Below are positions 1-64,000 of a stretch of 64,000 nucleotides of DNA, in pieces (the first letter of the stretch is position 1; each line of letters begins with the position of its first letter). The notes below the pieces were generated by a model. That model saw only the letters and a list, made by a program, of their open reading frames with translations, was not told where the DNA came from and ran no database searches. The stretch is from Dokdonella sp. Its GTDB lineage: Bacteria > Pseudomonadota > Gammaproteobacteria > Xanthomonadales > Rhodanobacteraceae. Made by a program: the position numbers and the translations under genes. The stretch lies in NCBI GenBank assembly GCA_016712865.1, contig JADJQH010000001.1, positions 1-64,000 of the forward strand, given 5' to 3'.

Positions 1-217
1 GACCCCGAAAGTGGGGTGTAGAACGGATAGTGGTCTCAGGCCGCGGCGATGGTCAAGCCATTTTCTTACACGAAAACAAGGAAATGGCTATACCCACGAG
101 GACATCGGGATGCTGAACATATGGGTGTTATTACTCATTTGTGAGGGCGTAATGGAATACGGGGGCAGAACCGGGGGCGTATCGAATGCTGGGCCAAGGG
201 TCCGGGCTCCACGCCTT

Positions 218-1165
218 ATGGACGAAGTTCGGCGCAGAATCCGGCTCAAACATTACAGTTTGCGCACGGAGCAGGCGTACACGGGATGGATACGTCGGTT
301 CATCTTCGCCAATGAAAAGCGCCATCCGAGGGAGCTGGGCGCTGCAGAGGTTGAGGGGTTTCTGACTCGGCTTGCGGTGGAGGGCAATGTGGCAGCAAGC
401 ACACAGAACCAGGCCTTGTCCGCACTCCTCTTCCTCTATCGGGAGGTTCTGAAAATTGATCTCCCTTGGCTGAAGGAGGTTGTGCGCGCAAAAAGGCCGC
501 GTCGACTGCCGACGGTACTTTCACGCGACGAGATCGCGGCCTTGCTGGGGCTCATGGATGGGCGGCCGTGGTTGATTGCCAATCTTCTGTACGGAACCGG
601 AATGCGATTGATGGAGTGCTTGCGCTTGCGCGTCAAAGATGTGGATTTTGCGCGAAACGAGGTGCTTGTCCGTGACGGCAAAGGCGGCAAGGATCGAAGA
701 ACCATGCTTCCCCGGGTCCTGGTTGAACCGTTGCAGCGCGAGATTGAGCGTGCGCGCCGGTTGCATGAGCGCGATCTGTCTGCCGGGTTTGGTGAGACGC
801 GACTACCGCACGCGCTTGCGCGCAAGTATCCGCGCGCGGCGCGTGAGTTTGCCTGGCAGTTTGTGTTTGCCTCGGAGAACAGGTCAAGCGACCCGATCGA
901 TAGGCGTGAGCGTCGCCATCATTTTGATGACGCGATTCTTGCTCGTGCTTTGCAGCGCGCCCGCCGCCAGGCAGGCATGGTCAAACCCGTGAGCGCGCAC
1001 ACCTTGCGCCACAGCTTTGCCACGCACCTTCTGGAGGATGGCTACGACATCCGTACGATTCAAGAACTGCTGGGCCACAAGGACATATCGACCACACAGA
1101 TTTACACGCACGTCCTCAACCGAGGTGGGCGAGGAGTGGTCAGCCCGCTCGACAGAGCGGGTTGA
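218..1165 (+). CDS. intI: Integron integrase (IntI-type tyrosine recombinase)
   Basis: This is a site-specific tyrosine recombinase of about 315 residues, close to the usual 320-340 of integron integrases. The catalytic set is visible: Arg near residue 130 (GTGMRL), HTLRHS near 261-266, LGHKD, and the Tyr in TQIYTH near the C-terminus. Between the conserved patches lies the extra segment typical of IntI and absent from XerC/D (HERDLSAGFG...LPHALARKYP). The start is placed at the ATG before DEVRRRIRLKHYS because integron integrases begin near there; an in-frame ATG at 152 is possible. No attI or attC site is recognisable on either side, and the gene ends straight into a tandem repeat array. 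It may be a cassette-less or decayed chromosomal integron. Confidence 0.85.
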   Translation: MDEVRRRIRLKHYSLRTEQAYTGWIRRFIFANEKRHPRELGAAEVEGFLTRLAVEGNVAASTQNQALSALLFLYREVLKIDLPWLKEVVRAKRPRRLPTVLSRDEIAALLGLMDGRPWLIANLLYGTGMRLMECLRLRVKDVDFARNEVLVRDGKGGKDRRTMLPRVLVEPLQREIERARRLHERDLSAGFGETRLPHALARKYPRAAREFAWQFVFASENRSSDPIDRRERRHHFDDAILARALQRARRQAGMVKPVSAHTLRHSFATHLLEDGYDIRTIQELLGHKDISTTQIYTHVLNRGGRGVVSPLDRAG

Positions 1166-1168
1166 CGC

Positions 1169-1675
1169 GTGGTTCGAGACGGCGGCGCTCGACCTATGGT
1201 CTCGACGTCGCCTCCTCACCACGAACGGTTTTCTTTGTTCATGGTTTGACGGGCTCTCCACGAACGGAACTGAGGAAGCGACGAGCGCCCGAGTCGTGCA
1301 GGGCGAGGGACGGGCCGTGTGGTTCGAGACGGCGGTGCTCGACTTTCGGTCTCGACGTCGCCTCCTCACCACGAACGGTTTTCTTTGTTCATGGTTCGAC
1401 GGGCTCTCCAGGAACGGAATTGAGGAAGCGACGAGCGCCCGAGTCGTGCAGGGCGAGGGACGGACCGTGTGGTTCGAGACGGCGGCGCTCGACCTTCGGT
1501 CTCGACTTCGCCTCCTCACCACGAACGGTTTTCTTTGCTCATGGTTTGACGGGCTCTCCACGAACGGAATTGAGGAAGCGACGAGCGCCCGAGTCGTGCA
1601 GGGCGAGGACGGACCGTGTGGTTCGAGACGGCGGCGCTCGACCTTCGGTCTCGACGTCGCCTCCTCACCACGAAC
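1169..1675. repeat. 150-bp tandem repeat array, about 3.4 units
   Basis: Units starting GGTTCGAGACGG recur at 1171, 1321, 1471 and 1620, so the period is 150, 150 and 149 bases, with only a few substitutions between units. Each unit contains an imperfect palindrome (GCGCTCGACCTTCGGTCTCG region) and pieces of the dispersed family built on CACGAACGG and GTTCATGG. The last unit is cut by the ISL3-type insertion sequence. Because 150 is a multiple of three, long open frames run through the array on both strands; none looks like a protein. Confidence 0.9.
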
Positions 1676-1683
1676 GATTTTCT

Positions 1684-3061
1684 GGGTCTTCAGGAAGTCG
1701 TGTGGGTGATTTAGGGTTGCTGAGGGGCGTGTAACCCGCTTGGGCAGTGGGTTTGGTGGTGGTCGAGGTGATGCGAGTTTTGTCATCATTCTCGGGTGCC
1801 TACGTCAACGAAGAAGCAGCGTCTGCTCGACGCCTACCGGTTTAGCGGGTTTCGCCCGGAGGAAAAAGTTCGGGGTGTATTTGGCGATCCGCTGGCGCGG
1901 GTGGTCACGCTCGTTCGGCGCTCAAAAAACGACCTGCGGGTCGTGTGGCCGGGTGCATTCGGGGTGGTACGACCGACGCACGCGTCGGGTCCGTGATCTG
2001 CCCTGCGGACCGCACCGGATATTTCTGGAGTTCGAGGTTCGGCGCGTCGATTGCCGAAGCTGCCGGGCCGTGAAGCGCGAGGCGCTGGACTTCCTGTCGG
2101 ACAGTCCGTTCTACACCAAGCGCTTCGCGTACTACGTTGGCCGGCGCTGTCGCAGCGCGACGATTTCGGATGTTGCCAAGGAACTGCGCCTGGATTGGGA
2201 CAGCGTCAAGGCGCTGGACACGCAGTACATGAAGGCGCAACTGGCCAAAGCCGGAACCCCCGGCCCCCTGCGGATCGGCATCGACGAGATCTCGATCAAG
2301 AAACGGCACACCTACCGGATCGTGGTCAGCGACCTCGACCGGAAACGGCCGATCTGGTTTGGTGGCGAGGATCGCTCCGAGGCCAGCATGAGCCAGTTCT
2401 ACGCTTGGCTGGGCGAAAAGAAGAGCCGGCGAGTGCGTCTGGCGCTGATGGACATGTGGAAGCCGTTTCGCAACGCCACGCAAGCACACGCGCCGCAGGC
2501 CGCCATCCTGTTCGACAAGTTCCACGTCATGCGCCATCTGGGCGAGGCGCTCGACAAGGTACGCAAGAGCGAATACGCGCGCTTGTCCGGCAGGGATCGA
2601 CGCTTCATCAAGGGGCAGAAGTACACGCTACTCTCCAACGCGGAGAACCTGAGCCTCGAAGGTCGCCAATCGTTAAAGCTGCTGCTGACCGCCAACAAGC
2701 GACTGAACACCGCCTACCTGCTCAAGGAGTCATTCGGCCAGCTCTGGAACTACCGCAGCGAAGCCTGGGCGCGACGCTTCTTCGAGAACTGGCGTGCGGC
2801 GCTGAAGTGGCAACGCCTCACGCCCTACGAGAAGTTCGCCCAGATGATCGAGCGTCATTGGGACGGAATCGCCGCTTACTGTCAGCCCGAGAACAAAGTC
2901 TCGCTCGGCTTCGTGGAAGGACTCAACAACAAGATCCGCGTCCTCCAGCGCCGCTCATACGGACTGCGCGACGAGGATTACCTGCGACTCAAGATCCTCA
3001 CCTGCATGCTTCCGCAGCTTTGAAATCACAGAAAATCACCCACACGACTTCCTGAAGACCC
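1684..3061. mobile_element. Complete ISL3-family insertion sequence, 1378 bp
   Basis: The ends are perfect 29-bp inverted repeats: left 1684-1712, beginning GGGTCTTCAGGAAGTCG, and right 3033-3061, ending in its reverse complement. Both ends are flanked by the same 8 bases GATTTTCT (1676-1683 and 3062-3069), a target duplication of the size known for ISL3 elements. The element has inserted in the fourth 150-bp repeat unit. It carries one transposase, which has an apparent frame break near its N-terminus. Intact ends and an identical duplication suggest a fairly recent insertion. Confidence 0.92.
1740..3023 (+). CDS. ISL3-family transposase, frame break near the N-terminus
   Basis: DDE-type transposase of the IS at 1684-3061. 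The reading frame shows a zinc-finger-like CGSCGR...CRSC region, then the catalytic core beginning GIDEISIKKRH, a DKFHVMRHL segment and the C-terminal FVEGLNNKIRVLQRR block with its conserved Glu. The first ~60 residues in this frame look non-native. A better N-terminus (MPTSTKKQRLLDAYRFSGF...) starts at 1796 in another frame and runs to the A6 run at 1924-1929; removing one A would join the two into a protein of about 408 residues. This is either a real inactivating indel, a homopolymer error, or less likely a programmed shift. Confidence 0.85.
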   Translation: MGSGFGGGRGDASFVIILGCLRQRRSSVCSTPTGLAGFARRKKFGVYLAIRWRGWSRSFGAQKTTCGSCGRVHSGWYDRRTRRVRDLPCGPHRIFLEFEVRRVDCRSCRAVKREALDFLSDSPFYTKRFAYYVGRRCRSATISDVAKELRLDWDSVKALDTQYMKAQLAKAGTPGPLRIGIDEISIKKRHTYRIVVSDLDRKRPIWFGGEDRSEASMSQFYAWLGEKKSRRVRLALMDMWKPFRNATQAHAPQAAILFDKFHVMRHLGEALDKVRKSEYARLSGRDRRFIKGQKYTLLSNAENLSLEGRQSLKLLLTANKRLNTAYLLKESFGQLWNYRSEAWARRFFENWRAALKWQRLTPYEKFAQMIERHWDGIAAYCQPENKVSLGFVEGLNNKIRVLQRRSYGLRDEDYLRLKILTCMLPQL

Positions 3062-3071
3062 GATTTTCTTT

Positions 3072-3215
3072 GACGGGCTCTCCACGAACGGAATTGACGG
3101 GCTCACCACGAACGGAATTGACGGGCTCACCACGAACGGAATTGACGGGCTCACCACGAACGGAATTGACGGGCTCACCACGAACGGAATTGACGGGCTC
3201 ATCATGAACGGATTT
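3072..3215. repeat. 24-bp tandem repeat, six copies
   Basis: The unit GACGGGCTCACCACGAACGG + AATT begins at 3072, 3096, 3120, 3144, 3168 and 3192. The first and last units carry small changes. The unit is a piece of the dispersed CCGTTCGTGG family and of the 150-bp repeat on the other side of the insertion sequence, so both arrays seem to come from the same seed. It contains no spacers, so it is not a CRISPR array. Confidence 0.92.
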
Positions 3216-3239
3216 GGGGCAATGCTGATCAAGTGGCTA

Positions 3240-3272
3240 CCGTTCGTGGTGAGCCTGTCGAACCATGAACGG
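3240..3272. repeat. Dispersed palindromic (REP-like) repeat
   Basis: The sequence runs from CCGTTCGTGGTGAGC to GAACCATGAACGG, an imperfect palindrome able to form a hairpin. The preceding GCTGATCAAGTGGCT is shared with the copy near 44079. From 3273 to 3378 no gene or site is seen. Confidence 0.75.
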
Positions 3273-3378
3273 AACGAAGCTCAACCAAGCCCTCTCCCTT
3301 ATGCCCTTTCGGGTACGCCAGCGGGAGTGGGAGACAAGCAGAATGCCGATTCCCGATTCCCGCTTCCCTCGCCACGAT

Positions 3379-3540
3379 TCAGCCCAGCGAGGCCAGCCAC
3401 TCGTCATCCGATCCTACGTTGACACCCTCAAAGAGAAATGTTGAAAGATAGCGTTCGCCGGTATCCGGCAGCATGGCCAGGATCACGCTGCCTTGCGCGG
3501 CGTCGCGGACGATCTCTAGCGCTGCCGCCGCGTTGATCAC
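3379..3540 (-). pseudogene. Cysteine synthase C-terminal remnant
   Basis: The minus strand encodes about 53 residues ending in a stop, with the hallmark LPDTGERYLST followed by FLFEG, which is the C-terminal signature of the CysK/CysM-type O-acetylserine sulfhydrylase family. The frame closes a few codons upstream inside the TauE/SafE-like gene, so nothing of the PLP-binding part remains. It is best read as the leftover of a cysteine synthase gene deleted when the region was rearranged. Confidence 0.6.
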
Positions 3541-4265
3541 CTGATCGCCACGCAATCAAACGGCAGTAGTCCATGCAGCCACGGAAAGTGTTGACCGAGC
3601 CAGGGGCCGGCCAGGGTCAGTGCCGCGGCAAATACCAGTGCGGTGGCGGCGATGCGTTTGCCGCCCGGATGCGCGCCGAGGCGTGCAAAGCGTTCGCCGC
3701 CGAATGACACCGCAAGCAGCGCGGGTGTGGTGCCCAGGCCGAACATGGCCATGGTCGCGCCGGATCGCAACGCATCCATCTGCAAGGTGGCAATCAGCAA
3801 CACGGTGTAGACAAAGCCGCACGGCATCCAGCCCCAGATCATGCCGAAGGCATAGGCACGTGGTGTGCTGGAAACCGGCAGCAGTCGGCGACCGAGCGGT
3901 GCGATGCGCGGCCACAGGCGTTTGCCGATGCCGAAGCCGGGATCACGCAAGCGCCCCGATGCGACCAGCGCGCCGAGCAGCAAGGCCAGCGCACTGAGTA
4001 TGCGCAGGCTGCGGCGCACGGCTTCGATGTCGAGCAAGGCAACGACTCCGCCCAGCACGCTGCCGAGCAGCAGTCCGGCAAGCACGTAGGAACTGATCCG
4101 TCCCAGTTGGTAGGCCAGCAGCAAGCCGGCGCGTGGACGACCATCGGTGCGCTTTGCGGTCGCCATGCCAAGCGCGGCGGAGATGCCACCGCACATGACC
4201 AGGCAGTGGCCGCTGGCGGCGAGTCCAAGCAAGAGTGCGGCAAGCAGGGTCAGCGAACCGCTCAC
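3537..4265 (-). CDS. TauE/SafE-like membrane protein of the cbb3 cluster
   Basis: A 242-residue polytopic membrane protein of the sulfite exporter TauE/SafE family (the subgroup found beside ccoS). The N-terminus has GHCLVMCGGI and a second conserved GWMPCGFVY lies near residues 145-153; these Cys/His motifs recur in this subgroup and suggest a metal-related role in oxidase assembly, which is inference. Five or six hydrophobic segments are visible. It starts with GTG at 4265, overlapping the ccoS stop in a GTGA arrangement, so it is translationally coupled to the cbb3 assembly genes. Confidence 0.8.
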   Translation of the reverse strand: MSGSLTLLAALLLGLAASGHCLVMCGGISAALGMATAKRTDGRPRAGLLLAYQLGRISSYVLAGLLLGSVLGGVVALLDIEAVRRSLRILSALALLLGALVASGRLRDPGFGIGKRLWPRIAPLGRRLLPVSSTPRAYAFGMIWGWMPCGFVYTVLLIATLQMDALRSGATMAMFGLGTTPALLAVSFGGERFARLGAHPGGKRIAATALVFAAALTLAGPWLGQHFPWLHGLLPFDCVAIR

Positions 4266-4432
4266 GCCGGCGGATCCTCTGGTTTCGCGTCATCGGGCGG
4301 ATCGAGCAAGGGCAGCAGTTTTGGCGTATCCAGATCATCGAACTGGTCATGGTCCACAGCCCAGAAGAAGGCGATGCACGCCCCCAGCGCGAGCAGGACG
4401 GTGATCGGAATCAGCACCAGCAGGATGTTCAC
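4262..4432 (-). CDS. ccoS: Cytochrome oxidase maturation protein CcoS
   Basis: A 56-residue single-pass membrane protein. It begins with GTG at 4432 (NILLVLIPITVLLALGACIA), which overlaps the ccoI stop, and has the typical FFWAVDHDQFDDLDTP segment right after the membrane helix. In the family, CcoS is needed to insert heme and copper into cbb3 oxidase. Position directly after ccoI is standard. Confidence 0.9.
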   Translation of the reverse strand: MNILLVLIPITVLLALGACIAFFWAVDHDQFDDLDTPKLLPLLDPPDDAKPEDPPA

Positions 4433-6849
4433 GCCATCGCCTCGTGCGGCTGCGATCCGGTGGCCGCTGGCGCGTGTCGGCCGATGCGCGTTGCGTTGAG
4501 CACCACCACCAGCGAGCTCAGCGACATGCCCAGCGCGGCAAGCCATGGCGGTACGAATCCCAGCGCGGCAAATGGAATCGCGAGCAGGTTGTAGGCCAGC
4601 GCCCAGCGCTGGTTGCGACGCAGTACCGTCATCGTCTCGCGGGCGAGGGCGATGGCACGCGGCAGGGCAGTGAGGTCCGTTGCGGAAAGCACGATGTCAC
4701 TGGATGCCTGGGCCAGGTCGCTGCCGTTGCCCATCGCGACCGCGACGTCGGCACCCGCCAGTACGGGGGCATCGTTGATGCCGTCGCCCACGGCGATCAC
4801 GCATGCCGCGTTGGCACGCAATGCGTTCAGTCGATCGAGCTTGTCGGCGGGTGTCTGGCGCGCGTGATGGTGATCGACGCCGAGCTTGCGGGCCATCGCC
4901 ACGACACGGGCTTCGACGTCGCCGCTGGCGATCTCGACGCTGACGCCAAGACAGGCGAGGGCGGAAATCGCGGCGCGCGCGCCGGATCGTTCCTGTTCGC
5001 TCATGTGGAATTCGGCAATGACACCGGTTTCATCCGCAAGCACGACCGCATCCGCAAGGCTCGGTTCGGGCGCGTGTGCGGGCAATGCGAAGGCAGCGTG
5101 GCCGAGCCGCAGATCGTGTGCTGCGAACGTGCCACGCACGCCGCTTCCTGCGACTTCCTCGATCTGCCCGACCTGTGCGGCGGGCACACCCGCTGCGGCC
5201 TGGGCAATGGCACGCGCAACCGGGTGATGGCTGTTGCGCGCCAGGGCTGCCGCCAGCGCGAGCGCGTCGTTTTTGGCAAACCGCGCGTCGACGTGATGGA
5301 TTTCCATCTTCGGTTCGCTGAGTGTTCCGGTCTTGTCGAACACGGCATGCGTGGCCATGGCCAGATTCTCGATGGCGTCTGCATGCACCACCAGAACGCC
5401 TTGTCTGGCGAGCAGGGCCAGGCTGCGGGTCAGTGCCGCAGGAACCGCAAGCGCAAACGCGCATGGGCAGGACACCACCAGTACGGCCAGGGTCGCGGCA
5501 AAGGCGCGTGATGGATCGACCACGCTCCAGCCAATCGCGGTGAGTGATGCCAGTGCCAGCACGCGTGCGACGAAGCGCGCTGCGGCGCGCTCGCCGGACA
5601 GCGCCAGGCGTGGCCGCTCGCTCTGTGCGCGCGATACCAGGGCGACGATGGCCGCGAGAACGGTGTCTGCGCCAACGCGCTGCACCTGCATGTCTGCGGG
5701 ACCACTGAGCACCACGCTACCTGCCACCAGCGGATCCTGCGCCCGCTTGGTGACCGCCGCCGATTCGCCCGACAGCATGGACTCGTCAACCCGACAGGGA
5801 TTGCCCAGCAGGATGCCGTCGGCGGGCACCACGGCGCCGCTTGCAATCCTGACCCGGTCGCCGCCGGCGAGTGCGGATGCGCTGATCCGCTCGATGCTGC
5901 CGTCGGCAGCCACGCGATCGGCGTAGGCGGGGGTCAATTTTGCCAAGGCATCGGTGAGGTCTCCGGCGCGGTGGCGTGCACGCATTTCCAGATGGCGCCC
6001 AAGCAACAGGAAGAACACGAACATGCTCACCGAATCGAAATAAACTTCGTGGCCTCCACGCAGGGACTCGAAGATGCTGGCGCCGTAGATGATGGCGATG
6101 GCCAGTGCCACCGGCACATCCATGGCCAGGCGGCGCGCCCGCAGCGCGCGCATGGCGCCCGCGAAGAAGGGTTGTGCCGAATACAGCACCACCGGCGAGG
6201 ACACCATCAGGCCGAACCAGCGGAACAGATCGCGTGTGCCCGCATCGTTCGCATCGAAGACGCCGAAGTACAGCGCGCTGGCAAACATCATGGCCTGCAT
6301 CGCTCCGAATCCCGCGACGATCAGGCGTTTCAGCGCGCTGCGCGACTCCGCACGACGGCTGTCGGCAAACGCGCGGGCATCCAGGGGCAATGCCCGGTAT
6401 CCGGCACGTTGCAATGCCTCGATGATGTTGGCCAGGCTGCATCGGGCCGATTCCCAGGTCACGCGCGCACGTCGTGCCACGGCGTTGACCTGCACGCTTT
6501 CAACGCCGGGCACGACTCCCAGGGCGCGCTCGATCAACCACACGCAGGCGGCGCAGCGCACGCCGTCGATGAGCATGATTGCTTCCTGCTTGCCGCCGTC
6601 CAGTTCGCGCACGAGGTGACGGTCGAGTTCGGCGTGTTGCCAGCTTGCCGCGTCGTTGGGCGATGCTGCGGGACGCAGTGCCGGCTCGCTGCGCAGACGG
6701 TAATAGTCGGCCAGTCCGAGTTGGTCGATCCACTCGGCGGCGGCTCGACAGCCGATACAGCACACCGGATGCGATTGACCGGAAACCGTTGCGGAGAATT
6801 GTTCGCCCGTGGGCAGCGCTTCTCCACAATGCCAGCAGGCCGCGTTCAC
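4429..6849 (-). CDS. ccoI: Cu+ P1B-type ATPase CcoI/FixI for cbb3 assembly
   Basis: An 806-residue copper ATPase of the FixI type that supplies copper for oxidase assembly by exporting it to the periplasm. The N-terminus has a cysteine-rich stretch (CWHCGE, CCIGC near residue 30), then a heavy-metal domain with RCAAC near 97. The membrane part holds the CPC metal site near residue 460; the phosphorylation motif DKTGT is near 504 and GDGINDAP near 686. It starts with GTG overlapping the fixH stop and ends overlapping ccoS, so the cluster is tightly coupled. The CPCAFALA context and location separate it from the bulk copper exporter at 19124. Confidence 0.95.
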   Translation of the reverse strand: MNAACWHCGEALPTGEQFSATVSGQSHPVCCIGCRAAAEWIDQLGLADYYRLRSEPALRPAASPNDAASWQHAELDRHLVRELDGGKQEAIMLIDGVRCAACVWLIERALGVVPGVESVQVNAVARRARVTWESARCSLANIIEALQRAGYRALPLDARAFADSRRAESRSALKRLIVAGFGAMQAMMFASALYFGVFDANDAGTRDLFRWFGLMVSSPVVLYSAQPFFAGAMRALRARRLAMDVPVALAIAIIYGASIFESLRGGHEVYFDSVSMFVFFLLLGRHLEMRARHRAGDLTDALAKLTPAYADRVAADGSIERISASALAGGDRVRIASGAVVPADGILLGNPCRVDESMLSGESAAVTKRAQDPLVAGSVVLSGPADMQVQRVGADTVLAAIVALVSRAQSERPRLALSGERAAARFVARVLALASLTAIGWSVVDPSRAFAATLAVLVVSCPCAFALAVPAALTRSLALLARQGVLVVHADAIENLAMATHAVFDKTGTLSEPKMEIHHVDARFAKNDALALAAALARNSHHPVARAIAQAAAGVPAAQVGQIEEVAGSGVRGTFAAHDLRLGHAAFALPAHAPEPSLADAVVLADETGVIAEFHMSEQERSGARAAISALACLGVSVEIASGDVEARVVAMARKLGVDHHHARQTPADKLDRLNALRANAACVIAVGDGINDAPVLAGADVAVAMGNGSDLAQASSDIVLSATDLTALPRAIALARETMTVLRRNQRWALAYNLLAIPFAALGFVPPWLAALGMSLSSLVVVLNATRIGRHAPAATGSQPHEAMA

Positions 6850-7079
6850 GGCGGATCGGATGCGGGCTCCGGCGGATCAGCCGGTCGTTCCAGTTGCATC
6901 TTCATCAGGGCAGCGCCCGCATTGGGCAGCGGTTGGTCGGCGTGCTGGCTGCCGAGCACGATCATCCAGATGCATCCCGCAAGGGAAGCGGCAAACACCA
7001 CGATGCCAAGCCAGAGGATCGGCTGGCGATACCAGGCTTGTTGCGCGCACTCAGCGTGCTTGGCTGCGGGATTGCTCAT
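6846..7079 (-). CDS. Short FixH-like membrane protein
   Basis: A 77-residue protein with one membrane helix preceded by WYRQPILW, which resembles the start of FixH/CcoH assembly proteins. Typical FixH is about 150-170 residues with a periplasmic domain; here the protein stops soon after the helix (SQHADQPLPN...). It sits where fixH is expected, between ccoP and ccoI, overlapping ccoP by 29 bases and ccoI by 4. The name rests on position and the short N-terminal similarity. Confidence 0.65.
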   Translation of the reverse strand: MSNPAAKHAECAQQAWYRQPILWLGIVVFAASLAGCIWMIVLGSQHADQPLPNAGAALMKMQLERPADPPEPASDPP

Positions 7080-7953
7080 AAACCCATGCCGCGATCATGC
7101 GAGCGTCGGTGTCGCTGAGGCGAGTGCGCCAGGCGGGCATCACGCCGCTGCGCCCGTCGCGAATGGTGCGCTCGATGGCCGCGTTGTCGCCGCCATACAG
7201 CCAGACGTGGTCGGTCAGATCGGGCGCGCCCAGGGCCTGGTTGCCGGTGCCGGTCGGTCCATGGCAGGCCGCACACAATGCGAAAGAGGCCTGGCCCGCA
7301 GCGGCCTTGCTCGGCCAGTGGTCGGCACCGGAAAGACTCAACACGTAGTTGGCGAGATTGTCTACCGTGGCCGCGTCAAAACTTGCGCCCATCGGGGGCA
7401 TGACGCCCATGCGGCCATCCTGGATGCTGGCGAGGATGGCATCACCGCTGCCGCCGTACAGCCAATCACCATCGATGAGGTTGGGTGCGCCAACCAGGTG
7501 ATTGCCGTGGCCTTCGTTGCCATGACAAGCCGCGCAGTTGTCGATGAACAGGCGCTGGCCGACGAGCGTGGCTTCGGCATCACGGGCAATGGTCTCGACT
7601 GGTTGCACCGCAACCCGCTGGAGCAGGGGATCGAGCTTGCTGCGGTTCGCCGCAAGGTCTGTGGCCAACTCGCCGTGGGCTGTCCATCCAAGCATGCCCT
7701 TGAAGGATCCGAAACCCGGGTAGAGCGCAAGGTAGGTAAAGCCGGTGATGAACATCGCAAGGGAGATCAGTACCCACCACAGGGGCAATTTGCGAATGCC
7801 TTCCTTCAACACGCCGTGGGCCCAGACGTGACCGCTGGTGCCATCGGCGAGTGTCGGGATTGCCACGCGCTGACCCCAAAGGAAAAGAAACAGGGTGATC
7901 CCCAGGTTGAGTACCACCAGAAACATGATCCAGGCAGACCAGAACGGCGTCAT
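7051..7953 (-). CDS. ccoP: cbb3 oxidase diheme cytochrome c subunit CcoP
   Basis: A 300-residue membrane-anchored cytochrome c of the cbb3 oxidase. Two membrane helices at the N-terminus are followed by two class I cytochrome c domains, each with a CAACH heme motif (near residues 139 and 228) and downstream Met ligands in MGVMPPM and SGVMPAW. It passes electrons from cytochrome c to the CcoO/CcoN core. The ATG at 7953 overlaps the TGA of the second frame of ccoQ (ATGA), which supports both starts. Confidence 0.95.
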   Translation of the reverse strand: MTPFWSAWIMFLVVLNLGITLFLFLWGQRVAIPTLADGTSGHVWAHGVLKEGIRKLPLWWVLISLAMFITGFTYLALYPGFGSFKGMLGWTAHGELATDLAANRSKLDPLLQRVAVQPVETIARDAEATLVGQRLFIDNCAACHGNEGHGNHLVGAPNLIDGDWLYGGSGDAILASIQDGRMGVMPPMGASFDAATVDNLANYVLSLSGADHWPSKAAAGQASFALCAACHGPTGTGNQALGAPDLTDHVWLYGGDNAAIERTIRDGRSGVMPAWRTRLSDTDARMIAAWVYEQSRSQAR

Positions 7954-7969
7954 GGCGATTCCCCGTCAT

Positions 7970-8107
7970 TCATTGGCAGGCGCGCGAGCGCATCGAATTT
8001 TGCTTGTGCCGTGAGTGCCAAACCCAGACCCAGATACCGATGAAGCTGAGCATGATGGCCACGGTGAACACGCCGATGAGGTTGCCCCAGAAAGGTTGGA
8101 TGCTCAT
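7970..8107 (-). CDS. ccoQ: cbb3 oxidase small subunit CcoQ, apparent frameshift
   Basis: CcoQ is a small single-helix subunit that stabilises CcoP in the complex. The frame starting at 8107 (ATGA overlap with ccoO) gives [12 protein letters not shown] and a helix ending [10 protein letters not shown], then drifts into [10 protein letters not shown] and stops at 7970. The other frame of the same stretch reads [16 protein letters not shown] and stops at 7950 with an ATGA overlap to ccoP; that tail is the one expected of CcoQ. Adding a single base near 8005-8010 would join them into a 52-residue protein. This is either a true frameshift or a sequencing error. Confidence 0.8.
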
Positions 8108-8751
8108 GGCGCCGCTCCGCCTGCTGTCGCGCTTTCAGCGGGGCGATTGACGCCCAGGCCCTGCAGGTAGGCAACCATGGCATCCATTTCCGTCTTGCCT
8201 TCCAGCGCGGACTTGGCGCCGGCAATGTCCTCGTCGCTGTAGGGGTCGCCGAGTGTGCGCAACACGCGCATGCGCGCCTGGATATCGGCGACGTCGAGCA
8301 TGGCGTTTGAAAGCCATGCGTAGGCCGGCATGTTCGAATCCGGCACGACCGATCTCGGGTCGATCAGGTGTACGCGCTGCCACTCGTCGCTGTATTTGCC
8401 ACCAACGCGGGCAAGGTCCGGACCGGTGCGCTTGGAGCCCCATTGGAATGGACGGTCGTAGACCGATTCACCTGCCACCGAGTACGGACCGTAACGCTCC
8501 GTTTCGGCGCGTAGTGCACGCACCATCTGCGAATGGCAAAGATGGCAGCCCTCGCGCACGTAGATGTCCTTGCCGGCGAGGCGCAAGGGGTCATAGGGCT
8601 TGATGCCATCGGCCGCCTTGACCGTATTGGCGGCCATGAACAAGGGCGTGATCTCGGCCAGTCCGCCAATGGAGACCATGATCGCCGTCAGGATGCCGAG
8701 CAGACCGGCATGCTTCTCGATCGCCTCAAAATACTTGTATCCGCCTGCCAT
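8104..8751 (-). CDS. ccoO: cbb3 oxidase monoheme cytochrome c subunit CcoO
   Basis: A 215-residue membrane-anchored cytochrome c. One N-terminal helix ([15 protein letters not shown]) precedes the heme site CHLCH near residues 69-73 in the context [15 protein letters not shown], and a Met-containing DSNMPAYAW segment supplies the sixth ligand. It forms the core of the oxidase with CcoN. Separated from ccoN by 185 bases in which no gene is seen. Confidence 0.96.
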
Positions 8752-8936
8752 GAGAAAGATCTCTCTTTTTTATCCGCAACGAAACGGTGTTGCGCAAATT
8801 GTCGGTAACCTGGGTCAAACAGCGCGAATGGACTCGCGCATGTGCAACTCCGCGGATGGCCGTTATGGGCCTTGAATGAATCGATGTCCTGCACGCCGCT
8901 GAAATCCCAGTGATGCGGCGCTCTTGATCGCGCGCA

Positions 8937-10403
8937 TCAAATGGTTGCCGGCAGCGGTGCTGGAACCTGATGGGGTTCGGGTTCCGGAATCGGAACGGGG
9001 ATGGGCGTGATCAGCTTGGCACGCGCATGCGCTGCGGTATGCCAGAGGTTCCACGCCATCACCACCATTCCGGCCAGTACCAGCATTCCGCCAAGCCAGC
9101 GCACGACGTACAGCGGTTTGATCGCAATCAAGCTGTCGATGAACGAGTAGGTCAGCGACCCATTGGCTTCGGTGGCGCGCCACATCAGTCCTTCGGTGAC
9201 GCCGGCGATCCACATGGCGAGGATGTAGAGCAACACACCCGCAACATGCAGCCAGAAGTGCAGTTCCATGCCGCGAACCGAGTGCATCGCGGGGCGACCC
9301 AGCGCGCGCGGCGCCATCGCGTAGAGCGAGCCGATGGTGATCATGGCAACCCAACCGATCGAGCCGGAGTGCACATGGGCCACGGTCCAATCGGTGTAAT
9401 GGGAAAGCGCGTTGACGGTCTTGATCGCCATCATCGAGCCTTCAAACGTCGATGCGGCATAGAAAACCAGCGAGATCACCATGAATTTTGCGGCCGGGTC
9501 GGTTTTCAACCTGTGCCAGGAGCCGTTGAAGGTGAGCAGACCGTTGGCTGCGGAACCCCAACTGGGCATGAGCAGGATCAGCGAGAACGCCATGCCGACG
9601 GACTGCACCCAGTCGGGCAGCGCGGTGTACATCAAGTGGTGCGAGCCTGCCCACATGTACACGGAAATCAGCGCCCAGAAATTGACGATCGAGAAGCGGT
9701 AGCTCCACAGCGGTTGCTGGGCCTGGCGCGGCACGAAGTAATACATCATGCCGAGGAAGCCCGCGGTCAGGAAAAACGCCACCGCATTGTGGCCATACCA
9801 CCACTGCACCATGGCATCGACCACGCCCGAGTAGATCGGGTACGACTTGGTGAGCGACACCGGCAAGGCCAGGTTGTTGACGATGTGCAACAGGCCGACG
9901 GCAATGATGAAGGCGCCGTAGTACCAGTTGGCGACGTAGATGTGCCGAATGCGGCGTTTGGCCAGCGTGGCAAAGAACACGGTGCCGAAGGAAACCCAGA
10001 CCACGGCGATCAGGATGTCGATGAACCATTCCGGTTCGGCGTATTCCTTGCTTTGCGTGATGCCCAACGGCATGGTCACCATGGCCAGCACGCAGACCAG
10101 CTGCCAACCCCAGAAGGTGAAGTTCGCCAGTCGTCCGAGCGCAAGCCGCGTGTGTCCGGTGCGCTGCACAACGTAGTAACAGGTACCCATCAGGGCCGAA
10201 CCACCAAAGGCGAAGATCACGCCGAAGGTGTGGTCAGCACGCAGGCGACTGAAGGTCAGGAAGGGAACATCGAAGTTCCAGAACGGCCAGGCCAGCGCGG
10301 CGGCGGCCCAGACGCCGACCGACATGCCGATGATTCCCCAGACGGCGGCGGCAAGCAGGAACAGCCGCACGACTTGATCGTTGTAGGTTTCCGTGTTCGG
10401 CAT
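8937..10403 (-). CDS. ccoN: cbb3 cytochrome oxidase catalytic subunit CcoN
   Basis: A 488-residue, 12-helix heme-copper oxidase subunit I that reduces oxygen at the heme b3-CuB centre. The start [13 protein letters not shown] at 10403 matches the family; the frame is open further upstream but the extra residues are non-native. Histidine ligands are visible in the [10 protein letters not shown] and [13 protein letters not shown] segments, and in [11 protein letters not shown] near the C-terminal third. The C-terminal tail is proline-rich (PVPIPEPEP). It leads the operon. Confidence 0.97.
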
Positions 10404-10452
10404 TGCGCACTCCAGAAAAAGACCATTCTCCGCCCATGACGCGCTGCCGCAA

Positions 10453-10466
10453 CTGACCTGCGTCAA
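10453..10466 (-). promoter_or_regulatory. FNR/Anr-like site upstream of ccoN
   Basis: On the minus strand the sequence reads TTGACGCAGGTCAG, 7 of 10 defined positions of the consensus TTGAT-N4-ATCAA. It lies about 50 bases before the ccoN start, where an FNR-type activator of a class II promoter would sit. Low-oxygen activation of cbb3 operons by FNR/Anr is well known; use of this site is inference. No regulator gene is in the window. Confidence 0.45.
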
Positions 10467-11054
10467 GTCGCCGCGCCCGGCCACCGCGACATTCGGTCGC
10501 ACCGGATTGGCCTGATCCGTGAATGGCTGGCCTGCCGGCTCAGGCTTTCGCCATTTTGATCCGGTCGCATGACGCTTGCCACTGTCAATGTGATCCGCCG
10601 GCGGTGGCATGGGAATCGGATGCGGTGGCGCGCGGCTGCCATTGCGGGAAACACCGACCGCGCCGTACCGCATGCGGGGAGCCCCGGCGACGCGGATCAG
10701 CTTGCAAAGCGGAGGTTGCCGGTACTTCGGATGCGCTCGTGGTGTTGTGAAGAATGAATCGAATGGAAGGTGGGCTTCTTGACTTGCATGTGCGGCGTGG
10801 CAGCGGGCTGGTGAAACTCTGATCAACCACACCTTTCGTCGTTCCCCCGAAAGCGGACTGCGCAGGCAGCTTGCCGAATCGAACATCGACGCAGCAGATA
10901 ACCCAACGGACGAATTGACTCTGTTGCAACTTATTGAGCGGAGAAGTCACTGGATCCCGGATATCGCTTCGCGATTCCGGGATGACGAACAAAATCAAAG
11001 TTTCCCGACGAACCTGTGCCGATTTGCGGCCAGATGGCAGAAAACAGTTGACTC
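10467..11054. other. Intergenic region with one strong hairpin, no gene seen
   Basis: Nothing recognisable is encoded between the divergent ccoN and hemP genes. At 10953-10983 a near-perfect stem (ATCCCGGATATCGC / GCGATTCCGGGAT, loop TTC) sits in the frame GTCACTGG...GATGACG. The same frame recurs before the tRNA at about 25841-25874, so it belongs to a dispersed palindromic family. Confidence 0.5.
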
Positions 11055-11073
11055 GCAAATGCGAATCATTATC
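11055..11073 (+). promoter_or_regulatory. Fur box upstream of hemP
   Basis: GCAAATGCGAATCATTATC matches 15 of 19 bases of the Fur consensus palindrome. It lies 31 bases before the hemP start, fitting iron-dependent repression of the heme uptake genes. Confidence 0.75.
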
Positions 11074-11103
11074 ATCTAATCGACCACCACGACGGAGACA
11101 CCT

Positions 11104-11304
11104 ATGTTCGAGTCTGGCTCCACCCCAGCGGCAGTCGATCCGGCCGTGCAACGGCAGCCGACCGGTTCGAGCGGCGTGACAACTGCGTCACGAATCAACA
11201 GCCACAACCTCTTGCGTGGCGGGCGCGATCTGCTCATTGAACACGCCGGCCAGGAATACCGCCTGCACCTGACGCGCAATGACAAGCTGATACTCACCAA
11301 ATAG
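11104..11304 (+). CDS. hemP: Hemin uptake protein HemP
   Basis: A 66-residue protein of the HemP family with the conserved C-terminus SHNLLRGGRDLLIEH...YRLHLTRNDKLILTK. HemP is a small cytosolic protein found in front of heme receptor genes; in related bacteria it activates their expression. GGAGA at 11093-11097 is a good ribosome binding site, and a Fur box lies just upstream. The first 25 residues are variable. Confidence 0.9.
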   Translation: MFESGSTPAAVDPAVQRQPTGSSGVTTASRINSHNLLRGGRDLLIEHAGQEYRLHLTRNDKLILTK

Positions 11305-11421
11305 CAGCCGCGGCGCATGCCGCCTGCAACCACTCCAACGACGCCAGCCAGAACCGCCCGCCATCCCGGTTCATAGCCAGCCAGCTGCATACCCATTTCA
11401 TCGGCTGCCCTGGAACCCTCC

Positions 11422-13695
11422 ATGCCCAAACTCGCCGCCGCCGGCATTCCCGCCATGCTGATCTGCGCGGGCGCAAGCCATGCGGAAACCCGCGTCCCCG
11501 AAATACCCGTGCTCAGCGAGCTGGACCGCATCGTGGTCACCGCAACGCTCAATGAGCGCGCCCAGAAGGACGTTGCCAATGAAGTCAGCGTGATCGAAGC
11601 AGCCGAAGTCGATCGCCGCCAAAGCCAGAGCGTTGCCGACCTCTTGCGCTATGAGCCTGGCGTGTCGGCCAGCGGCAGTGCAGTGGGCGGAGGTCGCTTC
11701 GGCCAGGGCGGGATCTCCATCCGCGGCTTGAGCGGCAATCGCGTGCGCATCGAACTGGATGGCGTGGCGATTCCCGACAGTTTCGAAATCGGCAGCTTTT
11801 CCAGCGCGGGTCGCGACGTGGTCGATGTTGATGTGCTCAAGCGCGTTGAGATCATCCGCGGCGCATCATCGTCCTTGTATGGTTCCGACGCACTCGCCGG
11901 CGTGGTCAGCTACGTGACCAAGGATCCGGTCGATTTCGTGGGGCCGCAAGGTGGCCAGTATCTGTCGGGCAAGCTGTTGTATGACAGTGCCAATCGTGGC
12001 AGTGCATTGACGGGAACCTGGGCGGCCGGCTCGCAGGCCAATGGCCTGGTGCTTGTGGCCACGCATCGTGAAGGGGCAGCGCGCAACAACCGCGGGGAAA
12101 TCGACAGCGCAGACTCCACGCGAACCCGACCGAATCCGCAGGACACGCGCAGCGATGCAGTGCTGGCCAAGTACGTGCATACCTCCGCATCCGGGCGTGT
12201 CGACCGCTTGTCGTTCGATGGCGAGCGTGGCGATGTGGAAACCGATGTACTCAGCAGCCGCCTGCGCAACCCGCTCACCGGCGCGTCAACCACCGCCTTG
12301 CTCGGTGACGACAGCCGCGAGCGCCTGCGCCTTGGCTTCGACCAGGAGTTCACGCTCTCCTCGCCACTCGCCGATTCGCTGGACTGGCGCGTCAATCTTC
12401 AGCGCAGTTCAACGACGCAGGATTCCTTTGAAGACCGTGTCACGGTGACTGCGCAAGGTCCGGTCAATCCGAATCGACGCTTTCGCCGCTTCGAGTTCGA
12501 GCAACAAGTGTTGGGAGTCGAGGCGAGCGCGCGCAAGGCGTTGAGCTCCGGATCGGTTGATCACGCGATCACCTACGGCATCGACCTGACCCGCACCAGC
12601 ACGGATGAATTGCGCGACGGCTGGCAACTGGATCTCACCACCGGTGCCATGTCCAATGTGGTCATGCCCGACGTTTATCCGGTGCGCGACTTCCCCAAGA
12701 GCAAGACCACCAATGCCGCATTGTTCGTGCAGGATGAAATGGGCTTGCTGGACGGACGCCTGAGCCTGATTCCGGCCTTGCGCGTTGACCATTACCGCCT
12801 TGATCCGGAGGTTGACGCGACCTTTGCCGAGGACAATCCGGGTGTGGCAGTCGACGGTTTGAACAGCACCAGTTGGTCGCCAAAGCTGGGCATGATCTGG
12901 CGTTGGAACCCATCCGTATCGATGTTTGCGCAATACGCGCATGGCTTTCGCGCGCCGCCCTACAACGATGTGAACCTCGGCTTCACCAACCTGGCCTTCG
13001 GCTATACCTCGATGCCGAATCCCGACTTGAAGCCGGAGTCAAGCAACGGTCTCGAAATCGGCCTGCGCGCGCAGGGAGCATCCGGCTGGCTCAGCGTGTC
13101 GACCTATGAAAACCGGTATCGCGATTTCATCGAGTCGATGTCCTTCGTCGGCGTGGACCCGCAAAGCGGACTGATGTTGTTCCAGTCGGTCAATGTGGGA
13201 CGGGTACGCATCCGGGGCGCGGAGGCGCGCTTTGGACTTGAACTGGGTTCCTTCAACGACGCGCTGGATGGATGGATGCTCAAGGGCAGCCTGGCCCATG
13301 CGCGTGGCGATGATCGTGGCGCGGATGAACCGCTGGTCAGCGTCGATCCCATGACCGCCGTACTCGGCCTGGCCTACGAGGGCGAAAACTGGGGGGCTGA
13401 ACTCATCACGCGCATGGTGGGGCGCAAGGATCGCCTGCCGGAGCCTTCGACCTCGATCGATCCGACGCAACCGCCGCCGGCGCCGCTGTTCGAGGCGCCA
13501 GGACACGCGACCATCGATTTCTACGCGCACTGGCAAGCAATGCCGCACCTGGAGCTGTTCGGTGCCCTGACCAACATCGGCAATCGTCGCTATTGGGATT
13601 GGGGCACGGTTGCCGGCTTCTCCGAGCGCGCCAACATCGACCTGTACAGCGCCCCCGGTCGCGCCATTCGCCTTGGTTTGCGCACCACATTCTGA
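11422..13695 (+). CDS. hemR: TonB-dependent heme/hemoglobin receptor
   Basis: A 757-residue outer-membrane receptor that imports heme using TonB energy. Residues 1-21 (MPKLAAAGIPAMLICAGASHA) look like a signal peptide; DRIVVTAT near 34-41 is the TonB box. A plug domain follows (VADLLRYEPGV, GNRVRIELDGVAI, RGASSSLYGSDALAG), then a beta barrel ending in Phe (RLGLRTTF). The receptor type is that of the hemoglobin/heme/lactoferrin family. It follows hemP by 117 bases and heads the genes that follow; control by the Fur box is likely. Confidence 0.9.
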   Translation: MPKLAAAGIPAMLICAGASHAETRVPEIPVLSELDRIVVTATLNERAQKDVANEVSVIEAAEVDRRQSQSVADLLRYEPGVSASGSAVGGGRFGQGGISIRGLSGNRVRIELDGVAIPDSFEIGSFSSAGRDVVDVDVLKRVEIIRGASSSLYGSDALAGVVSYVTKDPVDFVGPQGGQYLSGKLLYDSANRGSALTGTWAAGSQANGLVLVATHREGAARNNRGEIDSADSTRTRPNPQDTRSDAVLAKYVHTSASGRVDRLSFDGERGDVETDVLSSRLRNPLTGASTTALLGDDSRERLRLGFDQEFTLSSPLADSLDWRVNLQRSSTTQDSFEDRVTVTAQGPVNPNRRFRRFEFEQQVLGVEASARKALSSGSVDHAITYGIDLTRTSTDELRDGWQLDLTTGAMSNVVMPDVYPVRDFPKSKTTNAALFVQDEMGLLDGRLSLIPALRVDHYRLDPEVDATFAEDNPGVAVDGLNSTSWSPKLGMIWRWNPSVSMFAQYAHGFRAPPYNDVNLGFTNLAFGYTSMPNPDLKPESSNGLEIGLRAQGASGWLSVSTYENRYRDFIESMSFVGVDPQSGLMLFQSVNVGRVRIRGAEARFGLELGSFNDALDGWMLKGSLAHARGDDRGADEPLVSVDPMTAVLGLAYEGENWGAELITRMVGRKDRLPEPSTSIDPTQPPPAPLFEAPGHATIDFYAHWQAMPHLELFGALTNIGNRRYWDWGTVAGFSERANIDLYSAPGRAIRLGLRTTF

Positions 13696-13715
13696 TCGCG
13701 ATGCGGAGTACGACC

Positions 13716-14391
13716 ATGAGTGATCGTCCCCTCGACACTGAATCGCTTGCCTGGCCGTTGCTCGCGGCCGCCGAAGATGCGTGGACGGAATCGCCGGAAC
13801 CGGTTGCCCGGACAAGGCCCAGACAGCCGGACCGGCAATCCCGGATTGCAGGACCTGGTCGAGGCGCTGCCCAAACTCGGTTCCGTGCTCTGGCTTGAGC
13901 GGCGCGAGCGGCGCCACGCCACGGACGAAGTGAAAATCGGTGCCCGTGGTGTTTTGCTATTGGATCATCCGGCGCTGCGCACCCTGGCCAGTTGCCGCGA
14001 CGTCGCCGCCTGCAGCACCGTCACCCCGCATGGACCGCGCGAATGGTTGTGTCTGCGTGATGGACGCGGCGAGACGCGTGCCAAGGTCTACCTGCTTCCG
14101 GACACCGACTACCTGGCCTGGGATGAGTTGACCGCGCGCATTGCGCCCGCGAAATGCCCGCCGCAGGTGCCCGCCTGGCACGCGCATGGCGCTTTCCTGC
14201 GCAGCGCATTTGCCCGTTTTGGCGCCAGCTGGAATGCGCGTCTGCTCGCCTTTGAACGCAAACGCCTGCCCTGGATGGATACGCTGGATGCCAGGCCGCC
14301 GCTGCGTCTGTCGCTGCTCGGTCTGGATCTGGCACACGCTATCGCGCGGTCGGAAGGGGCAGAGCTGGTGACACCCTTGTATTCAGTCTGA
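13716..14391 (+). pseudogene. HemS/HmuX-like heme utilisation gene, apparent frameshift
   Basis: The start at 13716 is well supported by GGAG at 13705-13708, and the first frame gives MSDRPLDTESLAWPLLAAAE and onward to about residue 35, then loses character and stops by 13898. A frame shifted by one base then reads LQDLVEALPKLGSVLWLERR through to TGA at 14389, resembling one HemS/HemX-type domain (KVYLLPDTDYLAWDEL). The switch is near 13810-13835, and dropping one base gives about 224 residues. Such proteins bind or traffic heme in the cytoplasm. The position between the receptor and a lipoprotein fits. Either a recent mutation or a sequencing error. Confidence 0.6.
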
Positions 14392-14402
14392 TGGAGAAGA
14401 CC

Positions 14403-15434
14403 ATGCGCCTGTTGATTTGCGTTGCCGCGATTTGCGCACTCGCGGCATGTTCCGGCTACACCACGAAGCCCGACTCGGCAAAGCCGGCGCCCCTGGCCGA
14501 ACCTGCACCGGTTGCCTACGAGCGTCCCTGCGCGAGTTTGCCGACCACGCCCGAGGCGGCATTCGAGTGCGACCGTCGGAGCATCCTGGCCATGGCCGGC
14601 GAATTCCGCGTGCGCTTCGCATTCGATGAAACCGCGGCGCTGGCTCCAGGCTATGCCCCGCATGCGGCCCAGCGCAGTGGAGGAACCGAATGGGTGACCG
14701 TGGTCGCCGACGATGGCCGCTTCATTTCACTGCAACACATCCTGGTCATGGGCAAGGACCACATCGTGGTCAAGCACTGGCGCCAGGATTGGCAGTTCGA
14801 ACCCGCCAGCGTGCTGCGCTATCGGGGCCATGGCGAGTTCGCGCACGAATTGATTCCCGCCGAAGCCGCCCGCGGGATCTGGTCGCAAACGGTTTACGAA
14901 GTGGACGATGCGCCGCGCTATGGCGGCATCGGTCGCTGGACACATGCGGCGGATGCCGATGCGTGGGAATCGGATCGCAGCTGGCGACCCTTGCCGCGTC
15001 GCGAGTACAGCAAGCGCAAGGACTACCAGCTGCTCGACGTGGTCAATCGCCACACGCTGACACCCTCCGGCTGGGTACACGAGCAGGACAACACCAAGAT
15101 TCAACGTGATGCCGATGGCAGCCTGCATGCGCTCGCGCGGGAGCATGGTATCAACAGCTACAAGCGCATCTCGGACTACGACTTCAGCGCTGGCCGCACG
15201 TACTGGGAAAAGACCCGGGCATTCTGGTCCAGCGTTCGCCAGGAATGGACTGCGGCCATGGCGAGCAAGCCACGATTCAAGCTGAGCCCGGAACCCAACG
15301 GCGAACCGCGCGCGGAGTTGTTTTTCAATCTGGCGGAAAAAGCCGTCTCCGGCGAGGCCATTGCGGAGAGCGAAATCAAGGCGCTTGTGGATCAGCACCT
15401 GGGGGCAAGCAGCGAAGGACGCGCGGCTGATTGA
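14403..15434 (+). CDS. Heme-locus lipoprotein (DUF6607-like)
   Basis: A 343-residue lipoprotein: the signal MRLLICVAAICALAAC ends in a lipobox with the lipid-carrying Cys at 16. The start at 14403 is preferred over the in-frame ATG at 14391 because GGAGA at 14393-14397 is correctly spaced for it. The mature part is rich in aromatic residues (HWRQDWQFEP, GIWSQTVYEVDD) and lacks a recognised enzyme motif. I recall this family (DUF6607) next to TonB heme receptors in this order. Probable envelope role in heme acquisition; function unknown. Confidence 0.75.
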   Translation: MRLLICVAAICALAACSGYTTKPDSAKPAPLAEPAPVAYERPCASLPTTPEAAFECDRRSILAMAGEFRVRFAFDETAALAPGYAPHAAQRSGGTEWVTVVADDGRFISLQHILVMGKDHIVVKHWRQDWQFEPASVLRYRGHGEFAHELIPAEAARGIWSQTVYEVDDAPRYGGIGRWTHAADADAWESDRSWRPLPRREYSKRKDYQLLDVVNRHTLTPSGWVHEQDNTKIQRDADGSLHALAREHGINSYKRISDYDFSAGRTYWEKTRAFWSSVRQEWTAAMASKPRFKLSPEPNGEPRAELFFNLAEKAVSGEAIAESEIKALVDQHLGASSEGRAAD

Positions 15435-15596
15435 ATCGGTGCGCCGGGTCACAGCGGGAGCGACCCGGCTTTCCCGCAAGGCGCGCGCGGCAATTCGGCT
15501 GCGCGTGCCGACGGCGATGCACGATTGGACAGGCCCACGTTCGGTTCAGGATCAAGCCTGATAATGTGCGCCCCGAACGCCGCTTTTGAATACTCC

Positions 15597-16250
15597 ATGC
15601 ACAAGATCCTTGCGCTGCTGTTGCTGTCACTCGTCTCCTCGCCGGTTTGTGCCGAGGACTCCGCACGCGCCAGGCTCGCAGCTTTTTCCGCAGACCTGCA
15701 TTCGGTCAGCGCCAGCTTCGAGCAGTCGGTGACCGGTGCAAGTGGCCACCGTGGCGAGGTTTCCTCCGGGAAAATGATGTTGCAGGCACCACGCCAGTTG
15801 CGCTGGCACACGACCTCGCCGTTCGAACAATTGATCGTCGCCGATGGCAGCAAGGTGTGGATCTACGATCCCGACCTGGAGCAGGTCAGCGTGCGCAAGC
15901 AGGGCGCAGAGGAAGCGCACAGTCCTTTGACCGTGCTCACCGACCTGGGCCAGCTGGATGCGGAATTCGTGGTCAGCGAGGCGGGCGAACGGGACGGCCT
16001 GCGCTGGCTCAAGCTGGTCTCGCGCGCCAGCGAGCCGGAATTTGCATTTGCCGAGCTGGGTTTTGCCGAATCGGATTTGGCCCGCATGCGCTTCGAGGAT
16101 GCCTTGGGCAACACCACGGAGATCCGCTTCTCCGACTGGAAGCGCGACCCCAGGCTGCCTGCCGACACCTTCTCGTTTTCACCGCCGGCAGGAGTGGATG
16201 TCGTCGGTGACGCCGAGGCGGATGCCGAAGTGTTTCCGATCAAGGATTGA
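15597..16250 (+). CDS. lolA: Outer-membrane lipoprotein carrier LolA
   Basis: A 217-residue periplasmic carrier that takes lipoproteins from the LolCDE complex to LolB. The start at 15597 gives a clear signal peptide (MHKILALLLLSLVSSPVCA). The fold's landmarks are visible: FEQSVTG near residue 40, MMLQAPRQLRW, WIYDPDLEQVSV, and FSPPAGVDVV close to the end. In relatives lolA sits next to rarA; here NDH-2 and copper genes lie between. Confidence 0.92.
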   Translation: MHKILALLLLSLVSSPVCAEDSARARLAAFSADLHSVSASFEQSVTGASGHRGEVSSGKMMLQAPRQLRWHTTSPFEQLIVADGSKVWIYDPDLEQVSVRKQGAEEAHSPLTVLTDLGQLDAEFVVSEAGERDGLRWLKLVSRASEPEFAFAELGFAESDLARMRFEDALGNTTEIRFSDWKRDPRLPADTFSFSPPAGVDVVGDAEADAEVFPIKD

Positions 16251-16303
16251 TTTTTCCTCCGCCGCTGCAAGATCAGGTTGCAATACACACAAACGGGCCT
16301 CCC

Positions 16304-16522
16304 ATGCGCGCACTCGTCGTCTTCCTGCTTTGGGCAATCCTCTTGGTCCTGTGCTGGCCGCTGGCGCTGGTACTGCTGATTCTCTGGCCGATCCTCTGGC
16401 TGCTGTCCATCCCGTTCCGCATTGTGGGTTCCTTGATGGAAGGCATCCTTGCCCTGGTCAAGGCGATCTTCCTGCTGCCCGCGCGCCTGCTCGGTTATCG
16501 ACCGACCCCACCCGCGCCGTAG
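16304..16522 (+). CDS. Small hydrophobic membrane protein
   Basis: A 72-residue protein, almost wholly hydrophobic, with two probable membrane segments (LLWAILLVLCWPLALVLL and ILWLLSIPFRIVGSLM) and a Pro-rich tail. The ATG at 16304 is chosen because the upstream part of the frame is not protein-like. It is not a family I can name, and no motif indicates function. It stands alone between lolA and ndh. Confidence 0.6.
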   Translation: MRALVVFLLWAILLVLCWPLALVLLILWPILWLLSIPFRIVGSLMEGILALVKAIFLLPARLLGYRPTPPAP

Positions 16523-16580
16523 TGGCCACCGCGAGGCGGATCGCACAGTATCGAGACCTTGCGAAGGAATGACCTGAACC

Positions 16581-17888
16581 ATGCCAGCGGATTCCGGGCT
16601 TCCCCATGTCCTGATCGTCGGTGGTGGTTTCGCGGGCCTGTGGGCAACGCGTGCCCTGGCCAGTGCGCCGGTCCGCATCACTTTGCTGGATCGCGAGAAT
16701 CACCACGTGTTCCAGCCGCTGCTCTACCAGGTGGCCACGGCCGGCTTGTCGGCTCCGGACATTTCCGCGCCCCTGCGCCACATCCTGCGTCGGCAACGCA
16801 ATGTCACCGTTTTGATGGCTGAAGCGCGCGTTATCGAAACTGCGCGCAAGCGGGTGATCGATGCCGAGGGCAAGGCACATGACTACGATTACCTGGTGCT
16901 GGCCACCGGTGCCACGCATGCCTACTTCGGGCATGACGACTGGTCCCGCTTCGCGCCGGGGCTGAAAACCCTCGACGATGCGCTGGCCATTCGCAGACGC
17001 ATCCTGTCGGCCTTCGAACGTGCCGAGATGGAGCCGGATCCTGCGGCGCAGGCGGCCTGGCTCACCTTCGCCATCGTCGGCGCCGGGCCGACCGGGGTGG
17101 AACTCGCCGGAACCCTGGCCGAGATTGCTCGCCACACGCTTCGACACGAATTCCGCCGCATTGATCTGCATGCGGCCCGCGTGTTGCTGCTGGAAGCCGG
17201 ACCCCGCGTGCTTTCCTCGTTTCCTGAATCGCTCTCGGAAAAAGCGCGAAAGCAGCTTGAGCGACTGGGCGTGGAAGTGCACACCGGGACACCGGTCGGT
17301 GCCATCGATGCTGATGGGGTTTTGCTCGGCCCCCAGAGGATCGCCGCGCGCACTGTGCTCTGGTCCGCAGGCGTGGCCGCCTCGCCACTGGCGAAGAGCC
17401 TGGGCGTAGCGCTGGATCGAGCCGGTCGGGTTCCGGTGCAGGCCGACCTCAGTATCGCGGGATTGCCCGAGGTGTTCGTCGCCGGCGATCTCGCCTCCGT
17501 GCAGCAAGAGGGCAAGCCGGTTCCGGGCGTTGCCCCTGCGGCCAAGCAGATGGGGGATTGTGTGGCCAAGGTGATCCGCGCGCGCATCGCGGGGCAGGCC
17601 GCGGCGTCGTTCCGCTACCGGGATTTTGGCAACCTGGCAACCATTGGTCGCATGGCGGCCGTGGTCGATGTGCGTGGCTGGCACCTGTCGGGCGTGCTGG
17701 CCTGGTGGTTCTGGCTGGCCGCCCATGTCTGGTTCCTGATCGGATTCCGCAACCGGCTGGTGGTGCTGATCGATTGGGCGCGCGCGTACTGGAGCTACCA
17801 GCGCAGCGCCCGCATCATCGTGGGTCGCAACGAGATGCCGCCGAGCGCGACCGTGAAAGGCGCAGCCACCGACGGGCCAGAAACCTGA
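16581..17888 (+). CDS. ndh: Type II NADH dehydrogenase (NDH-2)
   Basis: A 435-residue FAD enzyme that oxidises NADH and reduces quinone without pumping protons. The FAD-binding GGGFAG is at residues 13-18, followed by a DREN...HHVFQPLLYQ segment typical of NDH-2. The NADH-binding GAGPTG lies near 170, and a second FAD motif (VFVAGDLA) near 300. A hydrophobic C-terminal part (LAWWFWLAAHVWFLIGF) anchors it to the membrane. Monocistronic by appearance. Confidence 0.9.
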   Translation: MPADSGLPHVLIVGGGFAGLWATRALASAPVRITLLDRENHHVFQPLLYQVATAGLSAPDISAPLRHILRRQRNVTVLMAEARVIETARKRVIDAEGKAHDYDYLVLATGATHAYFGHDDWSRFAPGLKTLDDALAIRRRILSAFERAEMEPDPAAQAAWLTFAIVGAGPTGVELAGTLAEIARHTLRHEFRRIDLHAARVLLLEAGPRVLSSFPESLSEKARKQLERLGVEVHTGTPVGAIDADGVLLGPQRIAARTVLWSAGVAASPLAKSLGVALDRAGRVPVQADLSIAGLPEVFVAGDLASVQQEGKPVPGVAPAAKQMGDCVAKVIRARIAGQAAASFRYRDFGNLATIGRMAAVVDVRGWHLSGVLAWWFWLAAHVWFLIGFRNRLVVLIDWARAYWSYQRSARIIVGRNEMPPSATVKGAATDGPET

Positions 17889-17917
17889 GCGGATCCTGAA
17901 CGGATGGGATTTATCTC

Positions 17918-17949
17918 TTGACTCTGGACCAAGGTCCAGGGTGCATGCT
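17918..17949 (+). promoter_or_regulatory. MerR-type operator/promoter before the metal regulator
   Basis: TTGACT at 17918 is followed by the perfect palindrome CTGGACC-AA-GGTCCAG (17924-17939) and a weak -10 (CATGCT, 17944-17949). The 20-base spacer is longer than normal, as in promoters activated by MerR-family proteins through DNA twisting. It lies about 70 bases before merR and probably drives merR, the next orf and the copper ATPase. Confidence 0.75.
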
Positions 17950-18017
17950 GCCGCCATCGGATCGGCCACGGCAGGTGTTGTCGGGTCGGGTCCGATCCCT
18001 TCCGATCGGAGATGCCC

Positions 18018-18425
18018 ATGTCCCAGTTTGCAATCGGTCAGTTGGCCCAGGCCGCAGGAGTCGGCATCGACACCGTGCGCTACTACGAGCGCAGTGGGTT
18101 GCTCAAACCTTCAACCCGCACCCAATCGGGTTATCGCAAGTACGGCCAAGGCGAGCTTGATCGCCTCAACTTCATCCGTCGCGCCCAGCACCTGGGTTTC
18201 AGCCTCGGCGAGATTTCGGAACTGCTGGCCATCAGCAGTCGCGGCGACGTGGAGGCCATGTACCAGGCAGCCCAGGTACGCCTGCACGACATCGACAACC
18301 GCATCGCCGAACTGGGCCGCATGCGCGAAGCCCTTTCGCAGCTGATGTCCAGTTGTCCGCGCAAGGGCAGAGACGTCGATTGCCCGATCCTCAACGCATT
18401 GGTCCAACGGAAAACACTCGCATGA
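18018..18425 (+). CDS. MerR-family heavy-metal regulator (CueR-like)
   Basis: A 135-residue regulator. The winged helix-turn-helix is at the start (FAIGQLAQAAGVGIDTVRYYE), then a coiled coil, and a C-terminal metal loop CPRKGRDVDC followed by PIL. CueR-type copper sensors have this Cys-rich loop, but here the two Cys are separated by eight residues rather than the seven of E. coli CueR. GGAGA at 18008-18012 supports the ATG at 18018 over 18012. Linked operator and copper ATPase suggest Cu(I) sensing. Confidence 0.85.
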   Translation: MSQFAIGQLAQAAGVGIDTVRYYERSGLLKPSTRTQSGYRKYGQGELDRLNFIRRAQHLGFSLGEISELLAISSRGDVEAMYQAAQVRLHDIDNRIAELGRMREALSQLMSSCPRKGRDVDCPILNALVQRKTLA

Positions 18426-18892
18426 ACAATCAAACCGGAACCCTCGTCCAGGCCACAGGCAGGTCCTCAAGTTCGCGCTGCTGGCTGTGCCATATCCGTG
18501 ATTCCCTGAAGTCGCTGCGCCTGCGCCATCTGCATGCAGCTTCTGATGCCGCGCAGCGTCGCGGCATGGCAGCCGCGGACTCAGGGGACACTGCGCCATC
18601 CCCGCGCGATTTCTACAACGGCGAACTCGAGGCGGCAGTGCTTGCGCCGGCGGTGATCGACGCACCACTGCGACACGACGACCCGGCCGAACTTGCCCGT
18701 GCACGGCGGCTGTTCGCGCTTGCCTGGCTGATTCCGATCCTGGTCATTTCGGCGGCCTTGTGGCTGTTTCCCTCTGCGTTTGATCGGGCAATGACGAGCC
18801 TGCTCGACTTCTCCCGGATTGCGAGCAGCGTTCCGTTGATTGGCTCGATGCTTGGCGCAGGCTGGCGGACATTTGGGCGACGCGTTTCCTGA
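18422..18892 (+). CDS. Unknown membrane protein coupled to the MerR regulator
   Basis: A 156-residue frame whose ATG overlaps the merR stop (ATGA). It contains CWLCHIRDSL near the N-terminus, a charged middle, and one clear membrane helix (LAWLIPILVISAALWLF). The Cys pair in CWLC could bind metal, but there is no match I recognise. Overlap with merR and the copper ATPase downstream suggest a place in the metal response. Coding status moderately sure. Confidence 0.5.
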   Translation: MNNQTGTLVQATGRSSSSRCWLCHIRDSLKSLRLRHLHAASDAAQRRGMAAADSGDTAPSPRDFYNGELEAAVLAPAVIDAPLRHDDPAELARARRLFALAWLIPILVISAALWLFPSAFDRAMTSLLDFSRIASSVPLIGSMLGAGWRTFGRRVS

Positions 18893-18932
18893 TTGACGTT
18901 TGCTTGAGGAAGACGAAGCACGTTGTTCTTGC

Positions 18933-19086
18933 CGTCATTCCGGCGCAAGCCGGAATCCATTGGGCCTTTGGGGGGGCCCCAAGGGAAAAAAGGGGGGGGG
19001 GCCGGCGCAAGCCGGAATCCATTTGGCCTTTGAAAGAGAAACATGCGATTGAAATCAAGATGGGTCCCGGCTTTTGCCGGGAAGAC
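18933..19086. repeat. Palindromic repeats with two G runs
   Basis: About 31 bases beginning CCGGCGCAAGCCGGAATCCA occur at 18940-18970 and again at 19002-19032; each holds the hairpin CCGGC-GCAA-GCCGG. Between them lie runs of 7 G (18970-18976) and 10 G (18992-19001) with an A run, which look like low-quality sequence. A third hairpin (TCCCGGCTTTTGCCGGGA) is at about 19064-19081. The block separates the copper ATPase from the upstream orf. Confidence 0.6.
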
Positions 19087-19123
19087 GACTTGATAGGTAT
19101 AGCCACAATTCACGAGACAAGCC

Positions 19124-21478
19124 ATGACCACACACGAACAGGCTCACGCGGGACACAGTTGCTGCCACGGCGGTACCTCCGCTGCTTCAGCGGCGATGAA
19201 AACCGACCCGGTCTGCGGCATGCAGGTTGATCCGGCCAATGCAAAACATCAGGCCGAGCACGCCGGAGAAACCTGGTATTTCTGCTCGTCGGGATGCCGG
19301 CAGAAGTTCGTTGCAGAACCTTGTCGTTATCTCCCGGGCAAGGCGAAGCAAGAACCGGTGGCGATGCCCGGGGCAATCTACACCTGCCCGATGCACCCGG
19401 AAGTGCGCCAGCAGGGTCCCGGCAGTTGCCCCAAATGCGGCATGGCGTTGGAGCCTGAATTGCCGCAGGCCATCGAGGACGACAGCGAATTGCGCCTGGT
19501 GCGCCGCAAGTTCCTGCTCGCCGCGCTGCTGGCAGTGCCGCTGTTGCTGATTGCCATGGGTCCGCACCTGGTCGGAATCCATTTCCCGGAACGGACGCAG
19601 ACGGTACTGCGCTGGGCCGAGTTCCTGCTCGCCACGCCTCTCGTGGTCTGGTTGGGAGGAGCGTACTACCGGCGCGGCTGGCAGGGCGTGATGTCGGCGT
19701 CTCCCAACATGTACACCCTGATTGGCCTCGGCGTGCTGGTGGCCTACGGCTTCAGCCTGGTCGCGCTTTTCTTGCCCGCGGCGTTTCCCGCGGAAATGCG
19801 CGATGCCCACGGACATGTGTCGTTCTATTTCGAGGCGGCCGGGGTGATCATCGCCCTGGTCCTGCTCGGCGAATGGCTGGAACTGCGTGCGCGTGGCAAG
19901 ACCTCTGCCGCGATCCGTCGCTTGCTCGAACTGGCACCCAAAATTGCGCATCGCATTGCCGATGATGGTTCCGAGCAGGATATTGCGCTGGATCAGGTCG
20001 TCGTGGGCGAGCGCCTGCGGGTGCGGCCCGGCGAGAAGATTCCTCTCGATGGTGTGGTGCTGGAGGGACGCAGCAATGTCGACGAGTCGATGTTGAGCGG
20101 CGAGCCGGTGCCAGTGGAGAAGACCCAGGGCGATCACGTCACCGGCGGCACCCTCAACGGCACCGGCAGCCTGGTCATGCGTGCCGCCAAGGTCGGCAAC
20201 GAAACGGTGCTGGCGCAGATCATCGCGCTGGTGGCCAAGGCGCAGCGCTCGAAGGCGCCGTTGCAGCGCCTGGCCGATCGTGTTTCGCTGTTCTTTGTGC
20301 CTGCGGTGGTTGCGGTTGCGCTGCTGGCCTTCGCTGGCTGGTGGATGTTCGGGCCGGAACCGCGGCTTGCCTACGCCGTGGTCAATGCGGTGGCCGTGCT
20401 GATCATCGCCTGTCCGTGTGCGCTGGGCCTGGCCACACCCATTTCGATCATGGTCGCCAGCGGTCGCGGTGCGGAATCCGGCGTGCTGTTTCGCGAAGCC
20501 GCAGCGATTGAATCGCTGGCCCGTGTCGACACCCTGATTCTCGACAAGACCGGCACGATCACCGAAGGCCGGCCCACGCTGACCGATGTGGTGGCCGGAT
20601 CCGGGCATGCGGAATCCGACGTGCTGGCCCTGGCCGCGGCCCTGGAATCCGTCAGCGAACATCCGCTGGCGCGTGCGGTGGTGGAGGGTGCGCAAAAGCG
20701 TGGCGTGCCGCAGCGCAAGGTTGCCGGGTTCGAATCGGTCACCGGACAGGGCGTGCGTGGGGTAATCGACGGTCGCACGATCCTGCTTGGCAATGCGGCC
20801 CTGGTGGGGGCGCAAGCCATTCCCGAAACCTTGTCGATGCGCGCGGATGCCATGCGACGCGATGCCAAAACCGTCATGTTCGTGGCCATCGACGGTCAGG
20901 TCACGGGGCTGGTTGCGGTGCAGGATGCGCTGAAAGCGGGTGTTGCCGAAACCCTGCGTGAGTTGCATCAGCAAGGTCTGCGCCTGGTCATGCTCACCGG
21001 CGACAACGAAACCACGGCCCATGCGGTTGCGCGTTCGCTGCCGCTGGATGAAGTGCGTGCCAACCAATCACCGGCGGACAAGGCGCGCGTGGTGCATGAT
21101 TTGCAGAGCGCCGGCGCACGCGTGGCCATGGCGGGCGATGGCATCAACGACGCACCGGCGCTGGCTGCCGCCGATGTCGGCATTGCCATGGGCAATGGCA
21201 CCGACATTGCCATGGAAAGTGCGCAGATCACCCTGGTCAAGGGTGAGCTTGGAGGCATCCTGCGGGCACGCAGACTGTCGGCAGCGACGGTTCGCAACAT
21301 CCACCAGAACCTGGCGTTCGCATTCGGCTACAACGCACTCGGCGTGCCGATAGCGGCCGGCGTGCTGTATCCGTTCTTCGGTGTGCTGTTGAGCCCGATG
21401 ATCGCCGCCGCCGCAATGAGCCTGTCTTCGGTGTCCGTGATCAGCAACGCGCTGCGCCTGCGCAATGCCCGGATCTGA
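19124..21478 (+). CDS. copA: Copper-exporting P1B-type ATPase with YHS domain
   Basis: A 784-residue copper pump. The N-terminus is unusual for classical CopA: a His/Cys-rich start ([10 protein letters not shown]), a YHS domain (DPVCGMQVD...FCSSGC, about 27-70), and a heavy-metal-binding segment (YTCPMHPEV...CPKCGM, about 86-110), in place of the ferredoxin-like CxxC domain. The transmembrane CPC site is near 430, DKTGT near 473, and GDGINDAP near 671. This layout belongs to copper/silver exporters of gammaproteobacteria. Probably under the MerR-type regulator upstream. Confidence 0.93.
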
Positions 21479-21533
21479 TCGGTGATGGCATTGAACGCGG
21501 CAATGCGTCCTGCGCTTTTCGTATGATGCAAGG

Positions 21534-22883
21534 ATGGTTAGCAGACGTTCGCGGCAATCATCCACCTTGTTTGCAGAATCCGACGGCTTGAAGCCGTTGG
21601 CCGAGCGCATGCGTCCGCAGACGCTGGATCAGGTTGTCGGCCAGGGTCGCTTGCTTGGCGAAGGCAAGCCGCTGCGGCGTGCCATCGAAAGCGGCAAGCT
21701 GCATTCGATGATCCTGTGGGGCCCGCCGGGATGCGGCAAGACCACCCTGGCCCTGTTGCTGGCGCGCTATGCCGATGCCGAATTCAAGGCGATCTCGGCG
21801 GTGCTGTCGGGATTGCCGGATGTGCGCGCCGCACTGGCCGAGGCCGAAGCCACCTTTGCCCAGGGTCGACGCACGGTGTTGTTTGTCGACGAAGTGCACC
21901 GCTTCAACAAGTCCCAGCAGGACGCGTTCCTGCCGCACATCGAGCGTGGCGTCATCATTCTGGTCGGCGCCACCACCGAGAATCCGTCGTTTGAACTCAA
22001 CTCGGCCTTGCTCTCGCGCTGTCGTGTGCATGTACTGGAGGCGCTGACCATCGAGCAGATCGTCGAAGCGCTGGGGCATGCGCTGGCCGACACGGTGCGT
22101 GGTCTTGGCGACATGCAGCTCGAAGTCGATACACAGTCGCTGCAACTGATCGCGCAGGCCGCCGATGGTGATGTGCGACGCGCGCTGACTTTGCTGGAAA
22201 TCGCCAGCGAACTGGCGGATGCAGGGCGAATCGACGAAGCCACCCTGACCCAGGTACTGGCGGACCGCACGCGTCGTTTCGACAAGGGCGGCGAGCAGTT
22301 CTACGACCAGATCTCGGCCTTGCACAAATCGGTGCGCTCCTCGGATCCGGATGCGGCCCTGTACTGGCTGACGCGCATGCTCGATGGCGGAGTTGATCCG
22401 GCCTATCTGGCACGGCGCCTGACGCGCATGGCCATCGAGGACATCGGCCTGGCGGATCCGCGCGCGTTGAGCCTGGCACTGGAAGCCTGGAACACGTACG
22501 AACGATTGGGATCACCGGAAGGCGAACTGGCGTTTGCCGAGCTGGCGATCTATCTGGCCATTGCCGCCAAGAGCAATGCCGCCTATGCCGCGTTCAACGC
22601 CGTGCGCGCCGAAGTGCAGGCCAATGGCACGCTGGACGTGCCCATGCATCTGCGCAACGCACCGACGCGCTTGATGAAAGGGTTGGGTTACGGCAAAGGC
22701 TATCAGTACGACCACGATGCCGAAGGCGGCGTGGCACTGGATCAGCAATGCCTGCCGGATGCGCTGGTTGATCGTGAGTTCTATCAGCCCGTCGACCGTG
22801 GACTGGAGTTGAAGATTGGCGAGAAGCTGGCCGCGCTGCGCGCCGCACGACGCGATGCACGCAAGCAGGGCAAGCCATCGTGA
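21534..22883 (+). CDS. rarA: Replication-associated recombination ATPase RarA (MgsA)
   Basis: A 449-residue AAA+ ATPase related to clamp loaders that acts at stalled replication forks. Walker A GPPGCGKT is near residues 63-70, Walker [11 protein letters not shown] near 119-128, sensor [10 protein letters not shown] near 150, and the C-terminal MgsA domain with [12 protein letters not shown] near 385-396. The stop overlaps the dacB start in a GTGA arrangement. Confidence 0.95.
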
Positions 22884-24436
22884 AGTGGAATGGATTTCCG
22901 ATGCGATGGATTGGGCTTTGCTGCCTGCTGGTGCCGTTGCAGGCCTTGTCACAGCCGCAGGAAGCGGGTGGAATCGTGGCATCCTCTTCGCTTGCCACGC
23001 TTGCGGCACGCATTGACGCGCACATCTCGGCACCGGCGTTTGCCGAAGCCGGTTGGGGAATCCACGTGGTGTCGCTGGACAGCGGCAAGACGGTCTATGC
23101 GCACGCTGCTGACGCATTGATGGTGCCTGCCTCGACGGCCAAGATCTTCACCGCGGCGCTGGCCCTGGATACCTTCGGACCCGAGTACCGCATTCCCACC
23201 AGTCTGTTTGCAACCCAGGAGGTGAGGCGCGATGGAGAATTGCGCGGTGACTTGATCCTGGTTGGCTACGGTGATCCCACGCTGGGTACCGAAAAGCGCC
23301 GCAATTGGGCGGACCAGCTCGCCGTCGCGCTGCGCAAGTCCGGGGTCCAGTCCGTGCGCGGATCCCTGATCGCCGATGCCAGCTGGTTTGCGTCACCCCT
23401 GTTTGGCAGCGGTTGGGAGGCCGCCGACCTGCAAAGCTGGTTTGGCGCGCCAGCCTCTGCGCTCAGTGTTGACGAGAACGTGTTCCGGATCGAGGTGCGT
23501 CCTGCACCACTGGCTGGCGCAACGGCCCGCATTGCACTGGATCCGAAGCCCGCCGCATTGGAGATCGAAAACAACCTGCGCACATTGAAGGCACCGGCAC
23601 GCACCGACATCAGTTTGTATCGGGCTCCGGGGGACACGGTGCTGCATGCCTTTGGCAGCATCGCCAGCGACGCGGCTGCCCAGCACTACCGGCTTTCCAT
23701 GCAGGATCCCGCCCTGGTCGCCGCCGAGCAGTTGCGTGCCGCGCTGTTGCGCGTTGGCATCAGCGTGCGCGGCAAGTCGCGCAGCATCTACTGGCCGCAG
23801 CGCCGCGACGTTGCCGAAGCGGAATCCCTGCAACACATTGCCGATGTCTGGTCCGAGCCCTTGGCGGAGGTTGTTCACCACGGGCTCAAGGTCTCGCAAA
23901 ACCTGTACATGCAGAACCTGTTGCTGATGGCTGGAGCCAAGGCTGCGGATGACGCTCGCGCTGCCGGCAAGGAACCGCTGGTATTTCGTTCCAGCGAGGC
24001 CATGGGTATCCAGGCCCTGCGTGCATTCCTCTCGCGCATTGGCGTGCCCTTGAATGGCATGGTGATTGAAGACGGAGCGGGTCTCTCCCGACGCAACCTG
24101 ACTTCGGCAGCGGCGCTGACCGGATTGTTGGTGAAGTGGGGCGACAGCGATGCGGCGCGTGCATTTCGCCTGGCCTTGCCGGAAGCAGGCGTCGACGGCT
24201 CATTGACCGGGCGCATGCGCAACAGTGCCGCCGAGGGAAGGATTCACGCCAAGACCGGCAGCATGGCGTTCACCTATGCCTTGGCCGGATATGCAGTGAC
24301 CCGCGCCAACGAACGGCTTGCCTTTGCCATCATGCTCAACAACTACCGGCGCCCGCCGAGCTCGGGTCGCGCCAGCGCGGAACTCGATGCCATCGCCATC
24401 CTGCTGGCAGAGCTGGACGTGCGCAGCACACCATGA
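22880..24436 (+). CDS. dacB: D-alanyl-D-alanine carboxypeptidase/endopeptidase (PBP4)
   Basis: A 518-residue low-molecular-weight class C penicillin-binding protein that trims peptidoglycan peptides in the periplasm. The catalytic SxxK is STAK near residue 84, SxN is SQN near 339, and KTG is near 458 (HAKTGSM). An N-terminal signal (WIGLCCLLVPLQALSQ) is present. The start is GTG at 22880, overlapping the rarA stop; ATG at 22901 is an alternative that gives a tighter signal peptide. Confidence 0.92.
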   Translation: MKWNGFPMRWIGLCCLLVPLQALSQPQEAGGIVASSSLATLAARIDAHISAPAFAEAGWGIHVVSLDSGKTVYAHAADALMVPASTAKIFTAALALDTFGPEYRIPTSLFATQEVRRDGELRGDLILVGYGDPTLGTEKRRNWADQLAVALRKSGVQSVRGSLIADASWFASPLFGSGWEAADLQSWFGAPASALSVDENVFRIEVRPAPLAGATARIALDPKPAALEIENNLRTLKAPARTDISLYRAPGDTVLHAFGSIASDAAAQHYRLSMQDPALVAAEQLRAALLRVGISVRGKSRSIYWPQRRDVAEAESLQHIADVWSEPLAEVVHHGLKVSQNLYMQNLLLMAGAKAADDARAAGKEPLVFRSSEAMGIQALRAFLSRIGVPLNGMVIEDGAGLSRRNLTSAAALTGLLVKWGDSDAARAFRLALPEAGVDGSLTGRMRNSAAEGRIHAKTGSMAFTYALAGYAVTRANERLAFAIMLNNYRRPPSSGRASAELDAIAILLAELDVRSTP

Positions 24437-24489
24437 ATTTGCCGCCGCACCCGGCGCACGGTGATAATTCGCGCCCTTTTGGTGCGTGA

Positions 24490-25779
<1,290 letters not shown>

Positions 25780-25887
25780 TCGTGGACTGTGCGCGTTGAC
25801 GGCGGCTGCGCTAAACTCCGCGCCCCTTGATGACGGCCAGAGTCACTGGACCCCGGCCTTCGCCGGGGTGACGGGAAATTGGGTTTC

Positions 25888-26077
<190 letters not shown>

Positions 26078-26115
26078 GATACGACAAGGGCCCCGCAAGG
26101 GGCCTTTGTCGTATC
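26078..26115 (+). terminator. Perfect hairpin after tRNA-Ser
   Basis: A 17-base perfect stem (GATACGACAAGGGCCCC with its complement) around the loop GCAA begins directly after the tRNA CCA end. There is no T run, but position and strength suggest transcription stop or a processing signal. Confidence 0.65.
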
Positions 26116-26362
26116 TGGCGCAGAGAAGGCCCTTGCTGAACCGTGAGCCAATCCACAGGACGCGCGCGAGACAATCGACAGGTGGCTGCTCGACCAGTGC
26201 ATCGCTTGGGTGAAATCGCCTGCTAGAATGCCCGTCGATCGAAGTGTCGACTGGCGAGCTTGGCCCGTCATGATGCAACGAGGTTCCATTGGCCAGTCTG
26301 GCAAGCTTTTGACTTGAGCTGGAGATTGGCGCCAGACAACCAGCTTGATTTGGAGGGGAGTG

Positions 26363-27076
26363 ATGAAGAAGTTGATCGTGTCCGCCAGTTTGGCAATCGC
26401 GGGCTTGGTGGCTGCCAACAGCGTGTTCGCACAAGACAGGCCATCCGTTGGCGTCGCGGAATTCAAGAATGAGTCAGGCGCTGCCTGGTGGACAGGCGGA
26501 GTGGGCTGGGAGCTCTCCGGAATGTTGTCGAACGAGCTTTCCAGCACCGGCAGCTTCCGCGTGGTGGAACGCGCCAAGCTCGAAAACGTGCTTGAAGAGC
26601 AGAATCTCGCCGCCTCGGGCCGGGTCCGCTCGGGTACCGGAGCCAGCATCGGCAAACTGACCGGAGCCGACTATCTGGTCATGGGCACGGTGACCTCGTA
26701 CGAGGAAAACACGGCCAGCACCGGAGGCGGGATCAGCTTCAAGGGCATCTCGCTCGGTGGCAAGAAGAGCGAAGCCTATATCGCGGTTGATGTGCGCGTG
26801 GTCAACGCAACCACGGGTGAGGTCGATTTCTCTCGCACGGTCGAAGGCCGTACTTCCGGTGGTGGCGTCAGCGTAGGTGTGTATCGCGGTGGCTTTGGCG
26901 GTTCGCTGGCCAGCGAGAAGAACACGCCGGCTGGCAAGGCCATTCGTGCCGTGCTGGTGGAAGTTACCGACTATCTGAGTTGCGTGATGGTTGAGCGCAA
27001 CGGCTGCGAGGCCGACTATGCCGCCAAGGAACGCAAGCGCCGCGACAGCAACAAGAAAGGCCTGAAACTCGACTGA
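26363..27076 (+). CDS. CsgG/HfaB-like secreted protein
   Basis: A 237-residue protein with signal peptide (MKKLIVSASLAIAGLVAANSVFA) and a CsgG-type fold: VGVAEFKNES near the start of the mature part, GMLSNELSSTGSFRVVER, LTGADYLVMGTVTSYE, and VDVRVVNATTGEV. GGAGGGG before the ATG at 26363 supports the start. CsgG forms the curli secretion pore, but this protein has no lipobox Cys and no curli genes are nearby, so it belongs to the wider family whose role is not fixed. It ends in its own terminator. Confidence 0.8.
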   Translation: MKKLIVSASLAIAGLVAANSVFAQDRPSVGVAEFKNESGAAWWTGGVGWELSGMLSNELSSTGSFRVVERAKLENVLEEQNLAASGRVRSGTGASIGKLTGADYLVMGTVTSYEENTASTGGGISFKGISLGGKKSEAYIAVDVRVVNATTGEVDFSRTVEGRTSGGGVSVGVYRGGFGGSLASEKNTPAGKAIRAVLVEVTDYLSCVMVERNGCEADYAAKERKRRDSNKKGLKLD

Positions 27077-27106
27077 GAATTGCAGTACGAGTCCGGAATG
27101 AACAAG

Positions 27107-27135
27107 AACGGCGGAGTGCAAACTCCGCCGTTTTT
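27107..27135. terminator. Bidirectional terminator between csgG-like and rluB
   Basis: CGGCGGAGT-GCAA-ACTCCGCCG followed by TTTTT, and preceded by AA on the other side. The stem is nine base pairs with no mismatch. It stops the csgG-like gene and probably also rluB, which ends at 27139 on the other strand. Confidence 0.9.
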
Positions 27136-27138
27136 CAT

Positions 27139-28635
27139 TCAGCTCTTTGCCGGTCCGCGTCGGTTGCGTCCGCCATGGCGCCCACCGGGACCGCGCTGGT
27201 CACCGGGCCCCCGGTTGCCACCGGGACCGCGGTTGCCGCCCGCCCGATTGGATGGGCTTCCCTGATGGCGGTTGCCGGGATTGCGTGAACCCTCGCGCTG
27301 CGGGTTGCCGCGATTTCCCCATACGTTCTGATTGCGATTGTGGTCAGGGCCGCCGATGCGGTTGCCGCGCGAATCGTCATTCATCGAGTTGCCGCGTGGC
27401 GCCCGATTGCCCATGCCGTCGTCGGGACGCCTGTTGAATCCTGGATTCTGATTGCCCTGGGACTGGCCGCGTTGGCCACCCGCGTTGCCCTTGCGCTTGC
27501 GCGCGCCAGGCTGCGGCGAGTCGGGAAACCATGCGCGCAGGATGGCCGGATTGAGCCCCGGTTCGACGTACTTGGAACCGCTGCCCGATGGCGTCGACTT
27601 GGCGCGTGGGCGGGAAGGCCGAGGACCACCGCCGCCACGCGAGCGCTTGCTCTTGTTTCCGGATGGCGCACGCCAGCCATCGTCGCGGATGCGATCGAAC
27701 TGGCTGAATTCGCGCGCCTCCTCGGTACGCGTGCTGCTCCAGGCCTGCTGTTCCCGTGGATCGGGGCGGAATTCCGTCGGCATGCTGCGGCGTTGCCCGA
27801 TCACCGGGGCGAGGGTGAGGTTGGCAACCGGCTCGGTGGCACCGCACAGCGTGCGCAAGGCCTTGACCTGCTCTGCATCCAGCTGTGCGTTCTGTCCGCG
27901 TTTGAGCAAGCGCGGCAATTCGACATTGGCGTAGCGTACGCGCTTGAGGCGGCTGACCATCAGGCCGACCGCGTCCCACATGCGGCGAACCTCGCGGTTG
28001 CGACCCTCGCGGATAACCACGCGGAACCAGGAATGGCTGCCACCACGGCTGATGACCTCGATTTCATCGAAATGGGCGGGGCCGTCCTCGAGTTCGACAC
28101 CGCTGCGCAGGCGTTCGATGGTTTCGTCCGGGACCTCGCCATGCACGCGGCAGATGTATTCGCGCTCCAGCTCCGAACTGGGATGCATGAGGGCATTGGC
28201 CAAAGTGCCGTCCGTGGTCAGCAACAACAGGCCCGTGGTGTTGATGTCGAGCCTGCCAACCGCAATCCAGCGCGCCCCCTTGAGGCGCGGCAGGCTTTCG
28301 AAAACCGTCGGACGACCTTCGGGATCCTCGCGCGTGGTCACGATGCCTTCGGGCTTGTTGTAGACCAGCACCTGCGCGTGTTCGGAGGTATCGCTGATGA
28401 CCACGAAGCGCTTGCCGTCGATCTCGACGCGGTCGCCGGCGTGAACGCTGGAACCGAGGGTGGCGGGATTGCCGTTGACCAGCACTTCGCCGGCCTCGAT
28501 GCGGCTTTCCAGCATGCGTCTTGAACCGAGTCCGGCGGTTGCCAGCACCTTGTGCAGGCGCTCCTCCAGGGTTGCGGAAACCTGTTCCGGTGCTGATCGC
28601 TTGAGGGACAGCACGATGCGGCTGGGGGTGGTCAT
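27139..28635 (-). CDS. rluB: 23S rRNA pseudouridine synthase RluB, long Arg/Gly/Asn-rich tail
   Basis: Makes pseudouridine 2605 in 23S rRNA (family knowledge). An S4 RNA-binding domain is at about residues 25-75, then the catalytic domain with GRLDINTTGLLLLT, whose Asp is the catalytic residue. Typical RluB is 250-300 residues; this one is 498. From about residue 285 the sequence becomes low-complexity, with many NRG, GNRG and RGP repeats, probably disordered and RNA-binding. The ATG overlaps the scpB stop (ATGA), so it belongs to the scpA-scpB-rluB operon. Confidence 0.93.
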   Translation of the reverse strand: MTTPSRIVLSLKRSAPEQVSATLEERLHKVLATAGLGSRRMLESRIEAGEVLVNGNPATLGSSVHAGDRVEIDGKRFVVISDTSEHAQVLVYNKPEGIVTTREDPEGRPTVFESLPRLKGARWIAVGRLDINTTGLLLLTTDGTLANALMHPSSELEREYICRVHGEVPDETIERLRSGVELEDGPAHFDEIEVISRGGSHSWFRVVIREGRNREVRRMWDAVGLMVSRLKRVRYANVELPRLLKRGQNAQLDAEQVKALRTLCGATEPVANLTLAPVIGQRRSMPTEFRPDPREQQAWSSTRTEEAREFSQFDRIRDDGWRAPSGNKSKRSRGGGGPRPSRPRAKSTPSGSGSKYVEPGLNPAILRAWFPDSPQPGARKRKGNAGGQRGQSQGNQNPGFNRRPDDGMGNRAPRGNSMNDDSRGNRIGGPDHNRNQNVWGNRGNPQREGSRNPGNRHQGSPSNRAGGNRGPGGNRGPGDQRGPGGRHGGRNRRGPAKS

Positions 28636-29372
28636 GCGCCTTGCTCCGTGGTGTCGGCATCGGCTTCGGACGCAGACGCGGTTTGATCGGGACTGGAGTC
28701 TGCCTGGGTGATGTTCATGGATTCGTCTGTTTCATCGGTGGATGCCGACGGGTGCCCGTCTGCCGGCTGAAGATCATCGGGCAGGGCAAGCATTGGCAGG
28801 GCATCAGAGGGTGGCGAGAGCGCCAGTTGCGGATCGAAGTCTTCGATGTCGCGGATTTCGCCAAGGGACGGCAATTCGTCCAGCGATTTGAGGTTGAAGT
28901 AATCGAGGAAACCGCGCGTGGTTCCAAAAAGCGCGGGCTTTCCGGGTACGTCCCTGTGCCCGACGACGCGAACCCATTCGCGTTCTTCGAGGGTTTTCAC
29001 GATATTCGTGGAAACCCCGACGCCGCGAATCTGTTCGATCTCGGCGCGGGTGATCGGCTGGCGATAGGCGATCAAGGCCAGGGTTTCCAGCAGCGCGCGC
29101 GAATAGCGGCTGGGCTTTTCCGTCCACAGACGGGCAACCCAGGCATGCACGTCGTGGCGCACCTGGTAGCGAAAACCCGAGGCAACTTCCACCAGCTCGA
29201 TGCCGCGGTTCGCGCTGTCCGCCTGCAGGGATTCGAGGGCGCGTGCGATTTCTTCATGGCTGACCGCCTCCGGGTTCTCGAAGAGGCCGAGCAGTTGGGC
29301 CGGGGTCAGCGGGTTGCCGGACGCCAGAATCGCGGCCTCGATGATGCGCTTGAGCAATTCGAATTCGATCAT
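28632..29372 (-). CDS. scpB: Segregation and condensation protein B
   Basis: A 246-residue winged-helix protein that joins ScpA and Smc in chromosome condensation. Two winged-helix units are visible (LKRIIEAAILASGNPLTPAQ; AYRQPITRAEIEQIRGVGVS), with the ending GTTRGFLDYFNLKSLDELP, after which a variable acidic tail runs to the stop. The start MIEFELLKR at 29372 is chosen; a GTG six bases upstream is possible. Smc is encoded 3 kb away on the other strand. Confidence 0.93.
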   Translation of the reverse strand: MIEFELLKRIIEAAILASGNPLTPAQLLGLFENPEAVSHEEIARALESLQADSANRGIELVEVASGFRYQVRHDVHAWVARLWTEKPSRYSRALLETLALIAYRQPITRAEIEQIRGVGVSTNIVKTLEEREWVRVVGHRDVPGKPALFGTTRGFLDYFNLKSLDELPSLGEIRDIEDFDPQLALSPPSDALPMLALPDDLQPADGHPSASTDETDESMNITQADSSPDQTASASEADADTTEQGA

Positions 29373-29384
29373 GTGCACGATGTT

Positions 29385-30242
29385 TCAGTTGGCCGTGGCC
29401 AGGGATTTGAGGTAGATCGGTGCAAGGGACTCGCCCTGGCTGATTTCAACCAGTTGCTCCTTGGCCAGTTCGAGCATGGCGAGGAAGGTGACGACGATGC
29501 CGTGGCGACCTTCCTCCAGGGAGAACAGGTTTTCAAAGCGATGGAACTCGCCATCGCCGAGCATGCGCAGCAGGTCGCTCATGCGATTGCGCACCGAGAG
29601 GGCTTCGCGCTGGATGGCGTGATGGCTGAACAGCTCGGCGCGATTGAGCACGTCCTTGAGTGCAAGCAGCAACTCGCGCATGTCGACCGGTGGCGGCATG
29701 CGGATGACGTTGCGATCCGGAACGAATGCGCAGACGGGCGAGCTGTCGCGTTCCATGCGCGGCAATTCGTCGATGTCGGCCGCGGCTTTCTTGAAGCGCT
29801 CGTACTCCTGCAGGCGACGCACCAGCTCCGCACGCGGATCATCTTCGATGCCTTCGGCGTCCGGCGGCCTTGGCAACAGCAGCCGCGACTTGATCTCGGC
29901 AAGAATCGCGGCCATCACCAGGTATTCGGCGGCAAGCTCCAGGCGCATTTCCCGCATCATGTCGATGTAGTCGACGTACTGACGGGTGATCTCGGCAACC
30001 GGGATGTCGAGAATGTCGAGGTTCTGGCGGCGGATCAGGTACAGGAGCAGGTCCAACGGACCTTCAAACGCGTCGAGAATGACCTCAAGCGCATCCGGCG
30101 GGATGTAGAGATCCTGCGGCATGCTCAGTACCGGCTCGCCGCGCACGATCGCCAGCGGCATCTCCTGCTGCTGCGGGACAGGCGGAAACACGGTGACGGA
30201 ATCGTCTTGCTGGGTTTGGATTTGGACTGTTGGGGTGTTCAT
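29385..30242 (-). CDS. scpA: Segregation and condensation protein A
   Basis: A 285-residue kleisin that bridges the Smc heads. The family block FEGPLDLLLYLIRRQNLDILDIPV is split across residues 55-78, followed by YLVMAAILAEIKSRLLLP and the C-terminal winged helix (VVTFLAMLELAKEQLVEISQ). The ATG at 30242 is chosen because the frame upstream is not protein-like. First gene of the scpA-scpB-rluB operon; the promoter is not evident. Confidence 0.93.
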   Translation of the reverse strand: MNTPTVQIQTQQDDSVTVFPPVPQQQEMPLAIVRGEPVLSMPQDLYIPPDALEVILDAFEGPLDLLLYLIRRQNLDILDIPVAEITRQYVDYIDMMREMRLELAAEYLVMAAILAEIKSRLLLPRPPDAEGIEDDPRAELVRRLQEYERFKKAAADIDELPRMERDSSPVCAFVPDRNVIRMPPPVDMRELLLALKDVLNRAELFSHHAIQREALSVRNRMSDLLRMLGDGEFHRFENLFSLEEGRHGIVVTFLAMLELAKEQLVEISQGESLAPIYLKSLATAN

Positions 30243-30831
30243 TTCCGATCCGCTGGCCACGCGCCTCACGGCGCAGGTCATGCACAGATCCAACCTTTGA
30301 TTGCTCTGCCTGCGACAAACCTGCGCAGGTCCTGCGTGGCTGGCGACGAGGCGCCGAAACCATGCATCCGGGACATTTGCGGACGTACGCTCCGCCGAAT
30401 GTCTTGCTCAACTCTGAATCAAATCAACCGGAACGCCCGGTATCCGATGACAGCCACCTGAAGCCGTGACGCGGGCCGCGGGAATAGTCATCGGCTTGCC
30501 TGCTGGCGGGCTGCGACGCACGAAACCCGGAACCTCCACCTGCTCCGGATAACTGCAGCCTGCGAGTCATGCTTGCGGGGCGGGAAAATCGCCCGTCGCA
30601 TCCAACCAAGTCATGGCAAAGGCTCATGCGGCTGGTTGGTCGATGTGCAAGCGTAAAGCCAATCCGTGGCGGAAGTCCAGCCTGCGCCCGATCAGCTGCG
30701 GACAGGCCGGAGCCCGAGAGAGGGGTGGTTCATGCTTGCCGTGGCCGCTGAACGGGATTTAATCCCGACCGGTCGATTCGCCGGCGGCGGCCATCGGCTA
30801 CCATACGCGCCCCGAGTTGGAATCGTGATGA
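30243..30831. other. Intergenic region between scpA and yciI, no gene seen
   Basis: The two operons diverge here. I see no protein-like frame, RNA gene or clear operator. In relatives a septation protein gene (ispZ/yciB) often precedes yciI; nothing of it is visible. Confidence 0.4.
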
Positions 30832-31131
30832 ATGTGGTATGCGATCATCGGCCATGACCGGCCAGGCACGCTGGAGCTTCGCAAGGCGAGCCGAACTGCC
30901 CATCTGGAACGCCTGCAGGCCTTGAAACTGGACGGCAAGTTGCTGCTGGCCGGGCCATTTCCCGCAATCGACAGCGAGGATCCCGGTGCGGCCGGATTCA
31001 CCGGCAGCTTGATCCTGGCCGAGTTTGACAGCCTGGTGGCGGCCAGGGCGTGGGCGGACGCCGATCCGTATCTGGCGGCCGGGGTTTACGAGCGCGTGGA
31101 TGTCCGGCCGTTCCGCAAGGTGTTGCCGTGA
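30832..31131 (+). CDS. yciI: YciI-family protein
   Basis: A 99-residue dimeric alpha-beta protein beginning [18 protein letters not shown] with the conserved [12 protein letters not shown] and DPY motifs (the His and Asp near residues 24 and 83 are the proposed active-site pair). The biochemical role is unknown. The stop overlaps the bolA start (GTGA), and bolA and ppiC follow as in related genomes. Confidence 0.88.
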
Positions 31132-31400
31132 GCGATCGCATCACGGCGATCCGCGCCCGACTGGAGGATGGGCTCGCACCTGTCCTGCTCGAAATCACGG
31201 ATGACAGCCACAAGCATGTCGGGCATGAGGGGGCGCGTGACGGTCGCGGTCATTTCAGCGTGCGCATTCGCAGCCCGAAATTCCATGGCATGAGTCCGCT
31301 GGCAAGGCACCGAGCGGTGTACGCGGCGCTGGCGGAACTGATGCAAACCGACATCCATGCGCTCGCCATCGATGCGCGCGCCCCTGAGGAAGACGCATGA
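31128..31400 (+). CDS. bolA: BolA-family protein
   Basis: A 90-residue BolA/IbaG-type protein, partner of monothiol glutaredoxins in Fe-S cluster handling and linked to stress morphology. The signature [12 protein letters not shown] is at about residues 23-34, with [17 protein letters not shown] after it. It starts with GTG at 31128 overlapping yciI, and its stop overlaps the start of the next gene. Confidence 0.9.
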
Positions 31401-32293
31401 CCCGGAAATTTCATACCTCCCTGCTGCTGGCGTGCAGTGCGGCCCTTGCGCTTGCTGCCTGCGGCGAGCGCGCCAGCAATTCATCCGCATTGCCCGGCGA
31501 TTTGCCGGCATTTGAAACGGTCAATGGCCAGGCGGTTCCACAGGTCCTGCTCGATTTGCTGGCCAAGGAGCGCAATCTGGATCTGGCGCAGCCTGAACAG
31601 CGCGCACGCGCCGTGCTGGAGCTGACCGACTACATTCTGCTCGAACAGGCGGCGAAGGCGGGGGATTACTCAAAGGACCCGAAGTTCTCGGCGGAAGTGG
31701 AGATCAACCGACTGCGTGGGATCGCCAACGCCACCATGGGCAAGTTCCGTGACAGCGCGCAGGTGGATGACAGCGTGCTGATGACCGAATACCAGCAGCA
31801 GATCGCCAAGGCCGGGACCTCGGAGTACGACTTCAGCCAGTTGTTGTTCGACAAGGAAGACGATGCAATCAAGGCCGCGGGCGAAGCGCTGAGCAAGCCG
31901 TTCAACGAGGTGTATGACGCGTGGTCGAAACGTGCCAAGCAGGCGCGGGCTTTCCAGCGCGTGCGTCCAGGCCAACTACCCGAGGCACTCGGCAAGGCGC
32001 TGCAGGCTCTCAAGTCCGGGCAAACCAGCGTGGTGCCGGTGAAGACCGAGTTTGGCTGGCATGTGATCCATGTCGGCGCCATTTCGCCATTCGTACCGCC
32101 GAAATTTGAAGACCTGAAGGAAAGCATCCGTGAGACCCTGCTCACCCAGTTGAGCCAGCAGCGCCTGCAAAAGCTGCGCAGCGAGGCGAGTGTCTCCACC
32201 CCCGAATCTGCGGTGAAGGCCGCGGATGCGGCCAAGCCAAGCGACAGTCAATCCGACAGTGCCGGCAAGCCTGTCGACCAGCCCGCCAATTGA
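31397..32293 (+). CDS. Parvulin-type peptidyl-prolyl isomerase lipoprotein
   Basis: A 298-residue PpiC/SurA-like foldase. The N-terminus (LLLACSAALALAAC) ends in a lipobox with Cys near residue 22, so it is likely membrane-anchored in the periplasm. The rotamase domain spans about residues 130-240, with FSQLLFDKED and FGWHVIHV visible. The C-terminus is rich in Ala, Ser and Lys. Same operon as bolA. Confidence 0.88.
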   Translation: MTRKFHTSLLLACSAALALAACGERASNSSALPGDLPAFETVNGQAVPQVLLDLLAKERNLDLAQPEQRARAVLELTDYILLEQAAKAGDYSKDPKFSAEVEINRLRGIANATMGKFRDSAQVDDSVLMTEYQQQIAKAGTSEYDFSQLLFDKEDDAIKAAGEALSKPFNEVYDAWSKRAKQARAFQRVRPGQLPEALGKALQALKSGQTSVVPVKTEFGWHVIHVGAISPFVPPKFEDLKESIRETLLTQLSQQRLQKLRSEASVSTPESAVKAADAAKPSDSQSDSAGKPVDQPAN

Positions 32294-32314
32294 TGCCCGG
32301 AGTTACCCCGTTCC

Positions 32315-35300
32315 ATGCGCCTGACCACGATCAAGCTGGCCGGATTCAAATCCTTTGTCGATCCCACGACCTTGCACCTGCCGACCAACATGTCGGCTGT
32401 CGTCGGCCCCAATGGCTGCGGCAAGTCCAACATCATCGACGCGGTGCGTTGGGTCATGGGCGAAAGCGCGGCGAGCCGCCTGCGTGGTGATTCGCTGACC
32501 GACGTGATCTTCTCCGGATCCAGCGCGCGCAAGCCGGTGGGGCAGGCGGTGGTGGAGCTGATCTTCGACAACTCCGATGGCACCGTTACCGGCGAATACG
32601 CCCACTACAACGAGATTTCGGTCAAGCGCCTGGTCAGCCGCGACGGGCAATCGCAGTATTTCCTGAACGGCACCCGTTGCCGTCGACGCGACATCACCGA
32701 CCTGTTCCTCGGTACCGGCCTGGGTCCGCGCAGTTACTCCATCATCGAGCAGGGCATGATCAGCCAGATCATCGAGTCCGATCCCGAACAGTTGCGCGTG
32801 CATCTGGAGGAAGCGGCTGGAATCTCGCGCTACAAGGAGCGTCGCAAGGAAACTGAGAGCCGCATCAAGGCCACGCGCGAGAACCTGGATCGCGTCAAGG
32901 ATGTACGCGACGAAGTCGACAAGCAGCTTGAGCACCTCAAGCGCCAGGCGCGCGCAGCGGAGCGCTGGCAGGCACTGCAGGACCAACGCAAGCGGCGCGA
33001 GGCGGAACTCAAGGCGGCAAACCTGCGCGACAGTCGGGCCGATCTCGAAGAGCGGTCCGCAGCCTTGCGCCAGGCAGAGCTTGGCATCGAGGAACAGCTG
33101 GCAGTTCAGCGCCAGCGCGAGGCGCAGATCGAGACCGGCCGTGAAGCGCATGCCGGCGCAAGCGAACACCTCAACGGCGTGCAAGCCGAGGTCTACAAGG
33201 TGGGTGCGGAAATCGCCCGGGTCGAGCAGCAGATCCAGCACAACCGTGCCCTGGCCGAACAGCTCGAACGTGCGCGCGTCGAGTCCGCCAATGCACAGAA
33301 GGAACTTGCCGAGCACATCGCCAACGATGCGGCCCAGATGCAGGTGCTGGTGCAGGGACTGGATGAATCGGCGCCGCAGCGTGAAGCCTTGAGCAAGGCG
33401 GCGCAACAGGCAGCCGAGGCGTTGCAGGTTGCGGAAACCAATCTTGCCCAATGGCAGGAACAGTGGGATGCCTACGCAAAGGCCAACTCCGAGGCCAGCC
33501 AGGCTGCCGAGATCGAGCGCACCCGGCTCGACTATCTGGACCGCCAATGCCTGGACGTGGACAAACGCCGGCAAGCGCTGGAAACCGAGCGCAGCACCGC
33601 CAATCTGGCCGACCTGGCGCAGGCGTTTGAGCTGCTGGATGGCGAGCATGTGCAATTGCGCGACAAGACCGGCGTGCTTGCCACGCAACTGGAAAGCCGC
33701 CGCTCAGCGTTTGAATCCCAACTTGAAAACGCTCGACGCCTGCAAGCCAGCCTGAGCGAGAAGCGCAGCGAACTGGAAAAGTCCCGCGGTCGGCTTGCTT
33801 CGCTCGAAGCCCTGCAACATGCCGCACTCGGCGGCGAGGCGGGAACCGCCCACGAATGGCTTGAGCGACTGGGATTGGGACGCTCGCGTCGCCTGGCTGA
33901 AGTGCTGGAAGTCGATGTCGGCTGGGAAGCCGCGGTGGAGACGGTGCTGCAGGGCTGGCTGGATGCCGTGCTGGTGGATTCTCCGTCCGCATTTGAAACA
34001 GAGCTGCATGCGCTTGAGCAGGTGAACCTGACCCTGTTGTCGGCAACGTCGAGCGACACGGGTTTCCCTGCCGGTACCCTGGCTGCAAAGGCGAGGGGGC
34101 CGGTCGCGGCGCTGAACCTGCTGGCCCGCGTCACTACCGTCGAGTCCATCGGCGCGGCGCAGTCCGCGATGCCGATGCTCGGCGATGGCCAGTCACTGAT
34201 CACCCCCGAGGGCGAATGGATCGGCCCCGGATTTGCACGCATTGCGCGATCACAGGGCGCGCAGGCCGGCGTATTGTCGCGTGAGCGTGAGATCTCGGGA
34301 CTTTCCGAGCGCATTGCGGAGCTTGAATCCGAAATCAGCGCCTTGGTCACCCAGCAGGAGGATGCCCGCCTGGCCCGCATTGAAGCCGAGCAGGCGCGCG
34401 ACGACGCGCAGCGGGATCTGCATGCCGGACATCGGCGCCTTGCGGAAATCGCAGGCCAGCTGCAGAGCCAGCGTGGACGCATGGACAGCGCGCGCGAACG
34501 GCTGGCCAAGGTCGAGGTGGAGCTGACCGAGCTGGCAGCCAAGCTGGAGGCAGACCGCCAGCAGGCGCGCGAAGCACGCGGGCGCCTTGATGGTGCCGTG
34601 CATTCGATGGGCGAACTGGAACAGCGTCGCCAGCACCTCGATGCGGACCGGCGTTCCCTGCTGGAAGGACGCGAGGAAGCCCGCATGAACGCGCGCGAGG
34701 CGCACGATGCCGAGCATCGCGCCGCGCTGTCGATCGAGTCCAAGCGTTCCGCGATGGCGTCGCTTGAGCAATCGCTGGCGCGCATGCGCGCGCAGCTGGG
34801 CCAGGTCGAAACCCGCCAGGCCGAGATCGCCGCCCAGATTGCCGCCGGTGGTGATCCGCTGGCGGAACTGGAAGCGCTCAGGCAGAGCAGCCTCAACCAG
34901 CGCCTGCTGGTGGACAAGCAACTGGTCGAGGCGCGCAAGGCGCTGGAGGAGCGCGATGCGGAAATGCGTGCGCTGGAAAGCGAACGCAATGCCATTGTCG
35001 AAGCCTTGACCGAGCGCCGCGAGCATTTGGCCAACCTGCGCCTGAGTGACCAGGAGCATCGCTTGCAGGCACAGGCGCTGGCCGATGCCATCATCGAGGC
35101 CGGCTTCGAGATCGATGCGCTGCTGGCCGAGCTGCCGGAGCACGTCGAGGCAGGGCAGTGGCGCCAGGACCTGCTCGATCTGGAACAGAAGATCCATCGC
35201 CTGGAACCGGTCAATCTGGCTGCCATCAAGGAATACGAGGAACAATCACAGCGCAAGACCTATCTGGATGCGCAATTGACCGACCTCGGCGTGGCACTGG

Positions 35301-35818
35301 AAACCCTCGAGTCGGCGATCCGCAAGATCGACAGGGAAACCCGCCAGCGCTTCAAGGACACCTTTGATCGCGTCAACCAGGGCGTGCAGGAACTTTTCCC
35401 GCGCCTGTTCGGCGGCGGCCAGGCCTACCTGGAGTTGACCGGGGACGACCTGCTCTCGACCGGGGTTTCCATCATGGCGCGCCCTCCAGGCAAGCGCGTG
35501 ACATCCATCTCCCTGTTGTCGGGTGGCGAGAAGGCGATGACCGCGGTGGCTTTGGTGTTCTCGATCTTCCGCCTCAATCCGGCGCCGTTCTGTCTGCTTG
35601 ACGAGGTTGATGCTCCGCTGGACGAGGCCAATGTCGGCCGCTTCTCCGCGCTGGTTTCCGAGATGAGCCAGAACGTGCAGTTCATCTTCGTCACCCACAA
35701 CAAGGCAACCATGGAAGCGGCCTCGCAATTGTGCGGCGTGACCATGCGCGAACCCGGCGTTTCACGCCTGGTGCAGGTTGATCTGGCTGAAGCGGCTAAA
35801 CTGGCTGGAGCTGCTTGA
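32315..35818 (+). CDS. smc: Chromosome segregation ATPase Smc
   Basis: A 1167-residue SMC ATPase that extrudes and organises DNA with ScpAB. Walker A GPNGCGKSN is near residue 32-40; two long coiled coils flank a hinge at about 500-650 (WLERLGLGRSRRLAEVLEV); the ABC signature LLSGGEKAM is near 1067 and Walker B FCLLDEVDAPLDEAN near 1093-1107. Length and arrangement are standard. zipA follows, as in many gammaproteobacteria. Confidence 0.97.
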   Translation: MRLTTIKLAGFKSFVDPTTLHLPTNMSAVVGPNGCGKSNIIDAVRWVMGESAASRLRGDSLTDVIFSGSSARKPVGQAVVELIFDNSDGTVTGEYAHYNEISVKRLVSRDGQSQYFLNGTRCRRRDITDLFLGTGLGPRSYSIIEQGMISQIIESDPEQLRVHLEEAAGISRYKERRKETESRIKATRENLDRVKDVRDEVDKQLEHLKRQARAAERWQALQDQRKRREAELKAANLRDSRADLEERSAALRQAELGIEEQLAVQRQREAQIETGREAHAGASEHLNGVQAEVYKVGAEIARVEQQIQHNRALAEQLERARVESANAQKELAEHIANDAAQMQVLVQGLDESAPQREALSKAAQQAAEALQVAETNLAQWQEQWDAYAKANSEASQAAEIERTRLDYLDRQCLDVDKRRQALETERSTANLADLAQAFELLDGEHVQLRDKTGVLATQLESRRSAFESQLENARRLQASLSEKRSELEKSRGRLASLEALQHAALGGEAGTAHEWLERLGLGRSRRLAEVLEVDVGWEAAVETVLQGWLDAVLVDSPSAFETELHALEQVNLTLLSATSSDTGFPAGTLAAKARGPVAALNLLARVTTVESIGAAQSAMPMLGDGQSLITPEGEWIGPGFARIARSQGAQAGVLSREREISGLSERIAELESEISALVTQQEDARLARIEAEQARDDAQRDLHAGHRRLAEIAGQLQSQRGRMDSARERLAKVEVELTELAAKLEADRQQAREARGRLDGAVHSMGELEQRRQHLDADRRSLLEGREEARMNAREAHDAEHRAALSIESKRSAMASLEQSLARMRAQLGQVETRQAEIAAQIAAGGDPLAELEALRQSSLNQRLLVDKQLVEARKALEERDAEMRALESERNAIVEALTERREHLANLRLSDQEHRLQAQALADAIIEAGFEIDALLAELPEHVEAGQWRQDLLDLEQKIHRLEPVNLAAIKEYEEQSQRKTYLDAQLTDLGVALETLESAIRKIDRETRQRFKDTFDRVNQGVQELFPRLFGGGQAYLELTGDDLLSTGVSIMARPPGKRVTSISLLSGGEKAMTAVALVFSIFRLNPAPFCLLDEVDAPLDEANVGRFSALVSEMSQNVQFIFVTHNKATMEAASQLCGVTMREPGVSRLVQVDLAEAAKLAGAA

Positions 35819-35846
35819 CTACGCCAGTGCCCAGAAGGAGACAATT

Positions 35847-36629
35847 GTGGAGCAACAGGCAATGAGCGCGACCGACATGCGCATCATCCTCTTCCTGGTG
35901 GGGCTGGTGGTGCTGGCCCTGATCTACCAGTTCGGGCGTCCGAAGAAGCCCGGGCAAGGGAAGCGTACCCTGTTCCGCAAATCCGCCGCTGGCCGTGTCG
36001 AACCCACCCTGGGCATGGATGGCGCAGCCGAAGACGACGATGGCTTGCCCGTCATCGAGGGCGAGCAGTTGGAACTGCTGGGTGATCGCCCGGTCGAGGA
36101 AGAACTGATCGAGCTGGAACGTGGCGGCGGACCGCGTTCACGGCGCTCATCACGCCCCTTGGTTGGCGCGCGTCCGGATACACCCATTGAACTGATCATC
36201 ACCTTGCTGGTCTGCGCCCGCGATGGGCAGGTCTTCAGGGGCAGCGATCTCGCCGTGGCGGCGGAGAAGGCCGGACTCGAATTCGGCGACCGCGGGATCT
36301 TCCATCGCATGCCTGCGGGTGAACGCGGCGCTGGCCCCGTGTTCAGCATGGCCAACATGCTCAAGCCGGGCAGTTTCGACATGGCGCGCATCGAGCATCT
36401 GGAAACCCCGGGCGTAACCTTGTTCATGGCCTTGCCGGGACCTTTGCCCGCGCTGGATGCATGGGATACCGTATTGCCTACCGCGCAGCGGCTGGCCGAG
36501 TTGCTCGATGGCAACCTTCTGGATGAAAAGCGCGGTGCGCTGGGGCGCCAGGGCATTGCCCACATTCGTGATCAATTGCGCGCCTGGGACCGCCAACAGG
36601 AAAGTGCCAAGCCGCGCGGCATGCGCTGA
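35847..36629 (+). CDS. zipA: Cell division protein ZipA
   Basis: A 260-residue bitopic protein that tethers FtsZ to the membrane. One N-terminal helix (DMRIILFLVGLVVLALIYQFG), a charged linker, and a C-terminal ZipA domain (about 115-250, with GSDLAVAAEKAGLEFGD and MANMLKPGSFD). AAGGAG at 35835-35840 sets the GTG start at 35847. In many relatives ligA follows zipA; here it does not. Confidence 0.9.
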   Translation: MEQQAMSATDMRIILFLVGLVVLALIYQFGRPKKPGQGKRTLFRKSAAGRVEPTLGMDGAAEDDDGLPVIEGEQLELLGDRPVEEELIELERGGGPRSRRSSRPLVGARPDTPIELIITLLVCARDGQVFRGSDLAVAAEKAGLEFGDRGIFHRMPAGERGAGPVFSMANMLKPGSFDMARIEHLETPGVTLFMALPGPLPALDAWDTVLPTAQRLAELLDGNLLDEKRGALGRQGIAHIRDQLRAWDRQQESAKPRGMR

Positions 36630-36753
36630 TGCACCGCGGGTCGGCGATGTCGGCCAAACAATCGACCTCCTCGTAGTGTGAATGCTCGATAGGCTCGGAG
36701 GATGCTGCACGGGTCGCCGGTTACTGGCGCATTTCCCAATCAGGAGACAGCAC

Positions 36754-37143
36754 ATGGGCAAGCAATTGAAGAAGAACCAGCCGGAAAAGAACCTTCCCGA
36801 AGAGACGATGCGCAAGGTGTGGCTTGCCAGCCTGGGTGCGTTCTCCATCCTGCAGAAGCAGGCCGGAAGCGTGCTCGAAGGCATGATCAGCGAAGGTCAG
36901 TCGTTCCAGGAGCGCAGCAGGAAATTCGGTCGTTCGTTGGGCGGCGAGGTGCAGAAGGCGGTGGACCAGCGCGTGGCACCCCTGATTGCGCGGGTCACGA
37001 CCTTGCGCAATGAAGTCGAATCGCGTTTCGAGCAGGGCGTAGGCCGTGCGCTGAGCTATGCGGGCATCCCGTCCAAGGCCGACGTGGACGCGCTGATCGC
37101 GCGCGTCGACAAGCTTTCCCGGCAGCTTCGCGCGGCCAAGTAA
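36754..37143 (+). CDS. Phasin (PHA granule-associated protein, PhaI-like)
   Basis: A 129-residue phasin that coats polyhydroxyalkanoate granules. The typical block KVWLASLGAFSILQKQAGS is near residues 24-42, followed by a heptad-like segment and RVDKLSRQLRAAK at the end. The ATG at 36754 follows a good AGGAGA. A longer relative is at 40597. No PHA synthase is in the window. Confidence 0.88.
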   Translation: MGKQLKKNQPEKNLPEETMRKVWLASLGAFSILQKQAGSVLEGMISEGQSFQERSRKFGRSLGGEVQKAVDQRVAPLIARVTTLRNEVESRFEQGVGRALSYAGIPSKADVDALIARVDKLSRQLRAAK

Positions 37144-37164
37144 ATGGGTTGAAAGCGTTGCCAC

Positions 37165-37190
37165 TGCGGCCGCCTCGTGCGGCCGCATTT
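37165..37190. terminator. Bidirectional terminator between phasin and TetR genes
   Basis: TGCGGCCGC-CTCG-TGCGGCCGCA... forms a stem of GCGGCCGC-type bases with TTT after it on the plus strand. It lies between two convergent genes. Confidence 0.7.
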
Positions 37191-37194
37191 CGTT

Positions 37195-37827
37195 TCAGCG
37201 CAGGTAGGCGGCAGCGAGGGTATTCAGGTGCAGGCGTTCGGCGTCACGCAGGAACGGTGCAATCAGCATCATGACCTGGTGGATGCCGCGGCCGATGTCC
37301 AGTTGCCCGGACTCCTGCTTGGCATGGCGGACGGCATCGAAATTGAGCCAGAAAGTGGCCACCAACACGATGTTCTCGGCGGTGGCACGAATCTCGTCGG
37401 CACTGGCGCGCAAGATGCCGGCCGCCGCCAGGCCCTTCAGCACGACCGCCGCATTGTTCGACGCGCGCTTGAGGATGCGGGAGAAATGCAGGCGCAGCTT
37501 GCGGTTGCGGGAGAGGATGTCGATCAGGTCGCGATAGACAAATCGGTAATCCCACATGCATTCAAAGATCAGGTGCAACTGCAGCCAGAGGTCTTCGAGC
37601 GTCGGCAAGCGCTCGTCGGGGGCGGCAAGCGCCTGGTCGATGCGCTGCTCATAGCGCGCGAACAGGTGGCCGATGATGTCGTCCTTGTTGCGGTAGTGGT
37701 AGTAGAGATTGCCCGGGCTGATGCCCAGTTCGTCGGCGATATGGTTGGTCGTGACGTTGGGTTCGCCCTGGGTGTTGAACATCACCAGGGCGGTTTCCAG
37801 GATCAGGGTTCGGGTCTGGCGCGCCAT
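37195..37827 (-). CDS. TetR/AcrR-family regulator
   Basis: A 210-residue repressor with an N-terminal helix-turn-helix (ILETALVMFNTQGEPNVTTN, then ADELGISPGNLYYHYRNKDD) and a helical ligand-binding part. The N-terminal half and the neighbours recall fatty-acid-responsive regulators. It is convergent with the phasin and lies next to the acyl-CoA-binding protein, so a long-chain acyl-CoA ligand is a fair guess only. Confidence 0.85.
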   Translation of the reverse strand: MARQTRTLILETALVMFNTQGEPNVTTNHIADELGISPGNLYYHYRNKDDIIGHLFARYEQRIDQALAAPDERLPTLEDLWLQLHLIFECMWDYRFVYRDLIDILSRNRKLRLHFSRILKRASNNAAVVLKGLAAAGILRASADEIRATAENIVLVATFWLNFDAVRHAKQESGQLDIGRGIHQVMMLIAPFLRDAERLHLNTLAAAYLR

Positions 37828-37856
37828 CGAAGGGCCCGTGTTCGCTGGCGCTGGAT

Positions 37857-38114
37857 TCAGGCGCGCAGCTTGGCCACCAGATCGATGTACTTCTGCATGG
37901 CGTCTTCCTTGCCGGTGCCCTTGAGCTTGCTCCAGGCCTCGTACTTCGCGGTGCCGACGAAATCGAAGAATCCGGGCTTGGGGCCGGACACGTCTCCGTC
38001 GGCGCCCTGCTTGTAGAGTGCGTAGAGTTTCAGCAAGGTATCGTTGTCGGGGCGCTCGGACAGCTTCTTGATGTCTTCGGCGGCTTTTTCAAAGCTGGCT
38101 TGGAGCTTGGACAT
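37857..38114 (-). CDS. Acyl-CoA-binding protein
   Basis: An 85-residue four-helix protein that binds long-chain acyl-CoA in the cytosol. Family marks are ASFEKAAEDIKKLSERP, LLKLYALYKQGADGDV and KYEAWSKLKGTGKEDAM. The start at 38114 gives the usual length. ACBP is uncommon in bacteria; its place beside a fatty acyl-CoA reductase suggests delivery of substrate. Confidence 0.93.
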   Translation of the reverse strand: MSKLQASFEKAAEDIKKLSERPDNDTLLKLYALYKQGADGDVSGPKPGFFDFVGTAKYEAWSKLKGTGKEDAMQKYIDLVAKLRA

Positions 38115-38204
38115 GAATGTTTGCCTGATTGATCGCGCCCCTGCGCCGCGATGTTCTATCACGGCCCCCATGGACGGTCAACGCGAATGGGCCCAGGGAG
38201 GGCC

Positions 38205-38273
38205 GGAGGGGGGGGGGGGGGGGGGGCCCCAGCACAGGTGGGAGCGGGCTTGCACCTGTTCAGACCTTCCCTA
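38205..38273. repeat. G19 run and partial copy of a dispersed repeat
   Basis: Nineteen G at 38208-38226 are followed by CCCC, then a partial copy (38239-38273, GTGGGAGCGGGCTTGCACC, then TGTTCAGACCTTCC) of the inverted-repeat element complete at 40484 and 61172. The G run is suspected sequence error. 38115-38367 holds no gene. Confidence 0.6.
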
Positions 38274-38367
38274 GGTGCAAAGGTGCCGGTGAGACGACTA
38301 TGCTGTTTGCGAATTCGACTTTGAAGACCGGGGCTTGCGCTCCAATACATCGGGACAGGAGGGGTAA

Positions 38368-40362
38368 ATGACGTACTTCGTGACGGGCGCCACCGGCTTC
38401 ATCGGGCGTCACCTGCTGGAGAAGCTGTTGTTGCGCAAAGGCAAGATCTTTTGCCTGGTGCGCAAGGAATCGCTGGGCAAGTTCGAGGCGCTGCGCGAAC
38501 GCCTGGGGGCGGACAAGGACCGGCTGGTGGCGGTCAACGGCGATCTCGGCAAGGCGCGCCTCGGCATCGCCCCGGCATCACTGAAGAGCATGAGCGGCAA
38601 GATCTCCCATTTCTTCCATCTGGCGGCGCTCTACGACCTTTCCGCCGATGAAGCCAGCCAGGTGAGCGCCAACATCGATGGCACCCGACATGCAGTGCAG
38701 GTTGCCGAGACGATCAAGGCCGGTTGCTTCCATCACGTCAGTTCGATTGCCGCCGCCGGCCTGTACCCCGGCGTGTTCCGTGAAGACATGTTCGAGGAGG
38801 CCGAAGGGCTCGACAACGTGTATTTCAGGACCAAGCACGAATCCGAAGGCATTGTGCGCAAGGAATGCAAGCGTCCCTTCCGCATCTATCGGCCCGGCAT
38901 CGTCATCGGCAGTTCAAAAACGGGAGAAATGGACAAGATCGATGGGCCGTATTACCTGTTCGGCCTGATCAAGCGCATGCGCGAAGTGCTGCCGCCATGG
39001 GTGCCGACGGTGGGTCTGGAAGGTGGACGCCTGAACCTGGTGCCGGTGGACTGGGTGGCTGCCGCCCTTGACCACATTGCCCATGCAGCCAAGCTGGACA
39101 GCCGCTGCTTCCATCTGGTTGACCCTGCGCCGCGGCGCATTGGCGAGGTACTCAACATCTTTGCCGATGCCGGCCATGCGCCGAAAATGAGCATGCGGAT
39201 CGATGCGCGCATGTTTGCCTTCGTTCCGTCCGCGGTCAGGCAGGCGCTGTCCAACCTGCCGCCGGTGCGGCGCATGATCAATACGTTCCTGCGCGATTTC
39301 GGCATTCCGTCCGAAGTCATGCGCATGATCAATTATCCGACCCGGTTCGACACGCGCGAATGCGAGCGCGCCTTGCGTGGATCAAAGATCAAGTTTCCGG
39401 ATCTCAAGAGTTACGCCTGGCGGATCTGGGATTACTGGGAGCGCCACCTTGACCCGGCGCTGTTTGTTGACCGCTCGCTGTCCGGCAAGGTGCGCAGGAA
39501 AGTCGTGGTGGTCACCGGCGGAACATCCGGCATCGGCAGGGCGGTTGCCATGAAGGTGGCGGCAGCCGGCGCCAAGGTGATCGTGTGCGCGCGTGGCGAG
39601 GACGAGCTGGCGGCGACCAAGGCGGAGATCGAAGCGGCCGGTGGCACCTGCCATACCTACAGGGTGGACCTGGCGGATCTTGCGTCCTGCGACGAGTTCG
39701 TCGCCAAGGTGAGCGCCGAGCACGGCGGGGCCGACATCCTGATCAACAACGCCGGTCGCTCGATCCGTCGCGCCATTGCATCCAGTTACGATCGCTTCCA
39801 CGACTTCGAACGCACCATGCAGCTCAACTACTTCGGCTCACTGCGCTTGATCATGGGCTTCCTGCCGCGCATGGCCGAACGTCATCGCGGCCACATCATC
39901 AACATTTCCTCGATTGGCGTGCTGACCAATGCGCCGCGATTCTCCGCCTATGTGTCGTCGAAGGCGGCGCTGGATGCCTTCTCGCGATGCGCACAGGCCG
40001 AGTTCTCGGACCAGGGCATCAATTTCACCACCATCAACATGCCGCTGGTGAAGACGCCGATGATCGCGCCGACCAAGATGTACGACTCGGTTCCCACCCT
40101 GAGTCCCGAGGAGGCGGCCGACCTGGTAGTGGAAGCCATCATCGAGCGGCCCGTCCGTGTCGCCACGCGCACGGGTGTTTTCGCGCAGTTGTTCTATGCC
40201 ATTGCGCCGCGTGCGTACGAGATCGTGATGAACACGGCATTCCGCCTGTTTCCCGATTCGCCGGCCGCCAAGGGAATCAAGGGCGTGCGCCAGGAACAGC
40301 AGCAGGGCGCCTCATCGGAGCAGGTGGCCTTTGCCGCGCTCATGCGTGGCGTGCACTGGTGA
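38368..40362 (+). CDS. Alcohol-forming fatty acyl-CoA reductase (two-domain)
   Basis: A 664-residue protein with two reductase domains, matching in length and in most remembered motifs the Marinobacter enzyme that turns fatty acyl-CoA to fatty alcohol with NADPH. Domain 1 (1-370) has GATGFIGRHLLEKLL, the YFRTKHESE active-site Tyr/Lys segment and VPVDWVAAALDHIAH. Domain 2 (about 375-620) is a classical SDR with TGGTSGIG, NNAGRSIRR and YVSSKAALDAF. A strong AGGAGG precedes the ATG. The product would feed wax ester synthesis; no wax synthase is seen here. Confidence 0.9.
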   Translation: MTYFVTGATGFIGRHLLEKLLLRKGKIFCLVRKESLGKFEALRERLGADKDRLVAVNGDLGKARLGIAPASLKSMSGKISHFFHLAALYDLSADEASQVSANIDGTRHAVQVAETIKAGCFHHVSSIAAAGLYPGVFREDMFEEAEGLDNVYFRTKHESEGIVRKECKRPFRIYRPGIVIGSSKTGEMDKIDGPYYLFGLIKRMREVLPPWVPTVGLEGGRLNLVPVDWVAAALDHIAHAAKLDSRCFHLVDPAPRRIGEVLNIFADAGHAPKMSMRIDARMFAFVPSAVRQALSNLPPVRRMINTFLRDFGIPSEVMRMINYPTRFDTRECERALRGSKIKFPDLKSYAWRIWDYWERHLDPALFVDRSLSGKVRRKVVVVTGGTSGIGRAVAMKVAAAGAKVIVCARGEDELAATKAEIEAAGGTCHTYRVDLADLASCDEFVAKVSAEHGGADILINNAGRSIRRAIASSYDRFHDFERTMQLNYFGSLRLIMGFLPRMAERHRGHIINISSIGVLTNAPRFSAYVSSKAALDAFSRCAQAEFSDQGINFTTINMPLVKTPMIAPTKMYDSVPTLSPEEAADLVVEAIIERPVRVATRTGVFAQLFYAIAPRAYEIVMNTAFRLFPDSPAAKGIKGVRQEQQQGASSEQVAFAALMRGVHW

Positions 40363-40400
40363 TTTCCCCGGGGATTGCGCCGCGCAAGGTGCAATGAAAA

Positions 40401-40430
40401 CGGCCCGTCGCAAGGACATGCGACGGGCCG
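40401..40430 (+). terminator. Hairpin after the fatty acyl-CoA reductase gene
   Basis: A twelve-base perfect stem (CGGCCCGTCGCA with its complement) closes on a short loop 39 bases after the stop codon. It lacks a clear T run. Confidence 0.7.
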
Positions 40431-40483
40431 CTTCGTGGCGCCCGGGAAGCGCAAGGCTTCCCGGTGCCGGCAGTTCAAGTCTT

Positions 40484-40600
40484 AGGGAAGGTCTGAACAA
40501 TGTATTGTCGCGAGCAAGCTCGCTCCCACCATTGCTTGATTTTGTGGGAGCGAGCTTGCTCGCGACGAATGAGTTTCGTACTTGTTCAGAGCTTCCTTAG
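40484..40600. repeat. Dispersed inverted-repeat element, copy 1
   Basis: Two perfectly complementary 23-base arms, 40507-40529 and 40544-40566 (GTCGCGAGCAAGCTCGC...), surround a 14-base spacer. The outer flanks are GGAAGGTCTGAACAATG and GACGAATGAGTT. The whole element occurs again in the opposite direction at 61172-61262, and in part at 38239. It lies between convergent genes and may also act in termination. Confidence 0.9.
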
Positions 40601-41244
40601 CGGGCGGATTTCTTCTTTGCGCTCGCCTTTTTGGCCGCGGATTTCTTCGCTGCGGGTTTCTTCGGCGAGGCCTTTGCGGATGCACCGGGTCGCTTTGCGC
40701 TCACCTGCCTGAGTTGTTCGGACTCCAGTTCACGGGCGACATCCGCCAGTTCGTCCTTGATGCGTCGAACCGAATGCGCCGCGGCGGGCTTGCTTGCGGC
40801 CTTGGGTGCGGACTTGGCATTCAACTTGTGCACTTCGCGGGCCAGTTCCTCCACGCGGGCAGTGAGGGATTTCAGTTCGGTGCTGCCGGGAACGCCCAGC
40901 GCATTGAGTGCGCGTGAAACGCGGTTCTCGAAGACCTTCTCGAGCTTGTCCCAGGTTTCCTGGCTGCGCTCCTTGACCTGGCCAACCGCCGCTTCCATCG
41001 CAACCCGGGCTTCCTCGGCCTTGCCGGTGGTCAGCTTGCGGGTCTTCTGTTCCAGGGAAACGCCTTCGCGCACCAGCGCTTCGAACAGGCGGGTGCCTTC
41101 GTCCTGGGCCTTGGCAAATGCCCCGAGTCCCGCCAGCCAGATGTGCTGGGCGGATTCGACAATGGACTTGCCGCCACTTGCCTTCGGACTGGTCGCCGTG
41201 GCTGCAGCGGGCTTGGATTTGAGCTTGGGCTTCGGCTTGGTCAT
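40597..41244 (-). CDS. Phasin with histone-like C-terminus (PhaF-like)
   Basis: A 215-residue protein with a Lys/Pro-rich start, a phasin domain at about residues 25-120 (HIWLAGLGAFAKAQDEGT, KLEKVFENRVSRALNALG) and a C-terminal tail of AKK/PKK repeats (KKPAAKKSAAKKASAKKK). In PhaF this tail binds DNA and helps share PHA granules between daughter cells. The start at 41244 removes a non-native leader. Confidence 0.88.
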   Translation of the reverse strand: MTKPKPKLKSKPAAATATSPKASGGKSIVESAQHIWLAGLGAFAKAQDEGTRLFEALVREGVSLEQKTRKLTTGKAEEARVAMEAAVGQVKERSQETWDKLEKVFENRVSRALNALGVPGSTELKSLTARVEELAREVHKLNAKSAPKAASKPAAAHSVRRIKDELADVARELESEQLRQVSAKRPGASAKASPKKPAAKKSAAKKASAKKKSAR

Positions 41245-41334
41245 GGCGCTTTCCTTTTGGGGATTGGTGGAGCAGTGGGTTTTCGCGGCACAGGCTAGGG
41301 TTTGAAAGTAGAGCAAGCAATCGATGGAAGCAGG

Positions 41335-42639
41335 TCAGACACCTGCCTTGGCGCGTGCGGCGCGTCGCGCGGCCGGAGCCTTGCGGCTTGTCCGAGGCTT
41401 GGCGGGCGCCTCGCCGGAAAGGGCCCGGTCCAGATCATCCAGTGCCCGATGCAGATGGGAGGTGACCTTGGAGCGGCGTGGAGGCTTGTCGGTCAGGGTG
41501 CCAAGCAGGGTGCGCTTTGGATCGTCGAGAACCTTGTCGCGCAGCGAGATGCCGTGGCGCGCCAGCAAGGGCTTGAGGGTCTTGCGGTGCATGCGCAGGT
41601 CGCGCAGCGTCGACTGGTAGGCGTGTTCCGCAAGCCGCTTCCGGTGCGAAAAGCTGAAGACATTGGTGAAGAACATGTCGGTGTCGTCCGCATCGGGCTG
41701 CAACAGCATCAAGTCGGAGTCCGGGTAGGTGCGCTCGTATCGCGGAATGCTGGTCTGCATCCGCGATTCCAGCAGGGTGCGGAACATCTGCGACAGGACC
41801 GCGGGCAGACCGCCGTCAACCACATTGGGCGAGCTGGCCTTGCCTTGGGATTTCGCATGCACGGTGTTGATCGGAACCAATGGATTGATCGCCAGTACGA
41901 GATCCGCACCCGAATCCAATGCCACCGAGGCATGCACGGTATGGCGCAATGCGCCGTCCACATAGTGCTTGCCGTCGATCTGCACCGGCGGGTAGAGGCC
42001 GGGCAGGGCAGCACTCGCTTCGATTGCCCGTGAAATGGGCACGGCGTCGTGCCCGCTGGTTCCAAAGCGCACCGTCTGGCCACTTTCCAGCTCGACGGCA
42101 ACGATGATCAGCTTGCTGGCCAGCTCGCGGAAATCGTTGCTGCGGCCATGCGAACTGTAGGCCTTGCGCAGGAATCGCTCGATGGCGGAGTTGTCGAACA
42201 GCCCGGTTGGAAGGACGCTGCCCAGGCGCATCAGACTGTCGGAGATGCTCAAGTCGAAAGGGTGGCGCGCGAAATCCGCCAGCGCGGTCGCCAGCATGCG
42301 CGGTACCCCGGCCAGCCGTTGCAGGTATTCGTAGATGGCCGGACGGATGAAGTCCTCGGCGCGAAACTGGAACTGGTCCGAATCGCCGGTGATGAAGATG
42401 CGGCACAGCTCGGCGGTGCTCAGGCGGTTGGCCAGGCTGGCTGCAACGAAAGCCCCCGAGCTGATGCCGACGTAGATATCCAGGGCGTGCATGTCGAGGC
42501 CGTCGAGCGCATCGTCGAGGGCGCGCACGGCGCCGATTTCGAAAATGCCACCCACCGGGCCGCCGCCCGCAACGGCAAGCCCAATGCGCGAAGCCGAACG
42601 CTTCTGGCGCGCCTGCGCCGAGGATTTGACAACCAGCAT
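41335..42639 (-). CDS. Patatin-like phospholipase
   Basis: A 434-residue acyl hydrolase. The oxyanion motif GGGPVGG is near residue 24, the nucleophile is in GISSGAF near 60, and the catalytic Asp is in YVDGALRH near 232. The C-terminus is basic (RTSRKAPAARRAARAKAG). Start ATG at 42639 overlaps the stop of the PHA-system gene (TGATG), so the two are coupled. It may act on PHA or storage lipid; the substrate is unproven. Confidence 0.87.
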   Translation of the reverse strand: MLVVKSSAQARQKRSASRIGLAVAGGGPVGGIFEIGAVRALDDALDGLDMHALDIYVGISSGAFVAASLANRLSTAELCRIFITGDSDQFQFRAEDFIRPAIYEYLQRLAGVPRMLATALADFARHPFDLSISDSLMRLGSVLPTGLFDNSAIERFLRKAYSSHGRSNDFRELASKLIIVAVELESGQTVRFGTSGHDAVPISRAIEASAALPGLYPPVQIDGKHYVDGALRHTVHASVALDSGADLVLAINPLVPINTVHAKSQGKASSPNVVDGGLPAVLSQMFRTLLESRMQTSIPRYERTYPDSDLMLLQPDADDTDMFFTNVFSFSHRKRLAEHAYQSTLRDLRMHRKTLKPLLARHGISLRDKVLDDPKRTLLGTLTDKPPRRSKVTSHLHRALDDLDRALSGEAPAKPRTSRKAPAARRAARAKAGV

Positions 42640-42914
42640 CAGCCAATCTGCTCGTCGAGGTGGCGGTTGATCTCGCCTTCGATCATCGGCTTCATCATGC
42701 CCATGAGGAAACCGAGTTGCGCATGGACATGGACCTGGCCTTTCTCCAGAGCGATGTGCCCGTCGACGCCGCTTCGCGAAAACGCCAGGGTGTTGCCATC
42801 CCAATCGCATTCGAGATCGAATTCCTTGGCGATGGACTTGGCCAGCTTGTTGACAGCCTTGCGCGCCTCGGCCATGGACAAGTCATGCTTCCTGCGGATA
42901 TCGATTGTCGCCAT
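42639..42914 (-). CDS. PHA system family protein
   Basis: A 91-residue protein with DIRRKHDLSMAEARKAVNKL near the start, ECDWDGNTLAFSRSGVDGHI in the middle and LGFLMGMMKPMIEGEINRHL at the end, matching the polyhydroxyalkanoic acid system family (TIGR02610-type). The role is unknown; it accompanies PHA genes and here precedes a patatin-like lipase. Confidence 0.87.
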   Translation of the reverse strand: MATIDIRRKHDLSMAEARKAVNKLAKSIAKEFDLECDWDGNTLAFSRSGVDGHIALEKGQVHVHAQLGFLMGMMKPMIEGEINRHLDEQIG

Positions 42915-43222
42915 TCAGTTGTCCTCAGTTGGCTGGTTCGCGCGGGTGCCGGGATGCCGCATTGTCCCATCGGGTTGCGGGATGGCAGCAGGGCAGGCGC
43001 GAGACCATGGGCCTTGGTCCGATATTCTGGCCGATGCATGGTCTTGGCGCCATGATGCGGTGCTTTCGACTCCGTGCCCGCCCGTCGTGCCTGTACCGAT
43101 TTGCGCAGTGGTGCCCGCCATGGCCCAGAGCGCAGGAACGGCGTGTTCCCCACCTTTCCGGGCAGGTGTCAGATCCGGGCCTATCCTGCTAAAGTGCCTT
43201 CAATTCCCTCGATCCGTAGCCT
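42915..43222. other. Intergenic region, nothing recognised
   Basis: 308 bases between the divergent PHA-system and FHA genes. No protein-like frame, repeat or operator was found on either strand. Confidence 0.4.
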
Positions 43223-44050
43223 ATGCGTCTGAGCTTTTCCAACGGGGAGCATGCTGACGTGATCGTCGATAACGGCGTCACCGGGATCGGGTCGGCACAG
43301 GGCAATGCCATCTTGCTGGGGGCCGCGGGAGTCGCTCCCTGGCATGCGCGGATTGTCATAGACAAGCGCGGCATGATCCTTGAGGTGCTGGACCCGCAGG
43401 CGCGAACCCACGTCAACGCCAGGCCAATCCAGGAGCGCGCCTTGCTCAGGCTGGGGGATGTCGTCAACTTCGATGCAGTGGCCGCAGTGTTGAAGCCGGA
43501 CCACGATGCCATCATCGATACCCGCGTTCCTGCCGGTCAAACCGAAGGCATGCCGGGCACCGAGGTTTCCCGCGTCGTGCTGCGCGGCCTGTCTGGCGCG
43601 CACTTTGGCAAGACCATCAGCGTCGGCGCGCGCCTGCTGATTGGAAGCGACCGCGGTGGGCTCGGACTGGATGATCCCGACTCTTCGGCGCAGAACGCGG
43701 TATTGGTGGTGTCCAGCGAGGCCATCCATCTGAAGAACCTGGAGCCATCCGGCAGGACCGAAGTCAATGGCGTCAGCGTGCACGATGCGGTTCTGCACCC
43801 GGGCGATCAGCTGGTGTTCGGACGCAACCGTTTCATTCTTGAGGCGCCGGGTTATCCGGTTCGTGGACAAGGCATGCCGACGCCGGCCAACGAAGCGCCT
43901 GCCATCACCCAGACACTGGACGCCATCCAGATGGCCGATCCCGTGGCGCCTGCCCCCGAAGATGATGGCTCGGGCATCTGGTGGTTGATCCTGGCTGCCG
44001 GTGTCATCGGCCTTGGCATCGCCGGACTGCTCTGGTTCGGTAATTACTGA
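43223..44050 (+). CDS. FHA-domain protein with C-terminal membrane anchor
   Basis: A 275-residue protein with two FHA-like units, the first about residues 15-90 (GVAPWHARIVID, THVNARPI, LRLGDVVNF) and the second about 120-220 (LIGSDRGGLGLDD, TEVNGVSVHD, LHPGDQLVFGRNRF). The last 25 residues form one membrane helix (IWWLILAAGVIGLGIAGLL) with a tiny tail, so it is a tail-anchored protein facing the cytosol. FHA domains bind phosphothreonine; no kinase is in the window. Confidence 0.8.
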   Translation: MRLSFSNGEHADVIVDNGVTGIGSAQGNAILLGAAGVAPWHARIVIDKRGMILEVLDPQARTHVNARPIQERALLRLGDVVNFDAVAAVLKPDHDAIIDTRVPAGQTEGMPGTEVSRVVLRGLSGAHFGKTISVGARLLIGSDRGGLGLDDPDSSAQNAVLVVSSEAIHLKNLEPSGRTEVNGVSVHDAVLHPGDQLVFGRNRFILEAPGYPVRGQGMPTPANEAPAITQTLDAIQMADPVAPAPEDDGSGIWWLILAAGVIGLGIAGLLWFGNY

Positions 44051-44078
44051 ATAAGTCAGCCGGCGTCGATAAGGCAGC

Positions 44079-44214
44079 GCTGATCAAGTGGCTTCCGTTC
44101 GTGGTCAGCTCTTCGGCTGTTCTCAGGACAGGCCCGTCGAGCCATGAACGGAATCTCTGAGTCGGCGCAGGAAAGGGGATACCGTTCGTGGTGAGCCCGT
44201 CGAACCATGAACGG
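44079..44214. repeat. Two dispersed palindromic repeats
   Basis: Copy one (44094-44151) runs from CCGTTCGTGGTCAGC through GTTCTCAGGACAGG to CCATGAACGG and follows GCTGATCAAGTGGCT; copy two (44182-44214) is the short form also seen at 3240. 44215-44438 carries no further recognised feature before serC. Confidence 0.8.
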
Positions 44215-44438
44215 AATCATGGCGCCATGCGCTCTTTTTCAGGAGCGCCCCGGGCAAGCAGGACTTGATCGGCGTTGCCCTGGATAGCAATCCTTGTTTG
44301 GACATCCAAATCACGCCCCGATTCCGCGCAATTCGGGCTTGCGTCCATGCTGCATTGCGTCATATCGTTGCGCGCTCAATGGCTGCGGCCTGACTCGCCT
44401 GACAGCCTGCACCCACTTCGTTTCGCCTGGAGCACCCC

Positions 44439-45521
44439 GTGACGCGTGCCTACAACTTCAGTGCCGGGCCTGCCGCCCTGCCGGAACCCGTGCTCAGGCA
44501 GGCCCAGCAGGAATTGCTCGAATGGGGATCCGCGCGGGCATCGGTGATGGAGATCAGCCACCGTGGCGCCGCCTTCATGGCGATGGCAGCGGAGGCCGAG
44601 CAGGACCTGCGCGACCTGCTGGCGATTCCGGCCAACTACCGCGTGCTGTTCATGCAAGGTGGAGCGACCCAGCATTTCGCGCAGATACCCATGAATCTGG
44701 CGCGGCAGGAGCAGTCTGCCGATTACGTGATCAGCGGCGCGTGGGGCGAGAAGGCCCTTGCCGAAGCCGCACCGCACGTGCGGGCGCGCATTTGCGCAAG
44801 TTCCGCTGCCGGTGGTTTCCGCGATGTGCCGGCCACTGCGGATTGGAAGCTCGATCCGCAGGCGGCCTATGTGCACTACACCACCAACGAGACGATCCAC
44901 GGCGTGCAGTTCCACGCGATTCCCGACGTGGGCGAAGTGCCTCTCGTTGCGGACATGTCATCGGACATTCTTTCCGCGCCCATCGATGTTTCCCGGTTCG
45001 GCATCATCTACGCAGGTGCACAGAAGAACATCGGCGCATCCGGCCTGGTCATCCTGATCGTGCGCGAGGACCTGCTGGAGCGGCATCCGCAGCCCATCGC
45101 GCGCATCTTCAGGTATGCGGAGCACGCGAAGGCGGATTCACTGTTCAACACACCCAATACCTTTGGCTGGTATCTGTCTGCGCTGGTGTTCAAGTGGCTG
45201 AAGGGCGAAGGCGGCCTGGCGGCGATTGAGGCGCGCAACCGACGCAAGGCCGAGTTGCTGTACACGCTGATCGACGAGTCTGGTTTCTACAGCAATCCGG
45301 TGAGTGCGGATTCGAGATCGCGCATGAACGTTCCCTTCTTCCTGCCGAACGCGGCCTTGGACAGCCTGTTTCTGCAGGAAGCCGATGCCGCCAACCTGGT
45401 CGGCCTGAAAGGGCATCGCGTGCTCGGTGGCATGCGCGCGTCGATCTACAACGCGACTTCGTTGCAGGCGGTCGAGGTGTTGGCGGATTTCATGCGCGAC
45501 TTTGCGCGACGGCATGGTTGA
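44439..45521 (+). CDS. serC: Phosphoserine aminotransferase
   Basis: A 360-residue PLP enzyme for serine and pyridoxine synthesis. The N-terminus YNFSAGPAALPEPVL is the family signature, QGGAT lies near residue 76, and the PLP lysine is in YAGAQKNIG near 197. The start is GTG at 44439. First gene of serC-pheA-hisC-aroA, a known order in gammaproteobacteria. Confidence 0.96.
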   Translation: MTRAYNFSAGPAALPEPVLRQAQQELLEWGSARASVMEISHRGAAFMAMAAEAEQDLRDLLAIPANYRVLFMQGGATQHFAQIPMNLARQEQSADYVISGAWGEKALAEAAPHVRARICASSAAGGFRDVPATADWKLDPQAAYVHYTTNETIHGVQFHAIPDVGEVPLVADMSSDILSAPIDVSRFGIIYAGAQKNIGASGLVILIVREDLLERHPQPIARIFRYAEHAKADSLFNTPNTFGWYLSALVFKWLKGEGGLAAIEARNRRKAELLYTLIDESGFYSNPVSADSRSRMNVPFFLPNAALDSLFLQEADAANLVGLKGHRVLGGMRASIYNATSLQAVEVLADFMRDFARRHG

Positions 45522-45592
45522 GCGGTTGCAGCCTTGCGCCGCACGCGGCGGCAAGGGCGGAATGATCCAACGAGTCAGGCGGAAACACAGCG

Positions 45593-46702
45593 ATGAGCAA
45601 GCAGAATGATCCGGCGCAAGCGGCGATGAACCTGGCCGACGTGCGTGCGCGCATCGACGGCATTGATCGATCCATCCAGGCGTTGATCGCGGAACGCGCG
45701 CAATTCGCGCATCAGGTTGGGCTGGCCAAGGGACCGCTGTCCGCCGCCGTGGATTACTACCGACCGGAGCGCGAGGCACAGGTTCTGCGCATGGTGGTGG
45801 ATCGCAACGAGGGTCCGCTCAGCGATGAAGTGCTGGTGCACGTGTTCCGTGAAATCATGTCGGCCTGCCTGGCCCAGCAGGAGCCGCTGAAGATCGGCTA
45901 TCTCGGTCCCGAAGGCACTTTCAGCCAGCAAGCGGTGCTCAAGCATTTCGGCCGCTCGGCGCATGGCCAGCCGATGGCCAGCATCGAGGAAGTGTTCCAG
46001 GAAGTGGAAAACGGCAACGCCGATTTTGGCGTGGTTCCGGTGGAAAATTCGGGGCAGGGCACGATCCAGATCACCCTGGACATGTTCCTGAGCTCGAACC
46101 TGAAAATCTGTGGCGAGGTCGAGCTGCGTGTGCACCAGTATCTGCTCTCGCGCTCCGGGCGCATCGAGGACATCGAGCGCATCTACTCGCATCCGCAGTC
46201 CTTTGCCCAGACCCAGGCTTGGTTGCGCGGCAACCTGCCCAAGGTCGAGAAGCTGCCGGTATCGAGCAACGCCGAGGCGGCACGACGCGCGCGCAATTCG
46301 GATGACGCCGCCGCCATCGCGGGCGAGTCCGCTGGCCTGGTCTACGGTTTGAAGAAGGTGATCACCGGGCCGATCGAGGACCATGCCGACAACACCACGC
46401 GATTCCTCGTGCTGGGTCGGCAGATTTTCCCGCCCTCCGGCCATGACCGCACCTCGGTGCTGGTGTTCATCAAGGACCAGCCGGGTGCGCTGTTCAACGT
46501 GTTGAGCCCGTTTGCCAGCCACGGCATTTCGATGAACCGCATCGAATCGCGCCCTTCGCACCAGGCCAAGTGGGAATATGCGTTCTTCATTGATCTGGCC
46601 GGACACGTCGACGACGAACCCATGCAAAAGGCGCTGGCCGAACTGGACGCCAGGGTTGCGCAGATCAAGGTGCTCGGCTCCTACCCGGTGGCGGTTCCGT
46701 GA
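45593..46702 (+). CDS. pheA: Bifunctional chorismate mutase/prephenate dehydratase
   Basis: A 369-residue enzyme making phenylpyruvate from chorismate. The chorismate mutase domain is at about 10-95 (VRARIDGIDRSIQALIAERA), the dehydratase at about 100-280 (GPEGTFSQQAVLKHFG, VVPVENSGQGTI, and DNTTRFLVLG), and an ACT domain ends it (GALFNVLSPFASHGISMNRI, with ESRP), which allows feedback by phenylalanine. The stop overlaps hisC. Confidence 0.96.
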   Translation: MSKQNDPAQAAMNLADVRARIDGIDRSIQALIAERAQFAHQVGLAKGPLSAAVDYYRPEREAQVLRMVVDRNEGPLSDEVLVHVFREIMSACLAQQEPLKIGYLGPEGTFSQQAVLKHFGRSAHGQPMASIEEVFQEVENGNADFGVVPVENSGQGTIQITLDMFLSSNLKICGEVELRVHQYLLSRSGRIEDIERIYSHPQSFAQTQAWLRGNLPKVEKLPVSSNAEAARRARNSDDAAAIAGESAGLVYGLKKVITGPIEDHADNTTRFLVLGRQIFPPSGHDRTSVLVFIKDQPGALFNVLSPFASHGISMNRIESRPSHQAKWEYAFFIDLAGHVDDEPMQKALAELDARVAQIKVLGSYPVAVP

Positions 46703-47805
46703 GTTTCGATGCGTCGTCGCTGGCCAATGCGGTGCTGCGCCAGTTGCAGGCCTACGATCCCGGCCATGATCTGCCCGCCTTGCGTGCGAAATTCGGCGGG
46801 CAGTTGGCCGAGCTGGGTTCCAACGAGAACGTATCCGGTCCCAGCCCGCAGGTGTACGCGGCGTTGCAAGGGGCAATGCCCGAGATCATCCGCTACCCCG
46901 ATCCGCGCGGCATGTCGCTCAAGCGGGCGCTGGCGCGGCACCTCGGCGTCGCGACCGACGCCATTGCCCTGGGCAATGGTTCGCACGAGCTGCTGATCCT
47001 GCTGGCCCAGTGCTTCGCCGATTCACAGACCTCGATCGTGCATTCGGAATTCGGGTTTGCCGTGTTTCCCATCGCCACCGCGGTGGCGGGAGCACGCGCC
47101 ATTCGGGTCAAGGCCATGCCTGCAGACCATGCCGAGGCACCCTATGGACACGATCTGGATGCCATGGCGGCGGCGCTGCGCAACGACACGCGCATCGTTT
47201 TTCTGGCCAACCCCAACAATCCGACCGGCAGTTGGTTCGATGATGCCGCGCTTGAGCGCTTTCTCGCGCAGGTTCCGTCGCACACGCTGGTCGTGGTCGA
47301 CGAGGCCTACCGGGAATTCGTGGACGTTTCCGGATCCGGCGGGGCGATGCCGTTGCTCGACAGGTTTCCCAACCTGGTGGTGACGCGCACCTTCTCCAAG
47401 GCCTACGCACTGGCCGGCCTGCGCATCGGCTATCTGGTCGCGCATGCCTCCGTGGTTGCGGTGATCGAGCGCCTGCGCGAGTCGTTCAACGTCAATGCCA
47501 TGGCACTGGTGGCCGCCGAAGCGGCACTGGCAGACCAGGCCCATCTGCAAACGTCTTGCAGCAACACGCGTCGCGAGCGCCAGTGGTTGGCACAGCAGCT
47601 GGGTGAACGCGGCTTTCGCATCCTGCCATCGCAAACCAATTTCCTGCTTCTGGACCTGGGCCGGGATGCTGCTGCGCTGGAGCGTCAGCTGTTCGAGCGG
47701 GGCGTGATCGTGCGGCCGATGGGTGGCTACGGACTGGCCCATACCTTGCGCATCAGCATCGGCACGCGCGATGAAAACCTGCGTTTGCTGGAATCGCTGC
47801 CGTGA
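46699..47805 (+). CDS. hisC: Histidinol-phosphate/aromatic aminotransferase
   Basis: A 368-residue class I/II aminotransferase. SNENVSGPSP is near residue 33, FLANPNNPTGS near 175, and the PLP lysine is in RTFSKAYALAGLRIGY near 235. In this operon position the enzyme commonly serves phenylalanine/tyrosine synthesis as well as histidine (hisC2). Starts with GTG overlapping pheA and overlaps aroA at its end. Confidence 0.93.
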   Translation: MSFDASSLANAVLRQLQAYDPGHDLPALRAKFGGQLAELGSNENVSGPSPQVYAALQGAMPEIIRYPDPRGMSLKRALARHLGVATDAIALGNGSHELLILLAQCFADSQTSIVHSEFGFAVFPIATAVAGARAIRVKAMPADHAEAPYGHDLDAMAAALRNDTRIVFLANPNNPTGSWFDDAALERFLAQVPSHTLVVVDEAYREFVDVSGSGGAMPLLDRFPNLVVTRTFSKAYALAGLRIGYLVAHASVVAVIERLRESFNVNAMALVAAEAALADQAHLQTSCSNTRRERQWLAQQLGERGFRILPSQTNFLLLDLGRDAAALERQLFERGVIVRPMGGYGLAHTLRISIGTRDENLRLLESLP

Positions 47806-49106
47806 GCGCATCGCTGCGCTGGTGCAGTCAACCGACTCGCGGTCTGCACGGCGCGTTGCGGATTCCCGGCGACAAGTCGATTTCGCATCGCGCGATCATG
47901 CTCGCCGCCCTGGCCGAGGGCGTATCCAGCATCGACGGATTCCTCGAAGGAGAAGATACACGGGCCACTGCGCGCGCGTTCTCGCGCATGGGTGTGCAGA
48001 TCGAAGCGCCGTCATCCGCTCGGCGCGTCGTGCACGGTGTCGGCCTGCACGGCTTGAAGGCGGCGGATGGCCCCATCGATTGCGGCAATGCCGGCACCGG
48101 CATGCGCCTGTTGACCGGACTGCTCGCCGGGCAGGCCTTCGATTCCAGGCTGGTGGGTGATGCCTCGCTGTCGCGCCGACCCATGCACCGCGTCATCGAA
48201 CCCCTGGCGCGCATGGGTGCCCGAATCAGCGCCGCGGACGGTGGGCTGCCGCCCCTGCATATCCGCGGCGGATGCTCCCTGCATGGCGCACGGCATGAGC
48301 CAGCGGTGGCCAGTGCCCAGGTCAAGTCCGCCATCCTGCTCGCCGGTTTGTATGCGCAGGGCACCACCGAGGTTTACGAGGTGCAGCCCACCCGCGACTA
48401 CACCGAACGAATGCTCGAGGCCTTTGGCTGGCCCATCGAGTTCGGCAGCGGCTGGGCGCGTCTGGAAGACGGACATCGTCTGCAAGCCACCGACGTTTCG
48501 GTGCCCGCTGATTTTTCATCCGCTGCATTTTTCCTGGTGGCGGCCAGCATCGTGCCGGGTTCCCAACTGCTGCTGCATGCGGTCGGCATGAATCCCCGTC
48601 GCACGGGCCTCTTGGGCGTTCTGCGGCTGATGGGAGCGGATATCCGGGAGGAGAACCATCGCACGCAGGGTGGTGAACCTGTCGCGGACCTGCGCGTCCG
48701 CTCGGCTGCCTTGCATGGTGTGGACGTGCCGGAATCACTGGTCGCCGACATGATCGATGAATTTCCTGTGCTGTTCGTGGCGGCTGCGGCTGCCGACGGA
48801 ACGACGCGCATCAGCGGCGCACCGGAATTGCGGGTCAAGGAATCCGATCGCCTGGCCATGATGGCGCGCGGGCTTGCTGCGCTTGGCGTGCACATCGAAG
48901 AACATGCCGATGGCGCGGTGATTCAGGGCGGTCGGATAGCCGCGGGTCAGGTCGAGAGTGCTGGTGATCACCGCATCGCCATGGCTTTCTGCGTGGCAGG
49001 GTTGGTCGCCGAAGGTCCAGTTGCCATCGATGACTGCAGCAATGTGGCCACCTCGTTCCCGGGATTTGTCGATCTGGCCAACGGTTGCGGATTTGCCATT
49101 CGATAG
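47802..49106 (+). CDS. aroA: 3-phosphoshikimate 1-carboxyvinyltransferase (EPSP synthase)
   Basis: A 434-residue shikimate pathway enzyme. PGDKSISHRAIMLAALAEG near residue 22 and GNAGTGMRLLTG near 92-103 are substrate-binding signatures; KESDRLAMMARGL and DHRIAMAF mark the second half. The final 30 residues ([19 protein letters not shown]) recur, diverged, about 1 kb downstream. The gene itself is intact. In related genomes cmk follows at once; here 3.7 kb of accessory DNA intervenes. Confidence 0.96.
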   Translation: MSASLRWCSQPTRGLHGALRIPGDKSISHRAIMLAALAEGVSSIDGFLEGEDTRATARAFSRMGVQIEAPSSARRVVHGVGLHGLKAADGPIDCGNAGTGMRLLTGLLAGQAFDSRLVGDASLSRRPMHRVIEPLARMGARISAADGGLPPLHIRGGCSLHGARHEPAVASAQVKSAILLAGLYAQGTTEVYEVQPTRDYTERMLEAFGWPIEFGSGWARLEDGHRLQATDVSVPADFSSAAFFLVAASIVPGSQLLLHAVGMNPRRTGLLGVLRLMGADIREENHRTQGGEPVADLRVRSAALHGVDVPESLVADMIDEFPVLFVAAAAADGTTRISGAPELRVKESDRLAMMARGLAALGVHIEEHADGAVIQGGRIAAGQVESAGDHRIAMAFCVAGLVAEGPVAIDDCSNVATSFPGFVDLANGCGFAIR

Positions 49107-49186
49107 CGGTCAATGCAGTCCCGGTTGCTTGTGTCCCCGCACGTGTCAGTCCTCACGGTGCACGTGGTCCAGGACACCAACTTTCC

Positions 49187-49238
49187 CATGTGGCAATTCA
49201 AGACTTCACCCCAATTTCCAAGACTTGACCCCGGGCTC
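49187..49238 (+). repeat. Repeat L1 after aroA
   Basis: Begins CATGTGGCAATTCAAGACTT and ends AAGACTTGACCCCGGGCTC. The same 52 bases are at 50239-50290. Its CATGTGGCAAT-CAAGACTTGACCCC core is the reverse complement of the start of the R repeats at 50646 and 51686, giving an inverted pair around the accessory genes. Confidence 0.85.
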
Positions 49239-49261
49239 CGTCAGTCTATGGAGCCGGCGAA

Positions 49262-49483
49262 TCATGATCTATGCGCGCCCCGTACGTACCGATGCAGCAT
49301 GCCAAACAACAGCCACACAGCAACCACGCCAGCGGGCAAAAGGACCGCCACCCAAATGTACGCGTTGTGTCCACAGGCGACGCTCAAGGCAAGGCCGGGC
49401 AAGCTGCAGAAGCCGACGATAAACAGCCACCCCAGTGGCACGCCTAGCAAGAACGATGCGGGCGCCTTGACGAAGGTGATCAT
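49262..49483 (-). CDS. Small two-helix membrane protein
   Basis: A 73-residue frame with two membrane helices (FLLGVPLGWLFIVGFCSLPG and IWVAVLLPAGVVAVWLLFGM) and a short basic tail. It starts with ATG at 49483 and is not a family I recognise. It lies just inside repeat L1, beside hicA. Coding is plausible but not certain. Confidence 0.5.
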   Translation of the reverse strand: MITFVKAPASFLLGVPLGWLFIVGFCSLPGLALSVACGHNAYIWVAVLLPAGVVAVWLLFGMLHRYVRGAHRS

Positions 49484-49571
49484 GGCCTACCGCGCAGACA
49501 GTGGATGCATGACGGCGAACGGATGAGTTCAGCGGCGCGCGGGCTTTTCGCGCGTCCGCCACAACGAACTT

Positions 49572-49766
49572 TCAGAACCGCGTCGGTTCCGGTACGCCGA
49601 GGTCACGGCAGATCTTGCGTGCGAGATGATCGTTGACCTCGTTGTGTCTCGGAACGGCACTACGCTTACCCGACACCGAATGAACCCACCAAGAATGTTT
49701 GCCGCCCTCGCGCAACAAGCTGCAACCGTTGGCTTGCAGGTGCGCGAGAAGGTCGCGGCGCTTCAT
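49572..49766 (-). CDS. hicA: HicA-type toxin
   Basis: A 64-residue mRNA interferase with the double-stranded RNA-binding fold: MKRRDLLAHLQANGC, then REGGKHSWW carrying the catalytic His, and VPRHNEVNDHLARKICRDLG. In the family it cleaves mRNA and is held in check by HicB. Its start overlaps the hicB stop by four bases. Confidence 0.92.
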   Translation of the reverse strand: MKRRDLLAHLQANGCSLLREGGKHSWWVHSVSGKRSAVPRHNEVNDHLARKICRDLGVPEPTRF

Positions 49767-49975
49767 AGCGCGACGGCCAACTCCTCGTAATCTTCGCCCG
49801 CTGCGCCGCGCGCGTCGGCGCGATTGAACTCAATGGCCTCTGCGAGCGTTACCCGCAACGACTCCAAGAGCTCTTCGCGTGTTGCGCCCTGGCAGTTGAC
49901 GCCGGGAACTTCCTCGACCCAACCGATCCAGGCGCCCGCGTCTTGCTTCACGATAGCGGTGTAGGTTTGCTGCAT
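49763..49975 (-). CDS. hicB: HicB-type antitoxin
   Basis: A 70-residue antitoxin with a partial RNase H-like fold (YTAIVKQDAGAWIGWVEEVP, GVNCQGATREELLESLRVTL). It lacks a separate DNA-binding domain, as do other short HicB proteins. It precedes hicA in the operon, the less common order. Confidence 0.9.
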   Translation of the reverse strand: MQQTYTAIVKQDAGAWIGWVEEVPGVNCQGATREELLESLRVTLAEAIEFNRADARGAAGEDYEELAVAL

Positions 49976-50035
49976 GGCTCATGCCTCCGAGGGTTCAATC
50001 ATAAACTGGGACGAGCGCGCGGTTCTAGCCAAAAT

Positions 50036-50158
50036 GGCTTGCTGCATGGCGGACTGGTTGCATCGGGCGGCGTGATCATTGAGGACTGTGCGAACGTCGC
50101 CACCTCGTTTCCCGGGTTTGTCGAACTGGCCAACGGCTGTGGATTTGCCATTCGATAG
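50036..50158 (+). pseudogene. Second, diverged aroA 3' end
   Basis: The frame reads [20 protein letters not shown] then [19 protein letters not shown] and a TAG stop, closely matching the last ~40 residues of aroA but with many changes (IIEDCANV for AIDDCSNV, VEL for VDL). It is followed, like the true gene, by the same downstream sequence up to 50290. The divergence means this is not a recent copy of the local gene; it more likely came from a related strain with its own aroA junction. Confidence 0.85.
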
Positions 50159-50238
50159 CGGTGACTGCGGTCCTGGCTGGTTGTGTCCCAGTACGTGTCG
50201 GTCCTGACGGTGCATGTGGTCCAGGACACCACCTTCCC

Positions 50239-50323
50239 CATGTGGCAATTCAAGACTTCACCCCAATTTCCAAGACTTGACCCCGGGCTCGCATGTGGCA
50301 AAGCAAGACTTGACCCCGGGCTC
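50239..50323 (+). repeat. Repeats L2 and L3 (second left-type repeat, partly doubled)
   Basis: 50239-50290 repeats L1 (49187-49238) almost exactly. A shortened version (CATGTGGCAA-AGCAAGACTTGACCCCGGGCTC) follows at 50292-50323. Together they sit against the IS3 remnant, and are the mirror image of the R repeats. Confidence 0.85.
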
Positions 50324-50325
50324 TC

Positions 50326-50469
50326 ATTCAACGTTTGCGGCACGCAACCGATCTTGGCTGCGATGGAACCGATGGCAGCCCACAACGACGGGTACTGGTC
50401 ACGCTGCTCCTGCACCATGCGAACGTCGCGCTCGCGGACTTCCGGGGAAAACTTCGATGACTTGTTCAT
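50326..50469 (-). pseudogene. IS3-family transposase OrfA remnant
   Basis: About 48 residues from [20 protein letters not shown] through GCVPQTLN match the N-terminal helix-turn-helix of IS3-type OrfA proteins. The frame then runs into repeat L3, so only the first half of orfA remains and OrfB is absent. No inverted repeats of an IS are seen. Confidence 0.75.
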
Positions 50470-50645
50470 GGCTTCATTCTCTCAAGAGTTGAAGCCTCCT
50501 CAAACCCGGGGCGATTCAACCTGAGGTAAAGGGAGATCTTTCACTCCCTCCGTCTTACCAGTGGAGAAACAGCCGGGACCTGGCGTCCCCGCGAGACCAC
50601 CCAACAATGGGCGCGGGTTCAAGGCGCGAGGTCAACAAGGCGTGC

Positions 50646-50771
50646 AGGCGCGGGGTCAGGTCTTGTATTGCCACATGAGGCGCGTGGGCAGGGTCAATAC
50701 CCCTCATGCGCTGCCATTTGAAAATAGGGACTGTCGTTTCTGCCATTGCTGCTTGGATGCCGCCGGTAGCA
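50646..50771 (+). repeat. Repeat R1 in front of a cmk fragment
   Basis: 126 bases, starting AGGCGCGGGGTCAGGTCTTG and holding TTGCCACATGAGGCGCGTGG and TTGAAAATAGGGACTGTCG. It is almost identical to R2 at 51686-51812. Both end directly at the same codon of cmk. Confidence 0.85.
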
Positions 50772-50981
50772 GGTTGGCATTTGCTGGATTCCGGCGCGCT
50801 CTGCCGCGCGGTGGGCAGTGCCGGGGGTATGGTTGGCTTGGATCTTTCCGGCCGCGAGGCGGATACCCGCTGTGCCGAAACCACCAAGATCCGCTTTCGC
50901 GATCCGGCTGACGGCGGCGAAACCCGGGTCATCGTCAGCAGCCACGATGCCACCGACGAATTGCGCACCGAGACGGCCGCT
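50772..50981 (+). pseudogene. Partial cmk copy 1
   Basis: About 70 codons from [15 protein letters not shown] to [13 protein letters not shown] match cmk residues 30-103, in one open frame but with several changes and no start. The N-terminal P-loop is absent, so no kinase can be made. Confidence 0.87.
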
Positions 50982-51020
50982 GATCCACCAACTGCTGCGA
51001 ACTGTGCCGTGAGCGCGATG

Positions 51021-51323
51021 TCAGGACGGGACGGCCGTCAGCTTCACGCCCAGCGCGGTCATTACGCGCTGGACGGTGTCGAAGCGCGGGCTGGCGTCCG
51101 GGCGCAACGCGCGGTAGAGCGCTTCCCGCGTCACGCCGGAAGCCTCGGCCACCTGCGTCATGCCACGCGCACGGGCCACCGTGCCAAGCGCGCCCGCCAG
51201 TGCAGCCGGGTCGTTTTCTTCCAGCACGATGGTCAGGTATTCCGCAATGGCTTGTTCGCTATCCAGATGTTCGGCCATGTCGAAGGTTTTCAGATCGGCA
51301 AGTTTGGTTTTTTTCTTGGTCAT
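51021..51323 (-). CDS. HigA-like antitoxin (addiction module antidote)
   Basis: A 100-residue protein with a helix-turn-helix in the C-terminal half (MTQVAEASGVTREALYRALR) and the block LKTFDMAEHL near the start that marks antidotes of the TIGR02684 type. It is the downstream gene of a pair; the RelE/HigB-like toxin lies 6 bases upstream. It probably represses its own operon. Confidence 0.85.
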   Translation of the reverse strand: MTKKKTKLADLKTFDMAEHLDSEQAIAEYLTIVLEENDPAALAGALGTVARARGMTQVAEASGVTREALYRALRPDASPRFDTVQRVMTALGVKLTAVPS

Positions 51324-51329
51324 GGGGAA

Positions 51330-51629
51330 TTACTCCAAGGGAATGGTTGGGGCGAGCTTCCTGGCTGCGTCAATGTCCTTGTCCTGCGTGGACTTGTCGC
51401 CGCCGCCAAGCATCACGATGAGGACCTGCCCGCGCTGGAGGTAATACATGCGCCAGCCGGGGCCGAAGTGTTCGCGCATCTCGAACACGCCATCGCCTAC
51501 CGGCTTCACGTCGCCGAGGTTTCCGGCCTGTGCCTTTTCAAGCCTGCGCGCCAAGCGGCGGCGGGTCATGCCGTCCTTGATTCTGGACAGCCAAGCAGTG
51601 AACTCGTCAGCCTGCTTGATTGTGAACAT
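51330..51629 (-). CDS. RelE/HigB-like toxin (addiction module killer)
   Basis: A 99-residue protein of the phage-derived Gp49/HigB-like type (TIGR02683): FTIKQADEFTAWLSRIKDG, RRRLARRLEKAQAGNLGDVK, and MREHFGPGWRMYYLQRG. Such toxins are ribosome-dependent mRNA endonucleases. The ATG at 51629 is chosen over an upstream frame start for length. Followed at once by its antitoxin. Confidence 0.85.
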   Translation of the reverse strand: MFTIKQADEFTAWLSRIKDGMTRRRLARRLEKAQAGNLGDVKPVGDGVFEMREHFGPGWRMYYLQRGQVLIVMLGGGDKSTQDKDIDAARKLAPTIPLE

Positions 51630-51685
51630 GCGGAGTAGCGTAATCAATCGGTTACAGATTGCAAGCGCCATTTGCCGATGTCGGG

Positions 51686-51812
51686 AGGCGCGGGGTCAAG
51701 TCTTGTATTGCCACATGAGGCGCGTGGGCAGGGGTCAATACTCCTCAAGCGCTGCCATTTGAAAATAGGGACTGTCGTTTCTGCCATTGCTGCTTGGATG
51801 CCGCCGGTAGCA
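51686..51812 (+). repeat. Repeat R2 in front of a second cmk fragment
   Basis: 127 bases that differ from R1 at only a handful of positions (one extra G; AGG/AAG; ATG/AAG). As with R1, the last bases before the cmk homology are CCGCCGGTAGCA. Confidence 0.85.
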
Positions 51813-51884
51813 GGTTGGCATGTGCTCGATTCCGGTGTCTGGTGCAGGGCGGTCGGTTACGTGGCGGCGGTCACCCGCTGTGCC
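51813..51884 (+). pseudogene. Partial cmk copy 2, with internal deletion
   Basis: GGTTGGCATGTGCTCGATTCC begins the cmk homology at the same base as in copy 1, but the segment encoding residues about 45-55 is missing and similarity stops after ACCCGCTGTGCC. The next ~190 bases to 52072 match nothing I recognise. Confidence 0.75.
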
Positions 51885-52072
51885 CGGAATTTCGGGTCTG
51901 GAAATCCGGGGCCGCGTGAACGTTTTGAGTCGCCAGAGTTTTCTGCACCTACCTGGGGCCTGAACCGGGATCGCCCGTCCGTGCAGCGAACTGTGGCTGT
52001 TGACCGGATCGTGGCGCGGATTTGGTTTGGTGCTATAGTGCCTTCCTATTTGAAGTGTGCGTGGAGGGCTGT

Positions 52073-52351
52073 ATGAGTGGAACGGTTTCGCCACCCACCG
52101 TGAAGCTTGTGGGCGCCAACGGTCAGATTTCCCTGGGCAAACAATATGCTGGGCGTCAGGTGCTGCTTGAGGAGCAGGAGCCTGGCGTCTGGCTGGTGCG
52201 CACGGCTACCGTAATCCCGGACAACGAACGCTGGTTGCACACCCCACAAGCCGCCGCCGATTTGGGCAAGGCTCTGGATTGGGCGATCACGCACCCAGCC
52301 AGTGATGAGCAAGCAGATGTACTGATGGAGCGCCTGCATAAGGACTCGTGA
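52073..52351 (+). CDS. AbrB-like antitoxin candidate
   Basis: A 92-residue protein with a short swapped-hairpin-like segment, VGANGQISLGKQYAGRQVLL, which recalls SpoVT/AbrB DNA-binding domains, followed by an Ala-rich helical part and a charged end. Its stop overlaps the start of the next gene (TGATG), which looks like a RelE-fold toxin. The pairing suggests an antitoxin; the subfamily is not one I can name. Confidence 0.65.
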   Translation: MSGTVSPPTVKLVGANGQISLGKQYAGRQVLLEEQEPGVWLVRTATVIPDNERWLHTPQAAADLGKALDWAITHPASDEQADVLMERLHKDS

Positions 52352-52668
52352 TGAGCGATGTCGATGTTGTTCGCCTGGATCTGAACAACCCGGTCTTTCA
52401 GCGTGATTTGCTCGGCCTGCAAAAGGTCGAACGCCATGCGGCTCTGGATACCTTGGCCAAGTTGCGCCAACTCAACTGGCAACAGGTTTACCGGGACAAG
52501 GGTTTGCATTGGGAAAAAATCGTCAGCATCAAACCGCCTCCCGGCATCGCGGCCCTTTACAGCGTGCGTATCACCCAGACCCGCCGAGCCGTAGCGTATC
52601 GGGATGGCGCATTCATTCGTTTGCTGGCCATCCCCTCGGACCACGACGCCACCTACGGCAAAAAGTGA
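52351..52668 (+). CDS. RelE/ParE-like toxin candidate
   Basis: A 105-residue protein with HWEKIVSIKPPPGIAALYSV, RITQTRRAVAYRDGAFIRLL and a final DHDATYG, a layout like the beta-sheet and C-terminal of RelE-type toxins. It directly follows the AbrB-like gene with overlapping stop and start. Classified by context and fold-like pattern only. Confidence 0.65.
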   Translation: MSDVDVVRLDLNNPVFQRDLLGLQKVERHAALDTLAKLRQLNWQQVYRDKGLHWEKIVSIKPPPGIAALYSVRITQTRRAVAYRDGAFIRLLAIPSDHDATYGKK

Positions 52669-52789
52669 ACCACACAGATGCCGCAGAGTTTTCTAGAAGA
52701 CGACGCTGGGCTGTAGACCGAACGAGGAGATGGTCGCGAAGCCTGCGCCCGCTACAATCGCGGAGTCCAACCATCCTGATCCGCGCCGA

Positions 52790-53470
52790 ATGACTGCCGA
52801 TTCCGTTCCCGTCCTCACCATTGATGGCCCTTCCGGCTCCGGCAAGGGCACGATAAGTCGCCTGGTCGCCGAGCAGTTGGGTTGGCATTTGCTCGATTCC
52901 GGCGCCTTGTACCGGGCGGTCGGTTACGCGGCGGGTGCCGCCGGTCTGGACCTCTCGGATGCGGCGGCGGTCACCCGCTGTGCCGAAACCACCAAGATCC
53001 GCTTCCGCGATCCGGGTGACGGCGGCGAAACCCGGGTCATCGTCAACAGCCACGATGCCACCGACGAATTGCGCACGGAAACGGCCGCTGCGGCGGCCTC
53101 GGCCATTGCCGCAATTCCCGGTGTGCGGGCGGCCTTGCTGGACAAGCAACGAGGCTTCCGGCGCACGCCTGGGCTGGTGGCGGACGGGCGCGACATGGGT
53201 ACGGTCATATTCCCGGACGCGGCCTTCAAGGTATTCCTTACCGCAAGCGCCGAGGAAAGGGCGAAAAGGCGCTATAAGCAGTTGAAGGATAAGGGGTTGA
53301 ATGTTACCCTTGCCGCCCTTTTGCGCGAGATCCAGGCGCGCGACGAGCGGGATGCAGCGAGAAAAGTCGCTCCTCTCCGCCCAGCACGGGACGCCCTGAC
53401 CATCGATACCACCGGTATTCCGGTTGCTGGCGTTGTTGCTGCGGTGCTTTCGGTGGTTCGTCCCGCCTGA
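52790..53470 (+). CDS. cmk: Cytidylate kinase
   Basis: A 226-residue kinase phosphorylating CMP/dCMP. The P-loop GPSGSGKGT is at residues 13-21, then [28 protein letters not shown] near 130 and RDERDAAR near 185. This copy is full length and is the one next to rpsA, so it is the working gene; two broken copies lie upstream. The start [13 protein letters not shown] at 52790 fits the family. Confidence 0.95.
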
Positions 53471-53628
53471 TTGCGTGCAAGAGGGAAACGGTCCGGTGCC
53501 CATGGTGGGTGCCGGTTTCAATCATGGCATGTAGCCGCATGCCCCTGACAGGTGGATCGCAATCCCCGCGTGGTTGCCAAGGCATCACGTGTGGTTGTCG
53601 CTCCGTTGTCTTTCACTGGAATCACTCA

Positions 53629-55320
53629 ATGAATGCTGTAGCCGAAACCGCGATGACCGAAAGCTTTGCCGAAATGTTCGAGCGGAGCCAATCCATCGCC
53701 AACCTCAAGCCGGGATCGATCGTTCTTGGCACCGTTGTGGAAATCCGTTCCGACGTGGTCGTCATCAATGCCGGACTCAAGTCCGAAGGCATTGTCCCGA
53801 TCGAACAGTTCCGCACCGATGATGGGGTGCTTGAAATCCATGTTGGCGACCAGGTCAAGGTCGCGCTCGACTCCATCGAGAACGGTTTCGGCGAAACCAT
53901 GCTCTCGCGCGAAAAGGCGAAGCGTTCGCTGGTTTGGGATGAGCTTGAGGAAGTGCACACCAAGAACGAAAGCGTTGTTGGTCGCATCTCGGGCAAGGTC
54001 AAGGGTGGTTTCACGGTCGACATCAAGGATGTTCGCGCGTTCCTGCCAGGCTCCCTGGTCGACGTGCGCCCGGTGCGCGACCCGTCCTACCTGGAAGGCA
54101 AGGAACTCGAATTCAAGATCATCAAGCTCGACCGCAAGCGCAACAACGTGGTGGTCTCCCGCCGCGCCGTGGTCGAGAGCGAATTCAGCGTCGAGCGCGA
54201 GCAGCTGCTGGATCGTTTGCAGGAAAACGCCGTGGTCAAGGGCGTGGTCAAGAACCTCACCGATTACGGTGCGTTCGTCGATCTCGGCGGCATCGACGGC
54301 CTGCTGCACATCACCGACATGGCGTGGAAGCGCGTGCGTCATCCGAGCGAAGTGGTCAATGTCGGCGACGAGCTGGACGTGCGCGTGCTCAAGTTCGACC
54401 GCGAGCGCAACCGCGTCAGCCTGGGCCTGAAGCAGCTCGGCGAGGATCCATGGGTGGCCATCAGCCGCCGTTACCCGAGCGGCACCAAGGCCGTGGGCAA
54501 GGTTTCCAACGTCACCGACTACGGCTGCTTCGTGGAGCTGGAAGCCGGCGTCGAGGGCCTGGTCCACGTTTCCGAAATGGACTGGACCAACAAGAACGTC
54601 AACCCGGCCAAGGTTGTGCAGGTTGGAGATGATGTCGAAGTGATGGTGCTGGACGTCGATGAAGAGCGTCGCCGCATCTCGCTTGGCATCAAGCAGACCC
54701 GCGCCAATCCGTGGGAAGCCTTTGCCGCGATCTACAAGAAGAACGACAAGGTCACCGGCCAGATCAAGTCGATCACCGACTTTGGCATCTTCATCGGCCT
54801 GGAAGGCGGCATCGATGGCCTGGTGCACCTGTCCGACATTTCCTGGGCTGCCGCAGGCGAAGACCTGGTGCGCAACTTCAAGAAGGGCGACGAGATCGAG
54901 GCCGTGGTGCTGGCGGTTGATCCGGAACGCGAGCGCATTTCGCTGGGCATCAAGCAGCTCGAACAGGATCCGTTCGGTCAGTTCATGGCCAACCATCCGC
55001 GCGGCAGCATCCTCACCGGAACGGTGCGTGAAGTCGATGCGAAGGGCGTCACCGTCGACATCGAGGACGGTATCGAGGGTTACCTGCGCGCCAACGACAT
55101 CGCCAAGGAGCGCGTTGACGATGCCACCCTGCATTTCAAGGTTGGCGACACCGTCGAAGCGAAGTTCACCGGCATGGACCGCAAGGGACGCGTGCTGCAG
55201 CTTTCCATCCGCGCCAAGGATGAGGAAGAACTGCAGTCCGTGTTGGACGACTACCAGAGCAGCACCGGCGCAACGACCCAGTTGGGCGCGCTGCTGAAAG
55301 AGAAGTTCAACCGCGAGTGA
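53629..55320 (+). CDS. rpsA: 30S ribosomal protein S1
   Basis: A 563-residue protein with six S1 RNA-binding repeats. Typical markers are [17 protein letters not shown] at the end of repeat two and the recurring GxVxxxTDYGxFV ([30 protein letters not shown]). The start is either ATG 53629 or ATG 53653 ([13 protein letters not shown], the usual family start); the first is given. Follows cmk as in most gammaproteobacteria. Confidence 0.96.
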
Positions 55321-55412
55321 TGAAGTCGGGTCGGCGCCGAAAGGCGTCGGCTCTGCATTTCCCGGTGCCCACGAGACCCGTGGGCACCTTCCTCACCAGC
55401 GGGTACCCGGCA

Positions 55413-55718
55413 ATGACCAAATCCGAATTGATCGAAGCCTTGTCGGCCCGCCAGCAGCATCTGGCGGGCAATGACGTGGAGATGGCCGTCAAGAGCATGC
55501 TTGAGCAGATGACGCATGCGCTGTCCGGTGGCGAGCGCATCGAGATCCGCGGTTTCGGCAGCTTCTCCCTGCATTTCCGGCCGCCGCGCATGGGGCGCAA
55601 TCCCAAGACCGGTGACGCGGTCGCGTTGCCCGGCAAACATGTGCCACACTTCAAGCCGGGCAAGGAACTGCGCGAGCGCGTGAACGGATCCACCACGGTT
55701 TCCGACGACGCCCGCTGA
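55413..55718 (+). CDS. ihfB: Integration host factor subunit beta
   Basis: A 101-residue HU-fold DNA-bending protein. [17 protein letters not shown] starts it, [19 protein letters not shown] is the core with the DNA-intercalating arm RNPKTGDAV, and [14 protein letters not shown] ends it. The beta subunit is told by position after rpsA and by the arm sequence. Confidence 0.96.
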
Positions 55719-55765
55719 TTGCCGAATGAACGCCCGCACGCGGGTGTCCCCTGGAGAAGTCGGCC

Positions 55766-56056
55766 ATGCGACTAGGCGTGGTGGTGTTGATCCTGCTTGC
55801 GGTTGTCATGGGCGCCACTTTTGGGGCCTTGAACGCTGACCGCATCCTGCTCGATTTCTGGTTGATCGATTTTTCGGTCCCCAAGGGCGCTGCCCTGCTT
55901 GCGGCGCTGCTGCTTGGCTGGGTGCTCGGTGGCTTGCTGGTCTGGGGCTTGCGCGTGCGTGCGTTGCGGCGCGAGTTGCGGGCGCTCAGGCGATCACTGG
56001 CCCAACAAGGGGCTTCGCGCGTGCGGCCTGATCCGGGAAGCGATGGCCTTGCATGA
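55766..56056 (+). CDS. lapA: LapA-family membrane protein
   Basis: A 96-residue protein with two membrane helices (VVVLILLAVVMGATFGALNA and LLAALLLGWVLGGLLVWGL) and a basic tail. LapA works with LapB in the control of lipopolysaccharide synthesis. The stop overlaps the lapB start by four bases (ATGA). Confidence 0.92.
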   Translation: MRLGVVVLILLAVVMGATFGALNADRILLDFWLIDFSVPKGAALLAALLLGWVLGGLLVWGLRVRALRRELRALRRSLAQQGASRVRPDPGSDGLA

Positions 56057-57225
56057 ATGAGATAGGCCTGTTGTTCCTGTTGCTTCCGGTGGCCGCATTT
56101 TCCGGCTGGTATGTTGCGCGGCGCGGCAGCGAGCGCACGTCCGGTGCCAAGGTCAGCGAGCTGTCGAGCAACTACTTCCGCGGCCTCAACTACCTGCTCA
56201 ACGAGCAGCAGGACAAGGCCATCGAAGTCTTCCTGCAACTTGCCGAGTACAACCGCGACACCGTCGAAACCCATCTGGCCCTGGGCAACCTGTTCCGCCG
56301 GCGGGGTGAGGTCGATCGCGCTATTCGCGTACACCAGAATCTGATCGCGCGTCCCAGCCTGAGCGACGAGGAAAAGACCGTCGCCTTGCTGGAACTGGGC
56401 GAGGATTACATGCGCGCCGGCTTGCTGGACCGTGCGGAAACCCTGTTCACCGATCTGGTTGCCATGGATGCCCTGGCGCCCGTGGCGTTGAATCACCTGG
56501 TGGCCATCTACCAGCATGAGCGCGACTGGAACAAGGCTATCGACATCGCGCGAAAGCTCGAGGCGGCGACCGGGGAATCCCAGGGGGCCAGCATCGCCCA
56601 GTTCTACTGCGAACTCGCCGAGCAGGCGCGTTCGCGCAAGGCCTGGGCAGAGGCCAGGGGGTTCCTTGACGAAGCATGTGCCGCCGAGGGCGATTGCGTG
56701 CGTGCCAGCATGATCCTGGGGCACATCGAGGCATCAAACGGCAACCCGGATGCAGCCATCGCCGCATTCGAACACGTCGCAGAGCGTGACGTGGACTATG
56801 TGCCGGAAATCCTTTCGCCACTGCTGGATGTCTATGCCAAGGCCCAGCGCATGCAGCGTGCCGAGGAATTCCTGCTGCGCATGACCGAGCGACACCAGGG
56901 CGTTTCCCCGGTGCTGGCGTTGGCCAGGTTGTACTCGCGAACCAAGGGCGAAAAGTCGGCGGTGGATTTTCTCACCCGGCAGCTGCACCAGCGTCCATCG
57001 GTGCGCGCCTTGATGGCACTCATCGATGCGAATCTGCATACCGCGCAGGGCGAGGCACGCGAAAGCCTGCTGATCCAGCGCGACCTGACCCGCAAGCTGC
57101 TGGAGGGGCAGGCCATGTATCGCTGCTCGCGATGCGGCTTCGGGGCAAAGTCCCACCACTGGCACTGCCCGAGCTGCAAGAGCTGGACCACGATCCGACC
57201 CATCCACAGTGTGGTTGGCGAATAG
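56053..57225 (+). CDS. lapB: Lipopolysaccharide assembly protein LapB
   Basis: A 390-residue membrane-anchored scaffold with one N-terminal helix, nine or so TPR units (EVFLQLAEYNRDTVETHLAL, NLFRRRGEVDRAIR), and a C-terminal rubredoxin-type metal site with two CxxC pairs (CSRCGF and CPSCKSW) near residues 357-374. In E. coli it directs LpxC proteolysis with FtsH. Confidence 0.95.
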   Translation: MNEIGLLFLLLPVAAFSGWYVARRGSERTSGAKVSELSSNYFRGLNYLLNEQQDKAIEVFLQLAEYNRDTVETHLALGNLFRRRGEVDRAIRVHQNLIARPSLSDEEKTVALLELGEDYMRAGLLDRAETLFTDLVAMDALAPVALNHLVAIYQHERDWNKAIDIARKLEAATGESQGASIAQFYCELAEQARSRKAWAEARGFLDEACAAEGDCVRASMILGHIEASNGNPDAAIAAFEHVAERDVDYVPEILSPLLDVYAKAQRMQRAEEFLLRMTERHQGVSPVLALARLYSRTKGEKSAVDFLTRQLHQRPSVRALMALIDANLHTAQGEARESLLIQRDLTRKLLEGQAMYRCSRCGFGAKSHHWHCPSCKSWTTIRPIHSVVGE

Positions 57226-57233
57226 GAACGCTC

Positions 57234-58349
57234 GTGCTGGCCTGGCCGCTTTCGACGTGGATGATCCTGTTGCTGGCGACTTTCCTGGTTTCCGCCACGG
57301 TCTGCTGGCTGGCCATTCGCTACGCCAATCGCCGGCAGTTGATCGACCAGCCAGGGCGTCGCCGATCGCATGTCGTAGCAACACCGCGCGGCGGTGGCAT
57401 CGGCATTGTCGTCGCGGTGCTGGCCGGATTGCTGGCAACAATGGTCGGTGACCCTGGGTCTGTCACGGGATGGCCTCGGCGCGAGGAGCTTGCCTTGCTG
57501 TCGCTGGGCGGCGGCGTGTTGATCGTGGCGGCGGTGGGTTGGCTTGATGACCATCGCAGTCTCGGCGCCGGAATCCGCCTCTGCGCCCATGTGCTCGCGG
57601 TCGTCGTGAGCTTGCTACCGATCCTGCTGATCGACGTTCCGTCCTTGTCGGGCAACCCGGTGATGCCATGGGTACTGGCTGCACTGGCTGTGGCCTGCAT
57701 CGCGGCAGTGTGGTCGATCAACCTGCACAACTTCATGGACGGCATCAATGGACTGCTCGCATTCCAGGCGGTGTTCGTCTTTGTGGCGCTGGGTCTGCTC
57801 TGTGCGCGCTCCGGCCATGCAGTCGACGCCCAACGCATTGGATTGTTTGTCGCTGCCACGCTGGGATTCCTGCCGTTCAATTTCCCGCGCGCCCGCATCT
57901 TCATGGGCGATGTCGGCAGTGGCAGCCTGGGGTTGCTGGTCGCGGCAAGCATCGGCTGGCAGGTTGCCGCGATGCCCAATCTGATTTATGCCGGGCTGAT
58001 CGCCTGTTCCGGCTTTATGGTGGATGCATCGGCGACCCTGCTTTCACGCATGCTGGGCGGGCGGCGTTGGTATAGTGCGCACCGCGAACATCTGTACCAA
58101 TGGCTGGTGCGCAGCGGCATGAGCCATGCAAAGGTGGTCGCCCTGTACATGACCTGGAACCTGCTGATCGTGACCCCTGCGTTGTTGCTCGCCGCTATCG
58201 AAGCCGATGACGTGTCCACCACGGGCGCGCTTGCGGCGGGCGGAGCCGCGCAAGCCGGTTTCGTGTATGCGCTTGCCCTGCTGGTTTGGGTATTCGGCAA
58301 GCAGTACTGCCTGCGCGCCGTCAGCCGGTCCCGGAAGCGCGCAGCGTGA
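57234..58349 (+). CDS. WecA/MraY-family undecaprenyl-phosphate sugar transferase
   Basis: A 371-residue polytopic enzyme that transfers a sugar-1-phosphate to undecaprenyl phosphate. Family marks are the DQPGRRRSHVVATPRGGG segment near residue 37-54, GWLDDHRS near 103, NLHNFMDGINGL near 163-175, the ARIFMGDVGSGSLG loop near 221, and HREHLYQWL near 283. Start is GTG 57234 with AGGA just before. The sugar is not determined. Confidence 0.88.
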   Translation: MLAWPLSTWMILLLATFLVSATVCWLAIRYANRRQLIDQPGRRRSHVVATPRGGGIGIVVAVLAGLLATMVGDPGSVTGWPRREELALLSLGGGVLIVAAVGWLDDHRSLGAGIRLCAHVLAVVVSLLPILLIDVPSLSGNPVMPWVLAALAVACIAAVWSINLHNFMDGINGLLAFQAVFVFVALGLLCARSGHAVDAQRIGLFVAATLGFLPFNFPRARIFMGDVGSGSLGLLVAASIGWQVAAMPNLIYAGLIACSGFMVDASATLLSRMLGGRRWYSAHREHLYQWLVRSGMSHAKVVALYMTWNLLIVTPALLLAAIEADDVSTTGALAAGGAAQAGFVYALALLVWVFGKQYCLRAVSRSRKRAA

Positions 58350-60238
58350 GCAGCCGTTTGATTGCAAAGATCCATCCCCGCTTTGCGGTCGTCGTGCACG
58401 ACCTTGCCATGGTCTGGCTGACCTGGGTCGCGATCAACTCCTTCCGTTGGTCCTTTGAAACGGAGGCGGCACGCCCCGGCCTGGACTGGTTCGGCCTTGA
58501 AGTCGGCTTGGTGCTCGCTGCGCAGGGGCTGATCTTCTGGGTCACCGGGCTGTACAAGGGACTGTGGCGGTTTGCCAGCCTGCCGGACCTCTGGAACATC
58601 CTGCGTGCAGCGCTGCTGGGTGCCTTGCTGATTGCCCTTACCCTGTTCATCTACAACCGCCTGGCAACCGTGCCGCGCACGGTGCTGGTGGTCTATCCGG
58701 TCTGCCTGGCCGTCATGCTGGGCTTGCCGCGACTGGCCTACCGCTACTGGAAAGACAACCGCCTGGATTTCCTATCGCGCACGCCGGCCATGCGCGTGCT
58801 GGTGTTGGGCGCGGGGCGGGCCGGTGACACCCTGGTGCGCGGGCTGGTGCGCGAAAACCGCTACCTCGTGGTCGGCATGCTGGATGACAACACGCAATTG
58901 CGCGGAGCGCGGGTTCGCGGCGTACCGGTGCTGGGTACGCTTGACCAGATGGGCGAACTTGCACGCGAGACCGCAGCGCAGATGCTGCTCATCGCCATGC
59001 CTTCGGCCAGCAGTTCGCAGATGCAGCGCGTGGTCGAGCGATGCGAAGCAACCGGGCTTCCATTCCGCACCATGCCGCGGCTGGCCGACGTGGTGGCCGG
59101 CCGTTCCAGCCTTGGCGAGCTCAAGGAGGTTGCCATCGAGGACCTGCTCGGACGCGAGCAGGTGCAACTGGATTGGACCTCGATCCGCACCGGTATTTCC
59201 GGCAAGCGCGTGTTGGTGACTGGAGGCGGTGGTTCCATTGGTTCGGAATTGTGCCGGCAGGTCGCACGGCTCGGCGCCTCGGCGTTGACGATCATGGAAA
59301 TCTCCGAGTTCAACCTGTACCGGATCGAACAGGAGTTGCGTCGCGAGTTTCCGGACCTGTTGCTGGATGCACGCATCGGCGACTGCGGGGACCGTGCAGC
59401 CTGCGAACGGGTATTCAGCAACGCCAGGCCCCAGGTCGTGTTTCATGCGGCAGCGTACAAGCACGTGCCCTTGCTGCAGGAGCAACTGCGCGAGGCTTTC
59501 CGCAACAATGTGCTGGGCACGGTCAGCGTGGCGCAGTTTGCGCATCGTCATGCGGCGGAGAGTTTCGTGCTGATCTCCACGGACAAAGCGGTCAACCCAA
59601 GCAGCATCATGGGCGCCTGCAAACGCATGGCCGAGATCTACTGCCAGAACCTTGCCATGCAGTCGCAAACGCGGTTCATCACCGTGCGTTTCGGAAACGT
59701 GCTGGATTCCGCCGGCTCGGTCGTACCCCTGTTCCGCGAACAGATTTACGCCGGTGGGCCGGTCACCGTCACCCATCCGGAAATCACGCGTTATTTCATG
59801 ACCATCCCGGAGTCCTGCCAATTGATCCTGCAGGCGGCCGTGCTTGGCAAGGGCGGGGAAATCTTTGCGCTGGACATGGGCGAGCCGGTCAAGATTGCCT
59901 ATCTTGCGGAGCAGATGATCCGGCTTGCCGGAAAGCAACCCGGGCGCGACATCGAGATTGTTTTCAGCGGTTTACGCGCCGGCGAGAAATTGTTCGAGGA
60001 ATTGTTCCACGAGCTCGAAAACTACCAGGCCACCGCGCATGCCAAGATCTTCCTGGCCCAGCCCCGCAGCATGAGCTGGGACCTGCTTTCGCAATTGCTG
60101 CAACAGGCGCAGCAGGCCGTGGCTGACTACGATGAAGCGGCATTGCGCCGGATTCTCGACCAGTTGCTGCCCGAATTCGCGCCGTACGTCGCCAGCCCGG
60201 ATCCGGTGGTGATTCCATTCGCTGTTCGGCCTTCCTGA
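58346..60238 (+). CDS. Membrane UDP-sugar 4,6-dehydratase (CapD/WbpM type)
   Basis: A 630-residue enzyme for nucleotide-sugar modification in surface polysaccharide synthesis. Four to five N-terminal helices are followed by a first Rossmann fold (LVLGAGRAGDTLVRG near 146) and a second extended SDR domain with TGGGGSIGSELCRQ near 293, and the active-site block STDKAVNPSSIMGACKR near 410. Starts GTG, overlapping the previous stop. Likely makes a UDP-4-keto-6-deoxy sugar for the transferase upstream. Confidence 0.9.
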   Translation: MSSRLIAKIHPRFAVVVHDLAMVWLTWVAINSFRWSFETEAARPGLDWFGLEVGLVLAAQGLIFWVTGLYKGLWRFASLPDLWNILRAALLGALLIALTLFIYNRLATVPRTVLVVYPVCLAVMLGLPRLAYRYWKDNRLDFLSRTPAMRVLVLGAGRAGDTLVRGLVRENRYLVVGMLDDNTQLRGARVRGVPVLGTLDQMGELARETAAQMLLIAMPSASSSQMQRVVERCEATGLPFRTMPRLADVVAGRSSLGELKEVAIEDLLGREQVQLDWTSIRTGISGKRVLVTGGGGSIGSELCRQVARLGASALTIMEISEFNLYRIEQELRREFPDLLLDARIGDCGDRAACERVFSNARPQVVFHAAAYKHVPLLQEQLREAFRNNVLGTVSVAQFAHRHAAESFVLISTDKAVNPSSIMGACKRMAEIYCQNLAMQSQTRFITVRFGNVLDSAGSVVPLFREQIYAGGPVTVTHPEITRYFMTIPESCQLILQAAVLGKGGEIFALDMGEPVKIAYLAEQMIRLAGKQPGRDIEIVFSGLRAGEKLFEELFHELENYQATAHAKIFLAQPRSMSWDLLSQLLQQAQQAVADYDEAALRRILDQLLPEFAPYVASPDPVVIPFAVRPS

Positions 60239-60258
60239 GAGAGTACGGGTATTTCCAG

Positions 60259-61152
60259 ATGAAAAATGGACGTTTGCGCAAGGTGGTATTTCCGGTGGCG
60301 GGCCTGGGCACGCGCTTCCTGCCGGCCACCAAGGTGGTCGCCAAGGAAATGTTGCCGGTGCTGGACCGGCCATTGATCCAGTATGCGGTGGACGAGGCGG
60401 TGGATGCGGGTGCCGATACCCTGATTTTCGTCACCAACCGCTACAAGCACGCGATCGCCGACTACTTCGACAAGGCCTACGAGTTGGAGAGCAAGCTCGC
60501 CCAGGCCGGCAAGGAAGAACTGCTGGCGCTGGTGCAGGGCACCTTGCCGCGCAATGTCCGTTGCGTATTCGTCACCCAGCCGGAAGCACTGGGTCTCGGT
60601 CACGCCGTGCTGTGTGCCAAACAGGTTGCCGGAGACGAGCCGTTTGGTGTGATCCTTGCCGATGATCTGATCGTCAATGGCGCACCGGGATCGGGCAAGG
60701 CCGGTGCCTTGCGCCAGATGGCGGAAGTGGCCGCGCGCGAGGATGCCGGCGTGCTCGCCGTCGAGGAAGTGCCACGCGCCGACACGCGCAAGTACGGCAT
60801 CGTCGATGCCGAATCGATTTCGGCGCGTTCCGCGAGGATTCGCATGGTGGTGGAGAAGCCCGCGCCGGAAGTGGCGCCCTCGAACCTTGCGATTGTCGGA
60901 CGCTATGTTCTGCCGCCGCGCATTTTTCCGTTGCTTGAACAGACCAGGCCCGGCGCAGGTGGCGAGATCCAGTTGACCGATGCCATCGAGGCGCTCCTGC
61001 ACGAAATGCCGGTGCTGGCCTACTGCTTCGAGGGCACGCGCTTTGATTGCGGCAACAAGTTGGGCCTGGTCAAGGCTACCTTGCACATGGCCTTGCAGGA
61101 CCCGCAGATTGGCGGGGAAACCGCCAAACTGGTACGCGGGCAGGGTGCATGA
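60259..61152 (+). CDS. galU: UTP-glucose-1-phosphate uridylyltransferase
   Basis: A 297-residue enzyme making UDP-glucose. The start motif is AGLGTRFLPATKVVAKEMLP, followed by PLIQYAVDEAVDAG, an FVTQPEALGLGHAVLCAK stretch, and FDCGNKLGLVKA near the C-terminus. Same direction as the polysaccharide genes upstream, 20 bases after the dehydratase. Confidence 0.96.
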   Translation: MKNGRLRKVVFPVAGLGTRFLPATKVVAKEMLPVLDRPLIQYAVDEAVDAGADTLIFVTNRYKHAIADYFDKAYELESKLAQAGKEELLALVQGTLPRNVRCVFVTQPEALGLGHAVLCAKQVAGDEPFGVILADDLIVNGAPGSGKAGALRQMAEVAAREDAGVLAVEEVPRADTRKYGIVDAESISARSARIRMVVEKPAPEVAPSNLAIVGRYVLPPRIFPLLEQTRPGAGGEIQLTDAIEALLHEMPVLAYCFEGTRFDCGNKLGLVKATLHMALQDPQIGGETAKLVRGQGA

Positions 61153-61171
61153 GAGGGCAGGGTCCACAACG

Positions 61172-61262
61172 GAACTCATTCGTCGCGAGCAAGCTCGCTC
61201 CCACAAAACCAAGCAATGGTGGGAGCGAGCTTGCTCGCGACAATACATGTTCAGACCTTCCC
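61172..61262. repeat. Dispersed inverted-repeat element, copy 2
   Basis: Arms at 61182-61204 and 61219-61241 (23 bases, perfect complement) around a 14-base spacer, with the outer end TTCAGACCTTCCC. It is the reverse orientation of the element at 40484. It lies right after galU and may stop its transcription. Confidence 0.9.
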
Positions 61263-61280
61263 AAGGGGAGCTGAGAAGAC

Positions 61281-62453
61281 ATGGATATCAGCCACATCCT
61301 CAATCACCTGGGCGAAGTGCGCGAGCACCACCATGGTGCGGTGGCACCGCCGCTGGTGCAGTCCTCCATTTTTGCCTTCCCGAGCGTTGCCGACATGCGC
61401 GCCGGATTCACCGATGAATATGCCGGGCACGTCTACACGCGTGGCAACAATCCGACCGTTGCCATCCTGCGCCAGAAGGTTGCCGCGCTGGAAGGCAGCG
61501 AGGACTGTCTTGCCTTCGGCAGCGGTGCCGCCGCCATCGCCGCGGGCGTGGTGGCCAGCGTGCGCAGCGGGGACCACGTGGTCTGCGTGGCCAAGCCCTA
61601 CACGGCGACACGCAAGCTGCTGAGCCAGATGCTGCCGGGATTTGGCGTGAACACGAGTTTCGTCGACGCGCGAAGCGCGCAGGCTGTGGAACAGGCCTTG
61701 CTGCCGCATACCCGGCTGATTGTGCTGGAAAGCCCGAACTCGATGACCTTCGAGCAGCAGGACCTGGCCGCAATTTCGGCATTGGCGCGGCCACGTGGCA
61801 TCCGTACGCTGTGTGACAACAGTTTTTCCAGCCCGCTCAACCAGTCGCCGATCGCCATGGGCATCGATCTGGTCGCCCACTCGGCAACCAAGTACCTGAA
61901 CGGGCACAGCGATGTGATCGCGGGTGTGCTGTGCGGAACGCGGGCAATGCTGCGTGACGTGTTCAACGGCCCGTACATGAACCTGGGCGCCATCCTTTCC
62001 CCGCATGATGCCTGGTTGCTCATTCGTGGCCTGCGCACGCTCGAAGTGCGCATGGAACGAGTGGCCGCGACTACCGGCAAGGTGCTCGCGTTCCTGCAGG
62101 CTCACCCCCGCGTGCGTGGCGTGTTCCATCCACACGCGCAGGCCAATCCCCAGCTCAATCTCAGCGAGCGTCAATTGCGAGGCGCCAGTGGCCTGCTCAG
62201 CATCGACCTCGATGTCGGCTCAGTCGTCGCGGTGGAGCGTTTTTGCAATGCGTTGAAGCGCTTTCTGATGACGGTTTCCTGGGGTGGATACGAATCGCTG
62301 GCCTTTCCGGTGTGCGCGGTTTTTCCGGCGGATTCCCCGCTGCGCCCCGCAGGTGGCGTGCCACTCAGCCTGGTGCGCCTGTCGATCGGCCTGGAGGCAG
62401 CGGATCTGCTCATCGCCGATCTTGCCCAGGCACTGGCCGGCATGGGCGAATAG
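61281..62453 (+). CDS. Cys/Met metabolism PLP-dependent enzyme
   Basis: A 390-residue enzyme of the cystathionine gamma-synthase/gamma-lyase family. YTRGNNPTVAILRQKVAAL near residue 52, the LESPNSMTFEQQDL region, DNSFSSP, and the PLP lysine in HSATKYLNGHSDV near 210 are seen. The exact reaction (synthase, lyase or sulfhydrylase) cannot be read from sequence alone. Confidence 0.88.
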   Translation: MDISHILNHLGEVREHHHGAVAPPLVQSSIFAFPSVADMRAGFTDEYAGHVYTRGNNPTVAILRQKVAALEGSEDCLAFGSGAAAIAAGVVASVRSGDHVVCVAKPYTATRKLLSQMLPGFGVNTSFVDARSAQAVEQALLPHTRLIVLESPNSMTFEQQDLAAISALARPRGIRTLCDNSFSSPLNQSPIAMGIDLVAHSATKYLNGHSDVIAGVLCGTRAMLRDVFNGPYMNLGAILSPHDAWLLIRGLRTLEVRMERVAATTGKVLAFLQAHPRVRGVFHPHAQANPQLNLSERQLRGASGLLSIDLDVGSVVAVERFCNALKRFLMTVSWGGYESLAFPVCAVFPADSPLRPAGGVPLSLVRLSIGLEAADLLIADLAQALAGMGE

Positions 62454-62540
62454 ACGTGGGCCAGCGTTGTCCTCGCATTGGTGGCTTGCCACCGCTTGGC
62501 AAGCGATCCCTCATTTCCTTTTCTCATCGCGGCTGACACG

Positions 62541-63779
62541 GTGTCGCTTTCGCGCCTGAGCGTTGCAGTCATCGGATTGGGCACGGCGGGCCAGGCCGCA
62601 GCGGTTCTGCTTGCGCGCGATGGGCATCGCGTTGAGGTGTTCGAACAGGCCGCAGCACCCGGACCGGTTGGCGCGGGCTTGCTGCTGCAGCCGGTCGGTT
62701 TGCAGGTCCTGTGGAAAATGGGCCTGCTCGATGAAGTCCTCAGGCATGGTCGGCGCATTGATCGGCTGTATGGCGATACACCGAAGGGCAAGGGTGTCCT
62801 CGACATCCGCTACGCCCGGCTTGATCCGCGACTGTACGGCCTTGGCCTGCAACGTGGCGCGTTGTTTTCCATCCTTGCCTCGGTCATCGACCCTGCCACC
62901 GTGCTTCACGCGGATTCCCGCGTCGTCGATGCGGATTCGGACAATGGGCGCGTGCGTGACGTGCATGGAAAGAGTCATGGCCCGTTTGACCTGATCGTGG
63001 TGGCTGACGGGTCGGCCTCGTCCCTGCGTTGCTTGACCGGGAATCCGCGCCTGGATCGACCGTATCCCTGGGGCGCCTTGTGGTGCCTGCTGGAGCAGGG
63101 TGACTGGGCATTCGGCGATGAGCTGCGCCAGCGCTATGTCGGCGCGCAGCGGATGATCGGCATGCTTCCGGTTGGAACAAGGCCGGGTGATGACGTGCCG
63201 CGCCTGAGTTTTTTCTGGAGTCTGCCCACGCGTGGGATGGATGGGTGGACGCAAGCGCCCTTCGCCGCCTGGCTCGACGAGGTGCGTGACTTGTGGCCGG
63301 AATCCGCGCCGAGGCTGTGCGGCCTGCGTGCGCATTCCGCGCTCAGCCGCGCCAGCTATCGGGATGCCATTCCGCGCGCGTGGCACAAGGGGCGCCTCGT
63401 CCTGCTGGGTGATGCTGCCCATGCGATGAGTCCGCAACTGGGCCAGGGTGTGAATATGGCGCTGCTGGATGCACTGGCCCTGCGTGACGCCTTGCGCGCG
63501 GGTCGATCCTTGCGTGACGCGCTGGAAAGTTATGCGCGCCAACGAAGCGCGCAGGTTTCCGCCTACCAGTTCTGGAGCCGCTGGCTGACTCCCTTATTCC
63601 AGTCGCACCAGCGCATTCCCGCCTGGGTGCGGGATCTCACCTTCCTGCAGATGGGTCGCCTGTGGGGCGCGCGCTCGTTGATGCTGCGTGTGCTCTCGGG
63701 CACGCAGCAGGGCATGTTCGGCACGCATGCGCTTGAACCGGAATTCCTTGATCGGAATTCGCCTGGACTTCCGGGATAG
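62541..63779 (+). CDS. FAD-dependent monooxygenase (aromatic hydroxylase type)
   Basis: A 412-residue flavoprotein of the PHBH/UbiH-like group. The dinucleotide motif VIGLGTAGQAAAVLLARDG is at residues 8-26, and the second FAD motif LLGDAAHAMSPQLGQGVNMA near 293-312. A GTG start at 62541 fits the family N-terminus; earlier starts would add non-native residues. Substrate unknown. Confidence 0.85.
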   Translation: MSLSRLSVAVIGLGTAGQAAAVLLARDGHRVEVFEQAAAPGPVGAGLLLQPVGLQVLWKMGLLDEVLRHGRRIDRLYGDTPKGKGVLDIRYARLDPRLYGLGLQRGALFSILASVIDPATVLHADSRVVDADSDNGRVRDVHGKSHGPFDLIVVADGSASSLRCLTGNPRLDRPYPWGALWCLLEQGDWAFGDELRQRYVGAQRMIGMLPVGTRPGDDVPRLSFFWSLPTRGMDGWTQAPFAAWLDEVRDLWPESAPRLCGLRAHSALSRASYRDAIPRAWHKGRLVLLGDAAHAMSPQLGQGVNMALLDALALRDALRAGRSLRDALESYARQRSAQVSAYQFWSRWLTPLFQSHQRIPAWVRDLTFLQMGRLWGARSLMLRVLSGTQQGMFGTHALEPEFLDRNSPGLPG

Positions 63780-63843
63780 GGAACGCTGATCAAGTGCCGC
63801 ACATCCTGACTGGATCGAATGATGAGTGTGTAGTGCCTCGATT

Positions 63844-64000
63844 CCGCTCATGGTTCGACAGGCCTGTCCTGAGCACAGTCGAAGGGCTCACCACGAACGG
63901 AGGGGGTGAGAGCCGTTCATGGTTCGACAAGCTCACCACGAACGGAGGGAGGTGAGCGCCGTTCATGGTTCGACAGGCCTGTCTTGAGCACAGTCGAAGG
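63844..64000. repeat. Three dispersed palindromic repeats at the window end
   Basis: Copies of the CCGTTC..GAACGG family in reverse orientation: a long form at 63844-63900 (with GACAGGCCTGTCCTGAGCAC), a short form at 63913-63945, and a long form from 63959 cut by the window end. They share GCTGATCAAGTG (63786) with the copies at 3224 and 44079. Confidence 0.85.

Follow-up and report, generated by a model that had tools for sequence, protein, structure and literature searches.

The relA-mazG and folA-apaH loci of enterobacteria are insertion sites for toxin-antitoxin (TA) genes (PMC7167474). TA genes lie there between conserved genes, the slot is undisturbed in other strains, and varying TA genes or REP sequences occupy one slot (PMC7167474). 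The aroA-cmk slot of the Dokdonella genome analyzed here is alike in these respects and differs from the loci as presented there in holding three modules together, in bearing truncated mosaic copies of its neighbor genes, and in involving another gene pair. A second precedent is homology-facilitated illegitimate recombination, together with small variable segments, in which one homologous and one illegitimate joint place a variable segment amid core genes (PMC2884548, PMC3240628); for aroA-cmk, we infer this process from scars alone. Hotspots for TA genes, including ones with REP sequences, are already known; what is new here is the scars, which bear on the route of entry. A literature search found no paper combining at least three of the terms toxin-antitoxin, integration hotspot, aroA, and cmk, and among papers on REP-associated tyrosine transposases (RAYTs) and toxin-antitoxin systems none was, by its title, on the present subject.

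In many gammaproteobacteria, cmk and rpsA follow aroA directly. In the stretch of 64,000 nucleotides that we analyzed (the window), the end of aroA (49106) and the start of cmk (52790) enclose a gap of 3,683 bp, in agreement with the approximately 3.7 kb of a preliminary description made from the sequence. The gap contains HicAB, an HI1419/HI1420-type pair, a RelE-fold pair, an IS3 remnant, three scars (one from the 3' end of aroA and two from cmk), and two duplicated repeats (Table 1). That description had also reported TA genes along with aroA and cmk scars; all are present, and the scars lie far above chance. Homology to the sister species (G003) resumes upstream of cmk, at the start of its native promoter region. 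An Rfam scan of the gap returned no known RNA element at the gathering score, and the stretch from 44.0 to 56.5 kb is free of tRNA genes, ruling out an island at a tRNA. A plasmid origin of the whole block was rejected, with the best plasmid match spanning 14% of it at 67% identity, as was a phage origin, for which a single phage record covered 3%.

Table 1. Features of the aroA-cmk gap and its flanks, in window coordinates
Feature	Position	Strand	Basis or remark
aroA, intact left flank	47802..49106	+	TIGR01356, PF00275
Repeat L1	49107..49238	.	motif (reverse) 49187-49212; 90.2% to L2
Small ORF, kind unassigned by profiles	49262..49483	-	no match over curated cut-off; best PHROG E 0.24
HicA-type toxin	49572..49766	-	PF07927 E 6e-10, over cut-off; phrog_353 toxin
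HicB-like antitoxin, overlapping hicA	49763..49975	-	sub-threshold DUF1902/UPF0150; phrog_497; placement
aroA' scar, 3' end of second aroA, mosaic	50034..50158	+	ends at normal stop
Repeat L2	50159..50290	.	motif 50239-50264
Third motif copy (L3 of the preliminary description)	50292..50317	-	motif search
IS3-family remnant, one end and orfA start	50324..50518	-	195 bp
Repeat R1	50646..50771	.	motif 50652-50677
cmk' scar, mosaic	50772..50984	+	sequence comparison with own cmk
HI1420-type antitoxin	51021..51323	-	TIGR02684, PF21716
HI1419-type RelE/ParE toxin	51330..51671	-	TIGR02683; upstream of own antitoxin
Repeat R2	51686..51811	.	motif 51692-51717
cmk'' scar, native-like cmk with 33-bp deletion	51813..51885	+	score against randomizations
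Putative antitoxin, third pair	52073..52351	+	AbrB-like by eye only
RelE-fold toxin, third pair	52348..52668	+	AlphaFold pLDDT 75.7; Foldseek 1wmi
Right flank, intact cmk with native promoter region	52718..53470	+	TIGR00017

Both members of the HI1419/HI1420-type pair score over their cut-offs (123.4 bits for TIGR02683 and 122.5 bits for TIGR02684), bearing out what had been called a HigBA-like pair, and the coordinates give the toxin-before-antitoxin order of this system. For the proposed HicBA pair, the HicA toxin domain is secure (39.4 bits against a cut-off of 27), whereas the HicB-like ORF has Pfam matches below threshold and a HicB-like PHROG match at E 0.015. The third pair had been described as AbrB-like/RelE-like, of which the second half fared better. 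Its putative toxin, without a match in Pfam, NCBIfam, or PDB sequences and with weak PADLOC and PHROG matches, is predicted to have a RelE fold: the best of five AlphaFold models reached the confidence given in Table 1 (the other four, 40 to 54), and Foldseek placed the RelE structure 1wmi first (E 5.5e-4, TMq 0.57), with RelE, YoeB, and YafQ toxins making up most of the top rows and 1wmi the one match at E <= 0.001. The AbrB label is without database support, since the longer form of the putative antitoxin has no Pfam or NCBIfam match and a PHROG match at just E 0.11; a comparable neighboring ORF occurs at another locus (L124). The label of a "two-helix" protein likewise found no database support.

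Tight linkage of aroA and cmk, previously held to be usual, was seen in most genomes read. In a class sample, none of the 63 linked genomes has a gap longer than 299 bp, and 30 of 41 linked genomes of the family have one of 38 to 309 bp; in the other 11 it exceeds 500 bp. Three family genomes besides this one carry other TA-type genes in the slot, namely, PIN and RHH-like genes in G003, Phd and PIN in G062, and AbiEii in G022. The slot is therefore empty in most relatives and filled with different TA genes in others, as at a TA insertion hotspot, which supports the view that the aroA-cmk junction is a permissive slot repeatedly taking TA genes in this family. TA-type genes thus recur in the slot, but scars were found in this genome only: in the gaps of other genomes (ten long and one of 309 bp), nothing appeared beyond two short matches at chance level, one to aroA in G022 (27 bp, in reverse orientation) and one in G001 (44 bp) lying far downstream of cmk. 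Together, these slots provide natural empty, single, and multiple states for comparison, by which the entry route is open to testing.

The extra aroA 3' end proved genuine, with a score of 61.1 for the aroA' scar and no more than 19.8 in any of 300 randomizations; the aroA 3' end plus L1 (49025-49238) matches 50077-50290 at 87% identity. When its parts were compared with 13 genomes, 50052-50116 was 61.5% identical to the cell's own aroA, which ranked twelfth (nearest, G034 at 73.8%), whereas 50117-50155 was 92.3% identical to own aroA, with the next best at 80.6%. Over 50052-50155, differences from own aroA fall 5/4/19 on codon positions 1/2/3, so that this sequence was evidently a functional gene while it diverged. 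The two partial cmk copies hold up as well. The cmk' scar matches cmk at 83% identity over 50772-50982 (E 1e-57) and is divided in the same way: 50772-50867 is 67.7% identical to own cmk and nearest, among 13 genomes, to G010 (75.0%), and 50868-50984 is 94.0% identical to own cmk. The 5/9/17 distribution of differences in its 5' part is less indicative of a functional gene. The cmk'' scar reaches a score of 51.5, whereas the highest among 500 first-order Markov randomizations is 21.7, and 42 of its first 48 bases equal those of cmk. A reading of the R end as a further decayed cmk 5' end was set aside as only suggestive, with its score reached by 23/2000 and 34/2000 randomizations and beaten by unrelated windows.

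The foreign-looking parts of the aroA' and cmk' mosaics, although the stretches compared are short (65, 39, 96, and 117 bases), point to recombination with imported DNA. We consider it probable that TA-bearing DNA of relatives entered a permissive slot through flank homology and an illegitimate joint, leaving the scars behind, and we infer the route, joining mechanism, and order as follows. DNA from relatives, with TA genes beside parts of the same neighbor genes, would enter the cell and undergo homologous recombination in a flanking gene, aroA at the left and cmk at the right. The opposite end would be sealed by illegitimate joining, as in homology-facilitated illegitimate recombination, and because each entry would pair a homologous joint with an illegitimate one, the neighbor genes would leave truncated, mosaic copies of themselves as scars. 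An IS3 copy and RAYT-type repeats arriving alongside may have supplied further homology, through which the duplication of R1 and R2 probably came about. Since the cell needs both genes, the live aroA and cmk would be kept intact, and the TA genes would persist because their loss is costly (addiction). Mosaic change points are seen in aroA' and cmk', but no donor genome was found, neither for cmk'/R1 among 233 family genomes nor for the whole gap among 60 relatives nor for the parts of aroA' among the 13 genomes compared. ComEC is present, but this is no proof of competence since 10 of 14 control genomes, including E. coli, match the profile too.

The preliminary description had proposed that each cassette was imported from relatives together with flanking-gene parts. 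Two of the three scars, aroA' and cmk', agree with recombination involving DNA of relatives, but duplication accounts better for some of the right-hand array, because R1 and R2 are 97.6% identical over 125 bases and share an end point in cmk. Extended to the whole gap, such local tandem duplication of aroA-3'/L and R/cmk-5', followed by TA insertion and decay, would yield the scars with no donor DNA at all; the native-like cmk'' and the inner portions of both mosaics, at 92 to 94% identity to the live genes, fit it as well. We nonetheless regard it as rather unlikely, since aroA' and cmk' each have an outer part that is closer to other genomes than to the live gene and switches sharply to native-like sequence, which does not fit neutral decay of a local copy. 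The same closeness of R1 and R2, which differ by just 2.4% in a repeat-rich region, raises the question of collapsed or misjoined repeats, but the remaining copies differ by 10 to 17%, the contig is 342 kb long in an assembly of eight contigs, and other genomes have filled gaps at the same slot, making an assembly artifact extremely improbable.

Repeats L1, L2, R1, and R2 were found as previously described, but L3 is a third copy of the 26-bp motif rather than a full repeat. The motif is rare in this genome, with six copies at two places when up to two mismatches are allowed, both places no more than about 2.4 kb from TA-like genes, and it has no exact match in viral contigs. Elsewhere, a RAYT gene occurs at 6 of 37 motif loci compared with 0 of 129 control loci (Fisher p 9e-5), or at 4 of 35 (p 0.002) when the locus of the query and a weak, distant match are left out, and at one locus (L065) the motif lies on both sides of a RAYT. 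In other genomes, the motif resembles REP/REPIN sequences (PMC3116915) in its proximity to RAYT genes and its occurrence as closely spaced inverted pairs, but here it differs in its few, clustered rather than many, dispersed copies, the lack of excess folding, and the lack of a RAYT nearby.

These associations raise the possibility of Y1/HUH transposition by a RAYT, with TA cassettes bounded by RAYT-type repeats and with L and R as the element ends. However, the gap has no RAYT, this genome's four Y1 matches all lie elsewhere, L and R fold no better than shuffled sequences (z -0.68 and +1.76, respectively), and we know of no flanking-gene scars from Y1 transposition, so we judge this improbable. 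Equally doubtful is a broader version, in which TA modules spread generally in RAYT-repeat-bounded cassettes and the repeat, foreign here, was imported with TA genes at both places and was either mobilized in trans through a Y1 transposase or served as recombination homology. Around 25 class motif loci (122 ORFs), no TA family was among the best 25 of 87 families, and thus no general TA association of the motif was seen among those listed. The presence of three modules in a single slot, alongside mosaic scars, instead suggests recombination through the flanks rather than a dedicated transposon, and the mosaic neighbor copies offer a clue to how TA pairs may enter chromosomes. The IS3 orfA remnant noted earlier was recovered; it is 92% identical to G004, and plasmid IS3 transposases reach up to 82.7% among the matches listed.

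Integrons commonly carry TA genes as cargo, and an integron integrase scoring over its cut-off (482 bits) lies on the same contig at 218-1156 of the window, from which IntI might have placed cassettes at a secondary, attG-like site. A simple scan, run with no positive control, found no attC-like pair of complementary arms in the gap, nor any in 12 control stretches, and cassette insertion would be expected to leave no aroA or cmk pieces; we hold this route to be very unlikely.

Beyond the gap, identity of the window to the sister species has a median of 90.7% in 300-bp windows, whereas the adjoining 46.5 to 48.9 kb (the pheA end, hisC, and aroA) averages 76%, which speaks for the proposed recombination. 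Replacement beside the gap may be a coincidence, because two other low-identity blocks, at 4.2 to 8.1 and 61.2 to 62.7 kb, lie away from it. The hisC and aroA genes were rejected as clear xenologues, since G000 and G003 are sisters in the trees of both.

The preliminary description had taken aroA to be directly followed by cmk in many gammaproteobacteria, and comparison with relatives bears this out. Across a nonrandom class sample of 69 genomes, chosen from the better-scoring matches among 176 matching genomes, aroA lies upstream of cmk in 63, always between -10 and 299 bp away (at the upper extreme, the aroA has an identity of only 28.8%), and the stretch read held no aroA in 6. Open frames of about 660 to 815 amino acids over cmk in several class genomes (e.g., G531, G527, and G593) suggest aroA-cmk fusions. 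Within the family, the region upstream of cmk was read in 59 genomes, Dokdonella sp. (G000) counted; aroA precedes cmk on the same strand in 41, and no aroA was present in the stretches read, some of them short, for 18. The gap measures 38 to 309 bp in 30 of the 41 linked genomes and exceeds 500 bp in 11. In G000 (8 contigs, 3.75 Mb; the window is the start of C1, a 342-kb contig), the distance is 3683 bp.

Features of the aroA-cmk gap of G000 and its flanking genes
Feature	Position	Strand	Remark
aroA	47802-49106		left flank
L1 repeat	49107-49238
HicAB	49572-49975	minus
aroA' scar	50034-50158
L2 repeat	50159-50290
Third motif copy	between L2 and IS3 remnant
IS3 remnant	50324-50518
R1 repeat	50646-50771
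cmk' scar	50772-50984
HI1419/HI1420-type pair	51021-51671	minus
R2 repeat	51686-51811
cmk'' scar	51813-51885
Third pair	52073-52668	plus	two-gene operon
Native cmk upstream region	from 52718		by homology to G003
cmk	52790-53470		right flank

The contents of the other long gaps vary widely. By Pfam on selected open reading frames (ORFs), the gap of the sister species G003 (1263 bp) holds a PIN toxin and an RHH-like partner that falls below the cut-off, that of G062 (766 bp) a PIN toxin and a Phd antitoxin, and that of G022 (2046 bp) an AbiEii nucleotidyltransferase whose partner matches no known family; G001 (802 bp) carries a universal stress protein and G253 (723 bp) a tautomerase. By eye only, there is a stress protein resembling that of G001 in G005 (763 bp), cytochrome-like ORFs in G009 (6140 bp), a hydroxylase-like ORF in G251 (1902 bp) and in G252 (1217 bp), and no convincing gene in G010 (578 bp). 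Toxin-antitoxin (TA)-type genes occupy the slot in 4 of the 41 linked family genomes, including G000, and differ each time. Likewise, in the enterobacterial relA-mazG and folA-apaH loci, portrayed in a review as plastic intergenic loci with TA insertions, the same slot is filled by different TA genes or by REP sequences, and the integration mechanism is there termed unelucidated (PMC7167474). A literature search of limited extent returned no match for aroA-cmk as a TA locus; new here are this slot in the family and, chiefly, the mosaic scars of both neighbor genes. The proposal to survey relatives for TA genes and for scars was fruitful in its first part, through G003, G062, and G022. The second part yielded no aroA or cmk scars in 11 gaps (ten long non-G000 gaps and the 309-bp gap of G079) each compared with the flanking stretches of its own genome, just two short matches at chance level, and such scars are so far confined to G000 among the gaps compared.

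The partial gene copies in G000 proved real: aroA' scores 61.1 against a maximum of 19.8 in 300 first-order Markov randomizations, cmk'' scores 51.5 against 21.7 in 500, and cmk' matches cmk at E 1e-57. Judged from nucleotide identities, both larger scars are patchworks, with stretches so short that the nearest genomes are only a loose guide: positions 50052-50116 of aroA' are 61.5% identical to the G000 aroA, which ranks twelfth among 13 genomes (G034 is nearest, at 73.8%), and positions 50117-50155 are 92.3% identical to it (next genome, 80.6%); for cmk' the values are 67.7% at 50772-50867 (nearest of 13, G010, 75.0%) and 94.0% at 50868-50984. Over its full length, aroA' is closest to the G000 aroA among 13 genomes in that alignment (74.6%) because the inner part dominates. 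Differences from the G000 aroA at codon positions 1, 2, and 3 number 5, 4, and 19 over 50052-50155 and 1, 1, and 12 over 50077-50155; this third-position-heavy pattern, typical of a working gene, indicates that the outer part of aroA' diverged in another lineage. The outer part of cmk' (5, 9, and 17) is a weaker sign of the same kind. The cmk'' scar is native-like, with 42 of its 48 first bases matching cmk versus 33 of 48 matching cmk', and carries a 33-bp deletion.

The best reading, which we consider somewhat probable, is that TA-bearing DNA from related bacteria entered and recombined through a flanking gene, its opposite end being sealed by an illegitimate joint. Recombination through those genes would account for the neighbor-gene pieces between modules and for the switch from foreign-looking to native-like sequence inside each larger scar. 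Import alone leaves the common end of R1 and R2 unexplained: the two repeats are 97.6% identical and end at one cmk position, which means a recent origin in common despite the differing cmk parts next to them, and we assume a later duplication. Events combining homologous and illegitimate joints are described from three competent species (PMC2884548). G000 has a ComEC gene; as the profile also matches 10 of 14 control genomes, Escherichia coli among them, natural competence of G000 is no more than possible.

L1 and L2 are 90.2% identical overall, with 98.3% in the motif-bearing half and 83.8% in the aroA-adjacent half. The 26-bp motif (GGGGTCAAGTCTTGNATTGCCACATG) occurs six times in G000 at two or fewer mismatches, five times in the gap and once at C1:184995, and its 14-base core once more at C8:186031 with one mismatch. 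It is present in 3 of 233 family genomes and, in slightly looser form, in 20 of 369 class genomes, where a reversed control pattern had no match among the matches listed; exact matching found it in 6 named stretches, and viral contigs held none. A gene for a RAYT, the Y1-type transposase family linked to REP repeats, is found at 6 of 37 motif loci elsewhere versus 0 of 129 control loci (Fisher p 9e-5), within about 260 bp of the motif at L064, L065, L201, L203, and L208 and, as a weak match, about 1.3 kb away at L218. Without L065, the source of the query, and L218, the count is 4 of 35 (p 0.002); some genomes contribute several loci, so the loci are not fully independent. Close inverted motif pairs, in REPIN fashion, occur at L062, G762, and G701. 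Since the L and R repeats fold no better than shuffles and the four Y1 matches in G000 all lie outside the gap, we call this a RAYT-associated motif, not REP. When 122 ORFs from the surroundings of 25 of the 29 class motif loci were searched with Pfam, three members matched Y1_Tnp, and the 25 families listed, of 87 in all, included no TA family; on this evidence, a motif-TA association is not general. The other full-motif site in G000 has a RelE-like ORF (C1:182338-182628) on one side and a HipBA-like pair (C1:185828-187485) on the other, both labeled by eye.

Among the three TA pairs, HicA exceeds the Pfam cut-off, HicB falls below every cut-off but is positioned as expected beside HicA, and the HI1419/HI1420-type pair is above the cut-off in both NCBIfam models. 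Neither Pfam nor NCBIfam gave a match for the third pair, and no database match stands behind the AbrB label, which comes from the preliminary description. The second gene of the pair weakly matches NsnC in PADLOC (E 9.7e-5) and phrog_8366 (E 7.5e-4). Toxin models built from a two-sequence alignment (window and viral contig L124, 71% identical) reached a pLDDT of 75.7 for the best of five and 40-54 for the remaining four; RelE, YoeB, and YafQ toxins made up most top Foldseek rows against the PDB, one of them (1wmi, RelE) at E 5.5e-4. Both genes are also adjacent in L124 and on a Burkholderia ubonensis plasmid, where they are annotated as hypothetical. The pair is rare, with the G000 copy and one weak match among 299 order genomes, and elsewhere 4 plasmid records and 1 viral locus.

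An integron integrase (218-1156; TIGR02249, 482 bits, above the cut-off) stands at the contig start, and from the usual layout its attI and any cassette array would fall past the contig end. No attC-like site turned up in the gap with a simple scan that lacked a positive control. By eye, a stretch of about 85 bp (ggttcgagacggcgg...) downstream of intI, within 1168-1400, is repeated about 150 bp apart, and fragments of a second, broken integron integrase lie at C2:870434-870895.

By cmk and rpsA, G003 is the nearest relative in this comparison; in 182 segments of 300 bp, the median identity of the window to it is 90.7%. Identity is already lowered from about 44.3 kb, averages 76% in a block at 46.5-48.9 kb running through hisC and aroA to the gap edge, and recovers to 92-98% across cmk and rpsA; protein identities are 73% for HisC, 84% for AroA, 99.6% for Cmk, and 99.3% for RpsA. 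In the hisC and aroA trees, G000 and G003 are still sisters, on long branches. The block fits DNA exchange between a close relative outside the sample and one or other of the two lineages. Two further blocks, at 4.2-8.1 and 61.2-62.7 kb (75-78% identity), indicate that low-identity blocks are not peculiar to the aroA-cmk surroundings. In the G003 gap itself, a 68-bp tandem repeat with identical copies and one further pair of repeats lie next to the PIN-toxin pair.
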